The translations under genes were made by a program, and so were the position numbers. A model generated the notes under the pieces. That model saw only the letters and a list, made by a program, of their open reading frames with translations. It had not been told where the DNA came from and ran no database searches. Below, piece by piece: positions 1-64,000 of a stretch of DNA of 64,000 nt. The stretch covers positions 46,644,667 through 46,708,666 of the forward strand of contig CM031595.1 of NCBI GenBank assembly GCA_018398815.1, read 5' to 3'. Each line of letters starts with the position of its first letter. Within the stretch, counting starts at the first letter, position 1. Source of the stretch: Conus ventricosus. Its lineage: Eukaryota > Mollusca > Gastropoda > Neogastropoda > Conidae.

Positions 1-599
1 GGGGGGGGGGGGTGTTGCTCAGTGCACTTGTGCAAAAGCACATTTTTGTTGAATTCCATCACAATCTAAAGCCCAGTATTCAGTAATCTGTTCTTGTTAT
101 TTTTTCCCCCGGTAGTTAGAAGACAAATCTTCTTGTATGTGATGCCTTCAGTTTAACAAAATTGTTGAAGTTTGGGTTGTTTTTTGCTTCACAATAAAAG
201 TTGATTATTTAGTGTGCATACCATACAGAATGAATTTATTTGTTCCTGAAGGTTTCAGTACTTTGTTTAGACTTGGAAAATCACTCTGTGCTCCTAATCC
301 ATGATGTTCTGTGGGTACAGTGAATTTAGGGAAAATTGTTTTAGCACTAAAGAATACCGAAGTACAGTTAGTCTGTTTGTTTGTTTTTTTTCCTCGTGTA
401 CCAGTTCACTATATGTGGGGTAAAATGGCTGTTTTGGATGGAGTGATGTCTTTGAATTTTTTCATTACTTTTACAGAATAGATAAGTTAAAAACAAATTT
501 TCTATTGAGGTTTCTTTATGGCAAGTGTGTATGTGTTGCGGAGTTACCTCTCTTGGCATGGTATTCTCATAGTCGTATAGCACAAAGTCATGCGGTAGG
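1..599. other. Non-coding flank with terminal poly-G
   Basis: The window opens with a run of 12 G, often a sign of a microsatellite or a contig artefact. The rest is AT-rich with no convincing ORF and no recognised repeat. It is probably intron or upstream DNA of the plus-strand gene whose exons lie at 2.1-4.2 kb. Confidence 0.5.
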
Positions 600-1217
600 C
601 TGGGCCTGTATGCACGTCAAACCCGATTAGCTTATTCGCGTTTAGGGCTTAAACGCGGTTAGCTATTCGGAGCTTAAACGCGGATAGCCCCTCTCCGGTT
701 TTGGTATGCACGATGCCCTATTCGCGATTGAATAGCTCTCCGCGTTTAGAGGGCAGGAAACGGCGCTCTATTTATAGATTCTTGGCAAAACCGGGGTGCA
801 GCAGGCACTGCTTTCGGTTTAGTCATACCCTCCTTCGTGGAACTTCCGCTGGTACGTGCTTCGTCGGTTTTCACGCAAGATTCTTGAATCATGCACACTC
901 GCTGGCCACTTTGCGACACAATTGATGAATACAAGGTCTGAATTATAAAAAAAAAAAAATCACACACACACACACGCACACACACACACTACTTTAAACT
1001 GTTCACTCTGGGGCGATCTACATAGAGACAAAGAATTTTTTTTCCAAATCAAAAGTGAAAAAAGCCAACCATCTAGAGTGATTAAACATCTTGATTTCGG
1101 GAATAAATCTTCAGTGCCGGAGAAGACTGGCAGTAAGTATGGGAAGCTACAAATGTGCACTATCATTAAAAAACAACAAATAATAATTGCGCTTGGAAAT
1201 GTGCTGGAAAGTGGGCG

Positions 1218-1255
<38 letters not shown>

Positions 1256-1553
1256 TTCGGAGCAGTAACAGTTCTAGGTCATCGTACAGGTCAAACGGGT
1301 TCTTTCTGTCACGAAAGATGCGGTTTCGTCGCAATTGCCGTCGCTGTCTCACTTGGAAAAACATCAATGCAGCCATATTTATCCGCGTTTAGGCTCGCTA
1401 TCGACCCCCGAGGCACCGATAACTTTATCCGCGTTTAGCCGAGTCGGATAGCTTATGCGGTCTGACGTGCATACCAAAATCTGCCGCCTATCCACCGAAT
1501 AGGCGCTATTCGCGGACAGCCCTCTATCCGGATCGACGTGCATACAGGCCCAG
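600..1553. mobile_element. Non-autonomous TIR DNA transposon, 954 bp
   Basis: A 19-bp perfect terminal inverted repeat, CTGGGCCTGTATGCACGTC, occurs at 600-618 and as its reverse complement at 1535-1553. Both flanks carry AGG (597-599 and 1554-1556), a possible 3-bp target duplication. Inside each end lie several copies of the motif CGCGTTTA or its complement (for example near 640, 675, 745, 1383 and 1428), giving dense subterminal repeats of the kind bound by transposases. No transposase ORF is present. The interior carries two AC tracts (961-988 and 1220-1252). The 3-bp duplication would fit PIF/Harbinger or CACTA-like families, but I cannot assign the superfamily. Confidence 0.75.
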
Positions 1554-2091
1554 AGGGTTAAGACTCTTTCTAGGCGATTTTTCCATCAGAGTTCCCTTCA
1601 TCATTTAGACACATTGCGTGTTAGATTCTTCGTCTATCACAGGTTCTGTCATCTCTAGAATAAGAATTGCCTATGGTCTGCCATTGGGAAAAGACTCGCT
1701 TGACTTACCTCAGAAGAATTCTGTCAGAAAGGGTTGGTTTTTTCTATAGTTAATGGTCAAGCTGATGGCAGTGTCCTTGGATTGAAGGTGGCATGTGCAT
1801 AAAAAATGAATTCTACTTTCTGCTAGAGTAACAAGTCACAGCTTTGTGGTGGGGTGCAGAGCATGACCCCATCGACTAAAGATTACATCATCTCAAAAAA
1901 AATTTTTGCTTGGATCTCATCGGTGATGAAATAACATTTATACAACTTTGTATACATACCACTGCTCTTCTGTTTCTTTTTCAAACTGATGCCCACTCTT
2001 GCTTTGATCTTCATTGTTTGTATGCATGCATCACTGAAAATGTATGGCCAGAGAGTGCCTCTTTATGGTAAACATTAATTATTGTGAACAG
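1554..2091. other. Unannotated stretch, probably intron
   Basis: No ORF, repeat or RNA signature is seen. It lies between the DNA transposon and the first candidate exon. Confidence 0.4.
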
Positions 2092-2212
2092 GGGAGACAG
2101 AGTCGGGCAGAATATGCGTGAAGTTTTGGTCTGATTACCGAGGACACCAACGTACAGGAGCTGGTTAGAACTGGTCCAGATGGCTGGCCAAGAGATTGAA
2201 GAATGTTCAAAG
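2092..2212 (+). CDS. Candidate internal exon (frame interrupted)
   Basis: The segment is bordered by an AG acceptor (ending 2091) and a strong donor AAG|GTAAGC after 2212. The last part reads in one frame as ELVQMAGQEIEECSK and ends in phase 0, which matches the phase-0 start of the exon at 2689. A stop codon (TGA near 2133) interrupts this frame in the 5' part, so either the true acceptor lies downstream of it, or there is a frameshift or sequence error. The product is not recognised; the visible residues look like an amphipathic helix. Confidence 0.4.
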
Positions 2213-2688
2213 GTAAGCTCTTGGTTCTGTGGGCAGGATTTGTCAGTATGGTGTGAGTGTGTGTAGGTATTAACGTTTCCGTCATTTCTTGTAATTCGGG
2301 TTACATGTTCCCTTGTTTTACATTGTCATGCACTCTCATGGTTTGCTTCCTTATATGTGCATACCTTAATGCATATATTCACAAGCATGTCTTTGGCAGC
2401 AGATTGAATGAAGGGAGGGGATGGAAGAAAAGTGTTACGAACACGAAGCAACTAAGCTTGTGACCCATGATGACATGTATGAAGGGTCGAGCTTTTAAAG
2501 ATGCAGATTGCTGTCTTAGTCAGTATCATGTACAGGCACCTGCATGATTTGATATATTTGGATGGTTAGACTTTTTCTCTTATTTTAGTTGAACATAGAA
2601 AAGTACCCAAGCATTTTGAGAATAAGCTACCATGCAACTACATTGGCAGTTTTCACTTTTTTCCCATTTTTTCCCCATTTTTTTGCAG

Positions 2689-2779
2689 TTCATGGAAAGT
2701 ATGACAGAAGTTATTCAACAAGGGCACTACTGAAGCAAATCGCGAACTGCAGAAAGAACAAGAGAGCAAGCTTACATTG
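2689..2779 (+). CDS. Candidate internal exon with 1-nt frameshift
   Basis: A pyrimidine-rich tract and TTTTGCAG acceptor end at 2688; a GTGAGT donor follows 2779. The first part reads FMESMTEVIQQGHY in phase 0. The last part reads EANRELQKEQESKLTL, also leaving in phase 0. The exon is 91 nt (30 codons plus 1), so the two phase-compatible halves are out of frame by exactly one base near 2731-2734. This suggests a one-base insertion (assembly error or a real mutation). The peptide is charged, helical and probably coiled-coil. A 77-bp offset copy of the exon end and donor follows at 2838-2867. Confidence 0.55.
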
Positions 2780-3890
2780 GTGAGTTTTCACTTTTTGGCC
2801 TTTTTTCCCCATTTTTTGCAGTTTGTTTCAGTTATCAAGAGAGCAAGCTTATGCATGAGGTGAGTATTTCAGAATTTTGGCCTTTTTTCCCAGTTTGTTT
2901 CAGTTATAAGGAGGAAGATGAATGTGGTACTTGTGTGTATACATGTCTCTTCATTGTTGGGAAAAAATTTTGATCTGTCTAAACCAATGCATTTAATAGT
3001 GTTCCTTTTTGCTTTCGATTCTGTGCCCCATCAATGACTTTACTGACAGGCTGCTCATTCCAGCCACCCCTATATAGCCATACCCAGACTGATCACAAGG
3101 AGCAGTCAGTATTAGGTCATCTTGAGGAAAATTTCCAGAGGAATCACTGCATTTCCGCTGCGCCTGTTCTTATCCAGCATACGCTGAATTTATAAGTCCC
3201 ATACTGAAAACTAACTGGTTGAGGTCAGTTTGACTCTTTTTCCTCCTATAACTGGTTAGTTTATACGAACAATAACTGCTTAGCTATGGACCAACGTGAG
3301 TGCTTCAGTTAGGGCAGTCAAATTCCACATATTAATGATTCAGACTGGACTTTAGCCCACTTCCACATAACTCTTGATGCTGGTTCAGCTGAAGATTTTA
3401 ATCTCAGGGCAGGAGAGGTTAGAGGTATTACAGACAGGATTTGAAAAAGGTTGTTCCTCGGGGCACCGTTTCTTTCACTCTAAAATTTGTTTGGTCTTCA
3501 TTGGAGGAAAACGCATTGCTTAGGAAGCATTAGTACCCTTAAGTTTTGCAACTCTATTGGAATGGATATTAGGGGTCAGTCACTGGTGTATTTGTTAGCA
3601 TCCTAGTTTCAAAGTGAGGTGACTGCAGGCAGAAATTGAAACAAATTTTTAAAAAGAATTGTTATCGAGCCCACTATAACGGGACAAACAGTGTCTTGTA
3701 ATTTGTTTGTTTGTCCCTGTAGTTTGGCGGACTCGCTAACAATTCTTTTCAAATTTGTTGGCATTCTAGTTTTGCAAGTTAAGTAAACCAAGTGTTCAAC
3801 TAGGATGTGACTCCAAATATGCACGAATTCATCCATTTCTGGAAATGCTTGGGAGAATGATTATTTTGCAACCTGTGCGTTTCTGGACAG
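2780..3890. other. Intron with partial exon-end duplication and foldback
   Basis: The intron lies between two phase-0 candidate exons. At 2838-2867 the exon end and donor recur 77 bp downstream (AGAGAGCAAGCTTA, then ATGAG|GTGAGT), giving a second possible 5' splice site. The inverted repeat at 3641-3759 is listed separately. No further exon is convincing, though a short one could be missed. Confidence 0.45.
3641..3759. repeat. Foldback hairpin, MITE-like
   Basis: The left arm (3641-3690) and right arm (3706-3759) are imperfect reverse complements. Shared blocks include AACAAATTT, AAAGAATTGTTA, CGAG and GGGACAAACA, with a short AT-rich loop of about 15 nt. The sequence could be a small foldback transposon remnant or an intronic hairpin. 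There is no coding content. Confidence 0.55.
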
Positions 3891-4211
3891 GGTGTGCTAC
3901 GGCAGATCCCCATGGTGAGCTCCATGATCAACTGGCTGGCTCCCATCAAGGAGGATGTCAAGGGGCGCAGCTTCAACCTGGCCTCGGGCAGAGTTCTGTC
4001 CACCGAGGAAACCTACAAGCACCACATGCAGATCCAGGAGGAGGGCACTCCGTTCTTAGCCCTGGGTCCTCGCACTTCCAGGACTTCCTCTGTGTCCAGC
4101 TCCATCTCTGTGAAAACTGAGGGCTCAGGGAGGCATCCTTTGGGGTCCAGTTCCAGTTCAGTGCAGCACGATCATTTAGGTTCTGGTGCTTCAGTCGCAG
4201 CAACCAAATGA
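3891..4211 (+). CDS. C-terminal exon of an unrecognised protein
   Basis: The acceptor TTCTGGACAG ends at 3890. The exon is open in phase 0 for 106 codons and ends with TGA at 4209-4211. It begins GVLRQIPMVSSMINWLAPIK, continues with a charged segment rich in K, E and H, and ends in a low-complexity serine-rich tail (SRTSSVSSSISVKTEGSG and a later run of five serines), typical of a disordered, phosphorylatable C-terminus. GC content and codon use are clearly higher than in the flanking DNA, which supports real coding. I do not recognise the family. Its neighbours are the candidate exons at 2092 and 2689, with compatible splice phases. Confidence 0.75.
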   Translation, partial: GVLRQIPMVSSMINWLAPIKEDVKGRSFNLASGRVLSTEETYKHHMQIQEEGTPFLALGPRTSRTSSVSSSISVKTEGSGRHPLGSSSSSVQHDHLGSGASVAATK

Positions 4212-4819
4212 CAATGTGGACAGAGTGAAAGTTATTGACAATTTTTCTTTCGTTCTTTATTGAACTTATCATGGCGCCTGACCAGAAAATGTGCAAGGAC
4301 AACCCACAATGTAATTCTGCATTGGAGCTTTCTGTTCAGTTGTGGAAGTGATGTTGGTGCAGACAATTTGCCGTCTGTATGTGAAACATTTTGTTTTGGT
4401 GTGTGCAGGGTGGAGTGTGGTAAAACTGACAGGGTGTATTTACAGAGTCTACACTGAAGTTGCAAATGTATTCGTAAAAAGTGATTATTGTACATGATAG
4501 TTGTGTATTTATTGCTGTAGACATTTATGGTCTTTAATGGAATGCATTTGTGGAACTTGAACTAACATTCTTTCATTGTGATAGCACAGGTGGCACAGTC
4601 ACCCAAAGGAGGATAGTGAGGTGGCTGAAAAACACATAGCAATACAAGTAGCTCCAACACTATCTGACTCTTATTGTGCGCTGCCGTCACAGCATGAATT
4701 GTCAGTGAACAACCAGTTTTACTGTTAAACCTTTGCAAGCCATTGCTCAAGTGGTTTTGCCAGAGTGGAATGAGCAATTTGTTTCACTATTTAGTCCATG
4801 AAAACGCAAAGGCAGATTA
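4212..4819 (+). other. Probable 3' UTR and downstream DNA
   Basis: AT-rich sequence follows the stop at 4211 and contains no further ORF. I see no clear AATAAA in the first 350 bases, so the polyadenylation site is not placed. The LINE fragment begins at about 4820. Confidence 0.4.
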
Positions 4820-6110
4820 ACCGTTCTCTCTTCAGACTCCTCTCGGCATCCTTCCATCTTCGGGAGATGATCGTGTAGCGTCCGTACCTTGGTTTGTCTG
4901 CACTTCCGTGAGGGGCTGTACAGTCCGACTTGCATTTGCTGTACATGAACTGGGAAGGCTTTAGTTGAAGCAGACTGTGCTGGGCATGTTCTTGTGGAAT
5001 GAGGTGACAACTGCAAACGCGTGTGGGTGGCAGCCAATCTCCTGCAGTAGCCTGAAAAGTCCGCTCCAGCTGACCAGCAGGGCAAACGCATTTGTCAGAT
5101 CCATGAAGGTGATGTAAAGGGGCAACTGCTGCTCATGACACGTCTCCTGCAGCTGGTGTAGTGAGAAGATCATGTTGACTGGCTGGCTCTGAAGCCACTG
5201 GGACTCTTGGTAGACACGGAAGGCTGGTGGCGCGTCGGGGCGACTCGGGTGAACACTTTCCCAACGATGCTGAGGAGGGATATGTCCCAGTAGTAGTTGC
5301 AATCTGTGGTCTCCTTTGTTCTTGTACAAGGTTTCCCACTTTTCAGGACTTCTGGTGGGATGCCATCACTCCCAGGGCCTTCCCACAAGTTAGGTGGCCT
5401 GTGGCTTTTCTGAGCTCTTCAGTTGTGGGCGGTGTGTCTAGCTCCTCCATGACAGGCAGGTCTGAGATGGTGTCGAGGGTGGAGTCTGTGATGACGTTCT
5501 GGATAACATATAACTCGAGGTACTGCTCAACCCATCACTGCAGCTGTGTTCCCTGGCTTGTGATGACTTCAGCTGTCTGGGACTTGAGGGGGGCGGACTT
5601 GGCAGTCACTGGGCCTGTCACCTTTTCCATGCCCTCGTATGTCTTGCATCCTCCGTCTTGGCAGCTGTCTGTACACTGCAGCAAAGGTTCAGCCAGTTGG
5701 TGTTGGCACAGTGGAGGGAAACTGCTGTGCACTTTTCTTGTAGTAGACTGGGGCTAGGAGCAGTCTTGTGAGCCAGGAGGCTCCATATCCTCCCAGTGGG
5801 CTTCATGCCAGTCAGCATTTTTGTGTTCCTCCTCCTTCCTGTAGGCAGTGATGTACACGGCATCTAGGAGGCAGGACCACTTGGAGTCGATGGTGTCATC
5901 AGGCGTCTTCTCAGTGAGGGTTTCTTCCAGTTTACTGTTGTACCGAGGTCTCTGAATTGTTAGCAAAGCAGGTGGTGGTGCATGGGCAACTTCTTTGCTG
6001 TTAAAACCACCTTGCTGGCTATGAGGGAGTGATCTGTTGCGCATGCAATCCATGCTGTGTCTGGTATAAAAGATACTGTGTATAATAGAACCATATTTGT
6101 GAATACAAAT
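4820..6110 (-). mobile_element. LINE ORF2 fragment (endonuclease end, linker, RT fingers/palm), decayed
   Basis: Reading down the minus strand, three blocks resemble a non-LTR retrotransposon ORF2. First is the tail of an APE-type endonuclease, with a T-DH motif (ATDHSLIASK) near 6030. Second is the endonuclease-RT linker (5970-5640). Third is the RT start with GSDGIPPEVLKSGKP near 5370, then YKNKGD and similar (5330), ESQ plus a degraded fingers block (5190), and LYITFMDLTNAFALL (5110), which is the first palm motif with its aspartate. Several frameshifts separate the blocks, and the YxDD motif and everything after it are missing. It is a dead 5'- and 3'-truncated copy. The clade is not certain. 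Confidence 0.8.
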
Positions 6111-8228
6111 TTTCCTTTTTTTGTAAGATAAGTGTCCAGTGTATAATCTAGGTCATGCAGTGTATAATCTGTCTCCAAGGCTTGCCAGCGCATACACAAA
6201 ACAAAGTGGTGTAGCAAATCGCAACTATATCAGCTGTTGCATGCATTTTTCAAACTAAACAGGAGTAAGCTGGAGCCAGAAAACCTCACAAAAATGTGTA
6301 TACCTTGGATGAAACTACGCCAGACCTCCCCATCTAGCAATGCCAGCCACTATACCTCCCCCCATGAATTTCACGATGGGTGGGTGGCTGTGCCACCTAT
6401 TTATTTCATGGTATGAAAAGGATCTATTATATTTACATGTTATTCCATTCATTTCTCTGGCTTAATTTATGATTTTAGCGACGTACTGGGAGCAGATGGA
6501 TTGTAGGCGTCTTGTCTGGGGCTCTGTGTAAAAATTGTGTACTCCACATTCTGTGATTGTCAGGTTTTTTCCTTCCTTATGAGACTGCCTCTAAGTTGTA
6601 CTTTTTTTTTTCTCCCTCTGCTCTTGAAACAAAATCAATAGTAGTCTTTTAGGCATTGTGTAATTCTGTAGACAAATGGAATACAGCAGTTTTTCCAGTA
6701 TGTGGTTGAATCGATCTTTCAAACATTTGGTAGTGTCTTTGGATGAACATGATTCTGCATGATTTCTCTGAATGTGCTTCAAATCGTGCAAGTCGAGGAA
6801 AAGGCAGTAAAGCTCCTGGTCTGTTGATTTTGTTGTACATGATTCCTCCACGCTCAGATGCATTTTTAATAGCAGTCTTTTATATCTCGCTTGAACAAAG
6901 CGTTGGGGATTTGGGTTTTTGACAAGTTGAATCTCGAAGCAATATCCATTTAAAGAAATTAGGTACAAGCCAGCCTTCAAATTAAATTCATTGTGCCGGA
7001 GGACAGGATATTCATGGAAATGGTGAAAAATTCTGCCTGGCTGGGGCCAGTACAGCTTTGTTAGTTTTCACCACCAAACTCTGCCATCCATGGAATGTTG
7101 CCGCATAAGCTTTGTGGAAATTTGCAGCTGACATCAAGGCCATTCTTAATTGAACACACTTGGTTTGCAAATCTAGAACCATAGTCTCTCGGACTGCGAT
7201 CACAATCTGGTAAGAAGTGACAAAGACCTTGGGACTGATTTTTTAAAAGTGAACAATGTTTCTAAAGGGGAATCCAATTTGCACCGATACTGCTCACTGG
7301 TGCTCTAGATATAATAACTAATTAAGCTTACTGAATTTGGAACCATTTTAATAGATGCTGTGAAACGATTATATTTTTCTTTGTATAAAGATATCCAGAG
7401 CACTGTATATTTTGACCATTCAGTATGAAAATGCTTACCAGAAAATCGAGAATGGAAATTTGTCGCCAACCACCGACAGTTGTCCATCTCAGGAGTTGAT
7501 TTGCATTATAGGAGAGCTTGCATATGGTTTTTCTTCGAACAAAACCAAAGAATTCCCAGAACATGTTAAACAATTCTTTTCCCCTCAGCAAGGATCGATC
7601 TTGGGTTGCAAACTAAGTCGGGCAGTGAAGAACAGACGAGATTACCAAAATTAAGTTCAATTACAGAAAAACTTTGTATGTAATTAGAACAGACTTGGGC
7701 ACTTGATGCAATCTCCCTTGAACTATGTTAAGGAGAAATGATGCTGCAGATCCACAATGCCCTCTGGTGGCCAGTGTGGAGTATGTTTTTGTTCTTAATG
7801 TCAACAGGCATTCCAAATCAAGCATTAATTATCCAGTGGCGTTTCAGAAGCACTGAACAGGAGGCTAGAGTATACCCCTCAAAGTTTGCTATGGAAACAA
7901 ATATTTTTCCTAAAAAGAATAAACTTTGGCACTGTCAGAAAGGCGATGGGTTTAACAGGCAAGCTCATGTACAGCATATTTCAGCTAAAACGGTAAGTGC
8001 ACCTAAGGCCTTTCTCTCTGCCTTTAATGGGTTTATCCAAATGTATTTATACTCATTTTTGTGAAGATATCCTTGGTGAATTTTGAGGGGTATATTATGG
8101 AGGACGGTGTTTCTGCATAGTGCTGTGACAAGGCACTCCTTACCCAGTCACTTTGTGGGAAGTAACTGAACAAAGGAAATAAAATCTTTTTTAAAGGAGA
8201 GAAGTGTTATTTTGGGTGCTGTATAGCA
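6111..8228. other. Non-coding DNA, no feature recognised
   Basis: The ORFs here are short and lack family motifs or splice support. There are no tandem repeats beyond short homopolymers (for example at 6602). Confidence 0.4.
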
Positions 8229-9088
8229 TTATTCCACACACCTAGTTATCTTATGGCATGTCCTTTGCGACAGTAAGCATCTCTGAACACACATTCTGGC
8301 AATCTGCTCATAGCCAGCAAGTGTAGCTAGCACACGCTGGATTTCACATACTGTCATACCCAGTGCACAAACAAAATGATACATACATTCATAAATAACA
8401 AATGGACATAAACCCAACTGCACAAGATAAACCCCAGCTTGGCAGCTAATCCTGCGACTCGCTGCCTCAATCATCTGTGATGGAGCAAGCTTGTCAAGAC
8501 ATGGCAAGCAGTTCAAAACCACCAGCGAGACCTTGCAACCTATATTTCACTGAAAGGGCATCAGGGAAATAAGGTCGAGAGAAATTACCACCTTCTACGA
8601 CAAGTCTTTGGCTGTTTTTCATCTCAAGCTTGGAAAATGAGACGAGCAACAGGAGCCCATTCCTTCGAGATGAGACTCGGTACGTTTGGGTGTGCATCCC
8701 ACATTTGACTGCCTGTCCATTCTTCAGGACACAGTGGATAATGGCTATCCCAGCAGCAGTCCCATAAGTCTGACAATGGACTGGACTCCTTTCTGACAAT
8801 GCTGCACTGTACGACAGGAGGTAATGAAGAGTGACCTCCCATGCAGATGGTCATAGTATAATGGCGGTGGTCATAACGTTTACGATCACAATGAAAGTGA
8901 TGTTTACGAGCAGAAAATGTTCCTGCAGAATGGAATGTGCACACACAAAAATGAGGGCATTTAATGTCAAACTTTTTCCTTGCAGCATTGTCTGCTCTGA
9001 ACACAGCCTTTAAGTACCTTGTAAACAAGCCTTTCAAAGTTGATCTGTCCACAGCATATGACCCTTTTTTTTTATCTGCCGCCTGCAA
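8229..9088 (-). other. Cluster of overlapping minus-strand ORFs, coding status unclear
   Basis: Three overlapping minus-strand ORFs (9088-8624, 8799-8494, 8522-8229) of 154, 101 and 97 codons lie in a row in shifting frames. They contain many cysteines and histidines but no motif I can name. The layout could be an old protein-coding element broken by indels, or chance. Plus-strand frames are partly open too, which weakens the case. Confidence 0.2.
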
Positions 9089-11274
9089 AGTTATCTACCT
9101 CAGGTAGAATCACTTGCCCATCAGTCTGCAATAATCTTAAATTCTATACAGTAACGAGTGACAAAGAAATGAGAAAACACTGCGTGCACGGTCCTTATAC
9201 ATTCTATGTGAAATACACTTGCTCTTGCACACATGCACTCACTTGCAATAACAGATCTTCTAACCTAGTCTTGCACAGATTCTCTAGCATGCACAAGCGT
9301 GTTACCCTGAGAGTCAGTTGCTCTGTTGTCTGTTAGTACGTGTCGTTTTCAGTGAATCAGAAAGCTGAAAACGGCAGATAAGGGGGGCAACTTTCATCCC
9401 TTCAGTATGCTGCACTCGTGCTTTTTAAAAGACATTTTTTCAGCCCATTGTCATTTGGTACTTTGTCACAAAGAGACTAAAAGCAGACAACGTGTACTCC
9501 GATCTGACTGTCCAATGCTTTACCACTTGATGCAATATGATTTTGATGTGGATGTCACAAAAGGTCACTTGATATGGTAGTTTTGCAAAGCGGAAATGTG
9601 CATGTCTATCGGCAAAATAACGCTGAACTTTTACTTCTCTGCAGCAATGATACTGCCCTTTTCCAGCAGGCAGGACACACCATTCACTTCTTTCCTGACA
9701 AAAGAGATCACTTGCCCCGGGGAAATAAGGCAAACGTTACTGTCCTCCTGTGGTCCAATTGTTTTCCTTGCAAACAGACCATGGCACAATACTTCGCGTA
9801 ACTGTTTTTGCCCATGCTGGGTAAAAAGTATTTCAGGGCCTGGAATCATCATCAAGTCTTGAGACACGTAGTGAATTTCTAATCCATTTTACAGCAAATT
9901 TCCAATCCATACTAAATGTATCACAGAAACGATTTCCCATCCACTTTATCTAGTACTTCTAACATGGAAACATTTATGTCCGAGATGCTAATAACATGAA
10001 TTGGAAATTTCTCACACGACTTTAGGCTCGGCAACAGTTTATGTAAAAGACGGTTATGATGTGTTCACATAAGCAGGGTGTTCGTACAACAGAGTACAAT
10101 GGGATGAAAGGAAGCGTGTGTGGATGCAGGCTGGCATCTACTGTGCAGGTAGGCCCCGAATCTGAAACATTTTCTAGAATCTTCATTACACTTTCCAAAT
10201 GGAAAGTGGGTTCCTTCTGTCAAGGCAGGCAGCAATATGGAGCAGTTCAGCCACTGGGTGACCTACAGAGAGGCCAACACTATCATCCACAACCAAGATC
10301 AAAACCAGTGGAGGAGAAGGCTGGGTGCAGACAGTGGTGCTGATCCAATCCATCGGTTTCAGAGATATCAGCAAACAATCCTCTTCAGACTGAGAGGTGG
10401 CCACTGCTGACTGCTGAACCATCTAAGCCGAATGAAGATTGCCTGCACAAATGAATGTCCGTGTGACGCTTGATCTCAGACCCCAGAACACATTTCCAAC
10501 ACTGTCCAGCCCATTATGTTTCTACAGTGTCAAATCTGACCAGAGGGTGGCAGAACTGCAGACACAGCTTTAGGGCAACTGTAAAGACCTTGAGAAAACT
10601 TTCATCAAGGCGACAGGATTGAAGATCTGATGCAACCCAAAAAATCAGCTGCAGAAGAAGAGTTCCTTCAATGACCCAGTGCAGATGGGATGTATCTCTG
10701 AGATGTCGTCTCTAATCACAATGAACTTTCAGTAGCAGGTGAAAAGAATCGACAACACATCCAATAACATTAATAAATAAATACTAAAACGAAGAAAAAG
10801 AAAATAAAATGAATAATAAATAATAGGCCCTTCATGTTTTGCTCCCACCCACAGCAATGCCCGCAGCGAGTTCATGGAAGTTAACAAGTTCAGTGGGACC
10901 GTTTTTGAAGAAAACGTGGTAAATGGACTTGGTGGATGGAGTGGGGAGGGGTAAGAGTAGGGAGAGGGTGTCGACATTCACGCATTCTAGCTCCATGACT
11001 AAGCAAGTAAGAGTAGGTCACAGCTTCCAACCTTCTCGAATTTTTCTGGAATTTCCCCGATTTGGAAATCATTTCCCCAAAACCGAATTTTCTGCCAATG
11101 TCTAGAGTTTTAAAATTTTGTTTTCAACAGGTGGGTTTGGGAGGTCATTTTTAAATAAGTGTAAGGTGACCTCCCTCCGCCTTTCTACTCCCCCCCCCCC
11201 CCTTTCTCTCTCCCTTTATTTCACAAACGGCAATCAAGGTTATTAATCTACGTCAACTTTCCGTCTCTCCCCCT
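9089..11274. other. Non-coding DNA, no feature recognised
   Basis: Minus-strand ORFs at 9440-9867 and the stretch at 10056-10422 have no recognised motifs. A C-run lies near 11190-11202. Nothing else is supported. Confidence 0.35.
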
Positions 11275-11295
11275 CATCCCTCTCAAACCGCTCGC

Positions 11296-11332
11296 TCACA
11301 CACACACACCACACACACACCACACACACAAA
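11296..11332. repeat. Interrupted (AC)n microsatellite
   Basis: CA dinucleotides are broken by CACC steps. Confidence 0.85.
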
Positions 11333-11689
11333 CGCATCCTTCACTCTTCCTGCAGTCTGTCAAGAGCTCCCTTTAAAATCGGCCAACTTTGGTAACAATG
11401 ACATGGAGAATGTTGCCACGCAGGTAGCCCCTCTCGCCTCTACCTTCCTTTGCTAGTCTCATGCGCAGGTGATCCGGTTCCCCCTCCTTCCTCCCTTCCA
11501 CCTACCCCCCTCCCCACCCGAACTCTGCCGTCGCGCGATCTACCCATGTACTTGTGTCTCACACATGCAGGCCATGTAGCTTTATTAATCAGCATGAAGG
11601 CTAAACAAAATCAATGCCAGCCGCTAACATACAGTGTTCTCAAATCTTCTACCCAAAACCTTTACACTGTAGGTGGTGGGGAATGATTA

Positions 11690-11905
11690 ATCCCCCTTCC
11701 TCCCCTCTTTGTCTGTAGTGACACAAATCAAAACGGAAACTGGATACGTAGTTTAGCTCACAAAAAGGTGAACGGCAGTCTGCTCCCTTCACTGCTCTCC
11801 ACAGATGGCTGTAAGGGAGAAAGGCAGGGCTCGAACCCACGCACTTCTCACACGTTGGATTAACAGGCGAACGTCTTAACCATTCTGCCACCTTTCTTCC
11901 TACAG
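11690..11905 (-). mobile_element. tRNA-derived SINE
   Basis: The minus strand from about 11895 reads GGTGGCAGAATGGTTAAGAC, an A-box-like tRNA head. About 45 nt later comes GTGGGTTCGAGCCC (11824-11836), a near-perfect B box. A tRNA-unrelated body follows, passing GAGCAGTGAAGGGAGCAG and reaching a purine-rich end near 11690. The head resembles a long-variable-arm or Leu-like tRNA, but the acceptor stem does not pair, so this is a retroposon and not a tRNA gene. It differs from the SINE family at 48.6 and 56.5 kb. Confidence 0.65.
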
Positions 11906-11939
11906 ATCTCGCAGACATACTGTCGGAAAAGTCTACATT

Positions 11940-12720
11940 TATAAGGCACTCGGTTCAGATTGTTCTATAGATGATGACAGTGTTCCCATCGATCGCCACC
12001 GTTGTAGCTGCGCCCTCTGTAATTGCCTGTCAGCTGGCATTCAACATGTCCAGAGGGATACCAATTCATTGTTCTTCCTGTCTGACAGCAAGGACCACTT
12101 TCTTTTCTCTGCCGTTACTGAAAGAACTGTTCTCTTTCACCGACTTCCACTTGTCTTTACATGTTTGGAATTTTCCATACATGTACTGTGTCTGTTCAGT
12201 GGAGCACAAAACTTTGACAAGGTTATCTGAGATGCTTCAACTACAATGCTTGTGCGAGACATTCAGGATTTTCTCTCTTTTTACACAAAGAAAGTATTCT
12301 GTCTAATGCTTTTGGGAAAGTTGCCCCCAAATGGCATAGTCTCCAAAGAGTGGTGAAACTGGCCTTGTTCAGAGCTCTGCTTGGAACTTCCAGAATGTCA
12401 GCAACCGCCGCTGTTCTTGTAGCATTAGTTTGCAATGGTGCTTTTCTTTCCTGGTCAAACTCTTGATACCACCGTCTTCCTTATACGATTTCCAGATACT
12501 GCCCTTCTTTATTTCAATGTTTTCTGCACCGGGCAGTCCGAGAGCTCTGAACGCTTGAATTTTAATTTCGCACTCATCGTAGATTTCTTGTCCGAGCAAA
12601 TCCTGTAGAATTGTCTCGTCTAATTTGTGGTTTTATCTGTGTCTGGCGAACCAAGTAACTACGGGAAACAATAATTCTTCCTACACTTTTCTTACTCTCG
12701 CTGTCACAGGCGGATTTATG
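11940..12720. other. Non-coding DNA with one unexplained minus ORF
   Basis: A 76-codon minus-strand ORF at 12599-12369 has a balanced, charged composition and could be an exon, but I see no family and no firm splice sites. Nothing else is supported. Confidence 0.25.
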
Positions 12721-12721
12721 T

Positions 12722-12733
12722 ACACACACACAC

Positions 12734-12777
<44 letters not shown>

Positions 12778-12802
12778 CCTTGGGAGAGAGAGAGAGACCT
12801 TG
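12722..12802. repeat. Compound (CA)(TA)(GA) microsatellite
   Basis: Short CA, TA and GA tracts sit side by side, followed by a duplicated GAGAGACCTTGGG segment. Confidence 0.9.
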
Positions 12803-13490
12803 GGCTTTTGAGCTTGGTGAATCAGAACGTGGGGTGTTGACATCTCAGGAGTTTTTCCTTGCACACCCATCCTCCTTTCTTTCCAACTTCTAATTTTTTT
12901 TCTTCCCCAAAACAATACTGATTCTTTTTACCCCAATACTTGTCTTTTACATTTCCTTTAGCGTTTGCCACTTTGCTTTTTGAGAACACGCTGAAAATTG
13001 GATTCAGGTGCCCATGGAGGTTTGCTTGTTTTTCAAACATTTTCTTCTGTTCAAACATTTTCTTCTGCCAACTATTAACTTTTCCCCCATTTCTTTCGAC
13101 TGCTGTATGCTCTAGGCTTGCCATATATTTCACCGAGGCTTTTTATTTCAGCCTCCAAGCTTTCCTGTTTGTTCCTCTGGGTGTTCGTTCTCTTTCAACG
13201 CATACCGCTGTCTGGTCTCGGACCGGCGTCCCTCCTCGCCCTTTATCTCATTTACTTCTCTGCGGCGGATCGCTCCGGAGTTTGACTGCTGCAAGAGCAC
13301 GGCATATTGGAATCCTTTTGTCTGGATACAGTTACGTCTATGTGGATACAGATTGTGGGGGGAGGGGGGAGGGGGTGCGAGCAAGCGAGAGACAGACGAC
13401 GGCGGACGGACGGACAAAGAGGGTGTGAGAGTGGGAGAGAAGGCGAACAAAAAATCACAGAACTAAACATGTGTAAATGCAGGGTAGTGC

Positions 13491-13692
13491 GTGTGCGCGC
13501 GCGCGTGCGCGCGTGTGTGTGTGTGCGTCTGCGCGCGCGCGCGCGCGTGTGTGTATGTGCACACGCGCGCTTGCGCGTTCAGCTGCGTGCGTATTTGTGT
13601 GCCGAGTTGCTTGTGTGATTAAGATATGCGGCTAAAACAATTTCATTCAAGAACACACACACCACACACACACACACACACGCACGCACGCA

Positions 13693-13724
<32 letters not shown>

Positions 13725-13725
13725 T
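13491..13725. repeat. GT/GC and AC microsatellite cluster
   Basis: Alternating purine-pyrimidine GTGCGC tracts (13491-13575) are followed by AC tracts (13650-13725). The alternating pattern is prone to Z-DNA. Confidence 0.9.
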
Positions 13726-14197
13726 GCTAGAATCTTCACTAGAGTTCTCCACGCATTTCTGTCTTTCCTGCTACCAAAATGTCACTCTTTGTTACTGCAC
13801 CTTTCCTGACTGGAATGAATGTCACAGGAATGACTAAGCTGCTAATGAACAATAACTTCTCTTGATATAAAAAATAAATCAAATAATCAAACAATCATAT
13901 CTGTCCAAAAACGCGTTCTTTTTTCTTCGTGAAAGATCCCGTTCCAGTCAAAACCACCACCGCCACTCCAGAGCTACGAAGGAAGAAGCAAGGACGAGGC
14001 GGGAGACGGGAAGAGAACGTACGGGGGATGCATGAAAGAAGGACACACAACGCGTCACGATGACGCCAAGCACTGTGTGTACCGTACCTTGCGTCCTGCA
14101 AAATGACAGGTCCACAGCCGGTCGCAGAGTTGACAATTCTGAAGAAGGAACGGAGTCAAGTACACACGGTGAGGAATGAGTATGTACAACAACGCCT

Positions 14198-14404
14198 GCC
14201 CCCCCCCCCCCCCCCCCCAGTCATCGCATTCACAAACGAGCAGCCAAAAGTCTGCTGACCGGATGGAACGGGGCATTGTCGGTCAGACGGTTCCTATGGT
14301 AATCACCGTGTCCACAGAACTGGAGATGGGTTTGTCATTAGTCAACAGAAGATTATGACCATCACGGCGACAGAGGTAAAGGGGCCAAATAACCGCTCGC
14401 TCGC

Positions 14405-14458
<54 letters not shown>

Positions 14459-14624
14459 TGAGCAGTATTTGATTGAAGGGGGGGGGGGGGGGGGAGCAGT
14501 TGAAGGGTGGGGAATGGTGCGATGGCGGAGGGGTTACTTACGAATGCACTCGTGCAGTGTGTGAATGAGTGGTTGCGTCCTTTTTCATCTTCGTGTTTAT
14601 GTGTGTGTGCGTGTGTGTGTGTGG

Positions 14625-14655
<31 letters not shown>

Positions 14656-15050
14656 TCTGTGTGTGTGACCCGTGCGTGCGTGCGAGAGGGAGAGACAGAG
14701 AGAGAGAGAGTGTGTGTGCATATGTGTGTGTGTGTGTGTGAAGGGGAGAGAGAGTGTGTGTGTGTATGTTTACCTCACACAGAAAAGCGTGTACGTGTGT
14801 TCATTCTGGAACAAAATCACGTGTACGTCAGCGCCATAGCCCGTGCCTTCACTTCCAGCACTTTGTCGCGATATTGAAACAACCACTCGAAATCTATTGT
14901 CTCACAAACTTTGCAGTTTACACCAACTCCACATATGCCCTGCCACTGCACACCCCTACCCCACCCCTCACCTCTCTCTCCGTCTCTCTCTCTCTCTCTC
15001 AAACACACACACACACACACACACCACACACACACCACACACCACCTGAC
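14198..15050. repeat. Dense microsatellite cluster (polyC, TCTG, CT, polyG, GT, GA, AC)
   Basis: A C-run lies at about 14199-14218, (TCTG)(CT)n at 14405-14455, a G-run at 14480-14494, GT tracts at 14598-14670 and 14708-14770, GA at 14689-14710, and CT then AC tracts at 14977-15045. The apparent ORFs here are simple-repeat translations. Confidence 0.9.
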
Positions 15051-16140
15051 GCCATCGCACTTTCAAATTCGCAAGAAGGCTTACGGCGGGCTTCCCAAAT
15101 CCCATGAACTTGCCTGCGATTTGCACTTGAAAAGACTGCGATTCCCCTATGAGGTTAAGAATGGGAAAGGGACGAATGTGGAGAGGAAGTGGGGAAGGAC
15201 GGTACCTGGAGGAGAGAGGGAAGGAGGGGGGGGGGGGGAGCAAGGAGGGCATTCTAAACGGAAGTGTCAGAGCGTTGCCCACGCGTGACGTCACTGGCAC
15301 ATGTACCATTTCGCAGTCTTGGGTTATGCTCGGGAATGCATGCCGTGACTTCCAGAGACGAAGCCCCGAGCGTCGGCTTCTGTTTCCAACTGGCGATCTA
15401 TCAGCGCACAGAAGTTATCCGAACGAGGCTATGTATTAGAGTAATGTCCCTTTTATTTTGTACTGCCTGCATCTTAGTCAGTACAGCACGGTAACTAAAT
15501 CTGCCAACACTCCACATGTCACCATAGTTCGGACCCGCTGGATTTTCACTGTTGCCTCTGTGTACGGCGTACGTATATTACTGATTGAAACAAACGCTTC
15601 CAGCATACATCACATGAACCCGTTACCTTCATTATTCCATGATTCAGCGACTTATTTGGAAAGAAAATCGTCAACAAGTATAAGAACAAAGAGCAACAGC
15701 CTTCAGAAACATTGAACCGCACGATTACATCTGCCTTTACGACCGTCCGAGTTTTAATATAAAGCTGAGAGTCAAAACGAGACTGATACATTCCTGCTTA
15801 CGACTGTTACGAAACGTCGGAAATACTCTCTCAACCGAGTTCTGCTTTGTCGGTTATAATCACCGGAACGTTCGGTCTGACAAACAGACCGTTCGCATCA
15901 GCACACGCACCGTGTCACTGTCGTCGTATCCGGGACTCGCATGGCCGTCATTTGGCGCAAGAAGTGGCAATGACGAGTCTCCCCATCTCCCACTCTCCTC
16001 CCTACACCGACACATCCTACCGCTGCCCACCTAATGCCAGGGTAGACAGAACGGATAATAATAATGATTATTTATAATAATTTAAATTCAAAAGTTATTT
16101 TTATTATTATAAGGAGACTGGAAGCGTCCACTGTAATTCT
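15051..16140. other. Non-coding DNA, no feature recognised
   Basis: There is a G-run at 15228-15238. No gene, RNA or mobile element is recognised. Confidence 0.4.
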
Positions 16141-16147
16141 CTCTGCC

Positions 16148-16205
16148 CCTCCCCCCCCCCCCCCCCCCCCCCCCCCCCACCACACACACACACACACTCA
16201 CTCTC
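16148..16205. repeat. Long C-run followed by (AC)n
   Basis: About 30 C lead into ACAC and CTCT tracts. Confidence 0.9.
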
Positions 16206-18674
16206 TCTGGTTTCGTGGATATGTAAATGTTTGGAGCCATCAGTTTGAGTTGCTTCCTTGCCCATTTTCACCACCGCACAACAGAAATCTTACGATCTGA
16301 CCGAATCACGAATATACTGAGGTCGCCATCACCGAATTCGTCTCTCGGGCTGTTTGTAAAACGCTAACAACAGTAAACTGAACGATTGGCCCTTTTTGCT
16401 TGTTTGTTTTTGTTGTAAAAATGGACTTACATAAGCTAGTTTTAGCTGAATTGATTTTATGCATCAGGACCCTGAATTTTAGTACTATCTCATACCGGGA
16501 AATTACATATTTTGACAACAAAACAAGGTCCTATACCGCGTGTCAGCCGATTTTCTTTTTCACACAGACACAGTAACTCAACAAGAACACGCCTCATTGC
16601 TAAAATCTAGCTCCATTTTGAATTATTGAACTGTTGGTCGATTTATCCAACCCCGAGTGTATTTCCAAAGAGTCAGTTCATTTCATCATTGCGATGATCA
16701 GTGGTTAGGTCGATTGTAGTCGCAGTTTGATCAGCAAAACGTCCAGAACTAGTTCGAGCAAATAACAAAGAGGCACGCTGAACTGTCAATGAAGCTGAAA
16801 TGGAGGGCGGAATTATCTGTCGTCTGGAAACTCTGTATTTGTTTTCATTCGTTAAAACAATATTTGGTGGGGTCTGGCCAAGGCTGAATGTCAGTGTCTT
16901 TGTTATGTCTATGTGAGAAAGACTTTTTAAAGTTTCAGAACGATTTTTTTTTCTGTCTCTCCCTCTTTTTTTTAATGATGCATCCGCTTGTGGATTTACA
17001 CATCATAACCTCTGCTGTCAGTGCGAGCAATGTATCGGCAGAGATTTTTGTTTCTTTTTCACATTTCTGAGAGCACTGTAAGTTTCCGTTTTTTTCCCCT
17101 GAACAGTGGGCAGCCAATCTTTCTGACGTCAAGGGCTTGTGTTCCATTCTTTGTTTCGCTTCTTTCCCTTATGTCTTTCCTCAGGTTTTTATATTCAAAT
17201 AACAGGCGAATGCATCATGGCGGACACAGGAACAAGCAAGAAAATGAGAGGTCTGCAAAAAGCAGACTTCAGAAAATTGAGAAAGGAAATTAACCCATCA
17301 AGTCGCTTTTTACGACATGAAGGCTGATAGCTCCAGCTGGGTTCTCTTTTCCATGGCCTCGACGGACTAAAAAAGAACAAATGCAACATTCTTAAACTAC
17401 AAAAAAAGGCTCCACCACCACCCCATCTCTCCCAACCCCACCCGACCCCCACCTCTTGTCTCTCTTAAATCCTTTGACCCTAAATTTGGGGGGAAAATTC
17501 ACTGATCTCACTCCGTCTTGTTGGTAGTTCAGCCCAGTGCAAAGAGCAGTAATACAGAGTACCAGCCATGGTGGAAACATCTCTGACAGCACTGAAACCA
17601 GCGTGCATGTGATGGCAGAGCTCCAGCACACTCCGTAAAGACAGGGTCAGGTGACCGGAAAAGCGTTCACCTCTTCACTGAACAGACTGAAGGAGAAGCT
17701 CGTTCACTCAAGAGACACATTTAGGTGTAACCATCACAGGTGTAACCATCACATCTTCCAGAGGTGACATGGCGGGCAGGTTGACCAGTCTTTGAGAGTA
17801 GAAGCAGAGTTTACCTCGTAAAGTCGAAAACCGGCCTAACAACAAAACTGGACCAAAACCGGCTTAAACATCGTAACCCGACTGAAAGCGACGGACAAAA
17901 TGATGGATACCGAACACCACTGTTCCATCGTGTAATTAGTACCTGACCACGGACAAAACCACACAACATGACCTGTGAGAGTTGTGTTTTGGTCATGTGA
18001 TATGAAAATGAATCCAATTACAAACTGCAGAACTAAAATTAGTTTCTTTCCTGACAGGGTCACTGTTGAGTCTGGAATATTTTTTCAACACAGACCAAGC
18101 TTGCAAAGAGTCTAAAAAAGCAGACAACCACCCTGCACTTCTTCATTTGCGGTATAAGTGCGACTAAGCAGTCGCTAAGAAATGGTATTAGGCGCGTCAC
18201 TGAAACCAAGGTGAAAACAACGTGTAAAAGGACCCATTCAAGGGCGACAAGGCTCACTTGTCCTAAAATCCTGACACTGACCCTGAATAGAATGTTCGAA
18301 TCATTACATCGCAAACTTCACTGGGTGCAAAATGAAACTCTACGAAGAATGAATGTCAAATCTGAACTAACCAGGAAAAGATTTGCCTGACAAAGTGAAA
18401 AATTCGATATCACATGACAAGGCCTAAAAGGCGATTCCCATTGCCCCAGGGACGAATTACAAGAACGAGTCTTGGAGTGCATTTTACCCTGATCAAGTCT
18501 CCAGACAACAGAGTATGGGACTTAATCGGTTTGAACGTTGAATCTGGTGTCGGTCCGGTTTTGATGATTCTGCCGGTACTGATGTTATGAACTACAGGGA
18601 GCAGGGGACCGATCTGGCACAACGATCATCACAACGGCTCCACGTCAAGATGGGCAGCGAACGTGGCCATTTTC

Positions 18675-18760
18675 ATGTTGGCGCTGACGGGATTCGAACT
18701 CTCGACCGCTGACAGTGAACTCGGTGCTCCACCACTGGTCCACCCTGAGAGCCGACACTT
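18675..18760 (-). mobile_element. tRNA-like (SINE-derived) block inside unit I
   Basis: On the minus strand an A-box-like stretch GGACCAGTGGTGGAGCACC is followed about 30 nt later by GAGTTCGAATCCC, a good B box. Degraded orthologous copies lie at 31345-31425 and 39285-39335 at the same place in units II and IV, so the insertion predates the unit duplications. Confidence 0.6.
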
Positions 18761-20189
18761 GTCACATAGGCTAAAGATGTACAGCAAGAGGCGATGACGC
18801 CCCCTATGACTGACTATCCAGGCAAGTCAGCACCTAAGGTCGTTGCCAAGAAATTCTCCTCGCAGGTACCAAGCTTGCCTGCTACAGGCGTATACCTCCC
18901 CTTCACTCCCTCTTCCAGACTTGTAAGAAGCAGAGTGCAAAGTGGACGTCACAGTGTCAGACCACAGAGGTCTTGAATGGGCAGAAGACAGAACATGACT
19001 TGTTACACCACCTCTGCCCTAGTGCGCGTAACCAAAACAGGAGGATGTGAAGATCCCTGTTTCCCAAAGCGTCATGTCATGGCACCGCGATATCTATCAC
19101 CAGGATAACATCAAATCTTCTCATCCGCTTTCTTGTTCAGCATCAAAATTCTGCTCCATTGGGATGCTACCAGCTATGTCCAGTTACAACGCTGAAGCGC
19201 TACAGAACTGCGAAAATCGGCACACTTGCCCTTCAATGAGTTTCAGGGGTCTGGTTTATTTCCCCTACACCACTGTCATCAAACCAAACTCTTTCCTGGG
19301 TCCCTTAGGAAGTTGGCTGGATCAGAGCTGTGATTCGAGCCGTGAATATTAATTCAAAACTCTCATCAAGCAATAAAGGTCATGGTGTATAATGCCCCCA
19401 ACCTCAGAAAAGTTGTGTTCGATTTTTCCCCTGCAGTTTCTGCCCTCCTTGTTTTCCATGTTTAGATTCTTATTGTCGGGTTTTAATTTCATCCACCACA
19501 CCTTTTCCACAAAACCTGCATCCACCACACCTTTTCCACAAAACCTGCATCGAGTTTTCCTTTCCTCAGACTTGATGACTCTACGTTTTTAGTCTGACAC
19601 TCGAAGAGCTAAAACTGAACTAAAAGATGGGCACTGAAGTCTCGTGTGCCAGGGGGGGCAACAGGGGTGAGGGTGGGAAGGAAGGGAAAGCACAGAAGAC
19701 TTGTCGTGGGCGCAACGTTATCAGCCGTCTACAGTTTAATTGTCGAGATGAGGCTTTTTAGTTAGATTCATATCACCCCATCCAGCCACACAGCCAAACC
19801 ACAGGGCTTTCACTACACAGAGAATGGGCGTCTTGTCTTGAAAAGAACCATAACAACAGAAAACGAATGTCTACAAAATGTACATAAACTAATAACATAA
19901 GCTAAACTCTTGGCATGCTTAAGGCAGTCATGGGCAAGTCGCGAAACATGAGTATGAAAACATAGGAAACGTAAAGCGATAAACTAAAAGTGATACGCGA
20001 AAACAGGAAAGTTGAAATGATATAGCAAACTAGGAAAAACTGAAGTGAAACAGCAACACGTGAAACTTCAAGTGAGACCGCAAAATAGAAAACTTAAGAT
20101 AGAAAATTGAAAATTTAAAAAGTGATACAGCAAAATGGGAAAATTGAGGTGACATGGCTAAATAGGAAACCCAGCGGGACAGCAAAATT

Positions 20190-21255
20190 GCAAATTTAAA
20201 GTGAGACAGCAAACAGGAAACTTAAAGTGAGACAGCAAAAAAGGAAACTTAAAGTGAGACAGCAAAATAGGGAACTTAAAGTGAGACAGCAAAACAGGGA
20301 ACTTAAAGTGAGACAGCAAAATAGGAAACTTAAAAGTGAGACAGCAAAATAGGGAACTTAAAGTGAGACAGCAAAATAGGGAACTTAAAGTGAGACAGCA
20401 AAATAGGGAACTTAAAGTGAGACAGCAAAATAGGAAACTTAAAAGTGAGACAGCAAAATAGGGAACTTAAAGTGAGACAGCAAAATAGGGAACTTAAAGT
20501 GAGACAGCAAAACAGGGAACTTAAAGTGAGACAGCAAAACAGGGAACTTAAAGTGAGACAGCAAAACAGGGAACTTAAAGTGAGACAGCAAAACAGGGAA
20601 CTTAAAGTGAGACAGCAACACAGGGAACTTAAAGTGAGACAGCAACACAGGGAACTTAAAGTGAGACAGCAACACAGGGAACTTAAAGTGAGACAGCAAA
20701 ACAGGGAACTTAAAGTGAGACAGCAAAACAGGGAACTTAAAGTGAGACAGCAAAACAGGGAACTTAAAGTGAGACAGCAAAATAGGGAACTTAAAGTGAG
20801 ACAGCAAAACAGGGAACTTAAAGTGAGACAGCAAAATAGGGAACTTAAAGTGAGACAGCAAAACAGGGAACTTAAAATGAGACAGCAAAACAGGGAACTT
20901 AAAGTGAGACAGCAAAACAGGGAACTTAAAGTGAGACAGCAAAACAGGGAACTTAAAGTGAGACAGCAAAACAGGGAACTTAAAGTGAGACAGCAAAATA
21001 GGGAACTTAAAGTGAGACAGCAAAACAGGGAACTTAAAGTGAGACAGCAAAACAGGGAACTTAAAGTGAGACAGCAAAACAGGGAACTTAAAGTGAGACA
21101 GCAAAATAGGGAACTTAAAGTGAGACAGCAAAACAGGGAACTTAAAGTGAGACAGCAAAACAGGAAACTTAAAGTGAGACAGCAACACAGGAACTTAAAG
21201 TGAGACAGCAAAATAGGGAACTTAAAGTGAGACAGCAAAACAAGAAGCTCAAAGG
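20190..21255. repeat. 27-bp minisatellite, about 39 copies
   Basis: The monomer contains AACTTAAAGTGAGACAGC followed by a short variable part (AAAACAGGG, AAAATAGGG or AACACAGGG). The period is 27 nt, a multiple of three, so frames stay open for hundreds of codons on both strands (plus frame repeats RQQNRELKV, minus frames repeat LSSLFCCLT and LSHFKFPVL). Nearly all variation is at one C/T position and one A/C position, which is homogenised-array behaviour. The array lies where units II-IV have a single related GTGACACAGC or GAAACAGC stretch, so it expanded only in unit I. Translation is unlikely to be biological. Confidence 0.95.
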
Positions 21256-21584
21256 GTTACAGAACTGATGAATTTGCTATTTTTTTTTCATGACTTCACA
21301 CATCTCTTCCCTTCTTTCCAGATTGATCATTTTGGCATGCACCATCGGCCATGTTCAACAGGTCAGTCGGGGAGAACGTTCACTTCTGATGTTCTCCTTA
21401 CGCGTCATCGGTCCTTCTGCCCTTTCCCTCCTTCCCCCTTCCCGCCCCTCCGCCCCCTCGCACTCTGCCACCAACTCATATCCCGATCTGTGTGTCCCAT
21501 CCCCTCCTTCCACCCGCATCCTGCTGCTTGTTTGACTGGCTGAGTGACTGGCTGCTGGCTGGCTATTTCCCAGCTGGCTATTGT

Positions 21585-22030
21585 TAAGGGTGGAGACCGA
21601 CACAGAAAGCACCGTTTCTGACAACAAACCAAAATACAAGTACACGCATGCAAACAAGATGCCACGCAACGTTTACTCAATACGAAACACGAAACAGACA
21701 AGTCGGTTTTATACATATCAATCTTCTGAAGACAGTAATAACAGACGAAACACATATCCGATTTTCCACGATGTCATTCTCAGCAGGAGAGAACTGTATC
21801 TTCTTCTGCAGTAAAAAAAAAAAAAAAAAATTAAAAAAAAAATTGCCTTTTTTCCACATTGCGTCATCTGTTGACGGCCATTTGGGGAGCATTGTTTCCT
21901 GCATTGTTTTCCTTCCCTTAGTTGTAATGTCAGAAGATGACACAGTAGTAAAATATTCCACAATATGTTTTTTCGTGTTGTTTTTTACTTTGCATCTTCT
22001 TTTCTGTTTATTTGTCATTTGGATTGCTAA
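21585..22030. repeat. Start of large tandem unit, copy II
   Basis: From ATTGTTAAGGGTGG (21582) onward the sequence follows 35160-35550 of unit IV, including ACAAACCAAAATACAA, the chain of imperfect matches through CATATC and CTTTGCATCTT. Homology stops near 22030 and resumes at about 28285, so copy II is interrupted by about 6.2 kb. An A-run and minor rearrangement occur at 21814-21842. Confidence 0.6.
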
Positions 22031-22125
22031 AGGTGGTTCAATTAGAGAGGTCTGCCGACCAGTTCTAGCCTTTTCCCGTACAGAGATCAGACTGCTTTTT
22101 CATTCACATACTTGTTCTACGAAAT

Positions 22126-22588
22126 ATGAGTGAGGCACTGGAGGGACATCAAGGCCCAATAAACATTGGCGGCAGCATAGTAACAAACCTACGCTTTGCC
22201 GATGACATCGACGGGCTAGCAGGCGAAGAGCAGGAACTAGCCAACCGAGCAGAGCGCCTTGACAAATGTTCTGCAGCATTCAGCAGGGAGATCAGCGCCG
22301 AAAAGACAAAACGTATGACCAACAACACCAACAGCATCGGCGCCAACATCGCTATCATGGGAGAAAAACTAGAGACATACCTCGGGGCAATTGTTTCAGA
22401 TGAGGGATCAAAACCTGAAGTGCTCTCCAGAATGGAGCAAACGTCAGCAGCGCTAGCCAGACTAAGACCCATCTGGAAGGACAGAAACATCACAATCAGT
22501 TCCAAGATCAGACTGATGCGCTCCCTGGTCATTGTCTTATGTCTCTATGCCTGTGAGACGTGGACTCTGATAGCTGAACTTGAGGACT

Positions 22589-22590
<2 letters not shown>
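22126..22590 (+). pseudogene. LINE reverse transcriptase fragment (palm to thumb)
   Basis: A 5'- and 3'-truncated non-LTR RT domain. The palm catalytic box reads LRFADDIDGLAGEEQELANR (YxDD variant FADD) near residue 25. It continues with a helix, EISAEKTK (residues 56-63), EVLSRMEQTSAALARL (residues 103-118), then KIRLMRSLVIVLCLYACETW (residues 133-152), the typical block after the palm in many RTE- or Jockey-like elements. The frame runs into a CT and AC microsatellite at 22587. No endonuclease or 3' UTR is attached. The element sits in the cluster that interrupts unit II. Confidence 0.85.
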
Positions 22591-22657
<67 letters not shown>

Positions 22658-22709
22658 GCACGCACAAACACACACACACACACACGTATCTATCTATCTA
22701 TATATATAT
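22587..22709. repeat. (CT)(CA)(TATC)(TA) compound microsatellite
   Basis: The tract directly abuts the LINE fragment on the left and the 633-bp tandem repeat on the right. Confidence 0.9.
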
Positions 22710-23106
22710 TCTTCAATCTAAGACATAAGAGCAAGCTTTGTTTATAATTCAATATTTCTTGCAGTCATTGCAACACCAAGCTGCTCTGTAAGTTGCTGGA
22801 ACGGTGCTCGGTACAAATCCTTGGAATTTATTAGTTTGTTGTATTTTAGTCCCTTGCGGATTCATTCCAAGAACTGGCCCTCAGCACTTGTGTCTTAGAG
22901 GATATCTTTTATATATTTTCTACTTTTCACAAGAAAATGTAGCTTGTTTTGCTCTTTCATGATTTTCTTTTGCTTCTTAGATGGCACCTTTGGTTGGTTT
23001 TTTGAAAACTCAACAAACATACTACAGTATTGCACACCAGCCTTTTCTGGGATTGCATTCTTCTTAAAACTGAAAAGGCAGAGGAGTCAAATTAACCACT
23101 TTCCGC

Positions 23107-23153
23107 GGTCACTGAGGAGAAACCACCAAGTTTCGAAATATCGGTATATGACC
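23107..23153 (+). ncRNA. Type I hammerhead ribozyme, copy 1
   Basis: All catalytic-core elements are present in order. Stem I strand GGTCA (23107-23111). Core CTGAGGA (23112-23118), matching CUGANGA. Stem II GAAAC (23119-23123), 6-nt loop, GTTTC (23130-23134). Core GAAA (23135-23138). Stem III is AUA pairing with UAU around a UCGG loop (23138-23147). Cleavage triplet ATA ends at 23148. Stem I return strand TGACC (23149-23153) pairs fully with GGTCA. A15.1-U16.1 pairing and H17 = A satisfy the NUH rule. Predicted cleavage follows 23148. The hammerhead is known to self-cleave by 2'-3' cyclic phosphate formation; activity here is inferred. Confidence 0.85.
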
Positions 23154-23739
23154 AGGAGTTATATGTTAGTGAGTTTCCCTCCCTATTGGGGATGTCTCTC
23201 CCCCTTGGAGAATATAAGCTTGCTGAAGGCTTATTTTGAGAAGCATTTATTTTTATTTTTCCCCATCCACCCACTCAAGCACATACTGTTAGTTAGGCAG
23301 AATCATCTGCCACTGCAGGTATGAATGCGTATCTCCCCCTATTTCTTCAATCTAAGACATAAGAGCAAGCTTTGTTTATAATTCAATATTTCTTGCAGTC
23401 ATTGCAACACCAAGCTGCTCTGTAAGTTGCTGGAACGGTGCTCGGTACAAATCCTTGGAATTTATTAGTTTGTTGTATTTTAGTCCCTTGCGGATTCATT
23501 CCAAGAACTGGCCCTCAGCACTTGTGTCTTAGAGGATATCTTTTATATATTTTCTACTTTTCACAAGAAAATGTAGCTTGTTTTGCTCTTTCATGATTTT
23601 CTTTTGCTTCTTAGATGGCACCTTTGGTTGGTTTTTTGAAAACTCAACAAACATACTACAGTATTGCACACCAGCCTTTTCTGGGATTGCATTCTTCTTA
23701 AAACTGAAAAGGCAGAGGAGTCAAATTACCACTTTCCGC

Positions 23740-23785
23740 GGTCACTGAGGAGAAACCACCAAGTTTCGAAATATCGTATATGACC
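23740..23785 (+). ncRNA. Type I hammerhead ribozyme, copy 2
   Basis: The same fold recurs in the second monomer: stem I GGTCA (23740-23744), CTGAGGA (23745-23751), stem II GAAAC/GTTTC (23752-23756 and 23763-23767), GAAA (23768-23771), stem III AUA/UAU with the loop shortened by one G (UCG), cleavage after A 23780, return strand TGACC (23781-23785). The one-base loss falls in the stem III loop, leaving all core residues intact. The predicted cut-to-cut RNA is 632 nt. Confidence 0.85.
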
Positions 23786-24019
23786 AGGAGTTATATGTTA
23801 GTGAGTTTCCCTCCCTATTGGAGGATGTCTCTCCCCCTTGGAGAATATAAGCTTGCTGAAGGCTTATTTTGAGAAGCATTTATTTTATTTTTCCCCATCC
23901 ACCCACTCAAGCACATACTGTTAGTTAGGCAGAATCATCTGCCACTGCAGGTATGAATGCGTATCTCCCCCTATTTCTTCAATCTAAGACATAAGAGCAA
24001 GCTTTGTTTATAATTCAAT

Positions 24020-24075
24020 ATATATATATATATATATATAATATATATATATACACACATACACACACACGCGCG
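24020..24075. repeat. (TA)n then (CA)n microsatellite
   Basis: TA tract at about 24019-24053, followed by ACAC and a short GCGC. Confidence 0.9.
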
Positions 24076-24238
24076 CAATAGTCTAAACACAGATGCAGAA
24101 ATGTGCACTCTTCGATGTTAAAGCCATAAAATAATGCAGTAATTGTCACCAAAAAGAAAGCCTCCCCACAACTGTCACATCTCAACTCCCTCCTCCCCTC
24201 CCCACTGCATATTCACTTCACCTCCTTCCCATCTGCAT

Positions 24239-24269
<31 letters not shown>

Positions 24270-25590
24270 TAAAAAAAAAGCCACGGCAAGACATCCTCAG
24301 GAACATCACTCGTCCAAGTTCTCTCCTCTTCACCCTCCCCCCTCACCTACCTCCACTGTTCTCCCCCTCCCCATCCCCTAATCCTCGTCTTCCGTCTAGC
24401 GCTGTGATCCCTAAACCCATTAACCTGCTAACGGTTATTGATGCCGAGTCAGACGTACCACATATCAGTTAGGGCCCCGCCCTTCGACGCCTCTCGCCGA
24501 TACCTCCAGGTTTTTTTTTTAACACCCCCCCCCTACTAACACCCCCCCCCCCCCCCAGTCCTGCCAACAGTGCTCATAAACCTGCCACCGGTGGTCTCCG
24601 AATTAGCGTTAATCTCTACACGACAGGACCGCCAAGACTGCCGCCAGGACTACAGCGAGATCCCGAAAAGAAAGGAAGAATAAAAGGCTTAGCAGAATGT
24701 GACCCATCGAAGGAAAGGGACGAGGCACCGGTCTAATGTTGCCAATTCCCAAATCTCCATCGACTGCAGGTTGTCTTGTTCTAGACAGCAGGTTACATAT
24801 GAAGAAACAGATGTGGGTCTTTTCGTCACTTGAACAGGTTGTCTAAGAATCATAGCTGCTGAACACCAAAGCTATAGCTTTCAACTAACGTGATCATTAT
24901 GATCACAATTTCCACTATAATCATATCATTTAACCATCCTCTAGCCCTTTTCCTTTCTTAATCTGTCAGAATCATAACTATATAACTACAATACGATCAT
25001 CATCTATGTTAGTGTTAATTATTATTATATTATTACAGCACCATCATTACCAACTTTGATAGTCGTAGTAGTGTTGATGTTCTCTTTATTTTTATTTTAC
25101 CATCTTCATCATCATTGTTTCAACCAGAATTGTCACCCCTCCTAGCGGCCTCGTTTCCATTCCACATCCCTTTCTGCGCCCAGGTTAAGGAGATAAGGAC
25201 TTTCGTCCTTTGTTTCCGTCGCCTTCAATGTGGTCTTTCTTGCCTGAAGGAGACCACCGAGGTCGAAATGCATAGTGCTTCTAACTGTTCGTTCTTTTTG
25301 TTTGGCAGCACAGTAATTCTCTTCTTTTTTTTTTCAAATCTCGTTTCAAATTCTGCCTGCAGTCAAACTCACTGTGAAACCGACGTTTACCTGGTTAGAT
25401 TTGACAACAGAGCATTGAACTCTCTTCACTGCTTTGAGGACGGCCAAGCCAATAAACGAAACACAAACACAAAAGCGCGTGCGTATTCTTGCCACTCATC
25501 TTCACGTGTTTGGCACCAAGGCTGTCAAGTTTGGTGCGAAACCTTTTTCTTCACCCTTCCAACTTCCATCCATGTCGGTCGTAAAACTTC
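24076..25590. other. Non-coding DNA with short GA and C runs
   Basis: A (GA)n tract lies at 24243-24269, C-runs at 24524-24533 and 24543-24557. An ORF at 25115-25603 (162 codons) has no motif and no splice support and I do not call it. Confidence 0.4.
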
Positions 25591-25595
25591 AAGTG

Positions 25596-25755
25596 GACGC
25601 TGACGTCACATCTGAAAGTATCCAACAGTTGATTTTCACCTGCGTGTGACGCTGACGTCACATCTGAAAGTATCCAACAGTTGATTTTCACCTGCGTGTG
25701 ACGCTGACGTCACATCTGAAAGTATCCAACAGTTGATTTTCACCTGCGTGTGACA
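25596..25755. repeat. 52-bp repeat in three copies, each with a CRE palindrome
   Basis: The monomer holds GCTGACGTCACATCTGAAAG, ATCCAACAGTTGATTTTCAC and CTGCGTGTGAC; TGACGTCA starts at 25601, 25653 and 25705. The copies are identical where complete. TGACGTCA is the consensus CRE/ATF-CREB binding palindrome. Whether it is used is unknown; no promoter or transcript start is visible next to it. Confidence 0.9.
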
Positions 25756-25778
25756 AAGTTCGGGCAGACTGAAACACT

Positions 25779-25857
25779 CCTCTCTCTCTCTCTCTCTGTG
25801 TCTCCTCTCTGTCTCTCTGTGTCTCTCTCTCTCTCTCTGTCTCTCTCTCTCTCTCTG

Positions 25858-25889
<32 letters not shown>

Positions 25890-25912
25890 TCTGTCTCTCT
25901 CTCTGTGTTCTC

Positions 25913-25957
<45 letters not shown>

Positions 25958-25976
25958 ATCTCTCTCTCTCTCTCTG

Positions 25977-26008
<32 letters not shown>

Positions 26009-26157
26009 TCTGTCTCTCTCTCTCTCTCCCTCTCTCCCTCTCTCTCTCTGTCTCTCTCTCTCTCTCTCTCGCTCTCTCCTCTCTCTCTCTGTCTCTCTCT
26101 CTCTCTCCCTCCCTCTCTCTCTCCCCTCTCTCTCTCTTCTCTCCCCTCTCTCTCTCC

Positions 26158-26188
<31 letters not shown>

Positions 26189-26204
26189 TCTGACTCTCTC
26201 TCTC

Positions 26205-26258
<54 letters not shown>
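25779..26258. repeat. 480-bp (CT)n-rich polypyrimidine tract
   Basis: Almost pure CT with scattered TG and CC interruptions. The strand asymmetry could support triplex (H-DNA). The long ORFs over it (S/L-rich or E/R-rich) are simple-repeat translations. Confidence 0.95.
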
Positions 26259-26262
<4 letters not shown>

Positions 26263-26469
26263 GATAATGTGTAAATGCTGAAAAAAGACCTTCGACAGTT
26301 TTGAAGCTAGACACCGATTTTGCTTTTTAAAAAGTGTATCTGTGCACACGCACACAGTCACCAACACACACACACAAGAACAATATTCCTTTTGCCCCTT
26401 TTGAGGTGTGGAGGAAGGGTGAGTTTAAGGCAATAACAGGAAAAGGAATACAAACAAGCCAAAGTAAAA

Positions 26470-27730
26470 CATACATTGCTAGTCAGTGCTGACATAGACC
26501 AACAATTTACAACACTTGAGATAATCTAATATACTTTGACACAATAGGAGCATTTCTTTTCGATTAGTAGAAGACATCATTTGACAAAAATTACAGACAG
26601 ATTTGGGGAGACAAATCTTTTTGGCAAATGCGTGTTGCGCAAAGTAAAGTATGATGAACATTCCATGATAAAATGAAATTCATCACCTATTGCAGACATG
26701 TCACATTTATTACATAACCTTTCTTCGTTTGGAATAACAAATCGACGATCTACTCAACTGGTAATTTATGATTAGAACATCTAAATTTGATAAGAGGTAA
26801 ATATACATATCTGGTAAAGCTAGAAATATATTTCTCCTCCTTAAAAATCAGATTTACTGCTAGTTTCAATGTCATGTTGCCACGTTTGACGAAAAGAGCA
26901 CTGCAAACTAGTTTTGACATTCCTACATAATGTACAGACGTCTGTAAAAGATCGATTGCTCCAAACACAGTCATGACCAGATTGTACAAGTATGTTTTTA
27001 ATGCACGTTAACCAGGGAGACACAGTTACTGCGCTATTGTGCAAATGTAACATGAAAGAATAGAACCTAACCGACATTGTTTCAACAGGAGATTGAACCA
27101 AACTAGCCCAAAATCGAAACATTCGAACATAGACAGTAACTGATAAAGGGTAACGTCCTGTTTCAACATAAATCATGTTTGTCATTGTACTTCTTTTTAA
27201 ACGAAATATACATATATATTTGTTTAACAATTAGCTGAAATTCATCAATAATATTTAAATCTTCATACCCTCATATTTCACAACCATATAATACTGGAAC
27301 AATCATTTTATCAAATATATCTAAATAACACGAATAGGTGTATCCTTTGTTCTTGCCTTTTGTATCAATTTAAACATGGCTAATGACGCTTTATCAAATG
27401 TGTTTTTTATTACATTTAGCAAAAGAACCCTTTCGATTAAAATCTGTCCCAAAATATTTGAAACTGGTGACGATATCAACTTTTTCATTTCCATAATGGA
27501 ATGTGTCCTGTTATTCAGCCTTGCACTGTTAAAAAATCATTATGTTCGTTTTAGCAGCATTAACTGTTAGCTTCCACTTATTACAATATAATAGCAAGGG
27601 ATCTAGTGCTTTTTGTCATCCCACTTTTGTCTCTGAAAATATAATTGTGTCATCTGCGTATAACAAGACAAGTTTGACATAATTCGTTTTATCAATATCC
27701 AAAGAAAGCCTCATTTCTAATGGCGAACAC
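26470..27730 (-). pseudogene. LINE reverse transcriptase C-terminal half, decayed
   Basis: Reading down the minus strand, the palm box VLLYADDTIIFSETKVG lies near 27620-27680 (YxDD = YADD). It is followed by degraded thumb sequence, the block RLKRSTMTNMIYVETGRYPL (about 27140-27210), a long hydrophobic segment with FRFWASLV (27090-27120), and near 26760 IKFRCSNHKLPVE, the usual block before the C-terminal zinc-knuckle region of these elements. Frameshifts and stops are frequent. It is the same general class as many molluscan CR1- or L2-like LINEs, but clade placement needs a tree. It ends in AC microsatellites upstream of the palm. Confidence 0.8.
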
Positions 27731-27751
27731 CCACCGTCTTTCAGATAGCCT

Positions 27752-27807
27752 TCACACACACACACACGTGCGCGCACAAAAATACATATACCAGCGCACG
27801 CACGCAC

Positions 27808-27864
<57 letters not shown>

Positions 27865-28006
27865 CTTACTCTTCGCACACACAAAACGCATTGAAACAAA
27901 CACAGACACACACACACAGACATATGCCAGACAGAACAGATCTAAAGCGCCTCGCGTACAGACACACCACCAACACACACACACAACACACAACACAACC
28001 CACTAC

Positions 28007-28066
<60 letters not shown>

Positions 28067-28068
28067 AT
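27752..28068. repeat. Two long (AC)n tracts
   Basis: AC runs at 27752-27861 (with GCGC steps), scattered CACA to 28000, and 28009-28064. Confidence 0.95.
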
Positions 28069-28949
28069 AATTATGGGTCCATTCAAAATGCTGAAAACGT
28101 TGCAGCATTAGCAAGTACACAAATGTTTATTTCACATTTCATAAAAGTGATTATATCCCATGATTAAACAATTGTTTATGTCACAGTAAACAGTTCTCAA
28201 CAGGCCAACGGGTCACAAGAACACTTCATGTGGGTCGTTTTCGCCCGTGATTGATGACATTTCTTTTTTGACAAATGCTGACAATTTCATTGCTTATGCG
28301 AAGGGACCTTGAGCCCGTCATAATATGTAGTATCTTTACTATAGATTATGAAAAAAGAACACAAAAATGGAGGCGGCCATCTGCCCAGTTTTTGCAACAT
28401 CTGCACTTTCACCGCTGAATGCTGACAAACTCAGTACCAGCATGGCACTAAGGTCTGCTGGACTGCCTGAAATCAGCGGAAGGAAAACGCTCACCTAGGT
28501 GGTGATCTTTCCGCGAGCAGGAGTGGCCCCTGAGGGAAGAAGTTTGGCCGACACAGCACACGTAATTGAAGAGTAGGCAGCCCAGACCCCAAACTCCATG
28601 TTCACAGCCAGAAATTGCAGTGTGGTATACAGGGTGGCGGGCACCTGCGCCTGGGCAGTGCGCTCTGTTGTTACAGACGGCAGCACTGATGGTATGAACG
28701 AAGGAGGGCTTCCGTTGCTGTTAGTTATTTCACATGAGCACCTGAGGGTGAACTAAGGCCCGACTATGTCCGACGACCGTCCTTTTCACGACAGACGTCA
28801 CAAAATGGTATGTTTGGAATGAAAGTTTTCTGCTCTTGGGGACATACTGGGGCGTGTCTTCGAAACTCACATGCAATCAGAGAGAGATGCAGTGCAACTT
28901 CAAAATTACTGCTGAAAGACAAACAAAAATGTTTGACACTAGTGCGCAT

Positions 28950-28952
<3 letters not shown>

Positions 28953-28993
<41 letters not shown>

Positions 28994-29018
28994 GCGCCGC
29001 GCGCAGCGCACACACACA
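28953..29018. repeat. (AC)n microsatellite with GCGC core
   Basis: It sits at the position where unit IV has the long AC tract at 36256-36380, so the microsatellite is shared by the unit copies. Confidence 0.9.
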
Positions 29019-30512
29019 CACACACAGAGCAGTGTTTATGAGAGAGGGGGAGCGAAAGGAAGAAACAAAGAGGCAGGCAGACAGAAAGACAGACTGACAG
29101 ACAGACACAGTCAAGAGGTAGAAGGGAGAGGGGGGGGGGGGTTGAGGCAGGGGAAAAGACAGCAAAAGAGGTCCCCCAACTTGGTTGGCATATTTAAGGG
29201 AAGATGGACAATGTACAAAGAATCCTTGACTCAAGACGCCGGGAAGGGAAAGAAATCGTTCACAGACACAAACGATCCACTCTGAGAAGCCCCAGTGCCA
29301 GCCAGTGCTATCGATGCTCCGCCTCCCAGGCGGAATAAAACATTAACGTTTTAACGATGTGACGCACTCTTCGTCCCCCTGAATGCGGAGATGATGTACA
29401 CATCTGGCCAGTCGGTGGGAAACGGTAGACGTGGTGGAAAAATGGAGTGCCTTGAAGGCATGTTTCATTCGCGCGACTCGAAAAAGCGTACTCGAGCACA
29501 TTACTTACTGAGGTTTTTAAGCTTGACCGGGCAGGAGGGGAGAGGAGTTTACGAGAGGAACAACGTAGCAGCGTAAAGAATATCACCACATAGGCCTACA
29601 CGACCATTTCTATTCCACGCCCCACAAAACAGTACAAATAAAGATTCCATTCAGATTCAAGACCTATATCAAACATATAAAAATGAAACGAACGGAAACA
29701 TTCTTTGTGCAAATAATCTCAAAACTATCAATCAAACAGTACAAAAATATGCTGTCCATTAATTCCCCCTGTCTTTCACCTTATCCTCACTATCAAGTAT
29801 CAGTAACAACCTATTTTCTTGTGCTTTGATTTAATTTTGGCTGGCATGAGCAGATTTCAAGATGAGTCCAACAGCATCATAGACTTAATTTTGTATATGC
29901 TCAACATCATTTTTCCCTGGCTCAAACGCACAGAAACGTTCTGATTATCCTGATACAATTTCAGTTCTGTATCATTCGTTTAATGTCACTAATACGTTAT
30001 CAAATAAAATTTCAAATTGTGTCAGTTCACTTAAACTTTGTGGTGCTTTTTGTGCTTATTTCAATTGACTACACCCACAGTCAGATCTGTGAAACGTCCC
30101 GGACTAGCTCATCGAACATTCACAAAAATACATGTCTATGCTTTTTGAACTGTCAATAAAATTGGACAGAGTGAATCAGACTTGTTTGCAGTCTGAGAAC
30201 TCTCTACTTCTTTCCGTTTGTTTCACCAAATACTGGTAGGATTTGATCAAGGCCAGATGATGTGTCTGTCTCTTTTGTCAAAAATCTATGAGGAAAAAAA
30301 ATATCTTTTTAAGTCTCGGAATGAAGTTCTGTGTATTTTCATGCATCCACTTATCTGTCACAATCTCATAACCCCTGATGTCAGTGTAGGCAATGAATCA
30401 GGTGAGGTTTTTTTTTTCTTTTTCAAAGTTCTGAGAGCGCTGTATACTTCATGTTTTTTCAAAAGGACAGACAACCTTTCTGACGCCAGGAGCTTGTAGT
30501 CCCCCCCCCCCA

Positions 30513-30600
30513 TCCCCCTCCGTGTGTGTGTGTGGTGTGTTGTGTGTGTGTGTGTGTGTGTGGTGTGTTGTGTGTGTGTGAGTGTGTGTGTGTGTGTTCT
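30513..30600. repeat. (GT)n microsatellite
   Basis: GT tract with GTTG interruptions, preceded by a C-run; absent from the same place in unit I. Confidence 0.9.
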
Positions 30601-32849
30601 TTTTCTGGATCTTTCCTTTGTCCTCGGAATTCAAATTACAGGTGAATGCATCACGGCGGAGACAGAAACCAGCAAGATAATGAGAGGTCTGCAAAAAGCA
30701 GACAGCGGAAGAGAGGAGCAAGGAAATTAACCCATCAAGCCGCCTTTTACGACATGAAGGCTGATTGCCCCAGCTAGAATCTCAACCCTCATCCCTCTCT
30801 TCCATGGTCTCGCCAGACTCGAAAGAACAAAAACTATAATTCTGTAACTCTACAGAAAAGGCCCCACCCATACCCCATCTTTCTTACCGTCACACCCCAC
30901 GCTGTTACACTGTTATTCCCCCCAAACAGCAACAGATCTTGTCTCCCTTAAATCCTTAAACCCTGAAACAGAGGGGGGGGGGGGGGGGGGGGGTCTCTCA
31001 TCTCACTGTTTTGTTTGTAGTCCAACCGATCACGTAGCCCTGCACCTGCAGTACGAGCACCACCCACAGTGACGACAACTCTGCCAACACTGAAACCAAC
31101 CTACAGACAAAGGTAGAAATCCAATGAACCCTGAAAAAAAAGACATCTGACTTCACCGGACAGATGCAAAGAGGAACGTTAACCTAGATGATTCATCGGA
31201 GTATAACGTCGACACCTTCTAAAGATGATATTGCAAGTGTTGAAAGCATCCAAGCGAGTGGGTGCAGACGACCTATTCAGCACAATAAGCACGACAAGGA
31301 CACCACGTCATGACAGGCAGCGAACATGCCCATTTTTCGTGTCTGGCGCCAACGGAATTCAAAATCTCAACGACTGACAGTGAACTCAGTGTTTCACCAC
31401 TGGGCCACCCCGACACCCAACACTTTTCACTTGCTGAGAATGTATAGTTAAAGTCAGTCAGGCCCCCTATGACGGACTGTCCTGGCAAGTCAACACTTAC
31501 GCTGGCTGTCCAGGTCTCCCAGGCTCAAAATTTCCCCTTCACTCCATCTTATCTACTTCTAGCCAACAGAGCGAAGGTGGGCGTCCCACTGACGGACGGA
31601 ACAAGCCGCTAGTGAGTAACATGAGGGACTAGACTGGATACAGCATCTCTGCCCTGTTGTGCACGACCAACAGCAAGAGGGATGTGGAGCTCTCGTTTAG
31701 CTCATGCGTCTATCATGGGCGCCCTATTATCTGATGTCAGTACGAGAATAAATGTTCTCTTCTGATTCTGACGTTCAGTAAGAAAATTCTCCCCAACTGA
31801 AACACCAGAGGATGTAGCAGTAACTAAACCGAAACGCAAAAGAAATGCAAAAACTATGACATTTATTTTTCAATACAACTTCCAGGGCTCTTCCACTGTA
31901 ACAAACTGGTTTCATTAATGGTGTCCTCAAGGAAGTTCGCGGGACTGGAGTTCAGTTCGCTTTTGAGTAGCGAAAATAAGGGAAAAACCGTTCTTGAACA
32001 AACTGTGTCTTTGTATATAGTATCCTCAACTTTTAGAATGTCTGCGCCCTGATTTTGTTTTTCTTCAAACACTTTCTGTCGTCTGTGTCTTCTTTTTCTG
32101 AGTTCACTTCTTATTTTCGGCATTACTTTCCATTTACTGCACGTATTCCGGTAAACCTACATCAAATCTTCTTCACGCTGACTTGATCGTTTGATGCTCA
32201 AGTTTGACACTCCAAAAATAAACCGTAGAAAAGGTTGAACACTGAAGTCTCAGGGGTGGGAGAGGGAAGGATAGCACAAAAGACTTGCTGACGTGAGCAC
32301 CGCGTGACCTGCAGTCAATAGTTTAACCGTCAAGGTGGGCTTATTTAGTTCCTTTTATTCCACCCCAACTGACCATACCGCGCTGTTACTGGGTTTCATC
32401 GTACTGAGAATGAAACCACGGTCCTTCAAAGGAAGCAAAACCAAAACAATCATCGACAAAATGTACAAAAATTAATAACGATAGCCAAAGAATTGGGATC
32501 CTAAAGACAATTAGAAGTTGGTCGTAGAGAGGGCACCATCATAAGAATAAAAATTTAAACATATGAAAAGTAATACACCATTAACATACTTGTATTAATT
32601 AATGACCTCACGCACCTTTTCTCTCTTCTGCTTTCCAGATTCCCACTAAGCGTACACAGATGGCCATGTTTAACTGAACCGTCAGTTTAAACTGTCATTC
32701 CTGCTGCTCTTCTTCCCTGTTATCAGTCTTCAGTCGGCCTCTCCCTCGTCCCCTCCCTCCTCCTTCTCCTCCCCTACCTTTTCCCTCCAAAACCCCATCC
32801 ACCTTCATTCTTTTCTTTGTCTGGTAGCTTGACAGTTGGGACTCCTTGT

Positions 32850-33625
32850 ACTGCTGACCAGTGACCTGGTAGTTGGCTGCTGGCTGTACCAGCAGTCAGG
32901 AGTACCAGTGTCCTAAGTGACCTGGTAGTTGGCGGCTGGGTGTCCCCGCAGTCAGGAGTACCAGGTGTCCTAAGTGAGCTGGTAGTTGGCTGCTGGCTGC
33001 CCAGCAGTCAGGAGTACCAGGTGTTCCTAAGGAGCTGGGAGTTGGCGGCTGGATGTCACAGCGTCAGGAGTACCAGGTGTCCATAAGTGAGCTGGTAGTT
33101 GGCTGCTGGCTGTCCCAGCAGTCAGGAGTACCAGGTGTCCTAAGTGAGCTGGTAGTTTTGGGTGCTGGCTGTCCTAGCAGTCAGGAGTAAACCCGGTGTC
33201 CTAAGTGAGCTGGGAGTTGGCTGGCTGGCTGTCCTAGCAGTCAGGAGTACCAGTGTCCTAAGTGAGCTGGTAGCTGGCTGCTGCTGTCCAGCAGTCATGA
33301 GTACCAGGTGTCCTAGTGAGCTGGACTGGCTGCGCTGTCCTGCAGTCAGAGATCAGGTGTCCTAAGTGAGCTGGAGCTGCTGCTGGCTGTCCCTGCAGTC
33401 AGAGTACCAGGTGTCCTAAGTGAGCTGGTAGCTGGCGCGGGGCGTCCCGCATCGGGAGTACCAGGTGTCCTAAGGAGCGGAGTTAGCTGCTGGATGCCCC
33501 AGCATCAGGTACCGGTGCCTAAGGGCGGGTAATTGGCGCGGCTGCCCTACCATTCAGGAGTACCATGCCAAGTGAGCTGGTAGTTGCTGCGGGCTGTCCT
33601 AACATCAGGATACCAGGTGTCCAAC
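32850..33625. repeat. 57-bp minisatellite, about 13 copies, decaying rightward
   Basis: The monomer contains AGTGAGCTGGTAGTTGGCTG, CTGGCTGTCCCAGCAG and TCAGGAGTACCAGGTGTCCT. Copies from 33160 onward accumulate random single-base losses, which looks like reduced consensus quality. Single seed copies of the same sequence lie at 21540-21575 (unit I) and 40795-40850 (unit IV), and a different expansion lies at 34845-35150 (unit III). Confidence 0.9.
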
Positions 33626-33640
33626 AGACGGGCTAACAGC

Positions 33641-35154
33641 AAAAAATGGGGAAGGATGGGGTTTTGGGGGCAGAAAAGGTGGGGGTGGTTTCCCTCAAAC
33701 ACGCACGTTCGTCTGTATCATTCGTTTAATGTCCAAAACTTTTTTTTCTTTTTTTTTTTCGTTGTTTATGTCACAGTCATGTAAACGAAATTTCCCCCAG
33801 AATGAAACGGGGGGGCTATCCCCTCCTAAATGTCACTACTGGGGGGGGGGGGGTGTGAGCCCGTTTTTTATTGGAAAAGGGGGGGGGGGAAAAAAAAATT
33901 ACAAAGAAAAAGTTGCGTATTTTTATGTTGCTTGTATAAACATCGCAAAAAACCCAATTCGTGCAGGCAAGTACCACAGGCTTTTTTTTCAGGTTTAAAA
34001 TAAGAAACAACCCTTGAACCACCAATCCGGTGAAGTTTCCCACCTTGTAACGGTCGTACGGGTTTTTTCCTTCTTTCCTGTAGTTTTTTGTTTTTTTTTT
34101 CTATTTCTAATTCTATTTCGTCTTACTTTCTGCTTTTTCATCTTTAGATTCTTTTTTCGTCTTTACTTTCAAATTTTTCCATCTTTAGATTCATTTACTG
34201 CACGTTTTCCCAGAAACCCCTTTTTCAAGCTTCATCTCTCGGACTTGATGGTGGATGTTTTAGTTGACCTCAAAAAAAAATAATAAACCTTTAAATCTCA
34301 ACGGGTGGGAACAACAGGGAGCACAGAAACGCGACGGTGACACAGCGAATCGTCATCGAGAGGGGGGCTTTTAAGTTATAGTCTTCACCCCCCTGACCCA
34401 CAGGCATTACAGAGCTTCTTTCGTAACAAAAAAAATTAAACTACCGCCCCTTTAAAAAGCAAAAAAAAAAATCTCGACGAATGTACAAAAAATAACAGAC
34501 ACCTAAACTACTACCAAAGGTGACGTATCAACGAGGGCAACCAAAAAAAAAAAAATTTTTAACTATGAACAGTGACACAGCGTGAGCGTTTTTTATTAAT
34601 TTAAAACCCCAGCATCTTTTTTCTCCTCTGCTTTCCAATTCCTATTCGGCTACAAAAAGCCCTGTTCCGCTGGACTGTTTTGTAAATCGTCACCCGCCCT
34701 CCTATTTCCCTCACAGCTTTTCAGTCGGCCCCTACCTAGGTCCCCCTCCCTCCTGCCCCCCCCACCTCTGCCCTTTTCCATCCTTTCCCCCACATTTGCC
34801 CACATCCTTTTTTCACTGCCCGTTAAGTTTTTGGGTTTAGGACACCTGGTACTGCTGACTGGGGGGCCGTGATGGGCTGCTGATTGGCATGTACTGCTGA
34901 CTGTGGGCCGTAGTGGGCTGCTGATTGGGCATGTACTGCTGACTGGTGGGCCGTAGTGGGCTGCTGATTGGGCATGTACTGCTGACTGGTGGGCCGTAGT
35001 GGGCTGCTGATTGGGCATGTACTGCTGACTGGTGGGCCGTAATGGGCTGCTGATTGGGCATGTACTGCTGACAAGTGGGCCGTGATGGGCTGCTGATTGG
35101 GCATGTACTGCTGACTAGTGGCCATAATGGGCTGCTGATTGGGCATGTACGAGT
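33641..35154. repeat. Large tandem unit, copy III (internally deleted)
   Basis: From TGTATCATTCGTTTAATGTC (33713) the copy follows unit II at 29966 for a short distance, then jumps to the region homologous to 31.7-32.85 kb (CTTTAGATTCATTTACTGCA near 34190, TGATGGTGGATGTTTTAGTT near 34250). It carries many homopolymer expansions and gaps. It ends in a 43-bp minisatellite. Confidence 0.6.
34845..35152. repeat. 43-bp minisatellite, about 7 copies
   Basis: The monomer contains GCTGACTGGTGGGCCGTAGT and GGGCTGCTGATTGGGCATGT. The minus-strand ORF of up to 206 codons across it (repeating QSAAHYGPPVSSTCPISSP) results from absent stops in the repeat. It occupies the same place as the 57-bp array of unit II but with a different period and sequence. 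Confidence 0.95.
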
Positions 35155-36294
35155 TCATTATTGTTAAGGGTGGAAACTGAAACTTACAGAGAGTTACTGA
35201 ACACAAATCAAAACACAAACGAACACACAAAACAAGGTGCAACGTATGGCCTAGTTGATACGTAATACAAAAACAGTCCAGAGAATATTCCAGAAACATA
35301 TCTTCCACATGTGTCACAAATACTGGACAAAACACTTCAGATTTTCTGCATTGCCATTCTTCTGCTGATATCCGTCTGGGAAATACTGCTTTGTGTGTTT
35401 TTCGATTTTTGTGTATTTTTAGAAATCGTCTTGTTTTTGACATCTGAAAAAGACAGTTATCGCAGAATCACTTGTCTGTTTTGTATTGTGTACTAGAACT
35501 TTACTTTGCATCTTGTTTTGTGTGGTTATTTGTGTACTAGATTGTTATGATAGTTTAGTGGTGTGGTTTGCCATTGTAGTCTCATCTGTGTCCGTCTTCC
35601 TTCCCTCCTGTATCCCAGCGAATACTAATTTCATTGCTAATTCGAAGGAACCTATCTTAAAAGGTATCCTTACCAGGTAAAGAAAAGACACCAGAATGGT
35701 ATGCTACCCAATTTTCCCCAACATCTGTGCTTCTACTCCTGGTCGCTGGCAAATCCCGAACCAGCATGGCATTATGGTCTGCCTGAAGACAGCGGAAGGA
35801 AAATCCTCACCTACGTGACAATTTTTCCTCAAGGAGGAAGTGGCTCTTACAGAAGAAAAAGTCTGGCCGGCACATCAAACACAATGGAGGACTGGACAGC
35901 CCAGACCCCAAACTCTACATCGACAGTCAGAAATTGCAGTGGGGCGGCAGTGTGGCAGGCAAGTGAGCCTGCAGTGCACTCTGTTGTTACAAACAGCAGC
36001 GCTGATGGTGTAGGATGGAGGAGGCCTCCCGTTGCTCTTAGTTATTTCACATGGGCACCCGAGGGTGAATGAAGCCCCCGACAGTGTCCAACGACCGTCA
36101 TTTTCACGACAGACGTCACAAAATGGTATGTTTGGAACGTCAGTTTTCTGTTCCTGAAGATACCAGGGCGTCTTGAAAACTCACATGCAGTCAGGGAGAG
36201 AGAGGAGCAGGGCAGCTGCACAATTACTGTTGGAAGACAAGAAAAACAGATCAATCACACACACACACACACACACGCACACACGCACGAGCGT

Positions 36295-36332
<38 letters not shown>

Positions 36333-36335
36333 ACA

Positions 36336-36384
<49 letters not shown>

Positions 36385-39300
36385 ATGCGCGCAGGGTGTA
36401 CTTGTCTATGGGTGGGTGGGAAAGGAGAGCAGAGGAAAAGAGAGGAGAGACAGACAGGGAACCGGAGAGAGAGAGAGAGAGGGAGAGATAGACAGACAGA
36501 CAAACAGAGGAGAGCGTGGTAGTAAGGATATGGTATGAAATGCCCGAACAGCGCTGTTACACTTAGGGGAAGATGGACAACATACAAAAAAATCCTTGAC
36601 TCAAGACGCCGGAAGGGAAATAACTTGTTCACAGACACAAACGATCCACTCGAGAAGCCCCAGTGCCAGCCAGTGCTATCGATGCTCCGCCTCCCAGACG
36701 GAATAAAACATTAACGTTTTAACGATGTGACGCACCCTTCCTCCTCCTGAATGCGGAGATGAAGTACGCGTCTGGCCACTCGATGGGAAACGGTAGATAT
36801 GGTGGAAAAATCGAATGTCGTGAAGGCATCCGTTTCATTCACGTGACTTAGAACCCTCTCGAGCACATCACACACTGGAGGAGAGAGAAATTTGTGGGAG
36901 GAATGACATGACAGTGTAACAGAACATCACCACCCATCCGACCATTCCTACTCCATGCCTCACAAAATAATACATGTGAAGATTCCATACAGATTCATGA
37001 CCTATGTCATGAACATCAAAATCGACGGAAATATTGTTTGTACAAAATAATCTCACAATTATGAGTCAATCAGTAGAAAATATACTGCCAATTAATTCCC
37101 TGTTGTCATCACTTCACCTCCTTTATCAATTGATGATAATAATAATTGTAAAAATAATAATAGTAATTAATAATAATACTAATAATGATGATAATGATGA
37201 TGATGATAATAATAATAATAATAATCTATTCAATTTTACACTGATGCTTTTTAGCTCTCACAGACAGATTTCAAGAGGAGACCAACAACTTGGAGACTAA
37301 ATGTAGCAGACTGTCAACATCATTTTTTTCCCTTTTTTAAACTCAGACTCACAGAAACGTTCTGACTATCCCCATACAAATAAGTTCAGTTCCGTACTAT
37401 TTGCTTGATGTCACTAATGCCAGCCAGTGCTATCGATGCTCCGCCTCCCAGACGGAATAAAACAACGTTTCAACGATGTGACGCACTCTTCCTTATTCTG
37501 AATGCGGAGATGAAATACACATCAGGCCACTCGGTAGGAAACGGCAGACATGGTGGAAAAATCGAGTGCCGTGAAAGCATCTGTTTAATTCACGTGACTT
37601 AAGCCCTCCCGAGCACATCGTATATTGAGGTGGGTTCATTTCAAATTAACTGGTCAGGGGGGATGGCTCCATCCCCCCCCCCCCCCCCCCCCCCACGCAC
37701 ACACATATATGCAAAGATGTCCACTCAAATTCAAGACCTATATCGTGAAAACAGACTCAAAATGAACAGAAATATTATTTGTACCAAATAGTTTCACACG
37801 CGCAAGTGAAGTGGTGCCAAACCGGCTGCATATTAATTCCCCCCTTTTGGTCACTTCATCCCCGCTATCAAGTAATAATTATAAAAAAAATAGTCTATTT
37901 TCACGCTGATTTGGTTTGCACTGGCATAAACTGATTTCAAGATGATACCAACAGTTTGTGAGACGTAATGCAGCAGATTCTCAACACCATTTTTTTTTCC
38001 TTTTTTTATAGTTCATACTCGGAGAAACGTTCTGACTATCCACATTAACAAGTTCAATTCTGTTCATTTGTCTCATGTCAGTAGCACGTTTTCGTTTGTT
38101 TTTTTTATTTTTATGTCAGTTCACTTAAACACTGTGGTGATTTTTATGCATACATAGATCAATCGTTCAATCGGTTATATAAACAGTCGGGTCAACGAAA
38201 CTTCCAGAAGTAGTTCTAGCCAATGCTCACAAAGCGGCAGTGCACGCTTCTGAACTGACAATAAAGTGGGTCATGTGGCGCCGAGTCGTCTGCACTCTGG
38301 GAACTTTCTACGTCTTTCCGTTTGCTAAAACAATTGGGGACTTTCTACGTCTTACCAATTGCTGAGATTTAATATTTGTATGTCTTGGACTGATGCCCTG
38401 CTCCTTTTCATGCGTCTCTTAACCTCTAATGTCAGTGCAGGCAATGAACCAACAACATTTCTTTCTCTTTTCCAAGTTTCTGAGAGCGCTGTACACTTTC
38501 TTTTTCAAATAAAGCACATCAAACGTTCTGACGTCGGGATTTAGCCCTTTTTTTTCGGTTCCTTTTTTTTATATCTTTCCCCCGTCTTTACTATTCAAAT
38601 TACAGCAATGCTCACGGCGGGACAGTCAGCAAAAATGAGGCCAAAAAGCCTTTGAGACAGAAAGGGAAATAACCGACAAGTCCCCCTTTCCCCCAATGTG
38701 GGCTGTTTGCTGCAGCTGGTCTCAACCCAACTTTTTTTCCATCAACTCGCCAACTCAAAGAAAAAACAAAAATCTCTAACCTACAGAAAAACCCCCTAGG
38801 CCCACCCAAACCCCATCCTCCTCCCACCCCACGCCCCCGCCCGACATCCTCCAGATCCCCCAAAGAGAAAAAGTCTTGGACAAACCTTCAACCCTGAAAT
38901 TGGCGGAAAAAATTATGACCTCCTGTCGTACGTTGCCTACCCAACGTGAAGGCTACGGCTGCAAAACAGGACCGCCACGAAGCAAGTCCCACAACACTGA
39001 AAAACAGACAGGGAAAGGAAAATTTCCCCTAAACCCCAAAACACAGGGGAAAAGAAAAGGAATACATTTCACTTGTAATTTACAATCAAACAGAACTTAT
39101 TAACTTTCATGATACATCCACATTTAACGTCCAGGGCCTTTTAAAAGTGAATATAACAGACAAGCAAAAACATCCCCCGGAGATTGGAGGGTAGACGGCC
39201 TAATCTAGCACAATCTCCAGAATGATACCACGTTATGATAGGCGGCAAAAAAACTTTAAACTTATACTTTGGGCGTCTTGGGATTCAAAATTCGCAACTC

Positions 39301-40855
39301 TGTGGTCTACCACTGGCCAGCCTGACACCCGACACTTGTCACACAGGCAAAAGATGAATGGTGAAAGTGAGTGACGCCCCTTGTAGCGAACTGTCCAGGG
39401 AAGTCAAAACCCCAAATGGCGGGCCAAGAAACTCTGCTTGCAGTTACCAAGCTTGCCTGGTTCGGGGGATTATCTCCCTTTCACCCCATGGTCCCGAGTT
39501 GTACCGAGTGAAAGATGGGCGTCTCAGTGACAGACCGAAAAGGCCTGAACGGGCAACGTGAAGAGTCAGGGTACTTACATCTCTACTCTGTTGTTCACAA
39601 CCAACAACAGAGACATGTGGAGATTCTTGTCTGCCTATGCGTCAGTTACGGGCACCTTACGATCTAGTATCGGGACAACGATAAACTGGATTCTTTTGAC
39701 TTTATTAACATTAAAAAAAATCTGCCCAACTGGAATGCGGCAGGCTGGGTTCGCTTTTTATACCGAAACGCGAAAGAAATGCAAAAACCAGGGACAATGA
39801 CCTTTTATACTAGTCTCAAGGTTCTGAGATTGCCCCCTCCTCCCCTTCCATTCTGTTATTATCAAATCGATCTCGTTACTGTGTACCTTGAGAAGTTCGT
39901 TGAATCTGGGTTCAGGTTTGTTTCCGAGTCGTGAACATTAGAATTAACATTGTCCTTGAACATCTGATGTCTCGGTGTATAGGGTCCTCAACTTCAAGGC
40001 AGTCTGTGCCCTAGTTTTTTCTCCTTTCATTACTTTCTTTTTCCCCCTATCTTTAGATTCATATTTTCGACCTTACGTTCCCTTTACGGCACGCTTTCCA
40101 ACAAACATGCATCATGTCTTCCTCTCCCTGGACTTTATGGCTGGATGTTTTTAGTGTGACACTGACGAAAATAAAACTGTAATAAACATTGGAAATCGAA
40201 CTCTCTGGCGACGGAGGGGGAAGGGGACAGAACAGAAGACTGCTGACGTGAGCACAGCGTAATCTGCCGTCTGTGGGTTTTACCGTCAAGACGGGGCTTT
40301 TTCAGTTCTTTTTATTTCACCCAACCCAACCACACAGGCCTATTACAGGGCTTTCATCACGCAGAGAATGAAACTACTGTCCTTAAAAGGAGCCAAAACA
40401 ACAACAACAACAAAAATATCTTTCGACAAAATGTACATCAAGTCATTACATGCTGGTTAAAGTTTTGGCATCCTTAAAGCAGATAGCACTAGTCATAATA
40501 ATATTTTAAAACACATGAAAGGTGAAACAGCGTTGATGTTTTTCCATTCTATCATAACCCTAGGCATCTTCTGTCTCCTTTGCTGAACAGGATCGTGTTG
40601 AAACACACACGGACGGTCATGTTCAACTGACCTGTCCGTTAAAACGGTCACTTCAGCTGCTCTCCCCCACCCTGTCCTCAGTCCAGTCACCCCCTGCGTC
40701 GTTCCGTCCTCTCCCCGCCCCAGCCACTACCCCTTCTTGTTCCAAGACCCCATCCACCCGCATCTTTTTCTCTGCACGTTAGCCTGGCTGTTGGGACACC
40801 TGGTACTTCTTCCGCTAGTCTAGTATTTGGCTGCTGGTTGGGCACATACCAGTTG
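35155..40855. repeat. Large tandem unit, copy IV (most complete, about 5.7 kb)
   Basis: Starts at CATTATTGTTAAGGGTGG and runs through all landmarks of units I and II. It contains an internal duplication: the GCTATCGATGCTCCGCCTCC region and what follows occur at 36676-37410 and again at 37430-38080. An AC tract lies at 36256-36380, a C-run at 37672-37694. The copy ends with a single GGCTGCTGGTTGGGCACATA seed (40830). The part 38600-39500 has many deletions relative to units I and II. Confidence 0.75.
36256..36382. repeat. Long (AC)n microsatellite
   Basis: CA tract interrupted by GCAC and CTCA steps. Confidence 0.95.
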
Positions 40856-41492
40856 AACGGTGTTTCCGACTACTTTGTACTTGATCTCTATAACCGTGTT
40901 CCTGACGTTTGCGTGTAAGGTTTGTTACGGTGTACCACAGGACTCTGTGATGTTACTGCTGTGTATTTGATTTATAATGGTGTTCTTGATGAATGTGTGA
41001 TTTATCAAAGTGTTCCATACAACAGTGTTGTTGTTTGTTTTTATTTCTAAAAAAAAAGTGTTAGACAATTGTGTGATTTATACTGATGTTGTGGACGACC
41101 ATAAATTTTATTTATAACTTTGTTCCCGACGATTGTGTGAATTTATTACAGTGGTTCCGATGACTTTTTCTTTTATTCATAATGGTGTTCCCGATAAATG
41201 TGTGTTCGGTATATAGCGGTATTCTTGATGTACTGTGTATTTGATTTATAATGGTGTTCCCAACCAATGTGTGCCATATTTAACGGTATTCCTAACGACT
41301 GTCTACTCGAACTCTAATGGTCTTCCGATGACGACATCGATGTACTACACCTTCCCGGACGACTGTGATTTTGATTTATAACAATGTTTCTGATGTCTTT
41401 GTATGTGTATGGTTGTAATGGTGTACCTGGGGATTGCGTTTTCAGTTTATAATCTATTCCTGGCGACCGTGTGTTCAATTTATAATGGTGTT

Positions 41493-41592
41493 TCTGACGA
41501 GATAAGATAAGATAAGATAATGTTGCTTATAGCCCAGCCGACCGCAAAGGGCCACATCAGGGCTGTCACCACGTTAAAATCAACTCACCAGT

Positions 41593-41627
<35 letters not shown>

Positions 41628-41750
41628 ACCTTTCACACATATCGTTAAATGACATCGTCTACAAACGCACCAGAAATTGCATTAAAAATCTTTGTGCCGT
41701 AAAATCTTAAATCAGATGAAAAATGTTAATCTCTCTCAAAAACTCAAGGA
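41493..41750 (-). mobile_element. Retroelement 3' end with (TTATC)n tail
   Basis: The segment starts with four GATAA repeats at about 41499-41520, then GCTTATAGCCCAGCCGACCG and GGGCCACATCAGGGCTGTCA, and a 28-base A-run at 41599-41626. Read on the minus strand this is a unique 3' UTR-like body ending in a TTATC tail, as expected of a LINE or SINE insertion. It interrupts the 30-bp minisatellite. No coding part remains. Confidence 0.5.
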
Positions 41751-42454
41751 TCATGTATGCGATCTGACGAATGTGTTTGAAGTATAACAGTGTTCAAGAA
41801 AACTGTGTATTATTTACAGCGGTGTTCCTGACAAATGTGTTGGATTTACAACGGTGGTTCTGGTGGCAGCGTGTGATCAACGATGTGATCCCAACAACTG
41901 TGCTTTTGATACGTAGCGGTGTTCGTGACGACTTGTGTAACATATAACGTGTTGCTAACGGCTGTACGTTTGAGAGATGTTCCTGACGACTATTTCATTT
42001 ATAAAAAGTGACCGTGCGAGTTACAACAGTGTTCCTGACAAATGTGTGATTCTAAAACGTGTTCCTGACAAATGTGTAATTTCAAAATGCATTCCTGACG
42101 ACTGTGTAATTTTAAAATGTGTTCCTGACGACTGTGTAATATTAAAAATGTGTTCCTGATGACTGTGATTTATAACGCTGTTCCCGACTACTGTGTCATT
42201 GATAACGCTGTTCCTGACGACTGTGTGATTTATAACGCTGTTCCTGACGACTGTGTGATTTATAACGCTGTTCCTGACGACTGTGTAGAAAGAAACTCGT
42301 GGAGAGCGTGGCAGCAGCGAGTCCTCAGAAGAGAAGCCCCAATCAAGCTAGTGTTTCGGCCCTTATCTCCTGACACTCAAGGGGGGGGTTGGGCCACACC
42401 TGGTTCATGACTCCGAATGTCCCTCTGCTGCCCCTTCTTTCCCATCTTGGGACG

Positions 42455-42560
42455 AGCCATGGCTGGGATTCGAATCCATGACCCTCTGGACATGCTCATT
42501 TTCCACTTAATGACTCGCACTCTAACTACTGAGCCACTGGGGCACCTGATATCTGTAGGG
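42455..42560 (-). other. tRNA-like block downstream of the LINE ORF
   Basis: On the minus strand TGCCCCAGTGGCTCAGTAGT (near 42545) gives an A-box-like region and GGATTCGAATCCC (near 42470) gives a B box, about 60 nt apart. No proper acceptor stem is present. It may be part of the LINE 3' UTR or a SINE inserted next to it. Confidence 0.5.
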
Positions 42561-42604
42561 AAATTTAAGCCTATGATATGAAGTTCACTTTTGTTCCTCC
42601 TTGA

Positions 42605-43369
42605 CTAGATCCAACTTGAACACCTCTCTGCCGCTTCTGCCATTGCTTTCAGAGTGGGGACTTTGACCTGATAGCCTTCTCTCCTCACGCTGTTTGCCAG
42701 TTCAGCATACTTTTCAGTCTTGTAGATTTGAGCTGCCTCCATTCTGTTCTCATATGGCACCGTGAGCTCGATCATGATCAGCTGCTTGGTTGACTGAGAG
42801 TGGACTACTAATTCTGGTCTCATGCCACTTTTGCCGATGATCTCTGGGTGACTCTTCCATTCTGGGAAGTCTGCAGTGCACTCCCAGTCATCTGCCCCGT
42901 CCAACAGACTCTGCCCGCATGTTCCGGGTGGCAATGTTGTTCTTGGGCCCTGATTTGCTACCTCCTGCCGTGAAGAATGTTGCGGGTGCTTTTGGAGTCC
43001 TGATTTTCCCTTTTGTTGTGTTGGTACTAGCCCAGACGGCTTGTACAATCTCTTTCAGCACTTGGTTGTGCCTCCACCTTCCTTGAGCCAGGGCTACTTT
43101 ACATGAGCTTAGGACATGCTCCACTGTTTGTTTTTCTGGCAGAGGGGGCATGCATGGTCGTCTGTTTTTCCCCACTTCACCAGGTTTGCATTTGAGGGCA
43201 GAAGGTCAGATGCAGATCTGAGAATGAAGCTGATCCTGAGAGGGGCCATGTGCCAAATATCATTCCAAGTGAGACTTCTTTGGAGTGCATTCTCCCACGT
43301 TGTCCATTGCCCTTGCTGGCTCTGCTGGACTGCTTTTTGGAGTCTTTTTTGGTCGTCTTCTTTTCTCAA
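42605..43369 (-). pseudogene. LINE ORF2 C-terminus: zinc knuckle plus restriction-like endonuclease domain
   Basis: In order on the minus strand: a helical block with NALQRSLTWNDIWHMAPLRI (43290), LPSNANLVKWGK (43210), a CCHC-type knuckle with CPLCQK and VEHVLSSC (43170-43100; one frameshift lies between them), the block ALAQGRWRHNQVLKEI, and finally a C-terminal domain with RPELVVHS (42820), MIELTVPYENRMEAAQ (42780) and YKTEKYAELA. The P-E/D...E-x-T/V pattern is the one of the PD-(D/E)XK fold at the C-terminus of R2-, NeSL- and related LINEs. The catalytic first acidic residue is E where D is usual. Two or more frameshifts make it inactive. Confidence 0.75.
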
Positions 43370-43840
43370 AAAAGGAGATGTGTGATTTATAACGCTGTTC
43401 CTGACGACTGTGTCATTGATAAATTATAACTGTGTTTCTGACGACTGCGTAATTCATAACTATGTTCCTGACAACTGTGCGAGTTATGATGGTGTCCTTG
43501 ACGACTGTGATTTATAACGCTATTCCTGACAAGTGTGTGATTTATAACGCTGTTCCTGACAACTGTGTGAGTTACAACGCTGTTCCTGACAACCGTGTGA
43601 TTTATAACGCGTTTCCTGACGACTGTGTGATTTAAAACCGTGTTTGTGACGACTGCGTTGAGTTACGATGGCGTTATGACAACTGTGTGATTTATAACGC
43701 TGTTCCTGACGACTGTGTGATTTATAACGCTGTTCCTGACGACCGTGACATTGATAGCGCTGTTCCTGGCGACTGTGTGGTTGATAACGCTGTTCCTGAC
43801 GATTGTGTGATTTAGAACGGTGTTCATGGTCTGTGTTCAT

Positions 43841-46800
43841 GTCTGTTGAGCCTCTACCACGACACCATGGCCATTTTCCCAGTCTGCTGCACTTCTTCCA
43901 CGCTGTCCTGGCCAGTCTTTTTCTGTCTGCTGCATCTCTGCCCCGACACCATGGCCACTTTTCCTGTTTATTTCCGTTACGACACCATGTCCAGTTTTCC
44001 TGAATGCTGTACCTCCACCTCAGTGCCATGACCTGTTTGCCTGTCTGTCGCATCTCCAACACAACACTGCGACAGGTTTTCCTGTCTGTGGCATCTCCAC
44101 ATAAACACTACGGCCGGTTTTCCTGTCTGGTGCATCTCCAACACAACACTATGGCCGGCTTTCCTGTCTGTTGCATCTCCAACACAACACCATGGCCGGC
44201 TTTCCTGTCTGTTGCATCTCCAACACAACACTATGGCCGGTTCTCCTGTCTGGTGAATCTCCAACACAACACTATGGCCGGTTTTCCTGTCTGTGCATCT
44301 CCAACACAACACCATGGCCGGCTTTCCTGTCTGTTGCATCTCCAACACAACACCATGGCCGGTTCTCCTGTCTGGTGAATCTCCAACACAACACTATGGC
44401 CGGTTTTCCTGTCTGGTGCATCTCCAACACAACACTATGGCCGGTTTTCCTGTCTGTTACATCTCCAACACAACACTATGGCCGGCTTTCCTGTCTGTTG
44501 CATCTCCAACACATCACCATGGCCGGCGTTCCTGTCTGTTGCATCTCCAACACAACACCATGGCCCGTTTTCCTGTCTGTTGCATCTCCAACACAACACC
44601 ATGGCCGGTTTTCCTGTCTTGTGCATCTCCAACACAACACCATGGCCGGTTTTCCTGTCTGTTGCATCTCCAACACAACACCATGGCCGGCGTTCCTGTC
44701 TGTTGCATCTCCAACACAACACCATGGCCGGCGTTCCTGTCTGTTGCATCTCCAACACAACACCATGGCCGGCTTTCCTGTCTGCGGCATATCCAACACA
44801 ACACTATGACCAGTTTTCCTGTCTGTTGTATCTCTACCATAACACCATGGCCGGCTTTCCTGTCTGTTGTATCTCTACCATAACACTATGGCCGGTTTTC
44901 CTGTCTGTTATATATCTCTACCACAGCACCACGGCTAGTTTTCCTATCGGCTGTGCTTCTTTCACCACACATTAACCACCACATTGGCCAGTTTTCCTCT
45001 CTGTTGTACTCCACCTTGACACTAAAAACCTGTTTTCCTGTCTGTTCTATCTCTAACACTACACCAAAACCTGCTTTCCTGTCTGTTCTCTCTCTACACT
45101 ACACCAAGACCTGTCTTGCTGTCTGGTCTATCTCTACCACTACACCAAGACCTGTTTTCCTGTCTGGTCTATACCACGACACCAAGACCTGTTTTCCTGT
45201 CTGGTCTATCTCTACCACGACACCAAGACCTGTTTTCCTGTCTGTTCTATCTCTACCACGACACCAAGACCTGTTTTTCTGTCTGGTCTATCTCTACCAC
45301 TACACCAAGACCTGTTTTCCTGTCTGGTCTATCTCTACCACTACACCAAGACCTGTTTTCCTGTCTGTTCTATCTCTACCACCACACCAAGACCTATTTT
45401 CCTGTCTGTTCTATCTCTACCACTACACCGCAGCCAGTGTTACTGTCTGCTGTACCTGTGACGATGCCTAATGGACAGTTTTCCTGGCTGCTGTACCTTC
45501 ACGAAGACATCGTGGTCATTGTTCCTGGCTGTTGTACCTTCACCAAGACATCGTGGTCATTGTTCCTGGCTTTTGTACCTTCACCAAGACATCGTGGTCA
45601 TTGTTCCTGGCTGTTGTACCTTCACCAAAACATCGTGGTCATTGTTCCTGGCTGCTGTACCTTCACCAAAACATCGTGGTCATTGTTCCTCTGATGGTGC
45701 CTTCACCAAAACATCGTGGTCATTTTTCCCTGGCTGTTGTACCTTCACCAAAACATCGTTGTCATTGTTCCTGGCTGTTGTACCTTCACCAAAACATCGT
45801 GGTCATTGTTCCTGCTGTTGTACCTTCACCAAAACATCGTGGTCATTGTTCCTGGCTGCTGTACCTTCACCGACATCGTGGTCATTGTTCCTGGCTGTTG
45901 TACCTTCACCAAGACATCGTGGTCATTGTTCCTCTCTGATCGCCTTCACCAAAACATCGTTGTCATTGTTCCTGGCTGTTGTACCTTCACCACGACATCG
46001 TGGTCATTGTTCCTGGCTGTTGTACATTCACCAAGACATCGTGGTCATTGTTCCTGGCTGTTGTACCTTCACCAAGACATCGTGGTCATTGTTGCTGGCT
46101 GTTGTACCTTCACCAAAACATCGTGGTCATTGTTCCTGGCTGTTGTACCTTCAAGACATCGTGGTCATTGTTCCTGGCTGTTGTACCTTCACCAAACATC
46201 GTGGTCATTGTTCCTGGCTGTTGTACCTTCACCAAAACATCGTGGTCAATGTTCCTCCTGATGTGCCTTCACCAAAACATCGTGGTCATTGTTCCTGGCT
46301 GCTGTACCTTCACCACGACATCGTGGTCATTGTTCCTGGCTGTTGTACCTTCACCAAGACATCGTGGTCATTGTTCCTCTCTGATGCGCCTTCACCAAAA
46401 CATCGTTGTCATTGTTCCTGGCTGTTGTACCTTCACCACGACATCGTGGTCATTGTTCCTGGCTGTTGTACATTCACCAAGACATCGTGGTCATTGTTCC
46501 TGGCTGTTGTACCTTCACCAAGACATCGTGGTCATTGTTGCTGGCTGTTGTACCTTCACCAAAACATCGTGGTCATTGTTCCTGGCTGTTGTACCTTCAA
46601 GACATCGTGGTCATTGTTCCTGGCTGTTGTACCTTCACCAAAACATCGTGGTCATTGTTCCTGGCTGTTGTACCTTCACCAAAACATCGTGGTCATTGTT
46701 CCTCTCTGATGTGCCTTCACCAAAACATCGTGGTCATTGTTCCTGGCTGTTGTACCTTCACCAAGACATCGTGGTCATTGTTCCTCTCTGATGTGCCTTC

Positions 46801-47040
46801 ACCAAAACATCGTGGTCATTGTTCCTGGCTGTTGTACCTTCACCAAAACATCGTGGTCATTGTTCCTGGCTGTTGTACCTTCACCAAAACATCGTGGTCA
46901 TTGTTCCTGTCCGATGTGCCTTCACCAAAACATCGTTGTTGTTGTTCCTGGCAGCTGTACCTTCACCAAGAAATCATGGTCATTGTTCCTGTCCATTGTA
47001 CCTTTACCCAGACATCATGGTCAGGTCTCCTGCACGCTGT
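43841..47040. repeat. 41-bp minisatellite superfamily, three successive subfamilies
   Basis: Three blocks share a 41-nt period and the pattern CTNCACC...CA--TGG--...TTCCTG. Block A (about 44040-44820) contains CATCTCCAACACAACACCAT and GGCCGGCTTTCCTGTCTG. Block B (44820-45450) contains TATCTCTACCACTACACCAA and GACCTGTTTTCCTGTCTG. Block C (45470-47030) contains GTACCTTCACCAAAACATCG and TGGTCATTGTTCCTGGCTG. Since 41 is not a multiple of 3 and the monomer has no stop in any plus frame, ORFs up to 412 codons run through it. A composite higher-order duplication of about 430 bp is visible within block C (45950-46250 repeats at 46400-46620). Confidence 0.95.
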
Positions 47041-47215
47041 ATCTTTGCTAGGTCAAATTGACCGGTTCTTCTTGGTTAACATGACCGGTTCTCCTAGGTC
47101 AACATGATCAGTTCTCCTAGGTCAACAAGACCGGTTCTTCCAGGTCAACATGACCAGTTCTCCTAGGTCAACAAGACCGGTTCTCCGGGGTCAACATGAC
47201 CGGTTCTCCTGTCTG
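47041..47215. repeat. 23-bp minisatellite, about 7 copies
   Basis: The monomer TTCTCCTAGGTCAACATGAC plus CGG alternates ATGACC and AAGACC variants. It directly follows the 41-bp field and its TTCTCCTGTCTG right end leads back to 41-bp-like single copies up to about 47380. Confidence 0.9.
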
Positions 47216-47641
47216 TTGTGCCTGTACCACGGCACTACGGCCAGTTTGTTCTTGTCTGCTGTACCTGCATCAAGACAGCATGGTCAATTTTCTAGTCGGC
47301 TGTGCCTCTAGCAAGACATAAAGGCCAGTTTTCCCCACTTGCTGTATCTCTACCAAGACGCTAGGGCCAATATTGTTGTCTGCAGGACCTCATTATATGT
47401 ACGTCACAGATTCGTAGGCTAGTGGAAATGTCACGACGGGCATTTAGTCCTACTGCAAGGCGAGATGGACTAATATCGGCATAGTCTGGCTGTCGTGTGC
47501 AATAGTTTGTATGTCTGTGTTGATCAGACGTTCTTTCATCACAGGCTTAGGTTACTGTGAAAATTAGTGAAAAGTCGCCTTCAAGGGTGCTATTTTAACG
47601 TGGGGCTTTCCGGACAGAGAGTGGAACAGGCGGGAGAGAGA

Positions 47642-47732
47642 AAGACAGATAAACAGACAGACAGACAGAGACAGAGAGAGACAGTCAGACAGAGACAGAA
47701 ACAGACAGATGGACAGACAGACAGACAGAGAC
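47642..47732. repeat. (GACA)n-rich microsatellite
   Basis: GACA and GAGA tetranucleotides in a purine-rich tract. Confidence 0.9.
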
Positions 47733-47959
47733 ATATGTCTGGCATTTTTGTAGCAACTAGACATTCAGCCTCTTGAGAAAGGTGAGACGGAGAACAAGTT
47801 GTTTAGAGATGGGCAGGTGCAGCGTGGATCGTGCCTTGATTAGCTTGATGAGAAACCAGCTAAAAGTCAACGTCTCATGACCTAAGCCAGAAATCAGCGC
47901 AGCTCACGTGCGGCATTATTTATGTTGCAAGGTAATATTTCATTTGTATCGTGTCTTAA

Positions 47960-47976
47960 AAAAAAAAAAAAAAAAC

Positions 47977-48024
<48 letters not shown>

Positions 48025-48255
48025 AGAGAATTGTAACTCGCTCTGTAGCTATGCATATTTTCAGAGCACTAAAACGAAGAGAGGAGCTGTTATTAGTTAA
48101 CACAAAAATGCCAGAGTAATTTCAGGAAGAGCGTTTTGTTATGCAAATGTTTTCTTTCATAATGTTCAGTATAAGCGCTGGGCGCGTGTGTTCTACGTTT
48201 GTTCTTGACCTCATTGCAGATAGGTCGGTGGCCTTTGCAATTAAACTGTTTGAGT

Positions 48256-48310
<55 letters not shown>
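47960..48310. repeat. A-run and two (CT)n tracts
   Basis: A-run at 47960-47975, CT tracts at 47982-48020 and 48259-48308. Confidence 0.95.
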
Positions 48311-48313
<3 letters not shown>

Positions 48314-48589
48314 TAAGCTCTCATACATACACATACACAATTACCCATTGCGTTACCTAACGAATGCAGAGACAATAGAAACAGCGGGCTAAAAAGAAAA
48401 AAAAACCTACTCCGTCGTTTGAAAAGGTAAACGAAGTAACAGACAAATACACAAATAGAAGCTACCGAAGCTCGGCACAGCAGAAATTTGTTACTTGTTT
48501 TGTATCGTATCATTACAACCTTCTCCCCCTCCCCCTCCCCAAAGCTCCCAGCTTCCGACTCATGTGCTGCCTCACCTCTCCTATTCGGA

Positions 48590-49125
48590 GCCGGAATAGC
48601 TCAGTTGGTAGAGCGCCTGACTCGTAATCTTGGTGATCCTGGGGTTGCGGGTTCGAACCTCCGCTGGGGCGTTTCGGTACAGGGGGATTTTCCCCTCGGA
48701 GTTAACATTGGTTCCGACTCCATTTCCCATACAGTCCTTCGAATGAGACTATAAACCGAGGTTCCGTGTGTGAACGCATGCATAACATCTTGCAAACACG
48801 TAAAATCCCATCACCGACTTTCGGAAGAGTAGGCCAGTTTGGCCGTTGGTATGGATGACACGTTACACATAGCACGCACCCTGCGTGAGAAATGGAAAGA
48901 ATGAAGGAAGTAAGGAAAATGAGTGATCGATATTGAACTATACTGACTGGATGACACGGGAAACGACTGAATGAAGCGCCAGCTGGCAGCTCTTCAGTCG
49001 GCACTACCCAGGTAGGCAGCCCGTTGTGTAAACGAGTGTTGATTGTAAAGCGCTTAGAGCTTGGTCTCTTGCCGAGAATAGGCGCTATATAAGTATTCAT
49101 TATTATTATTATTATTATTATATAT
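48590..49125 (+). mobile_element. tRNA-derived SINE, about 530 bp, full length
   Basis: The head at 48590-48672 is tRNA-like: A box TAGCTCAGTTGGTAGAGCG, anticodon loop CTCGTAA (CGT, as in tRNA-Thr), B box GGGTTCGAACC (48649-48659). The anticodon stem and acceptor stem do not pair fully, so it is not a working tRNA gene. A long body follows and ends with AAGCGCTTAGAGCTTGG, GGCGCTATATAAGTA and an (ATT)n tail at about 49098-49125, the tail type common in molluscan SINEs. Pol III transcription from the internal A and B boxes is expected. A second copy lies inverted at 56256-56706. Confidence 0.85.
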
Positions 49126-49204
49126 TATTCTTTCCCTTCTTCTCTCATTCTCTGTGTATACATTTGTTTGCGTACAATCCAAGATATTGTTTATGCATAT
49201 ATGC

Positions 49205-49257
49205 TAGCGAACACACACATATAAACACACACGCGCACGCGCGCACAAACACACAGA

Positions 49258-49310
<53 letters not shown>

Positions 49311-49345
49311 GACGCACGCACAGAGAGAGACAGGAGAGAGAGAAG
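49205..49345. repeat. (AC)n and (GA)n microsatellites
   Basis: AC tracts at 49208-49312, then GA-rich to 49350. They follow shortly after the SINE tail. Confidence 0.9.
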
Positions 49346-49439
49346 AGAGAGAGAGGACGGGAAGAGAGACTTTCTGTCTGTCTAACGATCTATCTACCAG
49401 CATCTAACAACCTTTCGTCCAATACATCCCCACTTTTTA

Positions 49440-50530
49440 CTCCTTCCTACAAACCTTTACCCCACCATTTGGTGTCGGATAAAAGATGGATGTATTGTGT
49501 ACCAATTATGGCCCTGTCCCGCTGTCATCCCGCCCAGACAGTTCGACCAATTGTGTCCGTTCTGGCACGAACAGACCTCTTACGTCTGTCGTCTCTCCAG
49601 CCCCAGAAGATGGGGATCGGATGTCGGTAGTAAACAGAGGCACACATTGTTTAGCACGACGGGGCCGGACCGGGAAGACGGGGTGGACAGAGCGGAGCAG
49701 AATGATGCTCGTCCCCGTTCTTGCCGTCTCTTTGTCTGTACGTCGCACGTCAATATCGCAGAGTTGACAATGGCTTGGACCGAAGCTTGGTCAGAGTTTC
49801 ATTGCGAGTGAGCTGCGAGCTGTAGTGTCTTGAAACCGAGTCACACAAAGTTACAAGCGGTAATTTAAGCTGTATTTACATGCTGTGTTCTAGACGATGG
49901 ACACCCATGCCAAGTTTAACAATATAAATGCATCATTAATGTTCGGATTCCCTGCAGACATGGACCCTACAACAATTCATGATATATTTGTTGATGTATT
50001 TCAAGTACCTTCACAAACATAAAAACTCTGTTGCTGGCTGAATCGTCTTTGTCTCCGCGACATTTTGGTTGAAGCTGCAGCTTACTAGCTCGATCATTTA
50101 CTACACAGCGACTAAATAAATACCCTCACCCCACTGTGTATATTATTTCTTTCATCGAAGTCAATACATTATTTCTCGAGAAGTTTATGAAATTGTCCCA
50201 AAATGCCGCACTCAATAATGTTATGGAAAGTAAGAAAAAAAAACCTGCATCTGCCCTTTGTTCCAGATCCACAGTTTTTGCTTTATCTTGCTGACAGACA
50301 ACAGACAGACAGACCCACAGATGCAGGAGAAAGCATAACCTCCTTGGCAGAAATCAAAGTCAAATCCTCCAAAGTTGGGCCACGGATGTCCCCATTTCCA
50401 CTGAAAAAGAACTAGGCCTGAACGCGCAATCCACCGACTCTGTGTGACTCAGCATTCGCTTGCGAGGCTGCAGACGTCGGATAACCATCAGTGTTCAATG
50501 AAGAGCAGCCACAGGTGACATCGCCACCAC
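49440..50530. other. Non-coding DNA, no feature recognised
   Basis: Overlapping ORFs at 49486-49811 are GC-rich in all frames but show no motif or splice support. Confidence 0.4.
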
Positions 50531-50539
50531 CACAACAGA

Positions 50540-51010
50540 CCTAGATCCATCCAGCAAAGCGACTTTCAATGAAGGCTAAAGGTAGCTCTACATGAGCCGT
50601 TCGAGGCCTTCCCCTTTGAAAATTGTTGCACTACTACAGATGCAGATGCAGCCAGTAAAATGACTTTCTTTGAGGGCTAAAGGTAGCTCTACGTGAGCCG
50701 CTTCAGGCCTTCCACTGTGGGAATCGTTGCGCTACGACAGATGCAGATCCAGCTTGTAAAACGACTTTCTGTGAAGGGTAAAGGTTGCGCTACATAAGGC
50801 ACCTGAGGCCTTGCAGTTTGGAAGGCTATTCCACCACAACAAACGTAAATTCAGCCAGTAAAGTGACTTTCTGTGAAGGGTAAAGGTAGTGTTACACGAG
50901 CCGCTTGAGGCATCACAGTTTACGAAGCCATTACCGGGATGGACGTTGATCCACCAAGTAGACTTTTTATGAGGTACTTTAAGGTAGCGCTACATCAGCC
51001 ATTTTAGCCA
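50540..51010. repeat. 101-bp tandem repeat, about 4.6 degenerate copies
   Basis: GACTTTC starts near 50561, 50662, 50763 and 50865, and GACTTTT at 50961. Each monomer also has AAAGGTAG or AAAGGTTG, TAC-TGAGCCG and GAGGC. Copies are 75-85% alike by eye, so this is an old array. Confidence 0.85.
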
Positions 51011-51565
51011 TACACTCCAGGAAACCGTTCAAACCTCATGCAATCAGACCTGCGGCCCGCGAACTTGTACCGCCCACCACAACGACGATGCAGACAAGAC
51101 AGACAATAACAATCAGGACTGTCGCTTCGACTGCTCAAACAAGTCAGAGGGGAAGCTGGAAAAAGGTTGGTCAAGATGTGAAGACAGCATTCTTTTTGTG
51201 CCCAGTACACATGAAGGCCCAGCCCAGCTTTGCTGGACGTTTTGTTCTCGTTGGAGTGAAGGCGATTCTTTGTGGACATGATGCCATGGACCTGAAACAG
51301 TCCGCTGTGTTTGGAAGGGACAGGGCGAAATTAAGACTCTTAATCGTTTCAAACGCACAGCAACAGTGACACACGCCTTGTTTGCAATTGGGTTCAACCT
51401 ATCTTTTCCAACCATAAGGTTGAAATGTCTGGTGTGTAGCGGAGCCTTAACACATTTAAGTCCCCTGGGTAAGTCAGGGATCGCCACAGCCCTATTCCAT
51501 GCACAATAGGATAGATGTGCTGTGACTAGTGCAGTCCTTTTATAGTGTCTGTCCAGGACTTCTTT

Positions 51566-52073
51566 GGTCAACATGTGGAGCGGCCCACTGTTCCCTTGGA
51601 TTGGGAGTGATGGTCAACATGTGGAGCGGCCCACTGTTCCCTTGGATTGGGAGTGAAGGTCAACATGTGGAGCGGCCCACTGTTCCCTTGGATTGGGAGT
51701 GATGGTCAACATGTGGAGCGGCCCACTGTTCCCTTGGATTGGGAGTGATGGTCAACATGTGGAGCGGCCCACTGTTCCCTTGGATTGGGAGTGATGGTCA
51801 ACATGTGGAGCGGCCCACTGTTCCCTTGGATTGGGAGTGATGGTCAACATGTGGAGCGGCCCACTGTTCCCTTGGATTGGGAGTGATGGTCAACATGTGG
51901 AGCGGCCCACTGTTCCCTTGGATTGGGAGTGATGGTCAACATGTGGAGCGGCCCACTGTTCCCTTGGATTGGGAGTGATGGTCAACATGTGGAGCGGCCC
52001 ACTGTTCCCTTGGATTGGGAGTGATGGTCAACATGTGGAGCGGCCCACTGTTCCCTTGGATTGGGAGTCATGG
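51566..52073. repeat. 46-bp minisatellite, 11 nearly identical copies
   Basis: The monomer contains GGTCAACATGTGGAGCGGCC, CACTGTTCCCTTGGATTGGG and AGTGAT. Starts are every 46 nt from 51566 to 52026. Only one internal substitution (AGTGAAGG at about 51656) is seen, implying recent expansion. There are no spacers, so it is not CRISPR-like. Confidence 0.97.
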
Positions 52074-52299
52074 TCAGTTTCCTGCTCGTGCGGGGAAAGC
52101 TTACAGCTTTTAAAAACTGCGCGCCGAGATTCTTGTCAGCCAGCCGATGCGTTGACACTCTGCCACACGGTCGTTTTATGTTCCATTTAAGAATCAGTCC
52201 ACGGCGTTTTACTCTCGGTCGTCTTAACTCCCACGCGAAGCTCATAAGGAACTGACAACAGTGATCTGCTCTTGACTTGCATGTACTCACACACATGCG

Positions 52300-52370
52300 C
52301 GTGCGTGCATCTGTACGTGCTTGTGTACGTGTTGGTGCGTGCGTGCGTGCGTGCGTGCGTGTGCGCGCGC
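52300..52370. repeat. (GTGC)n microsatellite
   Basis: GTGCGTGC repeats ending in GCGCGC. Confidence 0.85.
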
Positions 52371-52379
52371 TAATCATTT

Positions 52380-53500
52380 ACAAGTGCTAGCACAGCCAGC
52401 ACTGCCTAAACGATAATTAGCGACCTTCCCAGCCTTTCCCAGCGTGAAGATGTCACCGAATGGTGTAACGGCCGTAAAACTACGATCAACATTTTCAGCC
52501 ATGTCTTCAATGTTACAACAACAATGCTTCTTAGAAATATTGATCATCTAAAATCATCCCTTTATACCCTGATACAAGACCTGTTAAATGATGTTAGATG
52601 CAAACATTGTAAAAATATTAAGGTACATTCTAACTGTTCGGTCCGGTGGCAGTGCATCGAGTTTGTAGTTACAGGTTACCCCTCCCCCTCTGCTCCCACA
52701 CACCACCACCACTACTCCCCCCGTCCTCCATTCTCCCGGGATGGTTACCCCTCTCTGCCATGTTGCTTCAGGTGGGTGGGGACTTGGAACTATCCCGCTT
52801 CCTTTGAGGGGAGTCCGATGGTCAGTGTTTGTCTGCTGGGCTGACAGTAATGAGTTCCAGCCACACGCAGGATCGCATTCTTTTCTTTCAGCTTGAAAAC
52901 CCTGTCTGTCCACCCAGCAGTAGATGAACACCTGATTCAGTTCAGGGAAGGTTAACACACGGTGGAAGGAGAGGGACGGGCTCCGCCTTCCATCACGCTG
53001 TGCCTCAGACACAGTGAACCTCTCACAGGTCACTGCCCCTACGGCCGATAGGCAATGGGAGTTTTTTTTAACTTTTGAAAATTTCTTTTGGAAACCAATA
53101 CCAGCCCCCCTCCTATCCTCCCCCCCCCCACCCCCCCCAATAAAGAAATAAATTATGTAACTAGGCCAGTCAAATGACGTTAAACCTCGCTTCATTTGAC
53201 CAACTAAGTAATCTCCTTCATCCGAAAGTTGATACCAGGAACCAGAAAGGAAAAAAAAACAGAAAAAAAACAAAGAAACGAACAGAAAGAAAAGAAAGGA
53301 ATTTTCGGACAATCAGACTAACAGATGCGGCCCGTACTATTGATTGTATTGCAAGACACTTCTACAGGCACACGAGTTTCGTGATTGTCGTGCTACACTA
53401 AATAACGTCACTGGCGCTGCACGTGCTTCGCATGTGCTCCGTTGTTCCGGCCGACATGTGAGCATTTTGTCTTCGTCTTTTTCTAGTTCTCATGGAAAAA
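52380..53500. other. Non-coding DNA with C-run
   Basis: A C-run sits at 53120-53138. A 242-codon minus ORF (53312-52584) spans low-complexity parts and has no recognised domain, so I do not call it a gene. Confidence 0.35.
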
Positions 53501-53519
53501 TCACATGTCCGTGCGTGCC

Positions 53520-53554
53520 TGGGTACGCGCGCGCGCTGCGTGCGTGCGTGCGTG

Positions 53555-53594
<40 letters not shown>

Positions 53595-54129
53595 GCGTAA
53601 AAATGCGAAATACATTGCTTCATTTTTTCTGTGTGCACAGTTGCTTGCCTGAGAGTGCCTTCTTCAAAATCTTTGATAAAGTGTTTAACTGTTCACGAAA
53701 AGAAAAATCATGCCCCTGTAGCCGAGTTTTCCTGTACTTTCTTACACATACACACAAACGCGCGCGCGCACACACATATACACACACGCGCGCGCGCGCA
53801 CACACACACACGCACACGTGCTTAAAGCTCGGATCACTTTAAGCAGATTCAAAGAAACACGATTCAATACTTAACACACATAAAGCAACAAGATTTTTTT
53901 TTTATATAAATCACAAATTTCCTTCTGCCATGACAACCGCAGAGACAATCTCTACATACTTACATGTAAAATGCCACAGAATTTTCAACAATTGAAAAAC
54001 GAAAAGGAATTTATAATAATAAGAAAAAGACTTTATATCAAAATGCGCTTTAGGGCCTACAATAACAAAGCGCGCACACCTGTATACATCATCGCTCTTT
54101 TTTTAAGCAAACAAGCGCGCACGCCCGCG

Positions 54130-54164
<35 letters not shown>

Positions 54165-54230
54165 GAGCTCGTGCATTGTTTCCACACACCCTCCCCTTCC
54201 CCTACACACACACACACACACACACATGCC
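53520..54230. repeat. GC/GT and AC microsatellite cluster
   Basis: GT tract at 53550-53598, GCGC and AC tracts at 53758-53818, 54112-54166 and 54205-54227. Confidence 0.9.
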
Positions 54231-54780
54231 GTAACATTACCACAAACAGCCATAGAGACGGATAAAGGTTTCCGGGATAAAACTGCGTGTGAAAAACAAA
54301 CGTTTTTAGATGAGTTTTGAAGGATGACAGCGCTGGGTTACGGCAGACAGAGACCGACAATGGAGAAGTTCGCAGCAGACAAACTGAAAGCTCTTCTCTC
54401 TCCAATACCCTTCTCAGCTGAACTTCGCCATGCGGAAGATCCTGACTCCAGCGCGGAAGAATGGAAAGACCTTGGTGGGACTTAAAACGTTTACGATTTC
54501 AGACAGATCTTCAGCTTGGAATCAGAGACAAGTTTTGCGCTTTATTCTCTGTAAAACTGAAACACCGAGGCGCTGTTTAAAGAGGGCTTGCAGTAGTGAC
54601 ACTCGGCCTAAGTAAAAGACGAGTTTGGCAGCGGAAGTTTGAACCTGTTGGAGAGGCCTTAGGAATTTTGTAGGTAGCCAGAAAGAAATGAGTTACAATA
54701 ATCTGTCCTGAACAAAACCCAACTATCTTCCCCTATCACACACCCCACCCCCCCTCTTCACCACCGCCATCACCATTACC
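54231..54780. other. Non-coding DNA, no feature recognised
   Basis: Short ORFs only, without motifs. Confidence 0.35.
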
Positions 54781-54782
<2 letters not shown>

Positions 54783-54830
<48 letters not shown>

Positions 54831-54856
54831 TGTGTAAGATAAGATAATAATGGGGC

Positions 54857-54892
<36 letters not shown>

Positions 54893-54960
54893 TTGTGTGT
54901 GTAATAAGATAGATATGGTGTGTGTGTGTGTGTGTGTGTGTTGTGTTGTTGGTTGTGTGT
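54783..54960. repeat. Three (GT)n tracts with duplicated GATAAGATA linkers
   Basis: GT tracts at 54783-54835, 54858-54902 and 54919-54942 are separated by related GTAAGATAAGATAAT-type and GTAATAAGATAGATATGG-type linkers, pointing to duplication of a GT-plus-linker unit. Confidence 0.85.
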
Positions 54961-55149
54961 TTTCAAATAGACAAAGGCAGTGTATGCTACCAACTGAGGA
55001 ATAAACTGTACGAATCTTGTAGCTAACAGTAGGAAGTGGCATCTTCAGGTCACTTGTTCATGTTTTCTTATTTATTTTTGCAATATTGTATTTCAGACGC
55101 TCCTTCCAGTCTCTAGGGACCAGTGGCCTATGAAACTAAACGTTTTTGC

Positions 55150-55150
<1 letters not shown>

Positions 55151-55225
<75 letters not shown>
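55151..55225. repeat. (TGTC)n and (TC)n microsatellite
   Basis: Tetranucleotide CTGT run followed by CT. Confidence 0.95.
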
Positions 55226-55231
<6 letters not shown>

Positions 55232-55341
55232 ACTGTCCGTCACCTAACTCCATAACGCAGATCTTTCAGATCAGGAGGCGACATAATCATCTGTGACTCC
55301 CTAACCCCTCCACATCTGTATCAACCGACCACATCTTCTCA

Positions 55342-55530
55342 TGACAGGGCCTTGCAGTCAGCCCACTGTTCTCCCCTTACCCCTCCACATCTGCTATCAA
55401 CCTGACCAACCCACTCTTCTCACTGACAGGGCCTTGCAGTCAGCCCACTGTTCTTCCCCTTACCCCACCACATCTGCTATCAACCTGACCAACCCACTCT
55501 TCTCACTGACAGGGCCTTGCAGTCAACCCG
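55342..55530. repeat. 82-bp tandem repeat, 2.3 copies
   Basis: TGACAGGGCCTTGCAGTCAG starts at 55342, 55424 and 55507. The monomer also has CCCACTGTTCT and ATCTGCTATCAACCTGACC. Confidence 0.9.
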
Positions 55531-55810
55531 TGGCTCAGAGAATGGGAAAGGAGGAAGAGGAGCGGAGTGGAGGAGGCGGGGGAGGGAGGGTGGTAATGTA
55601 CAGAATTACAGACCAAGCCCGTTACGACATTTGATTAGCGCAGAAAGGTCTTGAGCTCATATAACGATCAGTGGTGGGTAGCGGTGCGGGTCGCAACACC
55701 TGTTCTGTACGGATTTGTGTTGTTACGTGGATAACATGCCAAGGTCCTTCAAATACTGCGCTTTCATGTCGTTTCCATGGAAACGAATATCAAAAGGAAG
55801 CGCTTGAGAA

Positions 55811-55871
55811 CCACACACACACCACACACACACAAAATACGCGCGCGCGCGCGCATGCACGCACGCACGCA

Positions 55872-55906
<35 letters not shown>

Positions 55907-56095
55907 ACACACACACACCTGTGAAATTAGAGAGTGAGATGAGCAGAGAAGATGGAGAGTGAGAGGGAGGGAGAGTGCAGTCAAGTACACGCGCGCGTCC
56001 ACACACACACCCCTTTTTCTCCGCCCCCCCCCCCCCTCCCCACACACACACACACACACGCACCAGCATGCTCACACACGCACGCGCGCGCTCTC
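55811..56095. repeat. AC/GC microsatellites and C-run
   Basis: AC and GCGC tracts at 55811-55918, CGCG at 55989, a C-run at 56024-56037 and AC at 56040-56060. Confidence 0.9.
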
Positions 56096-56255
56096 ACGGG
56101 GGAAGCTAGAGTTCGGAGACAGCAACATTTCAGCGGCCGGTTCCTACCAACCGCAGCACGTTAGAATACAGACCTGGTATTTTGGACACGTAGCAGGGAG
56201 GAATATGGACCACGACCCTTTAAAATCATTGTGTGCATCGGATGAAATGAATTTC

Positions 56256-56706
56256 ATCATTAAAAGTATATTTAGCGCCTATCCTCGGTTTAGAGACTAA
56301 ACTCTCGTTTATACAACGGGCTGCCTACCTGGGCACAGCGTGCTGAAGGGCAGCCTGCTGGCGCTACATGCAGTCGTTTCCTGTGTCATTTCGTCAATAT
56401 CACTCACTCAGTGTTTTTCCCTTCGTTCTTTCCATTTTACAGGCAGGGTGTATGCCATGTGTACGTGTCACCTGCACCAACAACCAAACTGGCCTCCTCT
56501 TCTGAAGGTTGGTGATGAGGTTTTACATGTGTGCAAGCGTGCATTCTCATGCGGAATCTCGAGTTTATAGTCTCATTGGCTGCGCTTGGTGGGAAAAGGA
56601 GTCAGAACCAATGTTTACTTCAAGAGAAAAATTCCCCCGTACCGCAAATGCCCAGCAGAGATTCGAACCTGCAACCCTGAGACAACCAACTGAGCTAAAC
56701 CGTCCC
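56256..56706 (-). mobile_element. tRNA-derived SINE, second copy (inverted)
   Basis: On the minus strand the element reads from GGGGACGGTTTAGCTCAGTTGG (near 56706, A box) through CAGGTTCGAATC (56670, B box) and the same body as the copy at 48590 (for example AACATTGGTTCTGACTCC, GAGACTATAAAC, GAGGCCAGTTTGG, CAGGTAGGCAGCCCGTTGT) to AACCGAGGATAGGCGC near 56260. The anticodon-arm part of the head is missing (about 20-25 nt). It lacks the long ATT tail. Confidence 0.85.
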
Positions 56707-57231
56707 CATAAATGGACAGTAGCCGAATTAGTAACTTGACCGCATAAACTTTTTTTTTAACTCTGCCTATTTTACTTTAAAATGTTGATACATAAGTCGG
56801 AGTTCAATATTTCGCCGAATTTTATGAACGTAACACTGGCAAGAAGAGCCATAAGTTTCCGTCTGTTGCAGAGGTCCTCTTTCAAACTGTTTACCCACCC
56901 AAGGAATATTACTAAAATGATAGCTTCTGTCCGACAAACAGAAAGGCCAGACGAAGTTGAAATATGAAAATCTGTCTGTGCTTTTAGCTTTTTCTTCTTC
57001 TTTTTTTTTTTTAACATTTAGGGTATTTTCTATTCAAATTCGCGAAGTTTGATCTTTGATGTAGAAGTCTATGCAAAATTAAAAAAGATAGTACAGTCCC
57101 CACACATCAGGAGAGAAGTTTCTAACTAATAGGCCTAACTTGCCAGAAATTATGCAAATACGTAATCATAAGTGTCACAGAGGTCGTATAGACCGGGTGA
57201 ACACTACACAATTGTTGAAACGAAGAAGATT
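56707..57231. other. Non-coding DNA between SINE and LTR element
   Basis: T-runs at 56749 and 57002. No gene is recognised. Confidence 0.45.
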
Positions 57232-57369
57232 AAACTGTTTCATACACATTTCCGTCGTGTTCTAAACACAACTGTCTACTGGTCTTCTTGGAGTCCAAAC
57301 TGTTTCATACACATTTCCGTCGTGTTCTAAACACAACTGTCTACTGGTCTTCTTGGAGTCCAAACTGTT
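57232..57369. repeat. 65-bp tandem duplication abutting the LTR
   Basis: AAACTGTTTCATACACATTT starts at 57232 and again at 57297 with identical following sequence. A third start, AAACTGTT, at 57362 is cut by the LTR at 57370. Confidence 0.95.
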
Positions 57370-58983
57370 TGTCAACCTCGGTGTAATGTCAGTGGAGGAA
57401 GGACTAGCGCACAGCCCAAACACACTCACAGCTTGCTTACAATCTCATTCATATATCATGCATTCGTCACATCAAACCACTAGTAAAGTCTATAACTTTA
57501 CTATACATGATCATAGAAAGAACCTCAATGCATATAGAATCAAATGAAATAAAACATTCTCTCTTTCTGAACTTCACAAAATCATTTATCTAAAACATCA
57601 TTAACTAACCGGGTATAAACAGATTTCTACTTTACCTGGCCAGGTGATCTTAACTATTCACGAATCACTGTCTTTTCTTTTCTTTTCTTTTTCTTTCACT
57701 GTCACTTTCACAACACGACACAACTCCCGGCACTGGTGTTGGTCTGGTGGCGCCTGGTCAGGTGAGACTGTTGGCGTTGGTCTGTGGTTCTGCTTGGCGA
57801 AGTGACGCTGCCAGGTATGAGGTCGAACCCCGGTTAGGGTAGAACAGTGACTATCAACATCGATCTGTTCTCCTTTCTTTCTTCCTGCATTAAAGCATTG
57901 CACTCTCTCTCTCTCTCTCTCTCTTCTAGTCTGCTCTTATCAAATGGACATGGTTGCTTTTCTTTTCTTTTTTCTTTTCTTTCTTTTCTTCTTCATAAAT
58001 TAGCAACTCTTTCTCTCTCTCCACATCTCTCCTCAGTCCTTCCTTCCCAGACTATCTCATGCTAATCTCTCAACTTGGTTCTCTTCTCTCCTCATCTCTC
58101 TCTCTCTCTGCCCTTCTCTCCTGCAGAGCTCCATCAGAACCTCTCTCTCCCTCTCTCTCTCTATTCGTTCTTCCCCTCCTTCTCCCGTTCTCTCCCTCTC
58201 TCTGCCTTTTCCCTCGTGCAGAGACTACACCTAAAACCTCCTATCTCTCTGTCTCTGTTCGTTCTCATCTCCCTGCCTTCCTGTAGGCGAGAGCCTACTC
58301 TCCCGAACTCCTCCCTCTCTCTCTCTCTGTCTGTTCGTCTTCTTCCCTCGTTCTCCCGTTCTCTCACTCACGCATTCCTTTATTCGTTCCGATCTGCCCA
58401 AAAAACGGGCGAGTACCATTGGTCAGTATTTTTACCCCTGACCCCCGAGGTTGTCTCCCTCTAATTCCATTGGATGTTCAAATCATGACAGTCCCGTCTA
58501 CACGCCTTACTCTCTGTGGTGGTCAATTGGTCATTTAATTGATTAGCCAGATTTCACCCCCACCACACACAAACCTTCCCCCTTCCCTACTTCACTGGCG
58601 CGGTGTGGCTTAAGTGGTGGACACTGGTCAATCTAAATTGGCCAGCTGAGTCTGGGTAGGCACCACGACGTCGAGAAAACAATGACGTTGGTTCCACAAA
58701 GTGGCTAGATGAGCTTGAGCTCGGCTCTGCGACTCGTCTCGCTAGACATCGAGGCGTCGGTCAAAGCTGCTTAGCCCGTATAGCCGGACAGACCGTCTTC
58801 CTGAAGCCTCTCCGCTAAGCTTAATTGGCCGGACCCGACCATGGGCCCGTCTTTCTGACGCCTAGAATGTTTGAGTTTGGACTTAGGTCCGAACAAATTG
58901 ACTGGCGACTCCCAAGTTAGGTTGTTCCTCCCAAGTTAGGTTGTTTCCCCCAAGTTAGGTTGTTTCATTTTTTGTCCGTGACA
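57370..58983 (-). repeat. 3' LTR (1614 bp)
   Basis: The plus strand starts TGTCAACC and ends GTCCGTGACA, so the LTR has 5-bp inverted termini TGTCA/TGACA. Three 17-22 bp repeats with CAAGTTAGGTTGTT lie at 58911-58964, near the U3 end on the coding strand. The middle carries pyrimidine-rich tracts (57904-58350). A polypurine tract adjoins at 58984. It is nearly identical to the right-hand LTR apart from single-base indels and a few substitutions, implying a fairly recent insertion. Confidence 0.9.
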
Positions 58984-58997
58984 ATTTCCCCCTTGCA
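58984..58997 (-). other. Polypurine tract
   Basis: On the minus strand GCAAGGGGGAAAT directly precedes the 3' LTR start TGTCACGG. This is the expected plus-strand primer site and fixes the orientation. Confidence 0.85.
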
Positions 58998-59556
58998 AAA
59001 GACCATGCTCCGCATTGTCTCAAAACAACGGTACAAAAAGGACAACAACCGAATTTGCTGACACACAGCTACACGCGCAAAGTTTGGAAAATACTTTACA
59101 ACCAACGGTTTATAAGTTATAAAATATACAATTAGTGAATCCCACTCCAATGAGTTATCATTGACGTGCGCTCTTGCGTTATTTCAACTCATTCTATAAC
59201 GACCTCTGTGCGCACTTATGCAATTCCCCTACCTGCGGATTTGCCATCTCTCCTTTTCACAATTCTTATGAAAAGCACAATATAATATGATCGCGATCCA
59301 TGACACTTCACTGAGGAATCTCCATCCTCGCTTATTGCAAATAATGCACCCACTACACAAGCGACTGTATGCTCCAAGCATAACTACATCCACATGAACA
59401 AGTCTCACCAAGAAAATATGAACAAGTCTCACACAAAAAAAATATGAACCATAGCCAACTGGGAATGAACCCATATCCAATCAACATAACTGGAATCAAC
59501 ACATATTATCAACAATGCACCCTGGATATGACTGACTTCCTCTGAGTTGCAGCTTG

Positions 59557-59925
59557 CTAGACTACACGACTTAAATAGTCAGCTCCGACATTCTGTCGAC
59601 CGGGAATTGTACTGCACTCGATACTGTAGGGCTGCAGTGCCAGTGCCCAACGCAGAACTCTGCTGTTTTTCAACTGCCCCTCCTGCAGGAATTTGAGTGG
59701 TTGGTGATCCGTCTCGATCACGAACTCTTTCCCATACAAGTATTTGTGGAACTTCTGCACGGCCCACACAACAGCTAAACCTCCTTCTCCACCGTTGCGT
59801 CCCCTTCTTCACACTTTGTCAACTTCCTGCTAGCATATCTCACAGGAAACTCGACTCCCTCATGCTCCTGCAACAAAAACTGCACCTATCCCACCCCCTG
59901 ATGCATCTGTCCGCAACAAAAATGG
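59557..59925 (-). pseudogene. RNase H domain of the LTR element
   Basis: The block starts with FLLRTDASGGGIGAVF (near 59920, first catalytic D), continues after frameshifts with VVWAVQKFHKYLYGKEFVIE (59766) and TDHQPLKFLQ (another catalytic D), and ends near 59560 with GRQNVGADYLSR, the usual end of Gypsy RNase H. One stop and one frameshift separate the first motif from the rest. No integrase follows; the polypurine tract and LTR come next after about 570 bp of non-coding DNA. Confidence 0.85.
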
Positions 59926-59959
59926 TTTGGACATATCTGGTAGCTTCAAGATGGGACGG

Positions 59960-60240
59960 GAACCTAGTCTTTCCAACACCGTCTGCAGTGCTTGCTCTGC
60001 AACGTCTGACCACTCGACCACTGCGGTTTCCCTGCCTTGACCAAATCACTGAGAGGGCTCGTGATTGCAGCAAAGTTTGGGACAAACTCCCTATAGAACC
60101 CAATAAAACCTAGCAGACTCCTGACTTCTGTTTTGGTCTTTGGTCTCTCTGAATTCATCATCTTTCTACCTTTCCTCTTTCCGGCTGCTTTGTGTCGCCT
60201 CCGACAACAAAACCTAGGAACTCCTACTGTCTAGCCCTTC
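59960..60240 (-). pseudogene. Reverse transcriptase remnant (end of palm to thumb)
   Basis: Only the C-terminal part remains: EFLGFVVGGDTK (60235-60200) and, after a frameshift, KTEVRSLLGFIGFYREFVPN (60140-60080), the Gypsy thumb signature. The fingers, palm and YxDD box are absent: the linker after integrase passes to EFLGFVVGG within about 80 bp, so at least 450 bp have been deleted. Confidence 0.85.
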
Positions 60241-60349
60241 ATACAGTGACACATCCCTGTATGACTCTTCTGGAAACTCAGGCAACAAAATCTCCCCTTC
60301 TTTGCTGGGTCTCTTTCACCTCATCAATGATTGCTGCTGCGCTTATGTG

Positions 60350-61052
60350 CTGAGTCTCACGCTGATATATTTGCGGAGAAAATTCGCATGGAAAAGTTTT
60401 AGTTTCCCATTCACATCAATCCGGTAATCCCGATCTACCTTTTCAGTGATGGTGAATGGTCCCTTCCAATGCCTCAGCAGCTTGTGTGATCCGTGGGAAG
60501 CAGTACCAGGACTTGATCTCCGCCTTGAGGGATTGCTTCCTCACCTTCCTGTCATATTGCTTCTTCTGACCGACCCTAGCCTCCTGCAAACCTTCCTTTG
60601 CAAACTTGTATGTCTCATACCTGTGCCTACCTTTGGAACAGGGCGAGATTGGGCTAATCAGATCAACAGCCACTCTCCTGAACGGTGTGTCAATTAAAGG
60701 GGGATGTTTAAGAGGCGCTTCCTCTTCACCCCTCTTGTGGCTGACCTTTGACACACGTCACATGACATGCAGAAACGTTTTTATGTCTGCCCTTGCTCCC
60801 GGCCAATGAAAATCATCAAAGACTCGGTCAGCCGTTTTACCGGTGCCGAGATGAAATCGCCATGAGCGACTCGTGACCCACTGACATGACAGTGTCACGA
60901 TAACATGCTGGTACCTCTAACTGAGTGGTCACCTTACCTGTCTTCCCCTTGGTGAACACTCGGTACAACAGCCCGCCTTTCACAAGAAATTCTGTCTCAC
61001 CTCCTCTAACCTCCTGTTTCTCTCCACCTCTTGCCAACTCCCAAGACTTCAC
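60350..61052 (-). pseudogene. Integrase, core deleted
   Basis: From high to low coordinate: the zinc-binding part with TVMSVGHESL (60880) and later FHWPGARADI (60815), where the cysteines are lost or frameshifted; the start of the DDE core with FRRVAVDLISPISP (60680, first D); then a jump to the late core (FAKEGLQEARVGQKKQYDRK near 60560); then the GPY/F-type module with WKGPFTITEKVDRDYRID and KLFHANFLRKY (60470-60360). The second D and the E of the catalytic triad are deleted. The frame ends at a TAA near 60345, before the RT remnant. Confidence 0.85.
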
Positions 61053-61199
61053 GAGCGAGGGTCTTGTTCCTGCGCTGCCCTAAACTCATCAGGCGACACA
61101 TCTATGCCCGACTTCCTTCCTGGAACAACTAACGGTTTAACAACCTTTTCCTCCTTCTTGCTCCGTGTTTGAACTGCTCCCCTGTAGCAGTCAACAACT

Positions 61200-61460
61200 C
61201 AGGATCCCCTGGATCCCTTGCACCTGGAATATTCCCAATGATCAAATCATGAAGGGGTTTCTCCATCACCAGCGCAGACAACTCGCCTGAGAAGTAAGGG
61301 GTACGTACTTCTATCTTAGCAACTGGAAAACTCCCTCACAGTGCATCGATTAGAGTACAGGTCTGGATTTGCCCTGTCAAATCCCCTTTATCGACCAGCG
61401 TTGTTCGTACTACCCCGCATGAACAACCAGTGTCTCGTAACACTTTCACCCTCTGCTGGC
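61200..61460 (-). pseudogene. Aspartic protease remnant
   Basis: The active-site motif VLRDTGCSCGVV (D-T-G at 61434-61426) and the later hydrophobic-G motif HDLIIGN (about 61250-61231) are both present with typical spacing of about 60 residues. One stop lies between them. The position after the gag zinc knuckle and before integrase is the normal one for a gag-pol polyprotein. Confidence 0.8.
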
Positions 61461-61559
61461 CAATCCACCCTTCTTCCATGGTAACGAACCATCAGCCTAG
61501 TGCCCTCCATCCTGACACTGACTGCTGTCCAGTGCTAGCTATAAGCTGCACTCCACCCT

Positions 61560-62032
61560 CTTCAGACTGAATCCCTTTTGGTTCCACTGCAGGTCGTTTC
61601 CCCTTTACGACCCTTATCCACCTCTTGCAAGGCTGCTGCCTTCTGGAACCTCATGCGACAATCCCTCGCCACATGTCCCTTCTTGTGACAAATGAAACAC
61701 CTAATGTCCTTTTGCCCTTCCTTCTGCCCCACCACTGGGTTTGCAGACTTTGCAGAAAACTCCCCTGGTCTCCTTGCACTCTTTCTCACCTGTGCCTAGC
61801 ACCTGTTTCTCCTGCACCTTCGTGCCCAAACGTGCCTCTCTATACACCTCTGCGAACTTCAACAACTCCCCTGCTGTCTCTGGCTGTCTCTCTTTCAAAT
61901 GTATGGTTAACTCAGGGCCGCAACCTGACAAAATCTGTTCTTTCATAACTAGCTCTTTCAATTCAGCGACCTCCTTCTCGTACCACTCAACTCTAATTGT
62001 TGTTCAATAGGGTGGTTCTTTTCTTCCGCCAT
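61560..62032 (-). pseudogene. Gag remnant with SCAN-like segment and CCHC zinc knuckle
   Basis: The likely start is the ATG at 62032-62030 (MAEEKNHPIEQQLE). After a frameshift comes a SCAN-like helical segment with MKEQILSGCGPELTIHLKER and ETAGELLKFAEVYREAR (61945-61850). A zinc knuckle CFICHKKGHVARDC (C-x2-C-x4-H-x4-C) lies at 61706-61665. Most of the N-terminal and central capsid is missing between start and SCAN-like part, shown by the spacing of under 30 codons. It would package RNA in an intact element. Confidence 0.8.
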
Positions 62033-62040
62033 TATATCTC

Positions 62041-62426
62041 TTTTTTTTTTTTTAACAAGATTTTATTACTACGACAGCCCAACTGGTGGTTTCCGACACG
62101 AGTGACGTAATAGCACAATCCTATGAATGATAATATTAGCTTGGGGGAACGTAATTAGTTTTTATAAGACGCCCAGCGCCTGACCCAACTATGAGAGCGA
62201 ATTATAGGAAATCTGTGCGAAATGAGTACTCTGGGGCTGAAATGCCAAGCCTAGTATTACTATCTTGGAAGCAATGCCAAGCCTAGTATTTAACTATCTT
62301 GGGAACATACAGTAAGACAACCCTTGTCTTAGGATTACAACACTTGAATCCCACCCAGCTTCCCCTCTGAGAAGTTGACAATTATAATAAAAGGGCCAGA
62401 ATATCCTGGCAGGCTCGCCAAAAAAT
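62041..62426 (-). other. Leader with candidate primer-binding site
   Basis: On the minus strand TGGCGAGCCTGCCAGGAT begins at 62420, six bases inside the 5' LTR border. It starts with TGG as a tRNA 3' CCA complement should. I cannot name the tRNA. A T-run (62040-62052) marks the other end of the leader. Confidence 0.55.
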
Positions 62427-64000
62427 TGTCAACCTCGGTGTAATGTCAGTGGAGGAAGGACTAGCGCACAGCCCAAACACACTCACAGCTTGCTTACAAT
62501 CTCATTCATATATCAATTTCATTCGTCACATCAAACCACTAGTAAAGTCTATAACTTTACTATACATGATCATAGAAAGAACCTCAATGCATATAGAATC
62601 AAATGAAATAAAACATTCTCTCTTTCCCGAACTTCACAAAATCATTTATCTAAAACATCATTAACTAACCCGGGTATAAACAGATTTCTACTTTACCTGG
62701 CCAGGTGATCTTAACTATTCACGAATCACTGTCTTTTCTTTTCTTTTCTTTTTCTTTTCACTGTCACTTTCACAACACGACACAACTGCCGGCACTGGTG
62801 TTGGTCTGGTGGCGCCTGGTCAGGTGAGACTGTTGGCGTTGGTCTGTGGTTCTGCTTGGCGAAGTGACGCTGCCAGGTATGAGGTCGAACCCCGGTTAGG
62901 GTTAGAACAGTGACTATCAACATCGATCTGTTCTCCTTTCTTTCTTCCTGCATTAACGCATTTGCACTCTCTCTCTCTCTCTCTCTCTTCTAGTCTGCTC
63001 TTATCAAATGGACATGGTTGCTTTTCTTTTCTTTTTTCTTTTCTTTCTTTTCTTCTTCATAAATTAGCAACTCTTTCTCTCTCTCCACATCTCTCCTCAG
63101 TCCTTCCTCTGCAGACTATCTCATGCTAATCTCTCAACTTGGTTCTCTTCTCTCCTCATCTCTCTCTCTCTCTGCCCTTCTCTCCTGCAGAGCTCCACTC
63201 AGAACCTCTCTCTCCCTCTCTCTCTCTATTCGTTCTTCCCCTCCTTCTCCCGTTCTCTCCCTCTCTCTGCCTTTTCCCTCGTGCAGAGACTACACCTAAA
63301 CCTCCTCATCTCTCTGTCTCTGTTCGTTCTCATCTCCCTGCCTTCCTGTAGGCGAGAGCCTACTCTCCCGAAAATCCTCCCTCTCTCTCTCTCTGTCTGT
63401 TCGTCTTCTTCCCCTCGTTCTCCCGTTCTCTCACTCACGCATTCCTTTATTCGTTCGATCTGTCCAAAAACGGGCGAGTACCATTGGTCAGTATTTTTAC
63501 CCCCGACACCCGAGGTTGTCTCCCTCTAATTCCATTGGATGTTCAAATCATGACAGTCCCGTCTACACGCCTTACTCTCTGTGGTGGTCAATTGGTCATT
63601 TAATTGATTAGCCAGATTTCACCCCACCCACACACTACCTTCCCCCCTTCCCTACTTCACTGGCGCGGTGTGGCTTAAGTGGTGGACACTGGTCAATCTA
63701 AATTGGCCAGCTGAGTCTGGGTAGGCACCACGACGTCCGAGTAACAATGACGTTGGTTCCACAAAGTGGCTAGATGAGCTTGAGCTCGGCTCTGCGACTC
63801 GTCTCGCTAGACATCGAGGCGTCGGTCAAAGCTGCTTAGCCCGTATAGCCGGACAGACCGTCTTCCTGAAGCCTCTCCGCTAAGCTTAATTGGCCGGACC
63901 CGACCCATGGGCCCGTCTTTCTGACGCCTAGAATGTTTGAGTTTGGACTTAGGTCCGAACAAATTGACTGGCGACTCCCCAAGTTAGGTTGTTCCTCCCA
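62427..64000 (-). repeat. 5' LTR (partial, cut by window end)
   Basis: Begins TGTCAACC at 62427 and follows the left LTR to its base at about 58942. About 40 bases, including the outer terminus, lie beyond the window. Differences from the left LTR are mostly one-base indels (for example near 62514, 62626 and 62670). Confidence 0.9.

Follow-up and report, generated by a model that had tools for sequence, protein, structure and literature searches.

A tandem repeat with type I hammerhead motifs in Conus ventricosus as a putative animal retrozyme

A head-to-tail array of two repeat units and a partial third was found at 22709-24021 of a 64,000-nucleotide stretch of Conus ventricosus DNA, referred to here as the window. 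With a well-formed motif for a self-cutting RNA in each full unit, the array looks, judged by its sequence, like one more putative animal retrozyme, a small mobile element that spreads by way of RNA, and is larger than most described. We consider it probable that the array arose by the recent insertion of a small element of the animal (non-LTR) retrozyme type that is non-coding and non-autonomous. A Penelope-like reverse transcriptase would probably have moved it. The original prediction had named a retrozyme or a Penelope-like repeat. The tandem type I hammerheads and the non-coding units keep this as the best reading, while a negative Rfam search counts against it. The suggestion of a new family, also made there, goes further than the evidence does.

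A head-to-tail array of near-identical units

Unit 1 (22709-23342, plus strand, 634 bp) was delimited by alignment to unit 2 (23343-23974, plus strand, 632 bp, G+C 0.39). The units adjoin directly, with neither an ORF nor a unique region between them, and are followed on the same strand by a partial third unit, or tail (23975-24021, 47 bp), which is identical to the unit start. The tail length is best given as 43-47 bp, as its final 4 bp are indistinguishable from the (TA)n flank. Alignment of the two units gave 631 matches, no substitutions, and four single-base indels. The tandem repeat first recognized from the sequence was thus borne out. Its monomer size of 633 bp is corrected to 634 and 632 bp, and the base missing from the stem III loop, once taken as the sole difference between the copies, is one of four. 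No further copies of the unit were found in the 64-kb window by blastn at E up to 10, where the other 15 matches were all 26 bp or shorter.

Sequencing error was considered as the cause of the indel-only differences. A pair of direct repeats of about 1.57 kb at 57369-58933 and 62426-64000, which we take below for LTRs, served as the comparison; their alignment of 1580 columns has 1545 matches, 15 substitutions, and 19 indel events. Since this LTR pair in the same window is also rich in indels, it is unexceptional that all four differences between the units are indels. Each unit has one TATA-like stretch on the plus strand, and no Pol III internal boxes were found in the unit by simple consensus.

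Each unit carries a type I hammerhead motif

The motif of unit 1 lies at 23107-23153 on the plus strand. It is made of helix I (23107-23111/23149-23153), CTGAGGA (23112-23118), helix II (23119-23123/23130-23134), GAAA (23135-23138), and helix III with AUA (23138-23148), and its cut is predicted after 23148. The motif of unit 2 lies at 23740-23785, also on the plus strand, with the cut predicted after 23780 and a helix III loop that is one G shorter. The predicted cuts are 632 nt apart and fall at the positions proposed earlier. Both units read GGTCA / CTGAGGA / GAAAC-CACCAA-GTTTC / GAAA / helix III / AUA / TGACC, which confirms the anatomy described at the outset (a perfect 5-bp stem I, CTGAGGA, a 5-bp stem II with a 6-nt loop, GAAA, and ATA) and matches exactly the type I order of CUGANGA, helix II, GAAA, helix III, NUH, and helix I. 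Helix III has 3 bp, to which a U.G pair would add a fourth in copy 1. With regard to the helix I/loop II tertiary contacts of canonical motifs, helix I of unit 1 could be extended (23101-23158, plus strand) by UUCC/GGAG beyond a GC/A internal loop, which would add 4 bp including one U.G; the same extension is possible in unit 2 at 23734-23790. No hammerhead was found on the minus strand by descriptor.

The chance of finding such a motif was estimated with a relaxed descriptor (helices of 4, 4, and 3 bp) and a strict one (5, 5, and 3 bp). First-order Markov-simulated windows, 100 in number and searched on both strands, gave a mean of 0.02 relaxed matches per window and no strict match. On the real window, 716 decoy descriptors with permuted cores gave 5 relaxed matches in total and no strict ones, again on both strands. 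A hammerhead motif is therefore unlikely to occur by chance in such a window. Because a whole genome amounts to many windows, the case also rests on the position of the motif within a retrozyme-like tandem dimer. The same observations bear on a simpler explanation, that the array is an ordinary tandem duplication or small non-coding satellite whose hammerhead-like sequence is inactive. We regard this as quite unlikely: the strict motif was absent from all simulated windows and decoys, and the real motif lies within a head-to-tail dimer of retrozyme-like make-up.

Covariance models

The covariance check proposed with the original prediction came out below threshold. No Rfam hammerhead reached the gathering threshold anywhere in the window, and none appeared at E up to 10 over 22600-24200 or 23720-23830. 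The Rfam matches of other kinds in these two intervals (seven and three, respectively) were all below gathering and were taken as chance; three of the seven were microRNA models on the TA/CA tract.

The sensitivity of Rfam was checked on six loci picked from 124 viral-contig loci with hammerhead-like sequences. Of the 29 descriptor-positive motifs in the picked loci, 3 reached the gathering threshold, and one of these did so as type III. The viral-contig loci L012, L065, L092, L102, L112, and L115 hold four to nine descriptor-positive hammerheads each, and of the 23 in L065, L102, and L115, 1 reached the threshold. Since so few descriptor-positive motifs pass the threshold, the silence of Rfam was not treated as a refutation.

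A purpose-built covariance model was also made from 46 of the 126 viral-contig descriptor matches, selected for diversity and length. The window motifs scored 10.3 and 10.2 bits with this model (E 1.4 and 1.5) and ranked 7 and 10 of 17 matches, under five partial matches and level with three. Among the best 10 of the 17, only the two window motifs aligned all three helices and both core strands; in the other eight, the match was confined to helix I and some or all of the first core strand. The alignments of the window motifs nevertheless hold only two explicit pairs in helix II and one in helix III. A low score was to be expected because helix III is generally longer in the viral training motifs and their position 7 is mostly T; among the 126 viral descriptor matches, this position is T in 104 cases and G in 1. 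The result with this model is weak, not positive. Both the silence of Rfam and the weak viral-model score would suit an inactive sequence in an ordinary duplication, whereas the alignment of all three helices in these two alone among the best 10 matches speaks against it.

Predicted folding

The hammerhead fold of a single copy was predicted at -4.3 kcal/mol for unit 1, which is 6.7 above the minimum of -11.0, and at -3.9 kcal/mol for unit 2, which is 4.4 above the minimum of -8.3. This unfavorable single-copy fold is a further point for an ordinary duplication with an inactive motif. With 30-nt flanks, the pairs of helices I and II in unit 1 had probabilities of 0.98-0.99, except for one closing pair at 0.45, and those in unit 2 only 0.24-0.28. 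The pair probability of helix III was 0.0 in both units.

Folding as a pair of copies was considered as well. The helix III strand of unit 1, AUAUCGGUAU, is self-complementary if two G.U pairs are included, and two copies of unit 1 could therefore form a continuous helix III of 10 bp. As a double hammerhead with itself, unit 1 was predicted at -23.7 kcal/mol against a cofold minimum of -24.0. The corresponding values were -16.4 against -20.0 for unit 2 with itself and -14.6 against -21.3 for unit 1 with unit 2, the copies as assembled. By our estimate, chance alone would make a helix III of 3 bp with a loop of 4 nt fully self-complementary about once in seven cases, and this feature is thus a lead rather than proof. 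Two-copy folding is described for newt and Penelope hammerheads in reviews (PMC6155905, PMC7761336).

As a circle, the unit was predicted to have 59-60% of its bases paired. This falls short of the more than 70% published for retrozymes (PMC4918200). Against 60 shuffles for each strand, the circular fold of unit 2 had z scores of -1.9 on the plus strand and -2.1 on the minus strand.

Array ends and a possible route of insertion

The array lies between (TA)n tracts. On the 5' side, (TA)n at 22699-22708 terminates a compound CA/TATC/TA microsatellite, and on the 3' side, (TA)n at 24018-24053 is followed by a CA-rich microsatellite. Because both flanks are (TA)n, a target-site duplication cannot be distinguished. 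The ends of the array (22709 and 24021) do not coincide with the predicted cut sites; relative to the cut in unit 2, the unit end is 194 nt past and the tail end 241 nt past. The non-whole copy number and the ends away from the cuts argue against a cut linear monomer as the inserted form. The array ends are consistent with copying of a circle, or of a multi-unit transcript, from an internal start. A random end would leave a tail no longer than 47 bp in about 7% of cases (47/632), and so the short tail is weak, suggestive evidence only.

Properties of Penelope-like elements agree with such a route. In vitro, a purified anole Penelope-like protein starts internally on its RNA and prefers AT-rich DNA; the ends it produces agree with the known tail, and its main substrate is unprocessed RNA (PMC11167929). 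Insertions of these elements carry a 'tail' (PMC11167929), for which a length of 31 bp is on record in a rotifer Penelope element (PMC3846280). In the same rotifer, unrelated sequence between pseudo-LTRs was mobilized in trans (PMC3846280). Penelope-like elements have been proposed to move animal retrozymes (PMC7229834).

From these features we infer the following course of transcription, cleavage, circularization, and mobility with a helper enzyme. Transcripts through both units would fold into hammerheads. Given the weakness of helix III in a single copy, a two-copy (dimeric) ribozyme is the most likely form. Cuts after 23148 and 23780 would release a 632-nt RNA, which a host ligase could close. 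Reverse transcription would then start not at the cut but inside the unit, about 190-240 nt downstream, and would run through about 2.07 unit lengths of the circle or of a multi-unit transcript. The product would be inserted into the (TA)n tract. The enzyme that moved it would probably be a Penelope-like reverse transcriptase.

Coding capacity and Penelope-like elements

The longest M-ORF on the circular unit has 121 aa in unit 1, where it spans the predicted cut. In unit 2, an indel disrupts this frame and the longest M-ORF has 51 aa. There is no long ORF common to both units, and the earlier description of the repeat as non-coding therefore stands. A Pfam scan of the window at E 0.01 covered all 214 stop-free frames that were 75 aa or longer and passed a complexity filter. 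None of these frames gave a GIY-YIG match, and one gave a weak match to RVT_1 (E 0.0093). Other frames matched an RNase H-like domain (1.8e-16), zinc knuckles, and zf-RVT (0.00026) in Pfam; a handful of further weak matches were taken for chance. A Pfam scan of an initial nine ORFs had given no match. There was thus no sign of a Penelope element among the scanned frames.

These results bear on another possibility, in which the array would consist of pseudo-LTRs, or of sequence derived from them, that belong to an autonomous Penelope-like element whose ORF is lost or elsewhere. The ribozyme would then be the usual minimal hammerhead of Penelope. The array resembles Penelope-like elements and their hammerhead-bearing pseudo-LTRs in several ways, as these are described in the literature (PMC11167929, PMC3846280): the tandem organization, a weak helix III with potential for dimeric folding, the AT-rich site, and a short tail of similar length to those of Penelope pseudo-LTRs. 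In contrast, neither GIY-YIG nor a clear reverse transcriptase ORF was found among the scanned frames, and the RNase H and zinc-knuckle matches in the window fit a Gypsy-like element instead. The units directly adjoin, with no ORF between them, and are longer than the Penelope pseudo-LTRs used for comparison, which measure about 180-220 bp (PMC3846280). The anole element is cut 26 bp inside its ORF (PMC11167929), whereas here the frame that spans the predicted cut is broken in unit 2. Penelope motifs are also said in reviews usually to have no helix III, while the motif of the array has 3-4 bp. Taken together, an autonomous Penelope-like origin appears unlikely.

A separate proposal joins the two kinds of element. 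The array would be a 632-nt retrozyme with no ORF that has a Penelope-like, dimer-dependent hammerhead and Penelope-like marks of integration, namely the AT tract, the short tail, and the ends away from the cut. In that case it might link Penelope pseudo-LTRs directly to animal retrozymes as an intermediate form, and a Penelope enzyme that works in trans on the circular RNA would move it. We offer this tentatively, as a possibility on the doubtful side.

Relation to known hammerhead-bearing repeats

A non-autonomous element of the animal retrozyme kind, our preferred reading, was compared with published systems as presented in the portions of the literature covered. Metazoan non-LTR retrozymes (Cervera and de la Pena 2020, PMC7229834) share with the array the type I hammerhead, the head-to-tail units, a low G+C content (below 50%; 0.39 here), the lack of coding capacity, and the lack of LTRs. 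The array differs from them in its longer unit and lower predicted self-pairing (PMC7229834, PMC4918200). Animal repeats with type I hammerheads are reported at 150-450 bp and animal retrozyme RNAs at about 170-400 nt (PMC7229834). At 632-634 bp, the monomer exceeds this published range, in agreement with the original remark that known animal retrozymes are mostly shorter; the range of 150-450 bp is descriptive and not a functional criterion. No animal retrozyme unit above 600 bp was noticed in the covered part of the literature on retrozymes, Penelope-like elements, and hammerhead satellites.

The size of the unit falls inside the 600-800 nt of plant retrozyme circles (PMC7229834). This would suit a plant-type LTR retrozyme, or another LTR element with hammerhead-bearing LTRs. 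Such an origin is nonetheless very improbable, for the topology is type I, not type III, and a unique region between the units is absent.

Tandem repeats with type I hammerheads are also found in the W-elements/SMalpha of Schistosoma mansoni (PMC8490949). The W-elements have active hammerheads in satellites, and 3 of 5 tested candidates cleaved in vitro as predicted (PMC8490949). Unlike the array, they form large satellite arrays, and the W27.2 monomer is 403 bp (PMC8490949). The pDo500 satellite of cave crickets is likewise a tandem satellite with a hammerhead-like structure, but its family is present in the genomes of all species studied; it was compared by description only (PMC2808323). Exact patterns of the unit and of the motif had no matches in viral contigs and genome contigs. 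Since these collections are viral and prokaryotic, the absence of relatives there says little.

The array bears on whether animal hammerheads yield circular RNAs of more than 600 nt. As a presumably young copy that ends in an AT tract away from the cut, it would allow a test of internal-start reverse transcription of a circle.

Surrounding sequences in the window

Just upstream of the array, a plus-strand frame at 22069-22725 appeared by eye to hold a remnant of a LINE-type reverse transcriptase (..FADDIDGLAG..; 22069-22600). A sequence search of 22069-22725 against solved structures gave no reverse transcriptase, and the best matches (E 0.059 and 0.15) were unrelated. At the other end of the window, RNase H and zinc-knuckle sequences were placed by eye on the minus strand at 59560-59808 and 61565-61795. 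They sit between the direct repeats of about 1.57 kb, which suggests a Gypsy-like LTR element. Its right repeat reaches the window end, and its frames are apparently broken.

The window is rich in unrelated tandem arrays, which is again compatible with an ordinary duplication. A 27-bp minisatellite at 20178-21242 has 39 copies with 96% matches and long open frames on both strands. Eleven near-identical copies of a 46-bp minisatellite occupy 51565-52076, and long arrays of diverged 41-bp units extend over 43851-47023. A dispersed repeat of 178 bp was also seen at 29284-29461, 36652-36829, and 37403-37580, the second copy being 92% and the third 67% like the first.
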